A DNA stretch of 38,799 bases from Gammaproteobacteria bacterium. GTDB lineage: Bacteria; Pseudomonadota; Gammaproteobacteria; JAJPIJ01. The notes under the pieces are model-generated. The model was given only the letters and a program-made list of their open reading frames with translations, was not told where the DNA came from and ran no database searches. The position numbers and the translations under genes are program-made. Where the stretch lies: the NCBI GenBank assembly GCA_021324815.1, contig JAJPIJ010000027.1:1-38799 (forward strand), in the 5' to 3' direction. This document shows, one piece after another, positions 1-38,799 of this stretch; within the stretch, counting starts at the first letter, position 1; each line of letters opens with the position of its first letter.

Positions 1-25
1 ACCGCCCCTTTCAGGAACAGGCCGC

Positions 26-1921
26 ATGCTCGATCCCAACCGTTTCCCGCTGCTCGCGCGCATCGACAGTCCCGCTGATCTGCGCCGGATGGCCGAATCC
101 GACCTGCTGCCGGTGGCCGCGGAATTGCGTCAGTATCTGCTGGAGTCGGTGAGCAAGAGCACGGGCCATTTCGCCGCGGGCCTGGGCACCATCGAGCTGA
201 CCGTGGCCCTGCATTACGTCTACAACACGCCGGAGGACCGGCTGGTGTGGGACGTGGGCCATCAGGCCTATCCGCACAAGATTCTCACCGGCCGCCGCGA
301 TCAGATCCTCACCATCCGCAAATGGGGGGGGCTGGCGCCGTTCCCGCGGCGCGACGAGAGCGAATACGACACCTTCGGCGTCGGTCATTCCAGCACCTCC
401 ATTGGCGCGGCGCTCGGCATGGCCATTGCCGCGAAGAACACCGGCAGCCTCCGCAAGTCGGTGGCCATTATTGGTGATGGGGGGTTGACCGCCGGGATGG
501 CCTTCGAGGCGCTCAACCACGCTGGCGATCTCGAGGCCGACCTGCTGGTGATCCTGAACGACAACAACATGTCCATCTCGCCCAACGTCGGCGCGCTGTC
601 CAACCGCTTCGCCGAGCTGCTGTCCGGCAAGATTTACACGACGCTGCGCGAGGGCGGCAAAAAGGTGCTGGCCGGCCTGCCCTCGGTGCGCGAGCTCGCG
701 GGCCGCGTCGAGGAGCACGTCAAGGGCTTGATCGTGCCCGGCACGCTGTTCGAGGAATTCGGCTTCAACTACTTCGGCCCCATCGACGGCCACGATTTGC
801 CGACCTTGATCCACATGTTGCGCAACCTGCGCGACATGAAGGGCCCGCGGCTGCTGCACATCATCACCAAGAAGGGCAAGGGCTACGCGCCCGCCGAGAA
901 CGATCCGGTGAAGTACCACGGCATCTCCTCGCCCTTCGATCCGGAAATGGGCATCCAGGCCTCGAGCAAATCGGCCAGGCCGACCTTCAGCGACGTCTTC
1001 GGCGACTGGTGCTGCGACATGGCGGCCAGGGACGGGCGCTTTGTCGCCATCACGCCGGCGATGCGCGAAGGCTCCGGCCTGGTCAAGTTCCACAAGCAGC
1101 ACCCCGACCGCTACTTCGATGTCGCCATCGCCGAGCAGCACGCGGTGACGCTGGCCGCGGGCATGGCCTGCGATGGCTTGAAGCCGGTGGTGGCGATCTA
1201 CTCCACCTTCCTGCAGCGCGCCTACGATCAGCTGATCCACGACGTCTGCCTGCAAAAACTGCCGGTGCTGTTCGCCATCGACCGTGCCGGTTGCGTCGGC
1301 AACGACGGCCCGACGCACAACGGCGCCTATGACTTGAGCTACATGCGCTGCCTGCCGAACATCGTGATCATGGCGCCGGCGGACGAGAACGAATGCCGGC
1401 AGATGCTCTACACCGGCTACCAGCTCGACCAGCCGGCCGCCGTGCGCTATCCGCGCGGCAGCGGCACCGGCGTCGAGCCGCAGAAGGAAATGACCGCGCT
1501 GCCGGTCGGGAAGGCCGAGGTGCGCCGCAGGGGCCGGGGGATCGCGATTCTGTCCTTCGGCACGACGCTGGCGATGGCGCTGGCGGCGGGCGAGGAGTTG
1601 AACGCCACCGTCGTCAACATGCGCTTCGTCAAGCCGCTCGACGCCGATTTGCTGCGCCAGTTGGGCGCCACGCACGCCCTCCTCGTGACGGTGGAGGAGA
1701 ACGTGGTGCAGGGCGGCGCCGGCAGCGCCGTCAACGAACTTTTGGCCGCCGAAGGCATCGTCATTCGCATCATGAATTACGGCCTGCCCGACCGCCTCAT
1801 CCATCACGGCTCGCAGGACGACATGCGCAGGGACGCGAGGCTCACCAGGGAAGATCTGCTCGAATTCATCCGCTCCCACCAGCAAAACGCCGCCCCGCAA
1901 CTCACTCTCCACCGCGCCTGA
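26..1921 (+). CDS. dxs: 1-deoxy-D-xylulose-5-phosphate synthase
   Basis: This cytosolic enzyme condenses pyruvate with glyceraldehyde 3-phosphate to give DXP, the first step of the MEP isoprenoid pathway and a precursor for thiamine and pyridoxal. The 631-residue product has the usual family length. It shows the STGH motif with His48, the thiamine-diphosphate GDG motif at residues 150-152 followed by an NDNNMS segment near 178, and AEQHAVT with the catalytic Glu370. The C-terminal transketolase domain is complete. The start ATG has an AGGA-like ribosome site in the preceding bases. The gene converges on the pilin gene, with 18 bp between the stop codons. Identification is secure. The 5' neighbour (often ispA in proteobacteria) lies outside the window. 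Confidence 0.98.
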
Positions 1922-1939
1922 GCGGGAAGCGCCGAATCG

Positions 1940-2416
1940 TCAAGAGCGGCAGTTGAGCGGCAGGTAGATCGCGCGGATGTTGGTTTTGTTCTCGCCCTTG
2001 ACTGTCATCTTCTCGGGCACCGGGGCGTAGCCACAGACCCAGGTCACCGGCACGATCGGCGCGTCCTCCACCACCGCCGGACGCAGGGTGAGAATTTTGC
2101 CCTTGATGAGTCCGTTGGCGCGGTTGCCGAAGGTGATGTGAATGGCGCCGTCTTCGATCGCCACCGCGCTGATGTAGTTGTTGACGATCTTGTCGGCGAC
2201 AGGTAGTCCGACGCTGGCGTTGTCGTGCGGAAAGGACTGCGCGGCGGCCCAGGTCGCCGCCACCGGTGCCTTCGCGATGTCCGCCAGCGGCAGCGCCTCG
2301 ATGATTTGATCGCGGATGAGTTTTTCCTGATAACTTGGAACCGCCATCAGCGCCAGGATGGCGACCACCGCCATCACCACCATCAGTTCTATCGCGGTGA
2401 AACCGAAGCGACGCAT
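1940..2416 (-). CDS. Type IV pilin (PilA/PilE-like) with N-methylation signal
   Basis: Seen: a very short basic leader (MRRFG) followed by FTAIELMVVM and a hydrophobic helix to about residue 27. This is the class III prepilin signal, cut by PilD after Gly5, with Glu at +5 of the mature protein. The 158-residue length and two C-terminal cysteines (in WVCGYA and LPLNCRS), which would close a D-region disulfide loop, fit a major-pilin-type subunit better than a pseudopilin. It would be assembled into pili at the inner membrane. It lies 26 bp downstream of the AEP transaminase gene on the same strand, so it may be read from the phosphonate operon. No other pilus assembly gene is in the window. 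It could also be a minor pilin. Confidence 0.88.
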   Translation of the reverse strand: MRRFGFTAIELMVVMAVVAILALMAVPSYQEKLIRDQIIEALPLADIAKAPVAATWAAAQSFPHDNASVGLPVADKIVNNYISAVAIEDGAIHITFGNRANGLIKGKILTLRPAVVEDAPIVPVTWVCGYAPVPEKMTVKGENKTNIRAIYLPLNCRS

Positions 2417-2442
2417 GGTGATGTTGTTCCCGCGAGTGAAGA

Positions 2443-3522
2443 TCAGGCGCCGAGGGCCTTGAAGGCGGCGAGCAGCCGGTCGACGTCGGCGGCGGTGATT
2501 TCCCCCATGGTGGAGATGCGGAAGATCGACTGCGCGAGCCGGCCCTGCCCGGAGTAAATGACGAAACCGTGGCTCTTCAAATGATCGTGCAGCTTCTGAT
2601 AAGTCACGCCCTTCGGCAGAAGGTAGGCATTCAGCACCACGGATGACGCGCCCTCCGGCAGCAATGAATTGATGCCCAGTTTGATGAGTCCGTCACGTGT
2701 TTGTTTCGCCAATGCCGCGTATTTATCATGGCGCGCGCGCCAGCCGCCCTGTTCCTCGAATTCAGACAGCGCCTCGGCCAGCGCGTAGAAGCACTGCACC
2801 GACTGCGTGAACGGCGTGCCGCCGCGATCCTGCTCGCGGCAATACGTGCTCAAATCCAGATACAAGGTTCGCTTGCGCTCCTTGTCATCAGGCAGCGCGT
2901 CACGGCGGACGATGACGAAGGCCGCGCCCGGCACGCCGTGCAGGCACTTGTTGGCGGCGGCGGCGACGGCGGCGAGGTTCCATTCGTCGAAGCGCAGATC
3001 CTCGGCGCCGAAGCTGCTGACGCCGTCCACCAGCAGGCGGATGCCGCGCTCCGCGCACAATCGAGCAACCGGCGCCAGATCATTGAGCCGGCCGGTCGAG
3101 GTCTCATGGTGGACCACGGCGAGGCAGGAGACGGCCTCGTGTTCGTCGAGCGCGAGCTTGAGACGCTGCGTGTCGATCCGGCCGCCCCACTCGAACTTGA
3201 TCGGGATTGTCGGAATGCCGTGGATTTCCGCAATCTTCGACAGCCGCTCGCCGTAGGCGCCGTTCTCGATGACCAGGAGGCTCCCGTCTTCCGGCACCAG
3301 GCTTGCCACCATCGCCTCCATGGCCGCCGTGCCGGAGCCGGTCAGCAGCGCCACGGCATAACGCTTCGGATCGAGGCCGTAGACTTTCAGCAGCCGCTCG
3401 CGGATGTGGTTTTGCAGCCCGGCGAATTCCGGTTCGCGGTGGCAGAGATCGGGGCCGGTCAGCGCCTTGCGCACGCGCTCGCTCAATGTCACCGGCCCGG
3501 GATTGAGAAGGAGGGCGCGCAT
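2443..3522 (-). CDS. phnW: 2-aminoethylphosphonate:pyruvate aminotransferase
   Basis: This PLP enzyme of aminotransferase class V interconverts phosphonoacetaldehyde plus alanine and 2-aminoethylphosphonate (AEP) plus pyruvate. The 359-residue protein opens with LLNPGPVTLSERV, typical of PhnW. It has a GSGTAAMEAM cofactor loop, the DGVSSFGAED segment, and the PLP lysine Lys192 in AANKCLHGVPG. In degradative operons PhnW sits with phosphonatase (PhnX). Here no phnX is present, and the upstream genes make phosphonoacetaldehyde, so the direction is inferred to be biosynthetic (AEP formation). It is separated from the decarboxylase gene by about 147 bp containing a C/G-rich hairpin. Confidence 0.93.
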   Translation of the reverse strand: MRALLLNPGPVTLSERVRKALTGPDLCHREPEFAGLQNHIRERLLKVYGLDPKRYAVALLTGSGTAAMEAMVASLVPEDGSLLVIENGAYGERLSKIAEIHGIPTIPIKFEWGGRIDTQRLKLALDEHEAVSCLAVVHHETSTGRLNDLAPVARLCAERGIRLLVDGVSSFGAEDLRFDEWNLAAVAAAANKCLHGVPGAAFVIVRRDALPDDKERKRTLYLDLSTYCREQDRGGTPFTQSVQCFYALAEALSEFEEQGGWRARHDKYAALAKQTRDGLIKLGINSLLPEGASSVVLNAYLLPKGVTYQKLHDHLKSHGFVIYSGQGRLAQSIFRISTMGEITAADVDRLLAAFKALGA

Positions 3523-3574
3523 GGTGATGGCTTAGAGTGTCGCAAAACAGCGAATGCCCAAATCCCCCCCCCAC

Positions 3575-3595
3575 CCCCCCTTTGACAAAGGGGGG
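3575..3595. repeat. C/G-rich hairpin repeat between phnW and the decarboxylase gene
   Basis: Two 10-base arms (CCCCCCTTTG and CAAAGGGGGG) flank a single A. In practice this is a 9-bp stem with a 3-base loop, inside a longer cytosine-rich stretch (3563-3580). It resembles the short intergenic palindromes dispersed in many G+C-rich proteobacterial genomes. Lying inside a co-directional gene set, it could lower transcription or alter mRNA decay between the decarboxylase and phnW. It has no U-tract of its own on the minus strand, so it is not a textbook terminator. Confidence 0.6.
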
Positions 3596-3669
3596 ACGAG
3601 CGGGGATTGCCACTGGCGGCGGCAAATGAGGCGTTCAACCATTTTTTGAAATCCTCGGCAAGTCATGCA

Positions 3670-4821
3670 TCAAAATTTCGCGCCGATGTGGGCCATCAAC
3701 CGGCGCAATACTTCCGGCGGCGCCAATTTGGGGCGCGGCAGATCGGCGATGGTGCCGGTCCTGATCTTCAAATGCGCAAACTTCGGCCCGTCGGCGGTCC
3801 CGTTCAACAGCGCGTCGACGACGGCGGGTCTGTCGCCGGCGAGGCACAGCGCGTAACCGCACGCCTGCGCGATGCGGGCGAAGGAAACGCCCGCCGTCAC
3901 CGTGGCCTGCGCGCCGGTGGAATCGTGGGCCTCGTTGTCGAGCACGAGATGATAAAGGTTCGACGGCCCGTAGGCGCCCAGCGTGGCGAAGTTGCCCATG
4001 CGCATGAGCGCCGCGCCGTCGCCGTCCACCACCACCACCTTCAAGTCCGGCCGCGCCAGCGCGAGCCCCAGCCCGAAGGCGGAGGCGCAGCCCATCGATC
4101 CCACCATGTAAAAATGATTTTTGCGATCGGCCAGCGCATAGAGTTCGCGCCCCGTGTAGCCGGTGGTGGCGATGACCACGGTGCCGGCCTCCGGTGTCAG
4201 TTCGATCAGCCGTCGCAACACTTCATTGCGACTGGGACGCCGATCCACATTGCTGCTGTAGACCTCCTGCACACGCGCCTCGCGCCGCGGCAATCCAAGC
4301 GATTTTTTCCTGAGTTCGTGCCCGGCGACCGTGTTTTTTTCCATGATGAACGCGTAAGGGCGCTGCTCGCCGTCGAGATATTCCCGTGCCCGCGCCAGCG
4401 CGGGCCGGATGTCCCCTGCCTCCGCGGGAAACGGCTCCCACGGCACGCGCAGGGTGGCGAGGAGCTCGCCGGTGATCCGGCCCATCAACTCGTGCTGCGG
4501 CTCGTCCGCAACGCCCGGCGCGCCGCGGTGCGTGCAAATCAAGAGCAGCGGTATGCGGAAGACGTGGGTCAGCGAGGTCAGCGGGCTCACGGCGTTGCCG
4601 AGGCCCGAGTTCTGCATCATCACCACGGCGCGTTCGCCGCCGATGGCGCCGCCCGCGGCCGTGGCCAGGGCGTCGCCCTCGTTGGCGGAGGAGATGTAGC
4701 GCAGGCGATCGTCGTTGATGACGTAATTGATGAAGGGCGTCAGGAATGAGCAGGGCACGCCGGCCCAGGTCCGGCACCCCAGCGCGCGCGCCGCCTCGAC
4801 GAATTCCCCGGCCTTTATCAT
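3670..4821 (-). CDS. ppd: Phosphonopyruvate decarboxylase
   Basis: This thiamine-diphosphate enzyme decarboxylates phosphonopyruvate to phosphonoacetaldehyde, the step that drives the unfavourable PEP mutase equilibrium forward. The protein shows the N-terminal CSFLTPFIN and NEGDALATAAGG (conserved Glu for cofactor activation) segments. Near the middle of the C-terminal domain it has GDGAALMRMGN, the TPP/Mg-binding motif, followed by NEAHDSTGAQ, characteristic of this family (also called AepY/Fom2-like). The start chosen is the internal ATG giving MIKAGEFVEAARALG, which matches usual family N-termini and lies 19 bp after the PEP mutase stop. An upstream ATG at 4872 would overlap the mutase gene and adds 17 atypical residues. 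Confidence 0.93.
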   Translation of the reverse strand: MIKAGEFVEAARALGCRTWAGVPCSFLTPFINYVINDDRLRYISSANEGDALATAAGGAIGGERAVVMMQNSGLGNAVSPLTSLTHVFRIPLLLICTHRGAPGVADEPQHELMGRITGELLATLRVPWEPFPAEAGDIRPALARAREYLDGEQRPYAFIMEKNTVAGHELRKKSLGLPRREARVQEVYSSNVDRRPSRNEVLRRLIELTPEAGTVVIATTGYTGRELYALADRKNHFYMVGSMGCASAFGLGLALARPDLKVVVVDGDGAALMRMGNFATLGAYGPSNLYHLVLDNEAHDSTGAQATVTAGVSFARIAQACGYALCLAGDRPAVVDALLNGTADGPKFAHLKIRTGTIADLPRPKLAPPEVLRRLMAHIGAKF

Positions 4822-4840
4822 GGCGGTCGCGCGCCGGGCT

Positions 4841-6481
4841 TCAGGTGAAGGCGCTGGCGCGGTCCAGATCATCGAGCGAGTTCACGTCCAGCCAGTGACC
4901 GTTGATGTACAGCACGCGCACGGGACGGCCCTGCGCGATGATGTGATTCAACACGTCCGGCAGGCCGGGCCGGCGCTCTTGTTTCCTCATCGTCAGCTCC
5001 GTCAACGAGTCATTCAACCAGCGCAGTCCCTCGCCGCGCACGCGCACCATGCCTATCCAGCGGCCCGAACTGCCCTTTTTCTCCTTGCTCAATTGCAGCA
5101 GCCGCACCTCCCGGTCCATCACCGTCCGGTCATCGGGCAGCGAGCACTTCGCATAGTCCGGCGAGCCGGTGGCCGGTGTCTTGGCCGCGGAATCGACCAC
5201 GGCGACGATATCGCCGCTGGAATCGAGCAGATCGCGCAGGATGTAGCTGCGGAACAAAAGGTCGCCGTACAGGATCACCATGTTGTCGGTGAATCCGGCC
5301 TGCGCGCAGGCCAGTGAGGCGAGTTCGCCGGTGTGCTCGTAGTCCCTGTTGACGATGACCTTGATGCCGGGCACATCGATGGTCTCGGCGCGGTAGCCTC
5401 CCACCACCGTGATCTCGTTGACGCCCTGTTTCTTGAACTCATCCACCAGCCGCCGCAGCAACGGCCTGCCGCCGATGGGCAGCATGACCTTGGGGCGGGC
5501 CTCCGTCAGCCCGTCCAGCTCCCGGCCGCGGCTGGCGGCCAGCACGATGGCCTGCACGCGGCGCCGGACGGCGCCGGCGTAGCGTCGTTCGGCCTTTTTC
5601 AACTCATCCGCCCCCTGCAGCCGGAAAATCTCGCCCACCGCGGCGATGCGATCCTCGACGTCTATCGGGCTTTGCGTCGCCTGGATCTGGCGGGCCGCCG
5701 CCTGCATGGCGGCCACCGCGGCCCGGATCAGATGATTGGCCCAGATGACCACGCTGATTTGGGCGCGGCGGTAGACCTCGACGGGCGTGCTGTAATAGGT
5801 GGTGGGGACGATCACCAGCGGGGCGCGATTGGCCCACTCCTTCGCGAAAGTGAGAATCTCGTCGGGGCGGCCGAGCTTGCTGTGGATCAGAACGGCGTCG
5901 GCGCCGGCCTGGCGGTAGGCCTCGGCCCGGCGCAGGGCCTCCTTCATGTCCCAGCCGGCGATCAGCGCCTCGACGCGGGCCACGATGCAGAAATCATCGC
6001 TGCCCTGACTGTCCTTGGCGGCCTTGATCTTGCCGCAAAACTCGTCGATGTCGGCGAGCGGCTGCCGCTCGCCGTCGAGGAAGCTGTTGCTCTTGGGAAA
6101 CAGCTTGTCCTCGATGCACACGCCGGCGATGTTGCGCTGCTCCAGCTTGCGCACCAGCCGGCGCGTGTTGTTGAAATTGCCGTAGCCGGTGTCGCCGTCG
6201 AGCAGGATGGGGACCGTGGTGACGTCGCTCATGAACTCAAGCATGTCCACCACCTGCGTCCAGCTGGCCTCGTTGTTGTCGCGCACGCCGAACTGCGCCG
6301 ACAGCGCGAGCCCGCTGGCCCAGATGCCGGCGAAGCCGGCCTCCTCGGCGATGCGCGCGCTGATGCCGTTGTGCGCCTCCATGAGGAACTCCAGCTGCGG
6401 CGATTGCAGCAGTCGCCGCAGCCGCGCGGCGCGCGTGCCGGCGTTGATGGCGGGAATGTCAGCGGCGCCGGGCTTGTTCAT
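4841..6481 (-). CDS. aepX: Phosphoenolpyruvate mutase fused to a nucleotidyltransferase domain
   Basis: PEP mutase rearranges PEP to phosphonopyruvate, forming the C-P bond that starts nearly all phosphonate pathways. Residues 20-300 form the isocitrate-lyase-like barrel, with LDGDTGYGN at 94-102 and the diagnostic [10 protein letters not shown] at 124-133, which separates true PEP mutase from lyases of the same superfamily. From about residue 308 to the end (546) is a second domain of the sugar/choline nucleotidyltransferase type: [12 protein letters not shown], then [14 protein letters not shown] and LYGDLLF. Its glycine loop reads AASRG rather than the usual AAGxG. Such fusions are known among bacterial pepM genes, where the extra domain is thought to activate the phosphonate with CTP. 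It ends just before the decarboxylase gene and begins 6 bp after the stand-alone transferase stop. Confidence 0.95.
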
Positions 6482-6487
6482 GAGGGT

Positions 6488-7228
6488 TCAGGCGGGGAGC
6501 CGCGGCAGGATCTCGCGCCGGGCGCGTTCCACGTCCCGCGGAAAATCGATCTCCACCCACGGCAGGCCGCTGATGTCCTCGAAACCGAAGTCCGCGGGAG
6601 TTTCCATGATCAGATCGCGTATCGCCTCCTCATAAGGTTCAGCGCGGCGCCCGGCGTCCAGGTAGGCCTGGCAGCGCCGCGCCAGCCGGGCGGCCGTTGT
6701 TTCCGAGAAGCGGAAGAAGCCGACGGATTCCCCGGCGAAATCATAGCGCAGATCGGCGGGCAGTTGTTTGCGGAATTCGACGATGCGGCCGCCGCGGATG
6801 CACAGCTTGACCGGCTCCTCGCCGGCCTCGAGATCGCGGTCGAGCAGGAAACAATTGGCATGCGGGCTTTGCATCAGCCGGGCGAGCAGGGCGGGGTCGT
6901 AGAGCACATCGGCGTCCATGAGCAGCACGTCGCCGCCGGCGTCCAGGTAATGGCGCATGGTCCACAGGCTGACGACGCTGCCCTCGCGGTAGTCGGGGTT
7001 GAACAGCGTCGTGGTGACGGCCTGCGCGCCGGTGGCCTCCACCTCGGCGCGCAACCGGCCGGCCTCGTGGCCGACGCAGAGGGCGATGTGACGGACATCC
7101 AGGCCGCGCAGCGCGTCGATGTGGCGGGCCAGCAGCGAGCGGGCGCCGAAGCGCAGCAGGCCCTTGGGGCCGGAATGTTCGCCGACCAGCCGTTTGCCGA
7201 TCCCAGCGGCGAGTATGATGGCGCGCAT
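6488..7228 (-). CDS. PntC/LicC-like nucleotidyltransferase, probable AEP cytidylyltransferase
   Basis: A 246-residue single-domain nucleotidyltransferase. It has the classic signature ILAAGIGKRL, then GPKGLLRFG, a metal-binding LLMDADVLYD segment, and the C-terminal GLPWVEIDFPRDVERA segment seen in phosphocholine and phosphonate cytidylyltransferases (LicC and PntC groups). Established knowledge: PntC makes CMP-AEP from CTP and AEP, activating AEP for transfer to a surface polymer or lipid. As the first gene of the AEP cluster, this role is inferred; choline phosphate is the main alternative substrate. The start is the ATG giving MRAIILAAG. A reading extension to 7324 would run into rph and lacks family similarity. 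No clear ribosome site precedes the ATG, and a TATAAT box lies 8 bp upstream. Confidence 0.85.
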   Translation of the reverse strand: MRAIILAAGIGKRLVGEHSGPKGLLRFGARSLLARHIDALRGLDVRHIALCVGHEAGRLRAEVEATGAQAVTTTLFNPDYREGSVVSLWTMRHYLDAGGDVLLMDADVLYDPALLARLMQSPHANCFLLDRDLEAGEEPVKLCIRGGRIVEFRKQLPADLRYDFAGESVGFFRFSETTAARLARRCQAYLDAGRRAEPYEEAIRDLIMETPADFGFEDISGLPWVEIDFPRDVERARREILPRLPA

Positions 7229-7235
7229 GGGGTCT

Positions 7236-7243
7236 ATTATAAT
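7236..7243. promoter_or_regulatory. Palindromic -10 element between the phosphonate operon and rph
   Basis: The 46-bp divergent spacer contains ATTATAAT, which is its own reverse complement. It therefore offers a perfect TATAAT to both strands: 7238-7243 on plus and 7236-7241 on minus. I see no good -35 hexamer for either side. On the minus strand the expected start of transcription would fall almost on the transferase ATG (7228), suggesting a leaderless or very short leader. It is a candidate shared bidirectional promoter only. Confidence 0.45.
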
Positions 7244-7274
7244 CACGATGTCCCCCCAGCCCCCGAGATGACTT

Positions 7275-7991
7275 ATGCGCCCAAGCGGTCGCGCCGCGGA
7301 TGAATTGCGGCCCATCAGGTTCACCCGTCATTACACCCGCCACGCCGAGGGCGCGGTGCTGGTCGAATACGGCGACACCCGCGTGATCTGCACCGCCAGC
7401 GCCGAGGCCAGGGTGCCGGCGTGGCTGCGCGGCAAAAACAGCGGCTGGCTCACGGCCGAATACGGCATGCTGCCGCGTGCCACCAGCGAGCGCACCAGGC
7501 GCGAGGCGGCGCAGGGCAGGCAGGGCGGCCGGACGCTCGAGATCCAGCGTCTCATCGGCCGTTCGCTGCGCTCGGTGGTCAACCTGGAGCAACTGGGCGA
7601 ACACACGCTCATCATCGACTGCGACGTCATCCAGGCCGACGGCGGCACGCGCACCGCCTCGATCACGGGCGGCTACATCGCCCTCGTGGACGCCGTGCGC
7701 AAGCTGCGCAAGTCGGGCGAACTCGCCGCCGATCCGGTGCACGGCATGGTGGCCTCGGTCTCGGTCGGCATCTACCGCGGCGCGCCCATCCTCGATCTGG
7801 ACTACGCCGAGGATTCGGAGGCGGAGACCGACATGAACGTGGTGATGAACGACGCCGGCCATTTCATCGAGCTTCAGGGCACGGCGGAGGGCCACGCCTT
7901 CCGCATGGAGGAGCTCACCGCGATGCTGGGCCTGGCGCGCAAGGGCATCGAGCGGCTCATCGAGGCGCAGCAGGGCGCGTTGCTCGATTAG
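7275..7991 (+). CDS. rph: Ribonuclease PH
   Basis: This phosphorolytic 3'-5' exoribonuclease trims the 3' ends of tRNA precursors using phosphate. The 238-residue protein has the standard length. It carries the family N-terminus [14 protein letters not shown], the phosphate-binding [16 protein letters not shown] stretch (about residues 86-101), [17 protein letters not shown], and a C-terminal [18 protein letters not shown]. It is the first gene of a compact rph-rdgB-hemW set, an order common in beta- and gamma-proteobacteria. Confidence 0.97.
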
Positions 7992-8008
7992 CGCGGCGCG
8001 GAATCGAG

Positions 8009-8629
8009 ATGTCGAAAATCCCGGCGCGCGTCGTGCTGGCCTCCGGCAACCGCGGCAAGGTGCGGGAGCTGACGGAAATGCTGTCGGGCCTTCACGTGCA
8101 GGTGGTGCCGCAATCGGAATTCGGCGTCGCCGGCGCCGAGGAGACCGCCGTGACCTTTGTCGAGAACGCCTTGATCAAGGCGCGTCACGCCGCCGCCCGC
8201 ACCGGCCTGCCGGCCGTCGCCGATGATTCCGGCATCGCCGTCGAGGGCCTGAACGGCGCGCCCGGCGTGCACTCGGCGCAATACGCCGGACCGGACGCGA
8301 CCGACGGCAGCAATCTGCAGAAACTGCTGGATGACACCCGCCATCTGCCCGCGGGTCAACGTGCGGCGAGTTTCATTTGCGTGCTGGTGTATCTCGCGCA
8401 CGAGCGGGATCCCATGCCGATCATCGCGCAGGGCGTGTGGAAGGGGGAGCTGCTGCGCGCGCCCGTGGGCGGGAATGGCTTTGGCTACGATCCCATCTTC
8501 TACGTGCCCACGCATCGCTGCTCCTCCGCGCAGCTGCCGCCGGAGGTGAAAAACCGCTTGAGCCACCGCGGCCAGGCGCTGCGCTCCCTCCTTGCCCAAT
8601 TCACCGAACGTCATGGCCCGGGGGTGTAA
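8009..8629 (+). CDS. rdgB: Non-canonical purine NTP pyrophosphatase (XTP/dITP diphosphatase)
   Basis: This cytosolic housecleaning enzyme hydrolyses ITP, dITP and XTP to monophosphates so that deaminated purines are not built into nucleic acids. The 206-residue protein begins at the ATG giving MSKIPARVVLASGNRGKVREL. It has the substrate-binding SGNRGK, the ADDSGIAVEGLNGAPGVHSA active-site stretch, and GNGFGYDPIFYVP, all hallmarks of the Ham1/RdgB family. It begins 17 bp after the rph stop. A longer reading of the same frame from 7421 is rejected because it runs through rph. Confidence 0.97.
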   Translation: MSKIPARVVLASGNRGKVRELTEMLSGLHVQVVPQSEFGVAGAEETAVTFVENALIKARHAAARTGLPAVADDSGIAVEGLNGAPGVHSAQYAGPDATDGSNLQKLLDDTRHLPAGQRAASFICVLVYLAHERDPMPIIAQGVWKGELLRAPVGGNGFGYDPIFYVPTHRCSSAQLPPEVKNRLSHRGQALRSLLAQFTERHGPGV

Positions 8630-8737
8630 GCGGAAATGGAAAAGTCATCAAGGGATGCAGCGCAAGGCAAAAGCCGGCGGCGAGGCGGAGTGGACACGAC
8701 AGTCCATGAGCATGCCGGGCCGGGTTTCAACGCCGCG

Positions 8738-9937
8738 ATGCGCCCTTCAGGACTTTTTCGCCTGCCACCGCTGGCGTTGTATGTTCACCTGCCTTGGTGC
8801 GTGCGCAAGTGCCCCTACTGCGATTTCAATTCATACGAAAACACGGGCAGGCTGCCGGAGCGGGAATACACCGACGCCCTGTTGCGCGATCTGGACAGTG
8901 AGATTGCGGCCGTTCGCGGCAGGCCACTCATCAGTATTTTTTTCGGCGGCGGCACCCCGAGTCTCTTCTCCGGCGGGGCGATTGCGCGGTTGCTGGCCGG
9001 CATACGCGAGCGCCTGCCGCTCGCCGCTGATGCCGAGATCACGCTGGAGGCCAACCCCGGGACCGCGGAGGCGGAACATTTTGCCGCCTATCGCGCGGCC
9101 GGCGTGAACCGCTTGTCCCTTGGCGTGCAGAGTTTCCGCGACGAGCAACTGCGCGCGCTCGGCCGCGTGCACAACGCCGCCGGGGCCGAACGCGCCTTCG
9201 AGCTGGCGCGGGCGGCGGGCTTCGACAACATCAATCTCGACCTCATGTACGCGCTGCCCGGTGAACGGGACGCCGCCGGGGCGCTGAACGATCTGCGCCG
9301 GGCAATCGATTTCGCGCCGGAGCATCTGTCGTGGTACCAATTGACGCTGGAGCCGGGCACGGCGTTTCATCGCCGGCCGCCCGCGCTGCCCGACGAGGAC
9401 CTGGTGGACGTCGTCGAGGCGCAGGGCCGGGCGCTGCTCGCCAGCGCGGGCTACGCGCGCTACGAGGTGTCGGCCCACGCGCGCGCGGGACGCGCCTCGC
9501 GGCACAATCTCAATTACTGGCGATTCGGCGATTATCTCGGCATCGGCGCCGGCGCACACGGCAAGCTCACCATTGCCGGCAACGGCGTCATCCGCCGGGT
9601 GAAGCAGCGCAACCCGCCCGCCTACATGCGCGGCGCGGGGACTCCCGCGGTGGTCACGGAGGAAATCATCGGCGATCGCGATCAGATCATCGCCGAGTTC
9701 ATGCTGTGCGCCCTGCGGCTTTGCGACGGCGTGCCGCGATCCTTGTTTGAGGAGCGCACCGGCCTGCCGCTGTCCGCCGTCGCGCGGGGGATCGAGCACG
9801 CCCGGCGGCTGGATCTGCTGGAACGCGACGACGCGCGGCTGCGGCCCACGACGCGGGGTCAACGCTATCTCAATGATCTCATCGCCATGTTCGCCGGTGG
9901 CGCCGGGGGGCTTTTACATGCGGGCCATGCTGCTTGA
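8738..9937 (+). CDS. hemW: Radical SAM heme chaperone HemW
   Basis: A radical SAM protein of the coproporphyrinogen oxidase-like family. HemW binds a 4Fe-4S cluster and heme and is thought to deliver heme to respiratory enzymes rather than act as an oxidase. The cluster motif is visible as CVRKCPYCDFNS near the N-terminus, followed by FFGGGTPSLFS, LEANPGT and GVQSFRDEQL, all typical. The start is placed at the ATG giving MRPSGLFRLPPLALYVHLPW. The in-frame ATG at 8636 would add 34 low-complexity residues. The last 20 bases overlap the start of the alcohol dehydrogenase gene. It was often annotated hemN in the past, but the short N-terminus favours HemW. Confidence 0.95.
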   Translation: MRPSGLFRLPPLALYVHLPWCVRKCPYCDFNSYENTGRLPEREYTDALLRDLDSEIAAVRGRPLISIFFGGGTPSLFSGGAIARLLAGIRERLPLAADAEITLEANPGTAEAEHFAAYRAAGVNRLSLGVQSFRDEQLRALGRVHNAAGAERAFELARAAGFDNINLDLMYALPGERDAAGALNDLRRAIDFAPEHLSWYQLTLEPGTAFHRRPPALPDEDLVDVVEAQGRALLASAGYARYEVSAHARAGRASRHNLNYWRFGDYLGIGAGAHGKLTIAGNGVIRRVKQRNPPAYMRGAGTPAVVTEEIIGDRDQIIAEFMLCALRLCDGVPRSLFEERTGLPLSAVARGIEHARRLDLLERDDARLRPTTRGQRYLNDLIAMFAGGAGGLLHAGHAA

Positions 9938-10907
9938 GCGGGCCGGCGCGCCGCTCACGCCCGCCGACCGCCCCGTGCCCATCCCGGGGCCGGGCCAGCT
10001 GCTGCTGCGCGTGCGCGCCTGCGGTGTGTGCCGCACCGATCTGCACATCCGCGACGGCGAGCTCCCGCGACCGAAGCTGCCGCTGATCCTCGGCCATGAA
10101 ATCGTCGGCGAAGTGGTCTCCACCGGCGCCGGCGTGACGGACGTGGCGACCGGAACGCGCATGGGGGTGCCCTGGCTCGCCCACAGCTGCGGCCGCTGCG
10201 ACTACTGCAAGCGCGGTCTGGAGAATCTCTGCGAGCATGCCCTGTTCACCGGCTACCACGTCGATGGTGGCTACGCCGAGTACACGCTGGCCGATCACCG
10301 CTACTGCCTGCCGCTGCCGGCGGGCCGCGATGACGCCGGACTGGCGCCGCTTTTGTGCGCCGGGTTGATCGGCTACCGCGCCCTGCGCATGGCGGGGGAG
10401 GCGCGGCGCCTCGGCCTCTACGGCTTCGGCGCGGCGGCGCACATCATTGCGCAAATCGCCAGACACCAGGGCCGCGAGGTGTACGCCTTCACCCGCCCCG
10501 GCGACGCGGAGGGCCGGCGGTTCGCTCTGGAGCTGGGCGCAGCATGGGCCGGCGGCTCGGATCAAACGCCGCCGCGACCGCTCGACGCGGCGCTGCTGTT
10601 TGCGCCCGTGGGGGCGCTGGTGCCGGCGGCGCTTAAGGCCGTGGCGCGGGGCGGTACGGTGGTGTGCGCCGGCATCCACATGAGCGAAATACCGGCGTTC
10701 CCCTACGACATCCTCTGGGGCGAGCGCTGCGTGCGCTCGGTGGCCAATCTCACCCGCCGCGACGGGGCGGAGTTCATGGCGTTGTCGAAGGAGGTGCCGA
10801 TACGGACCCATGTGCAACGCTTCCCGCTCGCCGATGCCAATGCCGCGCTCGATCAGTTGCGCGCCGGCCGGCTGCGGGGCGCCGCCGTGCTCGAAATGCC
10901 GGCATGA
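9918..10907 (+). CDS. Zinc-dependent alcohol dehydrogenase family protein
   Basis: A 329-residue medium-chain dehydrogenase. The N-terminal catalytic domain shows CGVCRTDLH and GHEIVGEV (catalytic zinc ligands), then CGRCDYCKRGLENLC, the four-cysteine structural zinc lobe. The Rossmann part begins around LGLYGFGAAAHIIAQIA, with an aberrant GFGAAAH in place of GxGxxG. The substrate is unknown; family members oxidise primary alcohols or reduce aldehydes with NAD(P). The start at MRAMLLERAG is chosen because it matches the family N-terminus and overlaps the hemW stop by 20 bp, suggesting coupled translation. An upstream ATG at 9747 lies deep inside hemW and is rejected. Confidence 0.92.
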   Translation: MRAMLLERAGAPLTPADRPVPIPGPGQLLLRVRACGVCRTDLHIRDGELPRPKLPLILGHEIVGEVVSTGAGVTDVATGTRMGVPWLAHSCGRCDYCKRGLENLCEHALFTGYHVDGGYAEYTLADHRYCLPLPAGRDDAGLAPLLCAGLIGYRALRMAGEARRLGLYGFGAAAHIIAQIARHQGREVYAFTRPGDAEGRRFALELGAAWAGGSDQTPPRPLDAALLFAPVGALVPAALKAVARGGTVVCAGIHMSEIPAFPYDILWGERCVRSVANLTRRDGAEFMALSKEVPIRTHVQRFPLADANAALDQLRAGRLRGAAVLEMPA

Positions 10908-10946
10908 TTCATCATCCCTCGCGCCTGGTTGTAGAATGGATTCACC

Positions 10947-12548
10947 ATGACCGAATCCTCGCATCGTGACGCCCTGACCGGCGGCCATCGCCTGCACTGG
11001 TACGTGATCGACAAGGTGCTGGGGCAGGGCGGCTTCGGCATCACCTATCTGGCCCGCGACGAGAACCTGCACCAGCCGGTCGCCATCAAGGAATACCTGC
11101 CGCGTGACCTGGCGGGGCGGCAGCATGATGATTCCGTGCAGCCGCTGTCCGGCGAACAGGGCGCACAGTTTTTGTGGGGTCTGGAGCGCTTCATCAGCGA
11201 GGCGCGCACGCTGGCGCGGTTCCGCCATCCCAACATCGTGCGGGTGCTCACGGTGTTCGAGGAAAACAACACCGCCTACATGGTGATGGAGTACGAACAG
11301 GGACAGGGCCTGCATGAAATATTGAGGGAGCGCAAAACGCTGCAGCAGAAGGAACTCGAGGGCATCTTGATGCCGCTGCTCGACGGGCTCGAAAAGGTGC
11401 ACGTCGCGGGCTTCATCCACCGCGACATCAAGCCGGCGAACATCTTCATCCGCGGAAACGGCAGTCCCGTCCTGCTCGACTTCGGCTCCGCGCGGCAGGC
11501 GCTGGGCGAACAGACGCGCACCCTGACCAGCCTCGTTTCGCCGGGCTACGCGCCCTTCGAGCAATACACGACCAAGGGCGAGGAGAAACAGGGGCCGTGG
11601 ACGGACATCTACGGACTCGGCGCCACGCTCTACCGGGCGGTGACCGGGCGCTCTCCCTGCGACGCGGTGGATCGCAGCGAGGCGTTGCTGCACACCGAGC
11701 ATGACGATTATGTGCCCTGCCTGGAAATCGGCAAAGGCAAATACAGCGATGCCTGGCTGCGCACCATCGATCACGCACTGGCCTTCCGGCCGCAGGACCG
11801 GCCGCAGAGCATCGCCGAGTGGCGGCGGGAGTTCACCGCGGCGGAAGCCCCGGCGCCCACCGTGAAGGCCACCACGGTGTTGCAATCCCGGCCCGCCAGG
11901 GTGGTCGCGCCGGCGCCCGCCGCCACGCCCACACCGCGACGATCACGACGCTGGCTGCCGGCGCTGATCGCGCTGGCCGCCGTCCTGGCGTTGCTCAAGC
12001 TTGCGCATGTGCAGAAGTTGCATCCGACCGCCGGCTCCCCGGCCGCATCCGCTGCCGCGCCCGCCTCACCGGCGCCCCCCGCCGGCGCGGAGGCGCCGAC
12101 AGCCTCCACCGCGCCGTCATCCGCCGGTGGCGCCCCGGCAGTTGCGGCACCGGCCACCGCCGAAACGGCGCCGACGCAGGCAAGCCAGCCACAAAATCCA
12201 CCGGAATCGTCCACGCCCTCCCCGACGGCGGAACAATCGACGCCGCCGGACGAAACCTCCAGCGCCGCCGGCACGGCGGCGTCTGAACCGCAAACCACCG
12301 ACACAACCGCGGCGGAGGGCACCCAGGGCGAACAGCCGAACAGACGCGAACTGTCGCCGGCGCAGATCGAGAAACGCCGGCAGGTGCGCCAGTTGATAAT
12401 GGGTGCCAAACAGGCCGAGCAGCGCGGTGAATATCGGCGCGCGTTGCAGGATGTACAGGAGGCATTGAAGATCGCGCCCAACAATCCGCGCCTGCTGGAG
12501 GCGCGGCGCGAACTGATACAACAATACCGGATGAAGGAGGAGCGTTGA
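10947..12548 (+). CDS. Membrane-anchored serine/threonine protein kinase with TPR-like tail
   Basis: A Hanks-type kinase of 533 residues. The kinase domain (about 18-285) shows the GQGGFG loop at 26-31, Lys48 in VAIKEYLP, HRDIKPANI with Asp160, and DFGSAR with Asp178, so it should be catalytically active. It is followed by a basic stretch, one membrane helix (about 333-352), a long Ala/Pro/Thr/Ser-rich linker (about 355-470) that would lie in the periplasm, and one TPR-like helix pair (GAKQAEQRGEYRRALQDVQE). The substrate is unknown. Its stop overlaps the TTG start of cstA, so the two are probably co-translated. A TAGAAT box lies at 10932-10937, close enough to the ATG to imply a very short leader. 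Confidence 0.93.
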   Translation: MTESSHRDALTGGHRLHWYVIDKVLGQGGFGITYLARDENLHQPVAIKEYLPRDLAGRQHDDSVQPLSGEQGAQFLWGLERFISEARTLARFRHPNIVRVLTVFEENNTAYMVMEYEQGQGLHEILRERKTLQQKELEGILMPLLDGLEKVHVAGFIHRDIKPANIFIRGNGSPVLLDFGSARQALGEQTRTLTSLVSPGYAPFEQYTTKGEEKQGPWTDIYGLGATLYRAVTGRSPCDAVDRSEALLHTEHDDYVPCLEIGKGKYSDAWLRTIDHALAFRPQDRPQSIAEWRREFTAAEAPAPTVKATTVLQSRPARVVAPAPAATPTPRRSRRWLPALIALAAVLALLKLAHVQKLHPTAGSPAASAAAPASPAPPAGAEAPTASTAPSSAGGAPAVAAPATAETAPTQASQPQNPPESSTPSPTAEQSTPPDETSSAAGTAASEPQTTDTTAAEGTQGEQPNRRELSPAQIEKRRQVRQLIMGAKQAEQRGEYRRALQDVQEALKIAPNNPRLLEARRELIQQYRMKEER

Positions 12549-14659
12549 ACCCGGCCGCGGGCAACCGCGTGTGTCCACCTTCCCGTTTTTCCGCCGGGTG
12601 GGTTTCGGTCACGCTGGGGGGTATCGTGGCGCTCCTGGCCGCGGGCGCGCTCGGCGCCATCGCCCTGCATCGCGGCGAATCCGTGAGCAGCCTGTGGTTC
12701 ATCATCGCCGCGGTGTGCCTGTACGCGCTGGGCTACCGGTTCTATGGCGCCTTCGTGGCGGCCAAGGTGCTCTCGCTCGATCCCACCCGCGCCACCCCCG
12801 CCGAGCGCTTCGATGACGGGCGTGATTTCGTGCCGACCAACAAGTGGGTGCTCTTCGGGCACCATTTCGCCGCCATCGCCGGTCCGGGGCCGCTCATCGG
12901 CCCGACGCTCGCCGCGCAGTTCGGCTATCTGCCGGGCACGCTGTGGATCCTGATCGGCGCGGTGCTGGGCGGCTGCGTGCAGGACTTCGTGATCCTGTTC
13001 TGCTCCATCCGCCGCAACGGCCGCTCGCTCGGCCAGATGGCGCGCGACGAGCTCGGTCCGCTCGGCGGCGCGGCGGCGCTGATCGGCGTCATGATGATCA
13101 TGATCATCCTCATCGCCGTGCTGGGGCTGGTCGTGGTCAACGCCATGAAGCACAGCCCGTGGGGCACGTCCACCGTCGCCGCCACCATCCCCATCGCCAT
13201 GTTGATCGGCCTGTACATGCGCTACCTCCGCCCCGGCCGCGTGCTGGAGGCGACGGCGATCGGCGTGGCGCTGCTGCTGCTGTCGGTGTGGGGCGGCGGC
13301 GTGGTCGATCAGCATCCGACGCTGCGCGCCTGGTTTGACTACGACGGGCCGGCGCTTGCACTCATGATCATCGTCTACGGCTTCGCGGCGGCGGTGCTGC
13401 CGGTGTGGCTCCTGATTGCGCCGCGCGATTATCTCTCCACTTTCATGAAGATTGGCACCATCCTGGCGCTGGCCTGCGCCATCATCGTTCTGCAACCGGC
13501 GGTGAAGATGCCGGCCGTGTCGCAGTTCATCGACGGCACCGGCCCCATCTTCGGCGGAAAACTGTTCCCGTTCGTGTTCATCACCATCGCCTGCGGCGCG
13601 ATTTCCGGCTTTCACGCGCTGATCTCCTCCGGCACCACGCCCAAGATGATCGTCAACGAGCGGGATGCGCGTTTCATCGGCTACGGCGCGATGGCGATGG
13701 AGTCGTTCGTGGCGATCATGGCGATGATCGCGGCCACCGTGCTGGAGCCGGGCGTGTACTTCGCCATCAACAGCCCGCCGGGCGTGGTCGGCGGCGACGC
13801 GGCGCAGGCGGTCGCCGTCATCAGCGGCTGGGGTTTCCCGGTCACCGTGGACCAGATGCAGGCGCTGGCCCGGGAGATGGGCGAGCGCACCCTGTTCGCG
13901 CGCACCGGCGGCGCGCCGTCGCTGGCGGTGGGCATGGCGAGCATTTTCGGCAACACCTTCGGCGGCGCGGCGCTCGCCGTCTGGTATCACTTCGCCATCA
14001 TGTTCGAGGCCCTGTTCATCCTGACCACGCTCTCCGCCGGCACCCGCGTGGCGCGCTTCATGCTGCAGGACATGCTCGGCAACGTCGTTCCCGCGCTGGG
14101 CCGCACCAGCTGGTATCCCGGCGTGTTTCTCTGCAGCGGCGCGGTCGTGGCCGCGTGGGGATATTTTCTCTATGCCGGCACCCGGGACCCGCTCGGCGGC
14201 ATCAACAGCCTGTGGCCGCTGTTCGGCATCGCCAACCAGATGCTGGCCGCCATCGCCTTGTGCGTGGCCACCACCATTCTGATCAAGTCCGGGGTGCGGA
14301 CGGGGCGGGCGCATTACGCCGCGATCACCGGCCTGCCGCTCGCCTGGCTGGTGGTCGTCACCACCGCGGCGGCGTGGGACAAGCTGTTCAGCCCGGAGTT
14401 GCGCGTCGGCTTCCTCGCCCATGCGCGCGATCTCGGCGGGAAGCTGGCCGCGGGCATGCTGCCGCCGGACGGGGCGGCCGAGGCGTCGCGGCTCATCTTC
14501 AACGATTACCTCGACGCCGCCCTGGCGGTGTTTTTCCTGGCGGTGACCTGGGTGCTGGTGATCGAGACCGCGCGCACCTGCCAGGCGGTGCTGAGCGGCC
14601 GCGTGCACGCGCCGATCAACGAGGCGCCCTACATCCCCACGCGGCTGGCGGAGGTCTGA
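12545..14659 (+). CDS. cstA: Carbon starvation protein A, peptide/pyruvate transporter family
   Basis: A 704-residue polytopic inner-membrane protein of the CstA family, implicated in uptake of peptides or pyruvate when carbon is short. Family signatures are abundant: YRFYGAFVAAKVLSLDP, FVPTNKWVLFGHHFAAIAG, GPLIGPTLAAQFGYLPG, CGAISGFHALISSGTTPK and TRVARFMLQDMLG. The start is a TTG overlapping the kinase stop (TTGA), with a strong AAGGAGG site at 12534-12540; this beats any later ATG. Gene order kinase-cstA-ybdD with coupled or near-coupled junctions implies one operon. The N-terminus has an extra hydrophobic helix (about residues 19-41). Confidence 0.95.
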   Translation: MNPAAGNRVCPPSRFSAGWVSVTLGGIVALLAAGALGAIALHRGESVSSLWFIIAAVCLYALGYRFYGAFVAAKVLSLDPTRATPAERFDDGRDFVPTNKWVLFGHHFAAIAGPGPLIGPTLAAQFGYLPGTLWILIGAVLGGCVQDFVILFCSIRRNGRSLGQMARDELGPLGGAAALIGVMMIMIILIAVLGLVVVNAMKHSPWGTSTVAATIPIAMLIGLYMRYLRPGRVLEATAIGVALLLLSVWGGGVVDQHPTLRAWFDYDGPALALMIIVYGFAAAVLPVWLLIAPRDYLSTFMKIGTILALACAIIVLQPAVKMPAVSQFIDGTGPIFGGKLFPFVFITIACGAISGFHALISSGTTPKMIVNERDARFIGYGAMAMESFVAIMAMIAATVLEPGVYFAINSPPGVVGGDAAQAVAVISGWGFPVTVDQMQALAREMGERTLFARTGGAPSLAVGMASIFGNTFGGAALAVWYHFAIMFEALFILTTLSAGTRVARFMLQDMLGNVVPALGRTSWYPGVFLCSGAVVAAWGYFLYAGTRDPLGGINSLWPLFGIANQMLAAIALCVATTILIKSGVRTGRAHYAAITGLPLAWLVVVTTAAAWDKLFSPELRVGFLAHARDLGGKLAAGMLPPDGAAEASRLIFNDYLDAALAVFFLAVTWVLVIETARTCQAVLSGRVHAPINEAPYIPTRLAEV

Positions 14660-14661
14660 AC

Positions 14662-14850
14662 ATGGCGCGACTGTGGAAATTCGCCGGGCGATTCTGGCGC
14701 TGGCTGCGCGCGATCAGCGGTGATGACGCCTACGAGCGTTACCTCGCTCACCATCACCATCATCATCCGGACGTCCCGCCGCTCGATCGCGGGGGATTTT
14801 TCCGCCGTGAGCAGGAACGCCGGTGGGGAAAGATAAATCGCTGCTGCTGA
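14662..14850 (+). CDS. YbdD/YjiX family small protein, CstA partner
   Basis: A 62-residue protein starting 2 bp after the cstA stop. It matches the YbdD/YjiX family: an N-terminal WKFAGRFWRWLRAISGDDAYERYL helix region, a central His/Pro segment, FFRREQERRWGK, and a cysteine pair at the very C-terminus. These small proteins are almost always encoded directly after cstA and are thought to be needed for transport. The family position of a short His run is occupied here by six consecutive histidines followed by PDVPPLDR, a natural His6. Identification is secure from sequence and context. Confidence 0.9.
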   Translation: MARLWKFAGRFWRWLRAISGDDAYERYLAHHHHHHPDVPPLDRGGFFRREQERRWGKINRCC

Positions 14851-14862
14851 CGGGCCGTCAGC
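14846..14862. terminator. Palindrome spanning both convergent stop codons
   Basis: GCTGACGG and CCGTCAGC flank one central G, forming a perfect 17-bp inverted repeat. It contains the TGA of ybdD (plus strand) and the TGA of uppP (minus strand) in mirror positions. It lies exactly between the convergent genes and could form a hairpin on both transcripts. No T-tract follows on either side, so intrinsic termination is uncertain. Confidence 0.4.
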
Positions 14863-15655
14863 GCCAGTAATACAGAACGACGGCGCCAAAGACGATCCGG
14901 TACCAGGCAAAGAAGGTGAAATCGTGGCGGCTGACGTAGCGCAGCAGGCCGCGGATGGCCGCCAGCGCGCAGACGAAGGCGGCGGACGTGCCGACGATCA
15001 ATCGATCCATCTCCGCGGCGGTGAACAACGAAAGCCGGTCGTACAGCTGATAGCCGGTCGCGGCCAGCAGCGTCGGGATGCCGAGCAGGAAGGAAAATTC
15101 GGTCGCCGCCTGTCGTGACAGGCCGAAGTACAGTCCGCCGATGATGGTGGCGGCGGCGCGCGAAGTGCCGGGGATGAGCGACAGCATCTGCGCGCATCCG
15201 ATCTTGACCGCCTCCGGCCAGCGCAATTGCTCGACGCTTTGCGCGCGCACGGGCCGCGGCAGGCGCTCCAGCACCAGCATCGCCACGCCGCCGACGATCA
15301 GCGCCCAGCCCACCGTATGGCCGTTGAAAAGGCGCGCCATGATCTCGTGATGGAAGGCCACGCCGAGGCCGGCCGCCGGCAGGAACGCCAGCAACAGGTG
15401 GAACAGCAGGTTTTGCGACACGGGCTGTGCGGGGAGACGGGCGCAGGCGCCGGCGAATCTGCCGCGGTACAGCCAGCACGCCGCCAGCATGGCGCCGGAC
15501 TGGACGGCGATCTCGAACGTGTCCGCCGACGGGCCGGTGAAATCCAGCAGGTCGCCTGCTATTATCAAATGACCGGTGCTGGAGACGGGCAGAAATTCGG
15601 TGATGCCCTCGACCATGCCCATGATCAGCGCGTTCAGGAAGTCATGCCAGGTCAT
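14858..15655 (-). CDS. uppP: Undecaprenyl-diphosphate phosphatase
   Basis: This integral membrane enzyme (BacA) dephosphorylates undecaprenyl pyrophosphate to recycle the lipid carrier for peptidoglycan and surface polysaccharides; overproduction gives bacitracin resistance. The 265-residue protein has the family length, with the two signature motifs EGITEFLPVSSTGHL (about residues 16-30) and GTSRAAATIIGG, and several hydrophobic helices. It is divergent from the exchanger-like gene, with 6 bp between the outermost possible starts, so the promoters must overlap coding sequence or use the exchanger's downstream start. Confidence 0.97.
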   Translation of the reverse strand: MTWHDFLNALIMGMVEGITEFLPVSSTGHLIIAGDLLDFTGPSADTFEIAVQSGAMLAACWLYRGRFAGACARLPAQPVSQNLLFHLLLAFLPAAGLGVAFHHEIMARLFNGHTVGWALIVGGVAMLVLERLPRPVRAQSVEQLRWPEAVKIGCAQMLSLIPGTSRAAATIIGGLYFGLSRQAATEFSFLLGIPTLLAATGYQLYDRLSLFTAAEMDRLIVGTSAAFVCALAAIRGLLRYVSRHDFTFFAWYRIVFGAVVLYYWR

Positions 15656-15709
15656 TGACCGATGCGGCGCGTGCCGCGCAGCCTCCGGGAGCAGGGGAGA
15701 ATTCTCACG

Positions 15710-16711
15710 ATGTGGATGGGTGCCGGCGAATTGCTGTTGATGTTGGCGGTCATTCTAATCGCTGCCGAGGTGTTCACCAATGCCCTGGAGCATCTGGGCG
15801 AGCGGATGGGCATCTCCGAGGGCGTGACGGGATCGGTGTTCGCGGCGATCGCGACCGCCATGCCGGAGAGCATGGTGCCGCTGCTGGCGTTCACGGTGGA
15901 CAATGGCGACGGACCCCGGGACGTGCACACCGACGTGGGCGTGGGCGCCATTCTCGGCGCGCCGCTCATGCTGTCCACGCTGTCCCTGTGCCTGATGGGG
16001 CTCTCCGTGATCCGCCGCCGCCGGTGGGACGGCCCCTTGCATCCGGAGAGGACCGGGCTCACGCGCGATTTGAATTTTTTTCTCGCCAGCTTCGCGATGG
16101 CGACGGTGGCGCTGTACGCGCGCGGCTGGCACGCCGTCATCGCGGTGCTGCTGCTGCTGCTGTACTTCATTTACGTGCTGCTGACGCTGCGGGTGTCGGC
16201 GCGGCTGGTCGAGGCGGGGCACGGCACCGAGGCCGATCGGGGCATGTTCCTGTGCCATCTCGGCCTTCCGGATCACATGCTGACCGTCGTTGCTCAGCTG
16301 GGGCTGGGGCTGGGGCTGCTGATCATCGGCGCCAATGGCTTCATCCACGGCGTCGAGCAGATCGCGGCTGAATTGAACGTCTCGGTGCTGCTGCTGTCGC
16401 TGCTCATCGTGCCGGTGGCGACCGAGCTGCCGGAGAAGGTCAACAGCATCCTGTGGATCCGCCGCCGCAAGGACACGCTGGCCTTCGGCAACATCACCGG
16501 CGCGATGGTGTTTCAGGGCAGCATTCTACCGGCAATCGGCCTGCTGATGACGCCGTGGCATCCCCGGCATGAAATGCTGATGGGGCTGTTGATCACGCTG
16601 GCCGCCGCGCTCTGGCTGCGCCTGCTGGTTGCGCTCGCGCCGTTGCGCGTCTGGCATCTGCTTGTCAATGGCGCTCTCTACGTCGTCTATCTGGTGATCA
16701 TGCTTTATTGA
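15710..16711 (+). CDS. Sodium/calcium exchanger-like membrane protein
   Basis: A 333-residue inner-membrane protein with about ten hydrophobic helices. It has two related motifs that look like the alpha repeats of the Na/Ca exchanger superfamily: ATAMPESMVPLLAF near residue 46 and VPVATELPEKVNSILW near residue 232. The transported ion cannot be told from sequence. The start at the ATG giving MWMGAGELLLML is preferred: it has an AGGGGAG ribosome site about 11 bp upstream and opens directly into a membrane helix. An in-frame ATG at 15662 would add 16 polar residues. It converges on the VIT1-like gene with 7 bp between stops. Confidence 0.85.
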   Translation: MWMGAGELLLMLAVILIAAEVFTNALEHLGERMGISEGVTGSVFAAIATAMPESMVPLLAFTVDNGDGPRDVHTDVGVGAILGAPLMLSTLSLCLMGLSVIRRRRWDGPLHPERTGLTRDLNFFLASFAMATVALYARGWHAVIAVLLLLLYFIYVLLTLRVSARLVEAGHGTEADRGMFLCHLGLPDHMLTVVAQLGLGLGLLIIGANGFIHGVEQIAAELNVSVLLLSLLIVPVATELPEKVNSILWIRRRKDTLAFGNITGAMVFQGSILPAIGLLMTPWHPRHEMLMGLLITLAAALWLRLLVALAPLRVWHLLVNGALYVVYLVIMLY

Positions 16712-16718
16712 GGGGGAG

Positions 16719-17414
16719 TCAGGCGATCCAGCGGGCGATGACAAATGCAGCCACCGCCGCCAGCCCGCCGACCATCATCGTCTGCACGCCGCTGCGCAAC
16801 GCGGGCGCGCCCGTCAGCCGCCCCTTGACGGCGCCGAACGCCATGAGCGCGGCCAGCGTGCCGGCGACCGAGAGCCACAGCGCACGATGCGCGTCCGTGA
16901 TCAGCAGATAGGCGCTGAGCGGGATGAGGCCGCCGAGGATGTAGGCGGCGGCGATGGTGAGCGCGCTCTTCCAGGCGCGGCCGGGTTGCGGCGCCTCAAG
17001 ACCGAGTTCGAAGCGCATCATGAACTTCACCCAGTCCCTGGGACGCCGGCGCAGCGATTCCACCACGGTGGCGCTCTCCAGCGGCCCGAGCCCGTAGGTT
17101 TCGAAGATTTCGCGCACCTCATCGGCTTCCGTGTCGGGCAGGGTGACGATTTCCCGCTCCTCCCGCCTGAGCTCGCTCGCGTAGTGCTCGGCGTCGCTGC
17201 GCGCTGCGAGGTAGCCGCCCAGGCCCATGGCGATGGCGCCCGCCGCGATCTCGGCCAGCCCCGCGGTCAGGATGACGCGCGTCTGCGAAATGGCGCCGGT
17301 CAGGCCCGCCGCCAGCGCGAAGGGCACGGTCAGCCCGTCGGACATGCCGATGACGACATCCCGCACCGCGTCGCCGGCGGTGAAGTGTTTTTCAATGTGC
17401 GGCGTCAGCGGCAT
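16719..17414 (-). CDS. VIT1/CCC1 family transporter
   Basis: A 231-residue membrane protein of the VIT1/CCC1 family, whose members move Fe(II) or Mn(II) out of the cytosol. Seen: GDAVRDVVIGMSDGLTVPFA at the N-terminus (first helix with the family's Asp), ALAAGLTGA, GLAEIAAGAIAMGLGGYLA, a soluble ADEVREIFETYGL segment of the metal-binding domain, and three further helices. The start giving MPLTPHIEKHFTAGD is chosen. A longer reading to 17660 contributes 82 proline/arginine-rich residues with no family similarity and enters the porin gene. The metal specificity is an inference. Confidence 0.88.
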   Translation of the reverse strand: MPLTPHIEKHFTAGDAVRDVVIGMSDGLTVPFALAAGLTGAISQTRVILTAGLAEIAAGAIAMGLGGYLAARSDAEHYASELRREEREIVTLPDTEADEVREIFETYGLGPLESATVVESLRRRPRDWVKFMMRFELGLEAPQPGRAWKSALTIAAAYILGGLIPLSAYLLITDAHRALWLSVAGTLAALMAFGAVKGRLTGAPALRSGVQTMMVGGLAAVAAFVIARWIA

Positions 17415-17565
17415 GGTCCGGATTCCTTGGCGGGCCTTTGCAATTGAATTCCCGGCATGGGCCGCCCGCCGCCGGCATGATACTGCGAAAGCGGGCGCGG
17501 CGCGCGGTCGCCGGGGAACGGAGGCGGGATTGATGCCGGGGACGACGGGTCGTTTTGGAAAAAAC

Positions 17566-18909
17566 TCAGAATTCGCCGTGGATGCGCAACCCGAGGATGG
17601 AGACGGGGCCGCGATCACGGTTGTAGGCGGGATTGGCGATATATTGGTAATCCACGGCAAGGGTCACATGATCGATCAGCCGGGCTGAATAGTAGGCCTC
17701 GAGAATCTTCTCCGCGCCGTAGTGGGGCAGCCGGCCGTCGCCGATCAAAATGCCGAGTCCGCCCGCGGCAAAATACACCCGCGCGGGCCGGGACAGGCCG
17801 TTGACGACGCCGGCCAGACCGCAGGTGTCGTCGGGACGGCGCCATAGCGCGCCGCTGACCGACAGGCCCGCCGATGCCGATTTGTTGATCTCCGTGAACT
17901 CGTAGGCTTCCTTGTCGCCGTCATTCAGGCTGGCGCGCGCAAACACGCCGATTTGCGGGGTGATTTCCTGCTCGAGATTGAGAACGACGCCGGGACGGGA
18001 GTCATAGCGCCGCACAGCCGCAACGTCCGGCGCGGCGCCGGTTTGCCGCCCGAAACGCACGGCGTTCCCGTAATCAGCCATGCGGCCGCGGTTTGCGAAC
18101 CCGAGCAGCTTCAATTTGCCCGGACGGCCCAGAATCTCGTGCCGCTCCTCCAGTTCGCCGATGACCGCATACTGCGAGAAGTCCGTTTCCAGCCTTGTGC
18201 TGTTCGGGACCACGGACAGATCGAAGATTCCCGCCCGCACCGTCCACCACGATTGGGTCCATTCCGCCGCGGCGCCGTAGGAATACCCCCACGCATCGGC
18301 GGCGTAGTCGAAGGCGCCGGCGTCGATGATGGACCAGTTCAGAAAATCGGCGCGCGGATCGTGCGCGTAGGGGTTGGTGTCGAAGACGTCGACGACGGAA
18401 AATTTGCCGAGGGTGATTACGACGTTGTCGGCCGGCCGCGCTTCCGGGAGCCGGTTGGCCGCGGATTCCAGCGGCCGTTGCGCGCCGCCGAGTCCGATCA
18501 CCTGGCGGAAAAATGCGCGCTGCAGGCGGAAATAGGGCGCGGCGGCGCCGACCTTGTACGCCTCGCCGCTGGAGAAGCCGGCCAGTCCCAGCGTGTCGCT
18601 GAGGCCGAATCCCTGATCGATTTCCGGATTGACATAAAATGCGCCGCCGCGCCACAGGCGCACGCCGCCGAAGAGCGTCAGGTCAACCGTTTCATCGGCA
18701 CGGTCGCCGGATTTCAAACTGTTGCGGCCGTGGTAGGGGGCGGTGAATCCGGGATGGTATTGCGTGACGCTGGTCATTTGCGCGTGTATTCCCCAGTCTT
18801 CCCGGTCCGGGAGGACGGCCGGTGGCTCGGCTCCGCCTTCGGCGGCGGAGCGGGGGGGGAGCACGCCGCAGGCCAGCCCGATGAACACCAGCGCGAGGCG
18901 GCGGAACAT
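17566..18909 (-). CDS. Carbohydrate-selective porin, OprB family
   Basis: A 447-residue outer-membrane protein with a signal peptide (basic MFRRL, then LALVFIGLACGVL). Many alternating aromatic/polar strands follow, and it ends in phenylalanine (LRIHGEF) as expected for an outer-membrane barrel. Internal features match OprB-type porins: WGIHAQMTSVTQYHPGF near the start, TLGKFSVVDVFDTNPYAHDP in the middle, and EAYYSARLIDHVTLAVDYQY near the end. OprB porins let sugars diffuse across the outer membrane; the substrate here is unknown. The ATG giving MFRRLALVF is preferred over an upstream ATG at 18957 because it begins a normal signal peptide. Confidence 0.85.
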   Translation of the reverse strand: MFRRLALVFIGLACGVLPPRSAAEGGAEPPAVLPDREDWGIHAQMTSVTQYHPGFTAPYHGRNSLKSGDRADETVDLTLFGGVRLWRGGAFYVNPEIDQGFGLSDTLGLAGFSSGEAYKVGAAAPYFRLQRAFFRQVIGLGGAQRPLESAANRLPEARPADNVVITLGKFSVVDVFDTNPYAHDPRADFLNWSIIDAGAFDYAADAWGYSYGAAAEWTQSWWTVRAGIFDLSVVPNSTRLETDFSQYAVIGELEERHEILGRPGKLKLLGFANRGRMADYGNAVRFGRQTGAAPDVAAVRRYDSRPGVVLNLEQEITPQIGVFARASLNDGDKEAYEFTEINKSASAGLSVSGALWRRPDDTCGLAGVVNGLSRPARVYFAAGGLGILIGDGRLPHYGAEKILEAYYSARLIDHVTLAVDYQYIANPAYNRDRGPVSILGLRIHGEF

Positions 18910-19191
18910 GATTACGCCAAGGCGGCTGTGGGCGGGAGACGGCCGGCTGCCGCGCACGGGCTGTCCGGGGTCGAGTCGCCGATCTCATCGTGATGGGAAC
19001 AATTACAGCCCTGGGGGCTCATACTGCAGAATTCCCGGGAGAGGCGGCGATGCATTCCGCCATGACTCCTTTACACTGGTGCCGCCCGATATCCGCCATG
19101 CAGTGACCCTCCTCCGTCCGCCGCGGATGCACGCTGGATTTGACGGCCATATGATGACGGGCACGGCAAAACTTCAGGCCCGTATGATTGC

Positions 19192-20274
19192 ATGCTGAAA
19201 CTCGTCCGTAAACTCGAGCATTGCCCGCGCCCGCTGCTGCTGCTGGCCGGCCTTGTTTTCCTGGCCGCGGTCGGCATCGTGGATTACCTGACCGGCTTTG
19301 AGATTTTCTTTTCGGTTTTCTACCTGCTCGCGGTCGGACTCGCAACCTGGTTTCTGGGCGGTGGATATGGTTTTTTCACGTCGGTTCTGAGCGTCGGCAT
19401 CTGGATCATCGGCGATCTCGCCGCCGGCGCTCATTATTCAAACCCGTTCGTTCCGGCGTGGAACGCCCTCATCCTGCTGGTGGTCTATTCCATCGTCACC
19501 TGGCTGCTGTCCAGGTTGCGTGCGTTGAACAGGGAACTGGAGGATCGCGTGCGTCAGCGGACCGAGGCATTGACCCAGGAGATGGCGGAGCGCGAGCGGC
19601 TGGAAAGGGAGATCCTGGAAATCAGCGAGCGGGAACAGCGCCGCATCGGCCATGACTTGCACGACGGTCTGTGCCAGCACCTGACCGGCACGGCGCTGGC
19701 CGGCCAGGTGCTGAGGGAGAAGCTGGCCGCGAAGTCGCTGCCGGAGTCCGCCGACGCAAGCCGGGTCGTCGGCCTGGTGGAGGACGGCATCACCATGGCG
19801 CGCGATCTCGCGCACGGACTTTGCCCGGTGGAGATCGAAGCCGGGGGTCTGATGGCCGCGTTGCGGGAGTTCGCCGGCGGCATCAGCAAATGGTCCAGGG
19901 TCGCCTGCACGTTCGATTGCGCCGCACCGGTGCTGGTGGAGGACGCCACCGCCGCGATGCATCTCTACCGCATCGCGCAGGAGGCGGTCGGCAACGCCAT
20001 CCGCCACGGAAAACCCGGGCATATTTTGATCAATCTCGCCGCGCGCGGCGATGTCGTCGTGCTCAGCGTGGAGGACGACGGCGTCGGGCTGCCCGACGAC
20101 TGGAGCAGGGGGCCGGGTCTCGGAACGCGCATCATGGCGCATCGCGCGATGATGATTGGCGCCGATCTCGCCATCGAACCCAATCCCACGGGCGGGACGC
20201 TGGTAAAATGTTCACTGCGGACCGCGCACCGTCACAGGGAGCAGCGCCCATCGCCACCCCCGCCGACAGGCTGA
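19192..20274 (+). CDS. NarX-type sensor histidine kinase
   Basis: A 360-residue inner-membrane sensor. Residues 14-107 hold about four hydrophobic helices with almost no periplasmic domain, so the signal is probably sensed in or at the membrane. A coiled coil (about 108-145) leads to a HisKA_3 dimerisation domain, RRIGHDLHDGLCQHLTG, with phospho-acceptor His157 expected. The ATPase domain shows AQEAVGNAIRHGKPGHI (N box) and EDDGVGLPDD (G1 box). It overlaps the response regulator gene by 67 bp in another frame, so the pair is co-transcribed. The signal is unknown; the adjacent efflux operon makes a drug, metal or envelope stress cue plausible. Confidence 0.93.
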   Translation: MLKLVRKLEHCPRPLLLLAGLVFLAAVGIVDYLTGFEIFFSVFYLLAVGLATWFLGGGYGFFTSVLSVGIWIIGDLAAGAHYSNPFVPAWNALILLVVYSIVTWLLSRLRALNRELEDRVRQRTEALTQEMAERERLEREILEISEREQRRIGHDLHDGLCQHLTGTALAGQVLREKLAAKSLPESADASRVVGLVEDGITMARDLAHGLCPVEIEAGGLMAALREFAGGISKWSRVACTFDCAAPVLVEDATAAMHLYRIAQEAVGNAIRHGKPGHILINLAARGDVVVLSVEDDGVGLPDDWSRGPGLGTRIMAHRAMMIGADLAIEPNPTGGTLVKCSLRTAHRHREQRPSPPPPTG

Positions 20275-20918
20275 AACGCAGGGTTTTCCTGGTCGATGAC
20301 CATCCCCTCGTGCGCGAGGGGCTGACCAACCTCGTCAATCAACAGCCGGATCTCACGGTTTGCGGCGAGGCGGAGGGCGGGGAGGAGGCGCTTCAGGCGA
20401 TCGGCAGGGTGAAACCGGATCTTGCGGTCGTGGACATCTCCCTCAAGGGTTCCTCCGGCATGGAATTGATCAAGGGCCTGAAGCAGCTTCATCCGGAGGT
20501 CGCCGTCCTGGTCCTCTCCATGCATGACGAATCCATTTACGCCGAACGGGTCCTGCGCGCCGGCGCTCGCGGCTACATCATGAAACGTGAGACGACGCAG
20601 AAGGTCATCGATGCCATCCGCCGCATACTCGAGGGCAGGCTTTACGTCAGCGACGCGGTGGCCCAGGCGATGACGGCGCGGCTGGTGGAGGGCGGGGCGC
20701 GCGGCGCCCGTTCGCCCATCGAACAACTCAGCAACCGCGAACTGGAAATTTTCGAACTGCTCGGCCAGGGACTCGGCACGCGCCAGATTGCCGCGATGCT
20801 TCACGTCAGCATGAAGACCGTGCAGGCGTATTGCGCGCGCATGAAGGAGAAGCTGGACCTCGCGAGCGGAACGGAGCTTCTGCGCGAAGCCATACGCTGG
20901 AACGAAACCAAGCATTGA
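20208..20918 (+). CDS. NarL/FixJ-type response regulator
   Basis: A 236-residue two-domain regulator, partner of the overlapping sensor gene. The receiver domain (about 24-140) has the acidic pair Asp30-Asp31, phospho-acceptor Asp76 (AVVDISLKG) and Lys126. The output is a LuxR-type helix-turn-helix at about 173-217 (LSNRELEIFELLGQGLGTRQ), with an unusual recognition-helix sequence MKTVQAYCARMKEKL. The start is the first ATG (MFTADRAPSQ) before the receiver domain and lies inside the kinase gene. It likely binds DNA as a dimer. A candidate inverted repeat lies 50 bp downstream at 20968-20984. Confidence 0.93.
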   Translation: MFTADRAPSQGAAPIATPADRLKRRVFLVDDHPLVREGLTNLVNQQPDLTVCGEAEGGEEALQAIGRVKPDLAVVDISLKGSSGMELIKGLKQLHPEVAVLVLSMHDESIYAERVLRAGARGYIMKRETTQKVIDAIRRILEGRLYVSDAVAQAMTARLVEGGARGARSPIEQLSNRELEIFELLGQGLGTRQIAAMLHVSMKTVQAYCARMKEKLDLASGTELLREAIRWNETKH

Positions 20919-20926
20919 AAAAAGCG

Positions 20927-20941
20927 CGCGACCACGTCGCG
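20927..20941 (+). terminator. Weak terminator hairpin after the response regulator
   Basis: CGCGAC and GTCGCG flank a CAC loop, preceded by a run of A bases that overlaps the stop region. It is followed only by TT and then cytosines, so it lacks a real U-tract. It is nine bases past the stop codon. Confidence 0.35.
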
Positions 20942-20967
20942 TTCCCCCGACTCTTCCCACCGCCTCC

Positions 20968-20984
20968 GTAGGATGGTGTCCTAC
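20968..20984. promoter_or_regulatory. Inverted repeat, candidate regulator site
   Basis: GTAGGA and TCCTAC flank five bases (TGGTG). Spaced half-sites of this kind are typical for dimeric LuxR/NarL-type regulators, and the site sits between such a regulator gene and the RND operon. No experimental motif is known to me for this regulator, so assignment is by position only. Confidence 0.35.
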
Positions 20985-21418
20985 AGGAGAAATAGATTGC
21001 GCCGTACAGAAAATAATCCGCCGTTCAGTACTCTAAATCATCCGAAACAGACTTATGAACCGCCCACCTACGTTTGATGCGGGCCGGTGGAGGGGGTGTT
21101 GTCGGCCGTGACCGCAGCCCCGATGACACGCCAGGCCGGCAGGCAATGCCTTTCCATTTCGATCAGGGAAGGAGGCTTGTCTGTCGCTTGCGGATGCCGG
21201 GCGCATTGCCTTCGTGCACAAGGGGGATCTGCCGGCCGGCGGCAGCGGCGGAGGCGGCAGGAAGTATACCGCCGGGTTCTGCCCCCATATCCGGGCCGGC
21301 TGACGGCTTGAAGATGCCCGGCGGAAACAATGGTTGTGCAAGAAATTCAGGTTCGAGATGTCAGCCGCGCATAAACGGGCGCGGCGGGTGTTGATGGTCA
21401 GAGGTCCGAAGAGGTTGC

Positions 21419-22684
21419 ATGTCAGACGAACCGCCGGTGCATGAAATGGAGCACAGGCCCCCGGTCTTGCGCACCCGCACGCAATTGTTGATCGTGCTGG
21501 CGCTGGGGTTGTTCGCCGGCGTCGCGCTCGGACTCAAGGACGTGCATTTCATGCGCCCGCCCTCCCGGACGGGCGTGGAGCCGCAGCCACTCGCGGATTC
21601 CACGGGCGCTTTCCGGCCGACGCCGGCGCAACTGGCGGCTCTCAAGGTGGCCGCCGTCACGACCATGCGCTTCCGCACAGAGCTGGTCACGGAGGGCAGA
21701 ATCGCCATCAACAGCGACAGGTCGACGCCGGTCTTCTCGCCTTACACGGGCCGCGTCGTCAGGATCTTCGCCAACGTGGGCGACAAGGTGAGACAGGGCG
21801 AGCCATTGCTCGCCGTGGAGGCCGCAGAATTCGTGCAGGCGCAAAACGATCTGATCAGCGCCGTGGCCGCCCTGGATACCGCGCGCTCCCAGCTTCACCA
21901 GGCGGAAATCAACGAAAATCGCAAGCATGCGCTCTATGAGGCCAGGGGAGGTTCGCTGCAGGACTGGCAGCAGAGCCTGGCCGAGCTCACCGCCGCCCGG
22001 AACAGTGTGCGCGCCACCGGAATCGCCGTGGCCCAGGTGCGCAACCGCCTGCACATCATGGGAAAGACCGCGAGGGAAATCAGCGCCATCGAAAACGCGC
22101 GTCAAATCGACCCGACGGTCCGGCTGGTGGCGCCGATAGGCGGCACGGTGACCGACCGCCAGGTGGGCTTGGGCCAGTACATACAGGCCAACGCCGCCAA
22201 TCCGGTCTACTCGATAGGCGATCTTTCGACGGTCTGGCTGGTCGCCGACGTGCGCGAGGCGGATGCACCGTTGATGCGCCCGGGCGAGCCGGTGGAGGTG
22301 CACGTGCTGGCGCTGCCTGATCGCGTGTTCAAGGCGAAGCTCGCCTATGTCGCCCCGTCGGTGGACCCCGCCACCCGCCGGCTCGCGGTGCGCGCGGAAG
22401 TGGAGAATCCCGGCGGCGAATTGAAGCCGGAGATGTTCGCGACCTTCAGCATCCTCACCGGGGATGAGTCGGAGAGACCCGCCGTGCCGATGGAGGCCGT
22501 GGTCTACGAGGGCGACACCGCGCGCGTGTGGGTCGCGCAGGCGGACGGCTCGATCACCAGCCGCGGGATACGCACGGGCAGGACGAACGGCGGCATGGTC
22601 GAGGTGGTCCACGGCCTGTCGGCGGGCGAGAGAATCGTCACCAGCGGAACGTTATTCATCGATCGGGCGGCCGGGAAGGAGTGA
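21419..22684 (+). CDS. RND efflux periplasmic adaptor (CzcB/HlyD-type)
   Basis: A 421-residue membrane-fusion protein that bridges the inner-membrane pump and the outer-membrane channel. Seen: an N-terminal membrane anchor (about residues 20-40), a lipoyl half-domain around PYTGRVVRIFANVGDKVRQGEPLL, a helical hairpin rich in Gln/Ala (about 138-210), the second lipoyl half with DRQVGLGQYI, and beta-barrel segments with VWLVADVREADAPLMRPGEP. It most resembles adaptors of heavy-metal RND systems. An AGAGG ribosome site precedes the ATG. It is the first gene of a three-gene operon, with 55 bp before the pump. Confidence 0.92.
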   Translation: MSDEPPVHEMEHRPPVLRTRTQLLIVLALGLFAGVALGLKDVHFMRPPSRTGVEPQPLADSTGAFRPTPAQLAALKVAAVTTMRFRTELVTEGRIAINSDRSTPVFSPYTGRVVRIFANVGDKVRQGEPLLAVEAAEFVQAQNDLISAVAALDTARSQLHQAEINENRKHALYEARGGSLQDWQQSLAELTAARNSVRATGIAVAQVRNRLHIMGKTAREISAIENARQIDPTVRLVAPIGGTVTDRQVGLGQYIQANAANPVYSIGDLSTVWLVADVREADAPLMRPGEPVEVHVLALPDRVFKAKLAYVAPSVDPATRRLAVRAEVENPGGELKPEMFATFSILTGDESERPAVPMEAVVYEGDTARVWVAQADGSITSRGIRTGRTNGGMVEVVHGLSAGERIVTSGTLFIDRAAGKE

Positions 22685-22739
22685 GCGCCGCCGGCCTCGA
22701 TTCCCGCTCACGGCCGTCAGGCGGTGACTCCAGAGCACC

Positions 22740-25700
22740 ATGAATCATATCGTCGCATTCGCCCTGAGGCAGCGGATCCTGGTCGTGCTGCTGCTGTTTT
22801 TCGTCTTCGCCGCCGGCATCATCAGCTTTCTCAAGCTCAACATAGAGGCTTACCCGGATCCGGTCCCGCCGCTGGTGGACATCATCACGCAGAGCCCCGG
22901 CCAGTCAGCCGAGGAGATTGAGCGCTACATCACCATCCCCATCGAAATTCAGATGGCCGGCATACCCCATGTCGCCAGCATACGCACCATCTCGCTGTTC
23001 GGGCTGTCCGACGTCAAGCTGCAGTTCAGCTACGACCTCACCTACCCGCAGGCCGAGCAGTGGGTGATCAACCGCCTCGCCGGCCTGGCCGCGCTGCCCA
23101 ACGGGGCGCAGCCGCAGATCTCGCCATGGAGCCCCATCGGCGAGATCTACCGCTACCGCCTCATCGGACCGCGCGGTTATTCGGTGGCCGATCTCAAGAC
23201 CATCCAGGATTGGATGCTCGAGCGCCGCTTCAAGGCCGTGCCCGGCGTCATCGACGTCAACGGCTGGGGCGGCAAGTCGAAGACCTACGACATCGTCATC
23301 GATCAAAACCGCCTCATCAGCCACGACCTCACGCTGGCGCAGGTGCTCCAGGTCCTGAACAACAGCAGCATCAACGTCGGCGGCCAGACCGTGAACATCG
23401 GCGCCCAGTCGGCCGTGGTGCGCGGGATCGGACTGGTGCACTCCATGGATGACCTCCGCCACACCATGCTCGCGTCGCGCAACGGCACGCCCGTGTTGTT
23501 GAGCGACGTCGCGGAGGTGAAGGTGGGCAGCAAGCCGCGGCTGGGCATCGCCGGACAGGATGACGACGACGACATCGTGCAGGGCATCGTGCTCATGCGC
23601 CGCGGCCAGCAGAGCCTCCCCACCATAGATCTCGTCAAGGCGGAGGTGGACAGGCTCAACCACTCCGATGTTCTGCCGCCGGGCGTGCGGATTGAGCGCA
23701 TCTACGATCGCTCCGATTTGATCAACGTCACCACGCGCACCGTGCTGCACAACATGCTTTTTGGGATCGTTCTCATCTTCCTCATCCAGTGGCTGTTCCT
23801 TGGCAGCCTGCGCACGGCCATCATCGTCGGCGCGACCATTCCTTTCGCGCTCGCCTTCGCCATCGGGCTCATGGTGCTGCGGAACGAATCGGCCAACCTG
23901 CTGTCCGTGGGGGCCATCGATTTCGGCCTTGTTGTCGACGCCACGGTGATCATGGTCGAGAACATCTACCGGCACCTCGCGCAGAGCTCGAAGGCCCGCT
24001 TTGCCGACTCGCCCGTCCTGCATCGCCTGCGGTCGCACTACGAGCTGCACGGCAAGTTCGGCGTGATTGCCAATTCCGCGAACGAGGTGAACCAGGCCAT
24101 CATTTTTTCCGCGGCGGTCATCATCGCCGGCTTCATGCCGCTCTTCACCTTGAGCGGAATCGAGGGCCACATCTTCGGCCCCATGGCCAAGACCTACGCC
24201 TACGCGATCACGGGCGGGCTCATCGCCACCTTCACCGTTTCGCCGGCCTTGAGCTCGATGCTGCTGCCGGCCCAGATCAGGGAGACCGAGACGATCGTCA
24301 TCCGTCTCATGCACAGGATTTACCGCCCCCTGGTTGAATTCACGCTGGTTAACAAGGTGCTGGTGCTGGGCGTGGCCGCCTTGATCGTCATTCTTGCCGG
24401 ACTGCTGGCGCCCAGGCTGGGGCTGGAATTCCTGCCGAAGCTGGAGGAGGGGAATCTGTGGATCCGGGCGACCATGCCGTTGTCCATTTCGCTCGAGGAG
24501 GGCAACCGCTACGTCAACGAGATGCGCAGACTCATCCGCGGGTTCCCGGAGGTGGAGACGGTGGTCTCGCAGCACGGCAGGCCGGATGACGGGACGGACG
24601 CAACGGGCTTTTTCAACGCCGAGTTTTTTGTGCCGCTCAAACCCGCCGCTGCCTGGCCTGACGGCATCGACAAGGAAAAGCTGACCACGCAGCTGACCGG
24701 GGCGCTGGAAAAACAGTTTCCGGGCGTGGAATTCAACTTCTCGCAGTACATCGAGGACAACGTGGAGGAGGCGGCCTCGGGGGTGAAGGGTGAAAACTCG
24801 GTCAAATTGTTCGGCGGCGATCTCGACACGCTGGAAAAGACGGCCTCCAGGATCAAGGCCGTCATGCAAATGGTGCCCGGCATCACCGACCTGGCGGTAT
24901 TCAATCTGCTGGGCCAGCCGACCGTGAGGATAGACATCGATCGTGTCCGCGCCGCGCGCTACGGCCTTTCGCCCGGCGACATCAATTCGACCGTGCAGGC
25001 CGCCATCGGCGGGCAGGCCATCGGCAACCTGTACGAGGAGGGCAGCGACCGCAATTTCCCGATGATAGTCCGTCTCGCCCCCGAATACCGTCAGAGCCTC
25101 GATGCCATCCGGCGGATCGTCATCGGCGCGCCGAATCCCTCCGGAACCGGCGTGATCCAGGTTCCCCTGACCGACGTGGCCGGGGTGAAGCTGGTATCCG
25201 GCGCTTCCTTCATCTATCGCGAAAACCAGGAGCGTTACATTCCGATCAAGTTCAGCGTGCGGGGGCGTGATCCCGGCACCACCGTGATCGAGGCGCAGCG
25301 CAAGGTCGCGGAGCAGGTGCAATTGCCCGGCGGCTACCACATGGAATGGGTCGGCGAATTCGGGAATCTCCAGCAGGCCCTGCAAAGGCTGGCTGTCGTC
25401 GTGCCGCTGAGCGTGCTGCTCATCTGCGTGCTGATCTACATCAACTTCGGATCGCTGGTTGACACCCTGCTGGCCGCCAGCGTCATCCCGATGGCGCTGA
25501 TTGGCGGCATTTTCACCCTCTATCTCACGCATACGCCGTTCAGCGTCTCCGCGGCCATCGGCTTCGTTGCGCTATTTGGCATCGCGGCGATGGATGGCAT
25601 CATCGTGCTCACCTATTTCAACCAGCTGGTGGACGGCGGACACGATTGCGCGCGCGCCCTGCGGCTCGCCTGCCGGACGCAGATGCGGCCGGTGATGATG

Positions 25701-25931
25701 ACCTGCATCGTGGCGTGTGTGGGCCTGCTGCCGGCGGCGGTGTCCACCGGCATCGGCTCGCAGGTGCAGAAACCCCTCGCCCTCGTGGTGGTGGGCGGGA
25801 TTCTTCTGGCCCCCGTTTTGATATTAATCATTCTGCCGGTGATGATAGAGCTGTTCTCGCGCCGCTTCCGGCCCGTGAAGGCGGGGGGCCGGAGCGAACC
25901 GGGGACCGGGCCGCGGAGGCGCGCGCCGTGA
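22740..25931 (+). CDS. RND efflux pump, heavy-metal (CzcA/CusA-like) family
   Basis: A 1063-residue proton-driven pump, the usual length for the family, with twelve expected helices in two halves and two large periplasmic loops. The helix-4 motif DFGLVVDATVIMVEN has Asp394, Asp400 and Glu407, the proton-relay acidic residues arranged as in CzcA. This supports the HME (metal) branch rather than the multidrug AcrB branch. The N-terminal pattern (RIL, LNIEAYPDPVPPLVDI) also fits. The substrate cannot be fixed: the methionine-relay residues expected for Cu/Ag pumps were not clearly identified. The stop overlaps the ATG of the outer-membrane factor (TGATG). Confidence 0.94.
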   Translation: MNHIVAFALRQRILVVLLLFFVFAAGIISFLKLNIEAYPDPVPPLVDIITQSPGQSAEEIERYITIPIEIQMAGIPHVASIRTISLFGLSDVKLQFSYDLTYPQAEQWVINRLAGLAALPNGAQPQISPWSPIGEIYRYRLIGPRGYSVADLKTIQDWMLERRFKAVPGVIDVNGWGGKSKTYDIVIDQNRLISHDLTLAQVLQVLNNSSINVGGQTVNIGAQSAVVRGIGLVHSMDDLRHTMLASRNGTPVLLSDVAEVKVGSKPRLGIAGQDDDDDIVQGIVLMRRGQQSLPTIDLVKAEVDRLNHSDVLPPGVRIERIYDRSDLINVTTRTVLHNMLFGIVLIFLIQWLFLGSLRTAIIVGATIPFALAFAIGLMVLRNESANLLSVGAIDFGLVVDATVIMVENIYRHLAQSSKARFADSPVLHRLRSHYELHGKFGVIANSANEVNQAIIFSAAVIIAGFMPLFTLSGIEGHIFGPMAKTYAYAITGGLIATFTVSPALSSMLLPAQIRETETIVIRLMHRIYRPLVEFTLVNKVLVLGVAALIVILAGLLAPRLGLEFLPKLEEGNLWIRATMPLSISLEEGNRYVNEMRRLIRGFPEVETVVSQHGRPDDGTDATGFFNAEFFVPLKPAAAWPDGIDKEKLTTQLTGALEKQFPGVEFNFSQYIEDNVEEAASGVKGENSVKLFGGDLDTLEKTASRIKAVMQMVPGITDLAVFNLLGQPTVRIDIDRVRAARYGLSPGDINSTVQAAIGGQAIGNLYEEGSDRNFPMIVRLAPEYRQSLDAIRRIVIGAPNPSGTGVIQVPLTDVAGVKLVSGASFIYRENQERYIPIKFSVRGRDPGTTVIEAQRKVAEQVQLPGGYHMEWVGEFGNLQQALQRLAVVVPLSVLLICVLIYINFGSLVDTLLAASVIPMALIGGIFTLYLTHTPFSVSAAIGFVALFGIAAMDGIIVLTYFNQLVDGGHDCARALRLACRTQMRPVMMTCIVACVGLLPAAVSTGIGSQVQKPLALVVVGGILLAPVLILIILPVMIELFSRRFRPVKAGGRSEPGTGPRRRAP

Positions 25932-27493
25932 TGCGGGTGATGCCGTCGGCGGACGACGCGCCGCGGTGGGGGGCGCATGCCCGCGGACGGGCGCGGGGGC
26001 CCCGCGAACATCTGGTCATCGCGGTGGCGGCGCTTGTCGCCGGGTGCGCGGTGGGCCCCGATTTTTTCCGCCCGTCTTCCCCCGCCGTCAAGGGATATAC
26101 CGCGGAGCCGTTGCCGGCGCAGACCGCATCGACTCACGGCCCCGGGGGCGAGGCGCAACGATTCGCCGCGGACATGGACATTCCGGGGCGCTGGTGGGAA
26201 TTGTTCCGCTCGCCGGCGCTCAACTCCCTCATCGCACAGGCGCTGGCCCATAATCCCACCCTGGAGGCGGCGCAGGCGGCGCTGCGACAGGCGCGGGAGA
26301 ATGTTTACGCCCAGCAGGGCGCCTTCTATCCCGGCGTTCAGGCCGGTTTCTCCTTCAGCCGCCAGCAGAACGCCATCGGCACGCTCGCTCCCACCCTGAT
26401 TTCCGGCTCCCCGCTCTTCAGCCTGTACACCCCGCAGGTCAGCGTGTCCTACGTGCCCGACGTATTCGGAGCCAACCGCCGGCAGGTCGAGTCCTTGCAG
26501 GCATTGTCCGAGTCCCAACGCTACCTGCTTGAGGCCACCTATCTGACCCTCACTTCCAACGTCGTGGTGGCGGCGATACAGGAGGCCTCGCTGCGCGCGC
26601 AGATTGCCGCCACGGAACAAGTGGTCCAGATCGAGAGTGAGCAGCTTGACATACTCCGGCGCCAGAACGCCCTGGGCGCGATCGCGCAGGCCGATGTCGT
26701 CGCCCAGGAAACGGCGTTGGCGCAAACGCAGGCTTCGATCATGCCGCTGCGAAGGCAGCTGGCGTTGCAGCGCGACCTCCTGGCCGCCCTTGCCGGCAGG
26801 TTTCCCGACGATGAACCCGTGGAAAGGTTCGAGCTTTCGGATCTGGAATTGCCGCGGACGCTGCCGCTCAGGCTGCCTTCCATGCTGGTGGAGCAGCGTC
26901 CGGACATCCGCGTCGCCGAGGCGCAGTTGCACGCCGCCTCGGCGCAGGTGGGGGTCGCCACCGCCAACCTGCTGCCGCAAATCACCCTGACCGCGGACGC
27001 CGGCAGCACCGCGACGATGTTGAGCGGGCTGTTCACCCACGGCACGGGTTTTTGGAGCTTGGCCGCCGGTCTCACCCAGCCCATTTTCGAAGGTGGCACG
27101 TTGCTGCACAGAAAGCGCGCGGCCGAGGCTGCGCTGGATCAGGCGGCCGCGCAGTACAGGAGCACCGTCATCGCGGCCTTCCAGAACGTGGCGGATACCC
27201 TGCGCGCGCTGCAATATGATGCGGAGGCCGTAAAGGCACAGGCGGCCGCTGAAAGCGCCGCCGCCGACAGTCTCGATATCAGCCGACGGCAGTTGCAGCT
27301 TGGCGCCATCAGCTATCTGGCCTTGTTGAACGCGGAGCAGGCCTATCAGCAGTCGGTCATCAATCTGGTGCAGGCCCGCGCCAGCCGCCTGGCCGACACG
27401 GCGGCGTTGTTTCAGGCACTGGGCGGCGGCTGGTGGAACCGCGGCGATGCCGATGCGGCGGGAACCCGGACGACCGGCTACGATCATCATTGA
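25931..27493 (+). CDS. Outer-membrane efflux lipoprotein, NodT/OprM-type
   Basis: A 520-residue TolC-like channel that completes the tripartite pump. It has a lipobox LVAGC with Cys39, followed by AVGPDFFRP, the usual start of NodT-family mature proteins. Two homologous helical repeats follow: WWELFRSPALNSLIAQALAH and NPTLEAAQAALRQA, then PDIRVAEAQLHAASAQVG. Translation starts at the TGATG overlap with the pump gene. This gives an unusually long, Arg-rich 38-residue lead into the lipobox; a later in-frame start may be used. A reading extending back to 25646 lies inside the pump gene and is rejected. Confidence 0.92.
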   Translation: MRVMPSADDAPRWGAHARGRARGPREHLVIAVAALVAGCAVGPDFFRPSSPAVKGYTAEPLPAQTASTHGPGGEAQRFAADMDIPGRWWELFRSPALNSLIAQALAHNPTLEAAQAALRQARENVYAQQGAFYPGVQAGFSFSRQQNAIGTLAPTLISGSPLFSLYTPQVSVSYVPDVFGANRRQVESLQALSESQRYLLEATYLTLTSNVVVAAIQEASLRAQIAATEQVVQIESEQLDILRRQNALGAIAQADVVAQETALAQTQASIMPLRRQLALQRDLLAALAGRFPDDEPVERFELSDLELPRTLPLRLPSMLVEQRPDIRVAEAQLHAASAQVGVATANLLPQITLTADAGSTATMLSGLFTHGTGFWSLAAGLTQPIFEGGTLLHRKRAAEAALDQAAAQYRSTVIAAFQNVADTLRALQYDAEAVKAQAAAESAAADSLDISRRQLQLGAISYLALLNAEQAYQQSVINLVQARASRLADTAALFQALGGGWWNRGDADAAGTRTTGYDHH

Positions 27494-27701
27494 CTTGACG
27501 AAAACGCTCCTCCACGGTGAGCGGAAAGTGGACGAAAATGGTGAATCGCAGGCGGGTGTGTAATACTTTGTCCTGCAGACAGAAAATCCGCCGTTGGGTA
27601 GGGTGGCCTCATCCCACGCGCGGAATCGCCGCAAAGCGGTCTTTCGATAGCATGACACGCCGGCGCGGACGGAACCGACAAAAGCGTCATGGCGGACTAC
27701 A

Positions 27702-28340
27702 ATGACGATGATCCTGGATTTGGAAGCACTTCAGCGGGCGCCGGTGACCACCTCTCCCTTCGTGTTCACGGTCGCCTCCGGCTGTCTGCGGCCGGAAAGC
27801 CAGCCACTGCTGCAACGGGATTTTCCCAGGATCGATCAGCCCGGGAGCTTCCCGGTGTCGGAGTTGAGTTACGGGCCGTCGTTTGCCGCCCTTCTGGATG
27901 AATTGCGAGGCAGGGAATTCGGACAGGCGATCTCCGGGAAGCTCGGCGTGGACCTTGCAGGGTTCCCCCTTTTGATCACGGTCCGCGGCCAGTCGCGACG
28001 GCGCGACGGCGGGATACACACCGACGCCGTCTGGAAACTTGCCACCGTGCTCATCTACATGAATGCGCCGTGGCAGTCTCAGGGCGGGCGCCTGCGCCTG
28101 CTGCGCAGTGAAAATCTCGACGATGCCGCGGCCGAGGTGTCGCCGGAATTCGGAAGCCTGCTGGCGTTCAAGCGATCGGATCGTTCCTTGCACGGGCACA
28201 AGCCGTTCGAGGGCGAGCGCCGCCTCGTGCAGATAAACTGGGTGACGAGCCAGGACAAAATCGCCAGCGAGCTCGCGCGCCATCGCCGGACCGCCCGGTT
28301 GAAACGGTTTTTCCCGTTTCTCGCCAACGTGGGTTACTAG
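27702..28340 (+). CDS. 2-oxoglutarate/Fe(II)-dependent oxygenase family protein
   Basis: A 212-residue single-domain protein with the double-stranded beta-helix iron site: HTD (His106, Asp108) in GGIHTDAVWKLATVLIYMNA, a distal His around 164 (SLHGHKPF), and an Arg about ten residues later (GERRLVQINW) to bind 2-oxoglutarate. The GGRLRLLRS strand is typical of hydroxylases of the prolyl-4-hydroxylase-like group. The substrate is unknown. It lies about 100 bp upstream of a Kdo hydroxylase gene on the same strand, so it may act on a cell-envelope sugar or lipid, but this is only suggested by position. A second ATG at 27708 is an equally good start. Confidence 0.82.
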   Translation: MTMILDLEALQRAPVTTSPFVFTVASGCLRPESQPLLQRDFPRIDQPGSFPVSELSYGPSFAALLDELRGREFGQAISGKLGVDLAGFPLLITVRGQSRRRDGGIHTDAVWKLATVLIYMNAPWQSQGGRLRLLRSENLDDAAAEVSPEFGSLLAFKRSDRSLHGHKPFEGERRLVQINWVTSQDKIASELARHRRTARLKRFFPFLANVGY

Positions 28341-28443
28341 ACCTTCCGGCGACCCGGCCGCCCAAGCCCCGCTGTCAACGCCTTGCTTCCGGAGGCGTTC
28401 GCCGTTCACAATAGCCGGCGGCAAACGATCGGGAGGGTGCGCC

Positions 28444-29319
28444 GTGACTCCCATCATCGAACTGGCGGTTGCGGCCTGGAATCAGTCCTGCCCGGCCGCG
28501 ATGCAGCAGCGCGCCATCGACGCGCTGGAGGCGGGTGGCGTGTTGTTTTTCCCCGGCCTCGGCTTTCCGTTGGAAGCGGCCGAGGCCCGGTTTTTCACCC
28601 CCGCCATCGCGGCGAAGAGCAAAAACATCAGCCTGGACGCCGCCGGCGGGCGGATTCACGGCAGCAGTCTCGATGGCGCGGCGGCCGCGGGACTGGCGGC
28701 GATGATGCAGCGCTACGCCGAATACAGCCGCGGGCTGCTGCTGAAGCTGCTGCCGCGCTACGAGACGGGCCTCATTCCCGGCCGCACCAGCTTCCGGCCG
28801 GTGGAGATCAAGGGACGGCCGACTTCCTGGCGCAAGGACGACACGCGGCTGCACGTGGACAGTTTTCCCTCCTCGCCCGTGCAGGGCAAGAGAATTCTCC
28901 GCGTCTTCAGCAACGTGAATCCCCGCGGACAGAGCCGGCGATGGCGGCTCGGCGGATCGTTTGAAAGCGTCGCCGGCCGCTATGCCGCCTCCCTGCCCAA
29001 ACCGTTGTGGGGGAGCAGCTGGCTGCTGCGCATGAGCGGGGTGACGAAGAGCCGGCGCAGCGCCTACGATCATTACATGCTGCAACTGCACGACCGCATG
29101 AAGGCGGACGCGACATACCAGTCGAACGGCGAACAGATGACGTATGATTTCCCGGCGGGCAGCTCGTGGATCGTGTTCACCGATCGCGTGCCGCACGCGG
29201 CCACCGTGGGGCAGTATGCGCTGGAGCAGACCTTCTACCTGCCCGTCAACAGCATGCAGGACGAGTCGAAATCACCGTTGCGGATTCTTGAGCGCCTGAT
29301 GGCGCGCAACCTCGTGTAA
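28444..29319 (+). CDS. kdoO: Kdo hydroxylase family protein
   Basis: A 291-residue Fe(II)/2-oxoglutarate enzyme of the KdoO family, which hydroxylates the inner Kdo sugar of lipopolysaccharide to the 3-hydroxy form (Ko) in Burkholderia and Yersinia. It has the family segment TSFRPVEIKGRPTSWRKDD followed by RLHVDSFPSSP (His137, Asp139), NVNPRGQSRRWRLGG, KSRRSAYDHYMLQLHD, and distal His251 in TDRVPHAATVGQYALEQTF. It starts at a GTG with a GGGAGG site upstream. It converges on ndk. Homology in this family is distinctive, so the call is firm, although the exact acceptor was not tested. Confidence 0.9.
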   Translation: MTPIIELAVAAWNQSCPAAMQQRAIDALEAGGVLFFPGLGFPLEAAEARFFTPAIAAKSKNISLDAAGGRIHGSSLDGAAAAGLAAMMQRYAEYSRGLLLKLLPRYETGLIPGRTSFRPVEIKGRPTSWRKDDTRLHVDSFPSSPVQGKRILRVFSNVNPRGQSRRWRLGGSFESVAGRYAASLPKPLWGSSWLLRMSGVTKSRRSAYDHYMLQLHDRMKADATYQSNGEQMTYDFPAGSSWIVFTDRVPHAATVGQYALEQTFYLPVNSMQDESKSPLRILERLMARNLV

Positions 29320-29337
29320 CCTCGACTTGCCCGCGAA

Positions 29338-29862
29338 TCAGGCCCAGACCAGCACTTCCTGAGGTTCGGTCTTGATCTTTTTGGTGGGATAGATGTTGCC
29401 GATAATCTCGTCCGGTTGGAACCACAGTTTGATCTCGCGCTCCGCCTCCACGGGATCGGAGGAGGCGTGGATGACGTTCTCATAGATCCCCTTGGTCGTG
29501 ATGCGCCCGTAGGAGCCGCGGATGGAAACCGGGTCCGCCTCCTCCGGATTGGTGGCGCCGGCGATGCGGCGCACGCGGGAAATGGCCTCCGGCCCCTGGT
29601 ACACGAGGGCGATGACGCGCTCGTAATTCCTGCCGTAGGTCTTGCCCTGGATGTACTCGATGACATCGTTGAAGAAGGGCTTGTCCTTCAGGTGGCGGTA
29701 ATGATTCTCCGCCAGCTCGCGCGACACCTGCACCACCTTCGCGCCGATGATCATGAGCCGCGCCTCGGCGAGCTTGGTGAGGATGTTGCCGGTGAGGGAT
29801 TTCTTGATGCCGTCCGGCTTGATGATGACGAGGGTGTATTCGTCCTTGGCTGAGTTGGGCAT
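29338..29862 (-). CDS. ndk: Nucleoside diphosphate kinase (long form)
   Basis: Transfers the gamma-phosphate among nucleoside triphosphates through a phospho-histidine. The N-terminal YTLVIIKPDGIKK and the catalytic His132 in NVIHASSDP are clear, as are SIRGSYG and the EREIKLWF segment. At 174 residues it is longer than the common form of about 140. It carries an insert (IQGKTYGRNYERV) and a C-terminal extension, features of a less common Ndk subgroup. The start giving MPNSAKDEYT is chosen. A reading to 30042 would pass through the tRNA fragment and hairpin upstream. Its promoter region on the minus strand begins at the attachment-site copy. Confidence 0.9.
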   Translation of the reverse strand: MPNSAKDEYTLVIIKPDGIKKSLTGNILTKLAEARLMIIGAKVVQVSRELAENHYRHLKDKPFFNDVIEYIQGKTYGRNYERVIALVYQGPEAISRVRRIAGATNPEEADPVSIRGSYGRITTKGIYENVIHASSDPVEAEREIKLWFQPDEIIGNIYPTKKIKTEPQEVLVWA

Positions 29863-29910
29863 GTGAGTGCTTTGTTTGTTCGAATGATTTGTTGGCCGAA
29901 TAATCCAAAT

Positions 29911-29932
29911 TGGCTGGGGGACTAGGATTCGA
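29911..29932 (-). repeat. Partial copy of tRNA-Gln 3' end (distal attachment site)
   Basis: A 22-bp perfect direct repeat of bases 30924-30945. It contains the T-loop end, acceptor 3' strand and encoded CCA of the tRNA-Gln gene (minus strand), then diverges on both sides. Integration of elements into a tRNA gene leaves exactly this signature: a whole tRNA at one end and a 3' fragment at the other. Confidence 0.85.
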
Positions 29933-29955
29933 CCGTTTTGCCGGGAGCAAAACGG
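29933..29955. repeat. Perfect hairpin at the island's left edge
   Basis: CCGTTTTGC and GCAAAACGG flank the five bases CGGGA. It begins at the first base after the tRNA fragment, so it is the outermost sequence inside the island. It could be a terminator without U-tract, an integrase arm site, or a structural end of the element. Confidence 0.55.
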
Positions 29956-30251
29956 CGCGAGCGTAGCGAGGCCAGCGGCCGCGGCTCGGGGAGGAGTCGC
30001 GCAACCTGGACAACGGAGTTTCAAGTTGAATTTTAATGACACTGCATTTTATTTTCAATGAGTTACGCGCGCCGGCCCCGTGCAATCGTGACTGAATACA
30101 CAGAAAATTGAGTATCTTCGAACACAAGTCGTCACGATTTGGTCCCACTGGATTTGAAGGGTGGAACGGCTAAAGATTGACGTTTTGCGCATGACGAAAC
30201 TGACACGCCTTGTAATTCATTCCGCCGTGCGAGAGCGGCGCGAGGAGTATT
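29956..30251. other. Non-coding left part of the mini-island
   Basis: Together with the ndk upstream region, this part of the 428-bp stretch between ndk and higB has no gene I can support. It changes abruptly from G+C-rich (to about 30015) to A+T-rich, and contains a 9-bp inverted repeat, AATCGTGAC at 30084-30092 and GTCACGATT at 30131-30139, 38 bp apart. Its composition differs from the surrounding core genes, consistent with acquired DNA. Confidence 0.45.
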
Positions 30252-30280
30252 TTGACAGGCGTAACCTATTAGGTTACACT
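30252..30280 (+). promoter_or_regulatory. higBA promoter with embedded operator
   Basis: A consensus -35 TTGACA (30252-30257), a 17-bp spacer and a -10-like TACACT (30275-30280) precede higB. A perfect palindrome, GTAACCTA-T-TAGGTTAC (30261-30277), fills the spacer and enters the -10, where a bound HigA dimer would block RNA polymerase. Transcription should begin near 30287, only about four bases before the higB ATG. Confidence 0.75.
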
Positions 30281-30290
30281 TGGATCCGGC

Positions 30291-30569
30291 ATGATCCAGG
30301 GATTCAGACACAAAGGCTTGGAGCTTTTCTTCCACGAAGGGAGCACGAGAAAAATCCAAGCCAAACATGCTAAACGACTGCGCCTGATCCTGACCATGCT
30401 GAACATTGCCACTAATGCGCGGCAGATGGATGCGCCGGGCTTGCATTTGCACCAACTCAAGGGAAGGGATGCAGGATCCTGGGCGGTCAAGGTTGATGAG
30501 AATTATCGTGTAACCTTCCGCTTCGAGGAAGGCCACGCCAGCGAGGTGGATTATGTCGACTACCATTGA
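30291..30569 (+). CDS. higB: HigB-type toxin (RelE/ParE superfamily mRNA interferase)
   Basis: A 92-residue toxin of the HigB/plasmid-maintenance killer family, which cuts mRNA at the ribosome. It opens with [14 protein letters not shown] and contains [15 protein letters not shown], the [19 protein letters not shown] core strands, and a C-terminal VDYVDYH ending in the family's catalytic-type His. The toxin-first order is normal for higBA. No ribosome site precedes the ATG, and the predicted transcript start is almost at the ATG, so it may be translated leaderless. Its 3' end overlaps higA by 17 bp. It lies inside the tRNA-flanked island. Confidence 0.93.
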
Positions 30570-30870
30570 AAAGACCACGAAGATGCACAACCCGGCGCAC
30601 CCTGGCGAGGTCCTCCGTGAACTCTATCTCATGCCCTTGGAGGTGACCATCACGCAGGCGGCAGAGGCGCTCAAAATCACCCGCAAGCACCTGTCCGCCA
30701 TCGTCAATGGACGGGCGCCGGTAACGCCGGAAATGGCAGTACGGCTTGCAGTAGTTTTCGCGACCGAGCCAGAGTTCTGGGTGCACCTTCAATCGCAATA
30801 CGACCTGTGGCGCGTACGGAAGGCCAGCCTCCCGAAGGTGCGCGCACTGGCGACGCGAAAGGCGGCGTGA
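30553..30870 (+). CDS. higA: HigA-type antitoxin
   Basis: A 105-residue antitoxin of the HigA addiction-module family. It has an N-terminal [20 protein letters not shown] segment, a Cro/XRE helix-turn-helix (about 34-60, [20 protein letters not shown]), and a C-terminal [17 protein letters not shown] dimerisation helix. It should bind and neutralise HigB and repress the shared promoter through the palindrome at 30261-30277. The start overlaps the end of higB, coupling the two. An alternative ATG eleven codons in ([10 protein letters not shown]) matches many family members and may be the true start. Confidence 0.94.
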
Positions 30871-30923
30871 CGTTACAGGCGGGTGCGGATAGGAGGTGGG
30901 GTGTGCCAAATACATCTACTGAA

Positions 30924-30997
30924 TGGCTGGGGGACTAGGATTCGAACCTAGATAAACGGAGTCAGAGTCCGTTGTCCTACCGTTAGACGATCCCCCA
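30924..30997 (-). tRNA. tRNA-Gln (anticodon CTG)
   Basis: The minus strand folds as a complete tRNA. The 7-bp acceptor stem is TGGGGGA with TCCCCCA, the anticodon stem is ACGGA/TCCGT with loop CTCTGAC (anticodon CTG), and the T arm is CTAGG-TTCGAAT-CCTAG. The discriminator is G and CCA is encoded. Its 3' 22 bases are duplicated at 29911-29932, marking it as an integration site. Confidence 0.95.
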
Positions 30998-31053
30998 GTA
31001 GGTTGGGGCTATGCGGCTGGCAGTGCGGTCGCGCGCAAGTCGTGATGTTTTTC

Positions 31054-31185
31054 CGTCATGCTGGCCCTTCGACAAGCCCAGGATTAACTCCAGCCGGCAT
31101 CCAGTATAAAGGAAGTGAACGCTGGCTCGGTAGCAGGGATCGTATAAATCGCGTCCACTGGATTCCGGCATGCGCCGGAATGACG
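31054..31185. repeat. MITE/REP-like dispersed repeat
   Basis: About 132 bp begin with CGTCATGCTGGCC and end with GCCGGAATGACG. The right end carries a perfect palindrome, ATTCCGGC-ATGC-GCCGGAAT (31162-31181). This terminal pattern (CGTCAT...ATGACG around CCGG-containing hairpins) is that of short dispersed elements common between proteobacterial genes. It carries no gene. It lies just downstream of rpsI and upstream of tRNA-Gln, where the hairpin may also serve as terminator. Confidence 0.65.
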
Positions 31186-31193
31186 AATGCGCG

Positions 31194-31583
31194 TCAGCGC
31201 TTGGAGTACTGCGTCCGCTTGCGGGCCTTGTGCAGCCCGACCTTCTTGCGCTCCACCTCGCGCGAATCGCGGGTGACGAGGCCGGCCTTGCGCAGCGGGC
31301 CGCGCAGCGTCTCGTCGTAGGCGATGAGCGCGCGGGCGATGCCGAGGCGCGCGGCGCCGGCCTGGCCCGACACGCCGCCGCCGCTGACCATCACGCGGAT
31401 ATCGAAATCGCCGCCCATCTTGATGGCCTCCAGCGGCTGGCGCACGATCATGCGCGCGGTCTCGCGGCCGAAGTAGGCGTTCAATTCGCGATCGTTGATC
31501 TCGATCCTGCCCTTGCCGCGCTGCAGGTAAACCCGGGCGGAGGAATTCTTGCGCCGGCCGGTTGCGTAGTAGGTTTCTGCCAT
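31194..31583 (-). CDS. rpsI: 30S ribosomal protein S9
   Basis: A 129-residue ribosomal protein contacting the P-site tRNA through its basic C-terminal tail. The sequence is typical: [39 protein letters not shown], and the terminal RKRTQYSKR. It follows rplM by 3 bp on the minus strand, the conserved rplM-rpsI operon. Confidence 0.98.
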
Positions 31584-31586
31584 GAG

Positions 31587-32015
31587 TTAGATTTCCAGGG
31601 TCTGCGGTTGCTGGGCGCCGTGCCTGTGCGCGGCGCCCTTGTAAACCTTCAATTTGCGGAACATGCGCCGGCCCAGCGGCCCGCGCGGCAGCATGCCCTT
31701 GACGGCGATCTCGATCACCCTCGCGGGGGCGCGCTTGATGAGCTTCTGGAACGAGGTCTCGCTCAAGCCGCCGGGGTAGCCGGAGTGGCGGTAGTAAATC
31801 TTGTCGGTGGCCTTGCGGCCGGTCACGCGCACCTTTTCGGCGTTGACCACGATGATGTAATCGCCGGCGTCGGCGTGCGGCGTGAATTCGGGTTTGTGCT
31901 TGCCGCGCAGGCGGCGGGCGACTTCCGAGGCGAGCCGGCCCAGCACCTTGTCGCTGGCGTCGAGCACGTACCAGTCGCGCCGGGTCTCGGCGGGCTTGGC
32001 GACGAACGTTTTCAT
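31587..32015 (-). CDS. rplM: 50S ribosomal protein L13
   Basis: A 142-residue early-assembly protein of the large subunit. It has [20 protein letters not shown] at the start, [39 protein letters not shown] and the [18 protein letters not shown] motif. It is the first gene of rplM-rpsI, expressed from the promoter at 32042-32070. An AAGG site lies about ten bases before the ATG. In E. coli this protein represses its own operon, which is not testable here. Confidence 0.98.
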
Positions 32016-32041
32016 GGACCTGACCTTGAAAAAGAGGGCGC

Positions 32042-32070
32042 ATGTTAGGGGGTGGCTCCAGCCCTGTCAA
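32042..32070 (-). promoter_or_regulatory. rplM-rpsI promoter
   Basis: On the minus strand, TTGACA (32065-32070) is followed by a 17-bp spacer and TAACAT (32042-32047). Transcription is expected near 32035, about 20 bases before the rplM ATG. The bases right after the -10 are GCGCCC, a G+C-rich discriminator as found at ribosomal promoters under ppGpp/DksA control. Confidence 0.7.
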
Positions 32071-32167
32071 CCCGCGGACCGCGCCCCCCTTGAGCCCGCC
32101 CCGGCTTAGAAAAGCAGGCGAAATTCCCACTCCCAGGCCCGATCAAGCGCCGTCGCGGCGGCCATTT

Positions 32168-33073
32168 TCAGGGCGGGCCGGACTTGACCCAGATCTCCAT
32201 GATCGGCGCGGCGGCGCGCGAATTTCCAAGGTGGTCGAGGCCGTACATGTCGAGCAGGGTCCGCAGGACGCCGTAGTGGTCGACGCGGGAGTCATATTTT
32301 CCGGGCCGGACCATGGGGCCGACGAACAGGGTGGCGATGTGATTGCCGCTCGATCCGTCGTCCTCGTCCCAGGTGACAATGAGCAGGCTGTTGTGTGATG
32401 ACGCCCATTGCACGTAGGCGTCGAGATGTTCCCTGAGCCAGCGGTCGCCCTGAATGATCGTCGCCGGCGGATCGCCGTCGTGCATGTCGTTGAGCTGGTT
32501 CGGCACCACCAGCGAAATCGTGGGGAGCCTGGAATAGTCGGCGGGGAAGGCGTCGAGAGGCAGGTTCATGTCCGCCGTCACGCTGTTACCCTGCCAGTTC
32601 ACCGCCGGATTGTGCTTGCGCCTGTAATGATTGTGCCCGCAGCCGGTGTAGCCGGCCGCGGGCATGGATTCGGAATACGTCGCGAAGGTCAGTCCCTTGC
32701 GCCGCAATTCGCCGGCGAGATTGCCGCCCTGAAACGCATAGGGGCAGTGATCGTCGGTCACGCCCTGCGTGTCGCCGGAGAACAGCGCCAGGTAATTGGG
32801 CTGGCTCGGGTGCCGGATCGCATACGAGCGGGTGAGCAGCGCGCCGTTTTGAGCGAGTTGATGGATGTACGGCGTGACGGCGGGATCGCTCATGATCTGG
32901 TGATAGGACTTGTTTTCCTCGATCACAATCACCACGTGGTCGGGCCGCGGAATTCTTTCCATCGCGGCGCCGGCGGCGAGGGTTGCGCCGCCCGCCCCCG
33001 CCCATGTCAGCATGGAAAGTGCGAGCCAGCCGGCGATTGCGCCTCCAGTCGCGCGAGTGGCGGGGAAAGTCAT
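32168..33073 (-). CDS. Secreted phosphoesterase (acid phosphatase/phospholipase C-like)
   Basis: About 301 residues with an N-terminal signal-like helix (GAIAGWLALSMLTWAGAGGAT). The domain of the phosphoesterase family that includes AcpA-type acid phosphatases and non-hemolytic phospholipase C is recognisable by HVVIVIEENKSYHQIM, HPSQPNYLALFSGDTQG, VPNQLNDMHD and VTWDEDDG, with several putative metal ligands (Glu/Asn early, Asp and His late). It probably cleaves phosphate esters in the periplasm; the substrate is unknown. The ATG start overlaps the protease stop (TGATG); a GTG one codon upstream (33076) is also possible. It is the last gene of a three-gene operon. Confidence 0.83.
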   Translation of the reverse strand: MTFPATRATGGAIAGWLALSMLTWAGAGGATLAAGAAMERIPRPDHVVIVIEENKSYHQIMSDPAVTPYIHQLAQNGALLTRSYAIRHPSQPNYLALFSGDTQGVTDDHCPYAFQGGNLAGELRRKGLTFATYSESMPAAGYTGCGHNHYRRKHNPAVNWQGNSVTADMNLPLDAFPADYSRLPTISLVVPNQLNDMHDGDPPATIIQGDRWLREHLDAYVQWASSHNSLLIVTWDEDDGSSGNHIATLFVGPMVRPGKYDSRVDHYGVLRTLLDMYGLDHLGNSRAAAPIMEIWVKSGPP

Positions 33074-33861
33074 CACCGCCGCCGTCCGGGTTGGTTGTCA
33101 GCTTTCACGCAAATCTTCTTCACAAGTTCCCAGTCCTTCTTATCCATGATCGGTTCGATGGGATGATCCCGGTAGCGCTGCGCCAGCTGCGCGCGGTCAT
33201 CATTGTCGGGATGATCCGAGAGAATCGCGGGGACGGAAGACATGTTTTTCGCCCGCTCGAAAAAGTGCTGGAAGCCGGCCACGTCGACGCGGGCGTCCTG
33301 CAGTCGCCTCAGACCGCCCTCGTCAGCCTCGCGTTCCTGTTCGCGGCTGAATTGCAGATTCAGCAGCGCGCTTGCGGTTTCGGGATTTATCGCTCCTCCG
33401 CCCGAAAGCGCCAGCTTCAGGCCCTCCACGGTCACCAGGCGCACGATCACGCCCTGAATGATGTGGCGCTGGCGCACGTGCTCTATTTCATGCGCCAGCA
33501 CGCCGGCGAGTTCCTCGGCCGTTTCCGCCTGCTTGATCAACCCGTCGAACACGTAGATGTGGCCGCCCAGGGAGGCAAAGGCGTTGACCGTGGATCCCTC
33601 CACGGGTTCCACGGTGACGGGGAAGGTGTGATCGTCGGGATAGATGGGATATATCCTTGCCACGATTTTTTTGAACAACGCCGCGGCCTCGGGCCGCGTG
33701 GCGCAAACGCGCTCCCCGGCGCCCGCCCCGCCCAAGAGACGGGCTGCGCGCTGTTCAATGGACCACGGCACGTGCCTGGCGAAATAGGGGAGGCCGTATG
33801 CCGCCACCACTCCCACCAGAATGGCGGTCACCAGCCATGCCAGACCCTTGAGTTTTGCCAA
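33073..33861 (-). CDS. M48-family metalloprotease
   Basis: A 262-residue zinc protease with an N-terminal membrane helix (about 6-24) that would anchor it facing the periplasm. The zinc motif HEIEH (His124, Glu125, His128) sits in LAGVLAHEIEHVRQRH, and the third ligand Glu178 in REQEREADEGGLRRL. The order and spacing match the M48/BepA-HtpX-like group. It lacks TPR repeats. Its gene starts 11 bp after the YbjQ-repeat gene stop and overlaps the phosphoesterase start, so the three act as one transcription unit. The client protein is unknown. Confidence 0.9.
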   Translation of the reverse strand: MAKLKGLAWLVTAILVGVVAAYGLPYFARHVPWSIEQRAARLLGGAGAGERVCATRPEAAALFKKIVARIYPIYPDDHTFPVTVEPVEGSTVNAFASLGGHIYVFDGLIKQAETAEELAGVLAHEIEHVRQRHIIQGVIVRLVTVEGLKLALSGGGAINPETASALLNLQFSREQEREADEGGLRRLQDARVDVAGFQHFFERAKNMSSVPAILSDHPDNDDRAQLAQRYRDHPIEPIMDKKDWELVKKICVKADNQPGRRR

Positions 33862-33872
33862 AGGAGGGGCGA

Positions 33873-35111
33873 TCAGTGATGTGACAGGATGCGCAGCAGG
33901 TAGAAGATGAAGATAATCACGGCGATGACAATGGCCACGGGCCCCTGCTGCAGGCGCCGCGCGGAGGCCGCGCCGCCGCGGCGCAGATCGAGGGTGTCGG
34001 CGACGTTGGTGGTGTCCACGAAGGTTTCGCGATCCTGGATGATGGCCTGCGGCGGAAGAAGGCCCGTCTTCGTCGTGACGCCCGGAAATTTTTTCACCGC
34101 CGTCCCGATGGCCATGAACTCGACCAGCCCGCCGCCCAGATCATATACCCGGGTCTTGACCCCGACGACTTCGTCGGCGCCGCATGCCTCGGCCTCACGC
34201 TCGATGCGGGCGAGGGCTTTTTCACGGGCCTCGTAAAGCAGTTCCGTGAGGCCGCTGACCTCGCCGCCCATCAGGCTTTTCAAGGCCGCCAGCAGTCCTC
34301 CCGCCAGTCCCAGCGAATACACGGACACCCCCATCAGCAGTTTTATCGGAAGGTAGCCCAGGTTGACCATGTTCCACATCTCCTCGTTGGTCATGTCGCT
34401 GGTGACGGGATTGTTTTTGTAGGCCTCGAGCGCCGGATGGCGGGAGGCGGTTCCCACCATGATCATTTCCTGGCTGCCCAGCAGCGGCGAGATGGTGGTC
34501 TGGATGCCGATGATGGCGTTGGCGCCGTGCTTCTTCGCCTCGTCGGTGATGCGGGTCAGCGCCAGGTGCCGCGTCTGATCGAAGATCTCAGTGTATTGCG
34601 GGATTTCGCCGCGGCGCAATCCCCGCAGCGCCCCGCTGATGTTGCCGCCCAGGCCGATGGAGTAGGCGACGTTTCCAAAGACGAAATGGAGGGGCTCGAA
34701 GCCGGCGTCCATCTGGCAATACAACTGCTGGACATCCGCGGAGGTCGAGAACTTGAATGCATCCACGCCGTCCGCCTTGTGAACGGTGGAGCCGATGGTG
34801 AGGAACTCGAGGTTGCCGCCGTGATTGATGAGATCGAAGGAAACGCCGGTGACGCCGACGCCCTTGTGCTGTCGCACTTCGCTGATTAAACGGTCGAAGG
34901 AGTTCATGCGGGAGTCGTGGACCAGCTTGGTGACCTCGGTCACCTCGCCGCCGCCCAGCGTCGACAATCCCGCGCCGATCCCCCTAGCGACGCCCAGCGC
35001 AACGACGCTGTTCCCGACACAAAGCTGCCCCGCGCGCAGTCCCAGCTTGCTCAGGCAGTAGATTTCGTTCCCCGAAAGCCCCGTGACCCGTTTGTGACCA
35101 AAAGTATTCAT
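33873..35111 (-). CDS. Triple YbjQ-domain protein with C-terminal membrane anchor
   Basis: A 412-residue protein built from three copies of the YbjQ/UPF0145 (heavy-metal-binding-like) domain: about residues 35-112, 146-222 and 262-340. Each copy has a GE-(V/I)-x5-(K/I/L) helix start, a run such as ARIEREAEACGADEVVGV, and a closing strand ending in (I/M)xxGTA or GST. Residues 391-408 are a hydrophobic helix at the very end, so it is probably tail-anchored, with the domains in the cytosol or periplasm depending on topology. Single YbjQ domains form pentameric rings; the function is unknown. A strong GGAGG site precedes the ATG. It heads the operon with the M48 protease and phosphoesterase. Confidence 0.85.
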   Translation of the reverse strand: MNTFGHKRVTGLSGNEIYCLSKLGLRAGQLCVGNSVVALGVARGIGAGLSTLGGGEVTEVTKLVHDSRMNSFDRLISEVRQHKGVGVTGVSFDLINHGGNLEFLTIGSTVHKADGVDAFKFSTSADVQQLYCQMDAGFEPLHFVFGNVAYSIGLGGNISGALRGLRRGEIPQYTEIFDQTRHLALTRITDEAKKHGANAIIGIQTTISPLLGSQEMIMVGTASRHPALEAYKNNPVTSDMTNEEMWNMVNLGYLPIKLLMGVSVYSLGLAGGLLAALKSLMGGEVSGLTELLYEAREKALARIEREAEACGADEVVGVKTRVYDLGGGLVEFMAIGTAVKKFPGVTTKTGLLPPQAIIQDRETFVDTTNVADTLDLRRGGAASARRLQQGPVAIVIAVIIFIFYLLRILSHH

Positions 35112-35188
35112 TGTTTTTTTTCCTCCCCCGCAACCCGGATTTTCCGATTCTACGCCATTGGCTCAGGCGGCGTCGGAACGCCCCCCGC

Positions 35189-35977
35189 TTATTTGGACAC
35201 GAGCTTCCACTTCTTGAGCATGGCGTCCAGTCGGCCGGATTTCTTGAGATCGGCGATCACCTCGTTGACGATTTTCAACAGATCGGCGTTGCCCTTGCGG
35301 ACCGCTACCGCGAAGCGTTTGTGCGAAAGCAGCGGCGAGCGCTTGAGATCGGCGTGCCCGTCGGCGATGTAGGCATCGAGATTGGCGCTCTCGGAGACCA
35401 ACGCGTCGGCGCTGCCGGATTCGACGGCGTCGATCCCTTCCTGAAAGGCGGGCACGCGCTCGATTTCGATTCTGGCGTCGTGTACCGCGGCCAGCCGTTG
35501 CAGCTCGCCGGCCGGATCATTCATCTTCTCGTCCAGGGCCACGACCTTCATGCCGTTCAGATCGGCGAGTTTCTGGACGGTGGATTTCCCCTTCTGCACC
35601 ACCGCCAGCCCGCCTTCGAAGTAGGGCTCGGAAAAATCCACGAGGGCCTGATCCTCCTCGTTTATCGAGAACATCGAGATGCCGAGATCGACCGTGCCAT
35701 CCGCCACGGCCGGCAGGCGCTGACGGCGCTTGAACGTCTCAAATTTCGCCTTGGTTTCATCGCCTAGGATGCGTTGGGTGATCGCGCGGGCCAGATCCAG
35801 TTCGAAACCGCGTTTCTGGAAGTGCGCCGGATCATTGTGCTCCGCGCGGTTGAGCGAGCCCTCGTTCTTGACCGCGACCCGCAGCACGCCGCGGGCGAGA
35901 ATATCGTCAAGCGCGCCGCCGTGGGCGACGACCGGCAGCAAACACATCACCGGCAGCAGGAGAGCGGTGATTTTCAT
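35189..35977 (-). CDS. Periplasmic solute-binding protein, family 3
   Basis: A 262-residue extracytoplasmic binding protein with a clear signal peptide (MKITALLLPVMCLLPVVAHG). The mature start DDILARGVLRVAVKNEGS is followed by ELDLARAITQRILGD, DLGISMFSINEEDQALVDFS, and later SGSADALVSESANLDAYI, the pattern of amino-acid-type SBP_bac_3 proteins. No ABC permease or ATPase is adjacent, so it is an orphan: either it feeds a distant transporter or it acts as a sensor subunit. Ligand unknown. Confidence 0.88.
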   Translation of the reverse strand: MKITALLLPVMCLLPVVAHGGALDDILARGVLRVAVKNEGSLNRAEHNDPAHFQKRGFELDLARAITQRILGDETKAKFETFKRRQRLPAVADGTVDLGISMFSINEEDQALVDFSEPYFEGGLAVVQKGKSTVQKLADLNGMKVVALDEKMNDPAGELQRLAAVHDARIEIERVPAFQEGIDAVESGSADALVSESANLDAYIADGHADLKRSPLLSHKRFAVAVRKGNADLLKIVNEVIADLKKSGRLDAMLKKWKLVSK

Positions 35978-36078
35978 GTGTCAATCCCATGGTTTTGAAA
36001 CGAAGCAATCGGTCACCACGCCAGCATAACTTTACGTCGTTACAGTTCGCATTTCAAAACAGAAGGAATCACGCCTGC

Positions 36079-36108
36079 TTGTAATTTTATTCATCATGCG
36101 AGTATTTT
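36079..36108 (+). promoter_or_regulatory. Possible promoter of the GNAT-GFA-YCII genes
   Basis: TTGTAA (36079-36084) and TATTTT (36103-36108) are separated by 18 bp in an A+T-rich stretch about 43 bp before the GNAT ATG. Both hexamers match the sigma-70 consensus in part only. Confidence 0.3.
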
Positions 36109-36150
36109 ATCCGGCAAACCCATGTCATCTAAATTCATACATTAGGCACC

Positions 36151-36621
36151 ATGCAAGCCAGGGTCATCCCATGCCGTGATGAAGCCGAATGCCAGGAGCT
36201 CGGCGAATTTCTGGCTGATCGCATCTACGAGTTCAATGCGAAGGTCACCGGATATCTCGACGGAATGCTGTTGGCCGGTTGCGTCCGGAGTGATACAGGC
36301 GAAATCATCGCAGGGTTCAACGGGCATACCTGGGGAGGATGTTGCAAGCTCTCTTATGTCTGGGTGCACGAACGGTACCGAGGACAAGGTCTCGGAACAC
36401 TGCTCCTGCGTACTGTTGAAGACGAAGCCGTCGCTCGTGGCTGCGATCAGGTCGTAGTGGCGACACACAGCTTCCAAGCCCCCGGGTTCTATGAGCGCAT
36501 GGGGTACGAAAGAAAGTACGTCATTGAAGGGCGCCCGAAAGGCCATGCCGACATCATCTACGTCAAGGTCCTTCAAGGCGAGAATGGTGTCCAACCCTTC
36601 GCTGCACCTGGCGCGAACTGA
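36151..36621 (+). CDS. GNAT-family N-acetyltransferase
   Basis: A 156-residue acetyl-CoA-dependent transferase. The acetyl-CoA pyrophosphate loop RYRGQGLGTLLL (about residues 75-86) follows the VWVHE strand. The family's later ATHSFQAPGFYERMGYERKY stretch includes the usual FYxxxGY. The substrate is unknown. It is the first of three closely spaced plus-strand genes and is less G+C-rich than the core genes to the left, suggesting later acquisition. Confidence 0.9.
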   Translation: MQARVIPCRDEAECQELGEFLADRIYEFNAKVTGYLDGMLLAGCVRSDTGEIIAGFNGHTWGGCCKLSYVWVHERYRGQGLGTLLLRTVEDEAVARGCDQVVVATHSFQAPGFYERMGYERKYVIEGRPKGHADIIYVKVLQGENGVQPFAAPGAN

Positions 36622-36629
36622 GGCCGTGC

Positions 36630-37031
36630 ATGCTTAAGACGTACAAAGGAAGCTGCCACTGTGGAGCGGTGCGATTTGAGGCTGACCTTGACCTTGCTCA
36701 ACCGTCCTACCGCTGCAATTGTTCCATTTGCCGGCGAAATCGGTTCTGGCCGGCTGCCGCAAAACCGGACGGCTTCCGGCTCATATCAGGCCGGGAGATG
36801 CTCACTGAGTACCTGTTCAATGCCAAGAAGAATCAGCACTTCTTCTGCAAGAGATGCGGTGTGCGTCCATTTGGAATCGGCAATGACACGCCGATCGGAA
36901 AGATGTACGGCGTCAACATCGGCTGTCTGGAAGGAGTTACGGAAGAGGATCTCTCGAAGATTCCAATCACGTACATCGACGGTATGCACGATAGGTGGCA
37001 GGACGCTCCCGAGTACTTTTCTCATTTATAG
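36630..37031 (+). CDS. GFA-family (CENP-V/GFA) zinc protein
   Basis: A 133-residue protein of the glutathione-dependent formaldehyde-activating family. The cysteine set is complete: CHCG (near residue 9), CNCSICRR (near 29) and CKRCGVRPFG (near 73), which bind two zinc ions in the family. Most members are of unproven function, and S-hydroxymethylglutathione formation is established for few. It starts 8 bp after the GNAT stop, so it is likely co-transcribed. Confidence 0.9.
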   Translation: MLKTYKGSCHCGAVRFEADLDLAQPSYRCNCSICRRNRFWPAAAKPDGFRLISGREMLTEYLFNAKKNQHFFCKRCGVRPFGIGNDTPIGKMYGVNIGCLEGVTEEDLSKIPITYIDGMHDRWQDAPEYFSHL

Positions 37032-37055
37032 GACTCAACAACATTGGAGCAAGTC

Positions 37056-37406
37056 ATGAAAACATTCCTTGCTGTATACACCGGCACGCTTGACTCAATG
37101 GCGAAATGGAAGAGCCTTCCAGAGAAGGAGCGCAAAGAGCGTGAAGCGGCGGGCATGGCGGCGTGGCATGCCTGGGTGGAGAAGAACCAGAAGTCCATTG
37201 TCGGAGTTGGTTCTCCTCTGGGTAAAACCAAGCGGGTGTCCGCATCCGGCGTCGCGGATATCCGCAACAATCTGACCGCGTATACGGTGATTCAGGCGGA
37301 ATCGCACGAGGCCGCGGCAAAACTCTTTGAAAACCACCCGCACTTCACCATTTTTCCTGGAGATGGCATTGAGGTGATGGAGTGTCTTCCAATTCCAAAA
37401 GGCTGA
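37056..37406 (+). CDS. YCII-like small protein
   Basis: A 116-residue protein beginning MKTFLAVYTGTLDSMAKWKS and ending in a FENHPHFTIFPGDGIEVMEC strand. This layout matches dimeric alpha-beta barrel proteins of the YCII/DGPF type. No catalytic residues can be named, so the function is unknown. The ATG is preferred over a TTG at 37044 because a GGAGC site (37046-37050) lies correctly before it. It follows the GFA gene by about 24 bp. Confidence 0.7.
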   Translation: MKTFLAVYTGTLDSMAKWKSLPEKERKEREAAGMAAWHAWVEKNQKSIVGVGSPLGKTKRVSASGVADIRNNLTAYTVIQAESHEAAAKLFENHPHFTIFPGDGIEVMECLPIPKG

Positions 37407-37486
37407 GACAGGGCAGGAGGCCTGACACTCGCTGAAGGCCGGCGCGCCTGACAAGCCGCGGCCTTGGCTCGGACGCAGGAATCACA

Positions 37487-37912
37487 ATGAAACCGGTGGT
37501 GCAGTTGGAGCGGACGGGATGCGGGATTGCGAGCGTCGCCGCAATCGCCGGGCTGTCCTACCCGAAGGCAAAGTCGATTGCCAATTCGCTGGGCATTTAT
37601 ACCAGTGACAGCGCGCTGTGGTCGGACACCGCGCATGTGCGGAGATTGTTGCGGCACCTCGGATTTTCCGTAAGCCCGCGTGAACTTCCCTTCCGGTCAT
37701 GGAACGCGCTGCCGGACCTGGCGCTTTTGTCCATCAAATGGCATCTGGAGCGGGGCCGCCCCTATTGGCATTGGGTGGTGTTCGTGCGCGAAGATGGCCG
37801 CGCTTGTGTGCTCGACTCAAAGAAGGGTTTGCGCAGGAACCGCCGAACCGATTTCGGGCGCATGAAGCCGAAATGGTTTATTCCCGTAACCGCCGCCCGA
37901 CAAGGCCTATAG
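37487..37912 (+). CDS. Stand-alone C39-like cysteine peptidase
   Basis: A 141-residue protein resembling the peptidase C39 domain of bacteriocin exporters, without any transporter domain. Seen: Gln6, Cys12 in ERTGCGIASVAAIAG, His95 in YWHWVVFV and Asp110 in CVLDSKKGLRR, which together would make the oxyanion Gln and Cys-His-Asp triad. No signal peptide or membrane helix is visible, so it should be cytosolic. No bacteriocin or double-glycine leader gene is adjacent. The role is unknown. Confidence 0.7.
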   Translation: MKPVVQLERTGCGIASVAAIAGLSYPKAKSIANSLGIYTSDSALWSDTAHVRRLLRHLGFSVSPRELPFRSWNALPDLALLSIKWHLERGRPYWHWVVFVREDGRACVLDSKKGLRRNRRTDFGRMKPKWFIPVTAARQGL

Positions 37913-38062
37913 CGAAAGAGCCAATAAACTGCCGCCGTGGAGTTAACTTTATGCCAGTAGGCTTGCTATATCCTGATTCGCATGATTCTCTCTCATGAGG
38001 CGTGTCTCTGATAACATAGATTGCTTAAGACCAGGGTGCATCAGTCAAGGAAATCGTTACAT

Positions 38063-38693
38063 ATGCCATTCGTAATCACGTCCCCACTCGGGGACAAAGT
38101 GCCTGAAACACTTCGTACCACTAATAAGCTTGTTCCGCAGCTATTGCAGGAATTAGTGATGACGCGTTACTTAACTGAGCATCCACGATTAGTGGCTCTT
38201 AAGGACATAGCAACATGGATTGATCAAGGAAAAGCATACTTTCAAGCTGCTACTGATGTTGACTGGAGATCGGCTGGCCTACTTTATTACTACAGCTTTC
38301 TGAATTTTGCCAAGGCATATTTGGCGGCTTCAGGAAGATTTACAATTCAAGCGCTGGAAACTACATCTTTATATCATGGCCTGAAAGCGGAGGCACAGGC
38401 TGTCCCGACATTTTTGGATTATCAAATTCAGATATTCCCTCCAAAACAGAACAACCGCGATAATGTATTCGCACATTTTTACGAGTTAGTTACAGGGTCA
38501 AGGTGGCCGTACACGGATACTATAATTATCACTCTCCGAGATATTGCCGGATATTGTCTGGAAATAACTGCGGAATGTTTGAAACTTTTTCAGATTCCAC
38601 GAAAAATCTTTCCATGCCAATCGCTGTTACGAATCTCTCAGAACGAAGTTTGGTTTGAACTAATGGCGTTAAAGGGCGCTGAAAATATTATTG
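38063..38693 (+). pseudogene. YaaC-like protein gene, 3' end cut by an insertion sequence
   Basis: About 210 codons of an A+T-rich gene starting MPFVITSPLGDKVPETLR, with an AAGGA site 11 bp before the ATG. The segment VDWRSAGLLYYYSFLNFAKA and later YHGLKAEAQ resemble YaaC-family proteins (function unknown; found near defence genes in some genomes). The reading frame continues to 38782, but from about 38694 it enters sequence looking like the left end of an IS3-family element. The last approximately 29 codons are therefore foreign and the true C-terminus is lost or lies beyond the element. Base composition differs strongly from the rest of the window. Confidence 0.6.
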
Positions 38694-38799
38694 TGAGGTA
38701 TACCCGATTTCACGGACACCCAGATAGGCACATAATGCCGGAGGGGGTGTGCGATGAAAAAGCGTCAATCGTTCACGCGTGAGTTCAAGCTCGAAGCGG
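38694..38799 (+). mobile_element. IS3-family insertion sequence, left end (partial)
   Basis: The sequence from about 38694 starts TGAGGTATACCC and contains CACGGACACC, the pattern of an IS3-family terminal repeat (TG..CCC..GACA). Sixty bases later an OrfA begins. The element continues past the window, so its right end and target duplication cannot be seen. Confidence 0.7.
38754..38799 (+). CDS. IS3-family transposase OrfA, N-terminal fragment
   Basis: The ATG begins MKKRQSFTREFKLEA, the conserved start of the helix-turn-helix OrfA of IS3-family transposases. Only 15 codons lie in the window. A GGAGG site (38740-38745) precedes the start. Confidence 0.85.
   Translation, partial: MKKRQSFTREFKLEA

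Follow-up and report, generated by a model that had tools for sequence, protein, structure and literature searches.

In the window (the whole stretch of 38,799 nucleotides analysed here, from a draft genome of 2.37 Mb in 54 contigs), a gene for a membrane protein with three YbjQ domains is followed by a gene for an M48 zinc metalloprotease, and this arrangement was found to recur: among the best 80 of 180 relatives of the triple-YbjQ protein, kept as loci after 84,980 species genomes had been scanned, 14 had an M48 homolog directly downstream on the same strand, where such adjacency counts span related genomes and are not independent events. Judged from these sequence comparisons, the two proteins very probably work together. 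We give even chances to the reading that they form a conserved two-protein module in which a dedicated membrane M48 protease would be organised or regulated by cytoplasmic YbjQ assemblies tethered to the membrane. The families are individually known; the conserved YbjQ-M48 pairing, which occurs in two architectures, appears to be undescribed in the open literature searched, as no paper with both YbjQ and M48, or with both NCBI-style names, was found in the open PMC literature.

The genes of the locus were assigned as follows.

35189..35977, minus strand: solute-binding protein (PF00497, by Pfam), upstream of the triple-YbjQ gene
33873..35111, minus strand: triple-YbjQ protein, 412 aa, with a C-terminal membrane helix (ORF, three PF01906 stretches and model)
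33073..33861, minus strand: M48 zinc metalloprotease, 262 aa, TTG start, with a single N-terminal membrane helix (ORF, PF01435 and model)
32168..33076 (start 33076/33073), minus strand: PF04185 phosphoesterase, 301-302 aa, with a hydrophobic N-terminus (ORF and Pfam)

For the last three genes, the earlier note had named a triple-YbjQ membrane protein, an M48 protease and a phosphoesterase; the ORFs are present and Pfam agrees, and the gap of 11 nt between the triple-YbjQ and M48 genes and the TGATG overlap between the M48 and phosphoesterase genes were both found as it described. The genes rplM and rpsI lie downstream of the three-gene run. No terminator-like site was found between the three genes on the minus strand (consensus matches only). 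The nearest upstream minus-strand promoter-like site (likewise a consensus match) precedes the solute-binding-protein gene, which is separated from the triple-YbjQ gene by 77 nt; thus the transcript may begin one gene earlier, and the two genes are possibly co-transcribed. Just two weak matches to the solute-binding protein were obtained near the 80 triple-YbjQ loci (best 80 of 180 relatives), and no conserved link was seen.

The phosphoesterase (143.3 bits against PF04185) shares the transcription unit here but is outside the conserved module, and is a passenger in the window's genome. No relative of it was found near the 80 triple-YbjQ loci (best 80 of 180; E 1e-3, flanks up to 8 kb), and the sister species G001, which lacks the triple-YbjQ gene, carries a 74%-identical phosphoesterase about 5 kb away from rplM that has neither a YbjQ nor an M48 gene as neighbour. 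The earlier idea of three genes as one conserved set was given up on these grounds. A secretion or phosphate unit of three genes, with the phosphoesterase as its effector and the other two proteins serving its export or processing, would fit the TGATG overlap and the stretch free of terminator-like sites, but is extremely improbable, and largely refuted already, given that no phosphoesterase relative was found near the 80 loci (E 1e-3) and that the sister species keeps the phosphoesterase without YbjQ and M48.

The triple-YbjQ protein matched PF01906 with 145.5 bits (E 9.4e-43; curated cut-off, 23 bits) in three stretches, and the following features were assigned to it.

34794..35024, minus strand: YbjQ domain 1 (PF01906, 31.5 bits)
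34446..34691, minus strand: YbjQ domain 2 (PF01906, 57 bits)
34092..34340, minus strand: YbjQ domain 3 (PF01906, 66.5 bits)
33879..33959, minus strand: C-terminal membrane helix, residues 385-411 (model; hydropathy 2.82)

The structure was modelled as a monomer with an alignment of 67 rows (mean pLDDT, 84.4; pTM, 0.82), and its C-terminal helix agrees with the tail anchor suggested earlier. The helix has four K/R residues before it and none after it, and is preceded by a weakly predicted linker (residues 370-389) and, when the tails of relatives were compared, by a conserved ASARxxQxGP-like stretch. Sequence-level kin among solved structures were the YbjQ entries 1y2i, 2gtc and 1vr4, of which 1y2i and 1vr4 align with the third domain. 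By fold comparison, RcsF, dodecin and YbjQ entries were retrieved at Z 5-7, which is below the tool's advised trust level; RcsF and DUF1471 are described as having the same fold as YbjQ (PMC4092069). The Francisella protein 4qvr spanned two domains in the same comparison (Z 6.0, also below the advised level). Band_7 (PF01145) gave no match to the triple-YbjQ protein at E 1.

The earlier note held that YbjQ domains normally occur singly and form rings. PF01906 was found in 76 of the 369 genomes of the window's class, and 80 YbjQ sites outside the window were sorted by automatic rules; the first part of the claim held for the 37 sites with a lone small YbjQ ORF, but not for the 33 with two small YbjQ genes in tandem or the 10 of other kinds. 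The second part rests on single-domain proteins rather than on the triple protein: the YbjQ crystals are pentamers of single-domain YbjQ, one with subunits in different folds (PMC2954204). Three domains per chain have no simple fit to a five-membered ring.

Since PF01906 bears the Pfam name 'putative heavy-metal-binding' and a zinc enzyme is the partner here, the YbjQ domains might bind metal, either as sensors or to pass it on to the protease. Of the Cys and His residues in the 67 triple-YbjQ sequences, however, C19 and H182 alone, which lie in different domains, were conserved at 90% or above, and the positions repeating across the domains were acidic only, with no Cys/His set, so that residue conservation revealed no convincing metal-binding site. 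In addition, M48 was the only gene cluster recurring across phyla as a close neighbour, with most clusters being unannotated. We consider a metal module very unlikely.

The 14 linked loci belong to Bdellovibrionota, Omnitrophota, Alpha- and Betaproteobacteria and a Geobacter-labelled MAG, taxon names which are provisional since nearly all are MAGs. In these loci the M48 gene often overlaps the YbjQ stop codon. All 14 are within the 15 loci closest to the window, the exception being L024, and 66 of the 80 (best 80 of 180) are without such an M48 gene next door, one of these (L030) being cut by a contig end inside the gene; in L029, the M48 gene is cut by a contig end. L030 and L054 were excluded from the alignments, and near-identical rows from the triple-YbjQ tree. 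A tail helix is predicted in 15 of 15 M48-linked triple-YbjQ proteins versus 34 of 64 unlinked ones, and the charge bias around it in the M48 clade points to a cytoplasmic YbjQ side. The triple-YbjQ gene is rare in itself: it was found in 3 of 369 class genomes, and in 5 of 211 and 2 of 209 genomes of two other phyla. Carriage by viruses was considered and set aside, as no relative was obtained in the viral-contig scan; six plasmid records matched only in part, none of them reaching 80% coverage of the query.

The protease matched PF01435 (Peptidase_M48) with 87.7 bits (cut-off, 20.3), and the residues considered below were located as follows.

33478..33492, minus strand: HExxH zinc motif, residues 124-128 (conserved in the alignment)
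33334-33336, minus strand: E176, candidate third ligand (conserved in the alignment)
33703..33705, minus strand: Cys53, candidate disulfide partner of Cys251 (at least 90% of 15 rows)
33109-33111, minus strand: Cys251 (at least 90% of 15 rows)

H124, E125, H128, E176 and D180 were invariant in all 15 rows. The model (pLDDT, 84.7; 15 rows) has an N-terminal helix at residues 2-30, and Cys53 and Cys251 lie next to two short strands of bridge type, near residues 52 and 251. The position of the conserved pair beside these strands suggests a disulfide, and thus a periplasmic catalytic domain, as far as the model goes; the charges around the M48 helix in the triple-linked set (33 K/R before, 45 after) leave the topology ambiguous.

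A profile of this M48 subfamily was searched against 42 genomes from the 80 loci. Each of the 14 paired genomes gave one full-length match (289-382 bits), always at the pair, and every other M48 protein in the 42 genomes scored 124.5 bits or less, a gap that arises partly by construction since the paired rows themselves went into the profile. Some independence comes from searches started from M48: the window alone exceeded 200 bits among the 369 class genomes, and the 290 genomes of the phylum of L017 gave six matches of at least 289 bits, all adjoining a triple-YbjQ gene, and four more that scored 209-220 bits, each with a DUF898 gene as neighbour. The profile already contained the six, and neither a new subfamily member nor an orphan was found in that phylum.

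In the tree of 66 triple-YbjQ proteins, all 15 M48-linked proteins fell in one clade of 20 rows (support, 100/99), the other five rows being four Geobacteraceae (L031-L034) and L024; the profile search found the M48 subfamily absent from the genomes of these five. The unpaired loci and these five genomes indicate that the triple-YbjQ protein can act without an M48 of this kind. The mixing of phyla within the clade suggests, on sequence grounds, that the pair was transferred between phyla with some losses. The pair may have been inherited or transferred together without any functional interaction, the adjacency having arisen once and spread by transfer, as the single clade would allow. Gene order and close spacing, however, persist among the linked pairs even at identities to the window as low as 60% (YbjQ) and 34% (M48), and a second arrangement with separate genes exists, whose M48 forms its own starred clade; such hitch-hiking is, in our estimation, distinctly improbable.

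The second arrangement, commoner than the fused form in the window's class, consists of a gene for a small soluble YbjQ, a second YbjQ gene with a membrane helix, and an M48 gene, and Pfam confirmed the three families in L194. M48 follows 32 of the 33 tandem YbjQ sites (the only one without it is L235), versus 1 of the 37 lone sites with M48 nearby (Fisher p 1.2e-17, calculated over related genomes). The M48 gene of L226, partly unreadable because of masking or a gap, was taken as present on a score of 45.5 bits and was excluded from the tree and the consensus. At the sole lone site with M48 (L211), the intervening gene encodes a YbjQ domain, so that the site is a variant of the tandem; the automatic count was kept. 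With these sites and the triple-YbjQ loci of several phyla, the co-occurrence of multi-YbjQ and M48 genes is seen to extend beyond close relatives, in line with the earlier proposal. The membrane helix encoded by the second tandem YbjQ gene is N-terminal and is followed by positive charges, an arrangement that places the YbjQ domain of this protein in the cytoplasm. The operon M48 has a conserved PEGINxSxxHPLKEF-like stretch before its membrane helix; a PEGIN-like pattern was present in 23 of 32 operon M48 proteins and in 0 of 15 triple-linked ones. We also considered the triple-YbjQ protein as a simple fusion of the two operon YbjQ genes, which was unsupported because the fused domains are nearer to the lone-YbjQ profile (median scores, 39-55 bits) than to either operon profile (27-40 bits).

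A tree built from M48 catalytic domains separated the triple-linked from the operon-linked proteins, in two starred clades. One joint clade was not rejected by the AU test (p 0.378; run without Y2_L211 and three divergent rows from the genome of the window). From these clades and the closeness of the fused domains to lone YbjQ, two separate YbjQ-M48 pairings are likely, but as the test permits a joint clade, we do not claim that each YbjQ form recruited M48 independently. The next-best M48 relatives (127-220 bits) had a DUF898 gene beside 12 of 20 and an AIM24 gene beside 8 of 20; an adjacent companion gene is the rule among the M48 relatives examined. No paper treating DUF898 or AIM24 together with M48 was found in the open PMC literature. 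This branch of M48 may routinely pair with a companion protein, be it YbjQ, DUF898 or AIM24, as these neighbourhoods suggest. In Collimonas, a gene for an SPFH/Band_7 protein directly follows a tail-less triple-YbjQ gene in six of six loci, one of them a fragment.

For the two-protein module, we propose that the YbjQ domains would come together at the inner membrane, on its cytoplasmic side, by analogy with the pentamers of single YbjQ domains. The platform might gather M48 through the membrane helices and the protease's short cytoplasmic tail, and proteolysis of membrane or envelope proteins by the gathered M48 would then be localised or gated at the periplasmic face. Such a module would work like the scaffold-protease pairs stomatin/1510-N and HflKC-FtsH, outside the SPFH family. 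The membrane scaffold and quality-control role put forward in the earlier note is compatible with these results, and we infer it from them; the pair's task is perhaps to look after membrane proteins. The main rival to the scaffold reading is that M48 cleaves its YbjQ partner, in the tail or the linkers, and so releases or dismantles the assembly. It draws on the same adjacency data, the weakly modelled linker ahead of the tail helix could be the cleavage site, and 1510-N is named a stomatin-specific protease and is the operon partner of stomatin (PMC3795559). If, in line with the cysteine pair, the M48 catalytic domain faces the periplasm, the YbjQ domains and the linker would however lie across the membrane from it, and we regard cleavage of the partner as unlikely. 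Returning to the scaffold, a broader version is tentative and somewhat doubtful: YbjQ could be the core of a class of membrane platforms independent of SPFH, in which cytoplasmic assemblies on a fused or separate helix would hold M48 (or, in Collimonas, the SPFH protein) and control envelope proteolysis. If true, this would be the first function for the widespread YbjQ family (UPF0145), for which the literature yielded solved structures and no function. The conserved tie to a dedicated M48 membrane protease offers a first testable role for YbjQ.

Among known systems, each of the three domains is a member of the YbjQ/UPF0145/DUF74 family (PF01906; PDB 1y2i, 1vr4); the known structures are single-domain pentamers, whereas the protein described here carries three domains and a membrane helix per chain and has a protease partner. 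C2CD5 is a eukaryotic C2 protein, and its YbjQ-like domain (YbjQ_2, PF23025) gave a weak match to the triple-YbjQ protein (17.3 bits) below the cut-off of 29.1, so that no membership is claimed; no paper on YbjQ together with C2CD5 was found in the open PMC literature. The M48 protein of the window has the M48 fold and the HExxH motif in common with BepA, LoiP and HtpX, and the closest solved folds to its model were 3c37 and then BepA (6ait). The closest NCBIfam model was BepA (NF052400) at 83.2 bits, far below its equivalog cut-off of 570; LoiP (NF052399) gave 53.2 bits against a cut-off of 365, and HtpX at most 25.4 bits against equivalog cut-offs of 245-422. With 262 aa and an N-terminal membrane helix, it also differs from the BepA model of 483 positions and, unlike BepA, LoiP and HtpX, it forms a clade of its own that was found only beside triple-YbjQ genes in the genomes searched. 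The M48 proteins next to DUF898 or AIM24 likewise have an adjacent companion gene, but a different one, and the one tested had a weak, sub-threshold N-terminal match to DUF7092. FtsH is an AAA protease, and HflKC-FtsH is a pair of a scaffold and a membrane protease. Stomatin/1510-N and HflKC-FtsH are compared with the present pair only in how they may work, as an oligomeric membrane scaffold that binds a membrane protease or is encoded alongside one: YbjQ does not belong to the SPFH domains, and the zinc protease M48 differs both from FtsH and from 1510-N, which acts through an acyl-enzyme (PMC3795559).

Among the triple-YbjQ loci from public genomes, those of Collimonas (L066, L075, L076, L079, L085 and L094) carried a triple-YbjQ gene without the tail helix, directly followed by an SPFH/Band_7 gene, which was a fragment in L085. 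In four cyanobacterial loci (L042, L046, L054 and L062), a single gene cluster recurred 2 or 3 genes 5' of the triple-YbjQ gene; its member in L042 was an inward-rectifier potassium channel (PF17655/PF01007). As for the next-best relatives of the M48 protease of the window, the membrane M48 protease gene was adjoined by a DUF898 gene in 12 of 20 loci (L128-L136 and L106-L108) and by an AIM24 gene in 8 (L109-L112 and L114-L117); searches of the open literature yielded no paper that connects M48 to DUF898 or AIM24.

YbjQ sites of the class of the window included a further multi-YbjQ arrangement, that is, pairs of adjoining, overlapping genes with no M48 gene nearby, whose products measure about 305-346 aa and in most cases contain two YbjQ domains:

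2016-3757, overlapping multi-YbjQ gene pair, L206
2042-3843, overlapping multi-YbjQ gene pair, L225
1834-3692, overlapping multi-YbjQ gene pair, L239

In two other sites, YbjQ-type domains were fused to an N-terminal part that may be a zinc ribbon or rich in cysteine (the zinc-ribbon match of L183 was under the cut-off):

3343-4119, YbjQ-type domain with such an N-terminal part, L183
3376-3876, YbjQ-type domain with such an N-terminal part, L216

The arrangement of L211, in which the following frame had a YbjQ gene on one side and an M48 gene on the other, is a variant of the YbjQ/M48 operon:

3184-4557, 458-aa reading frame with a YbjQ domain at its C-terminal end, L211
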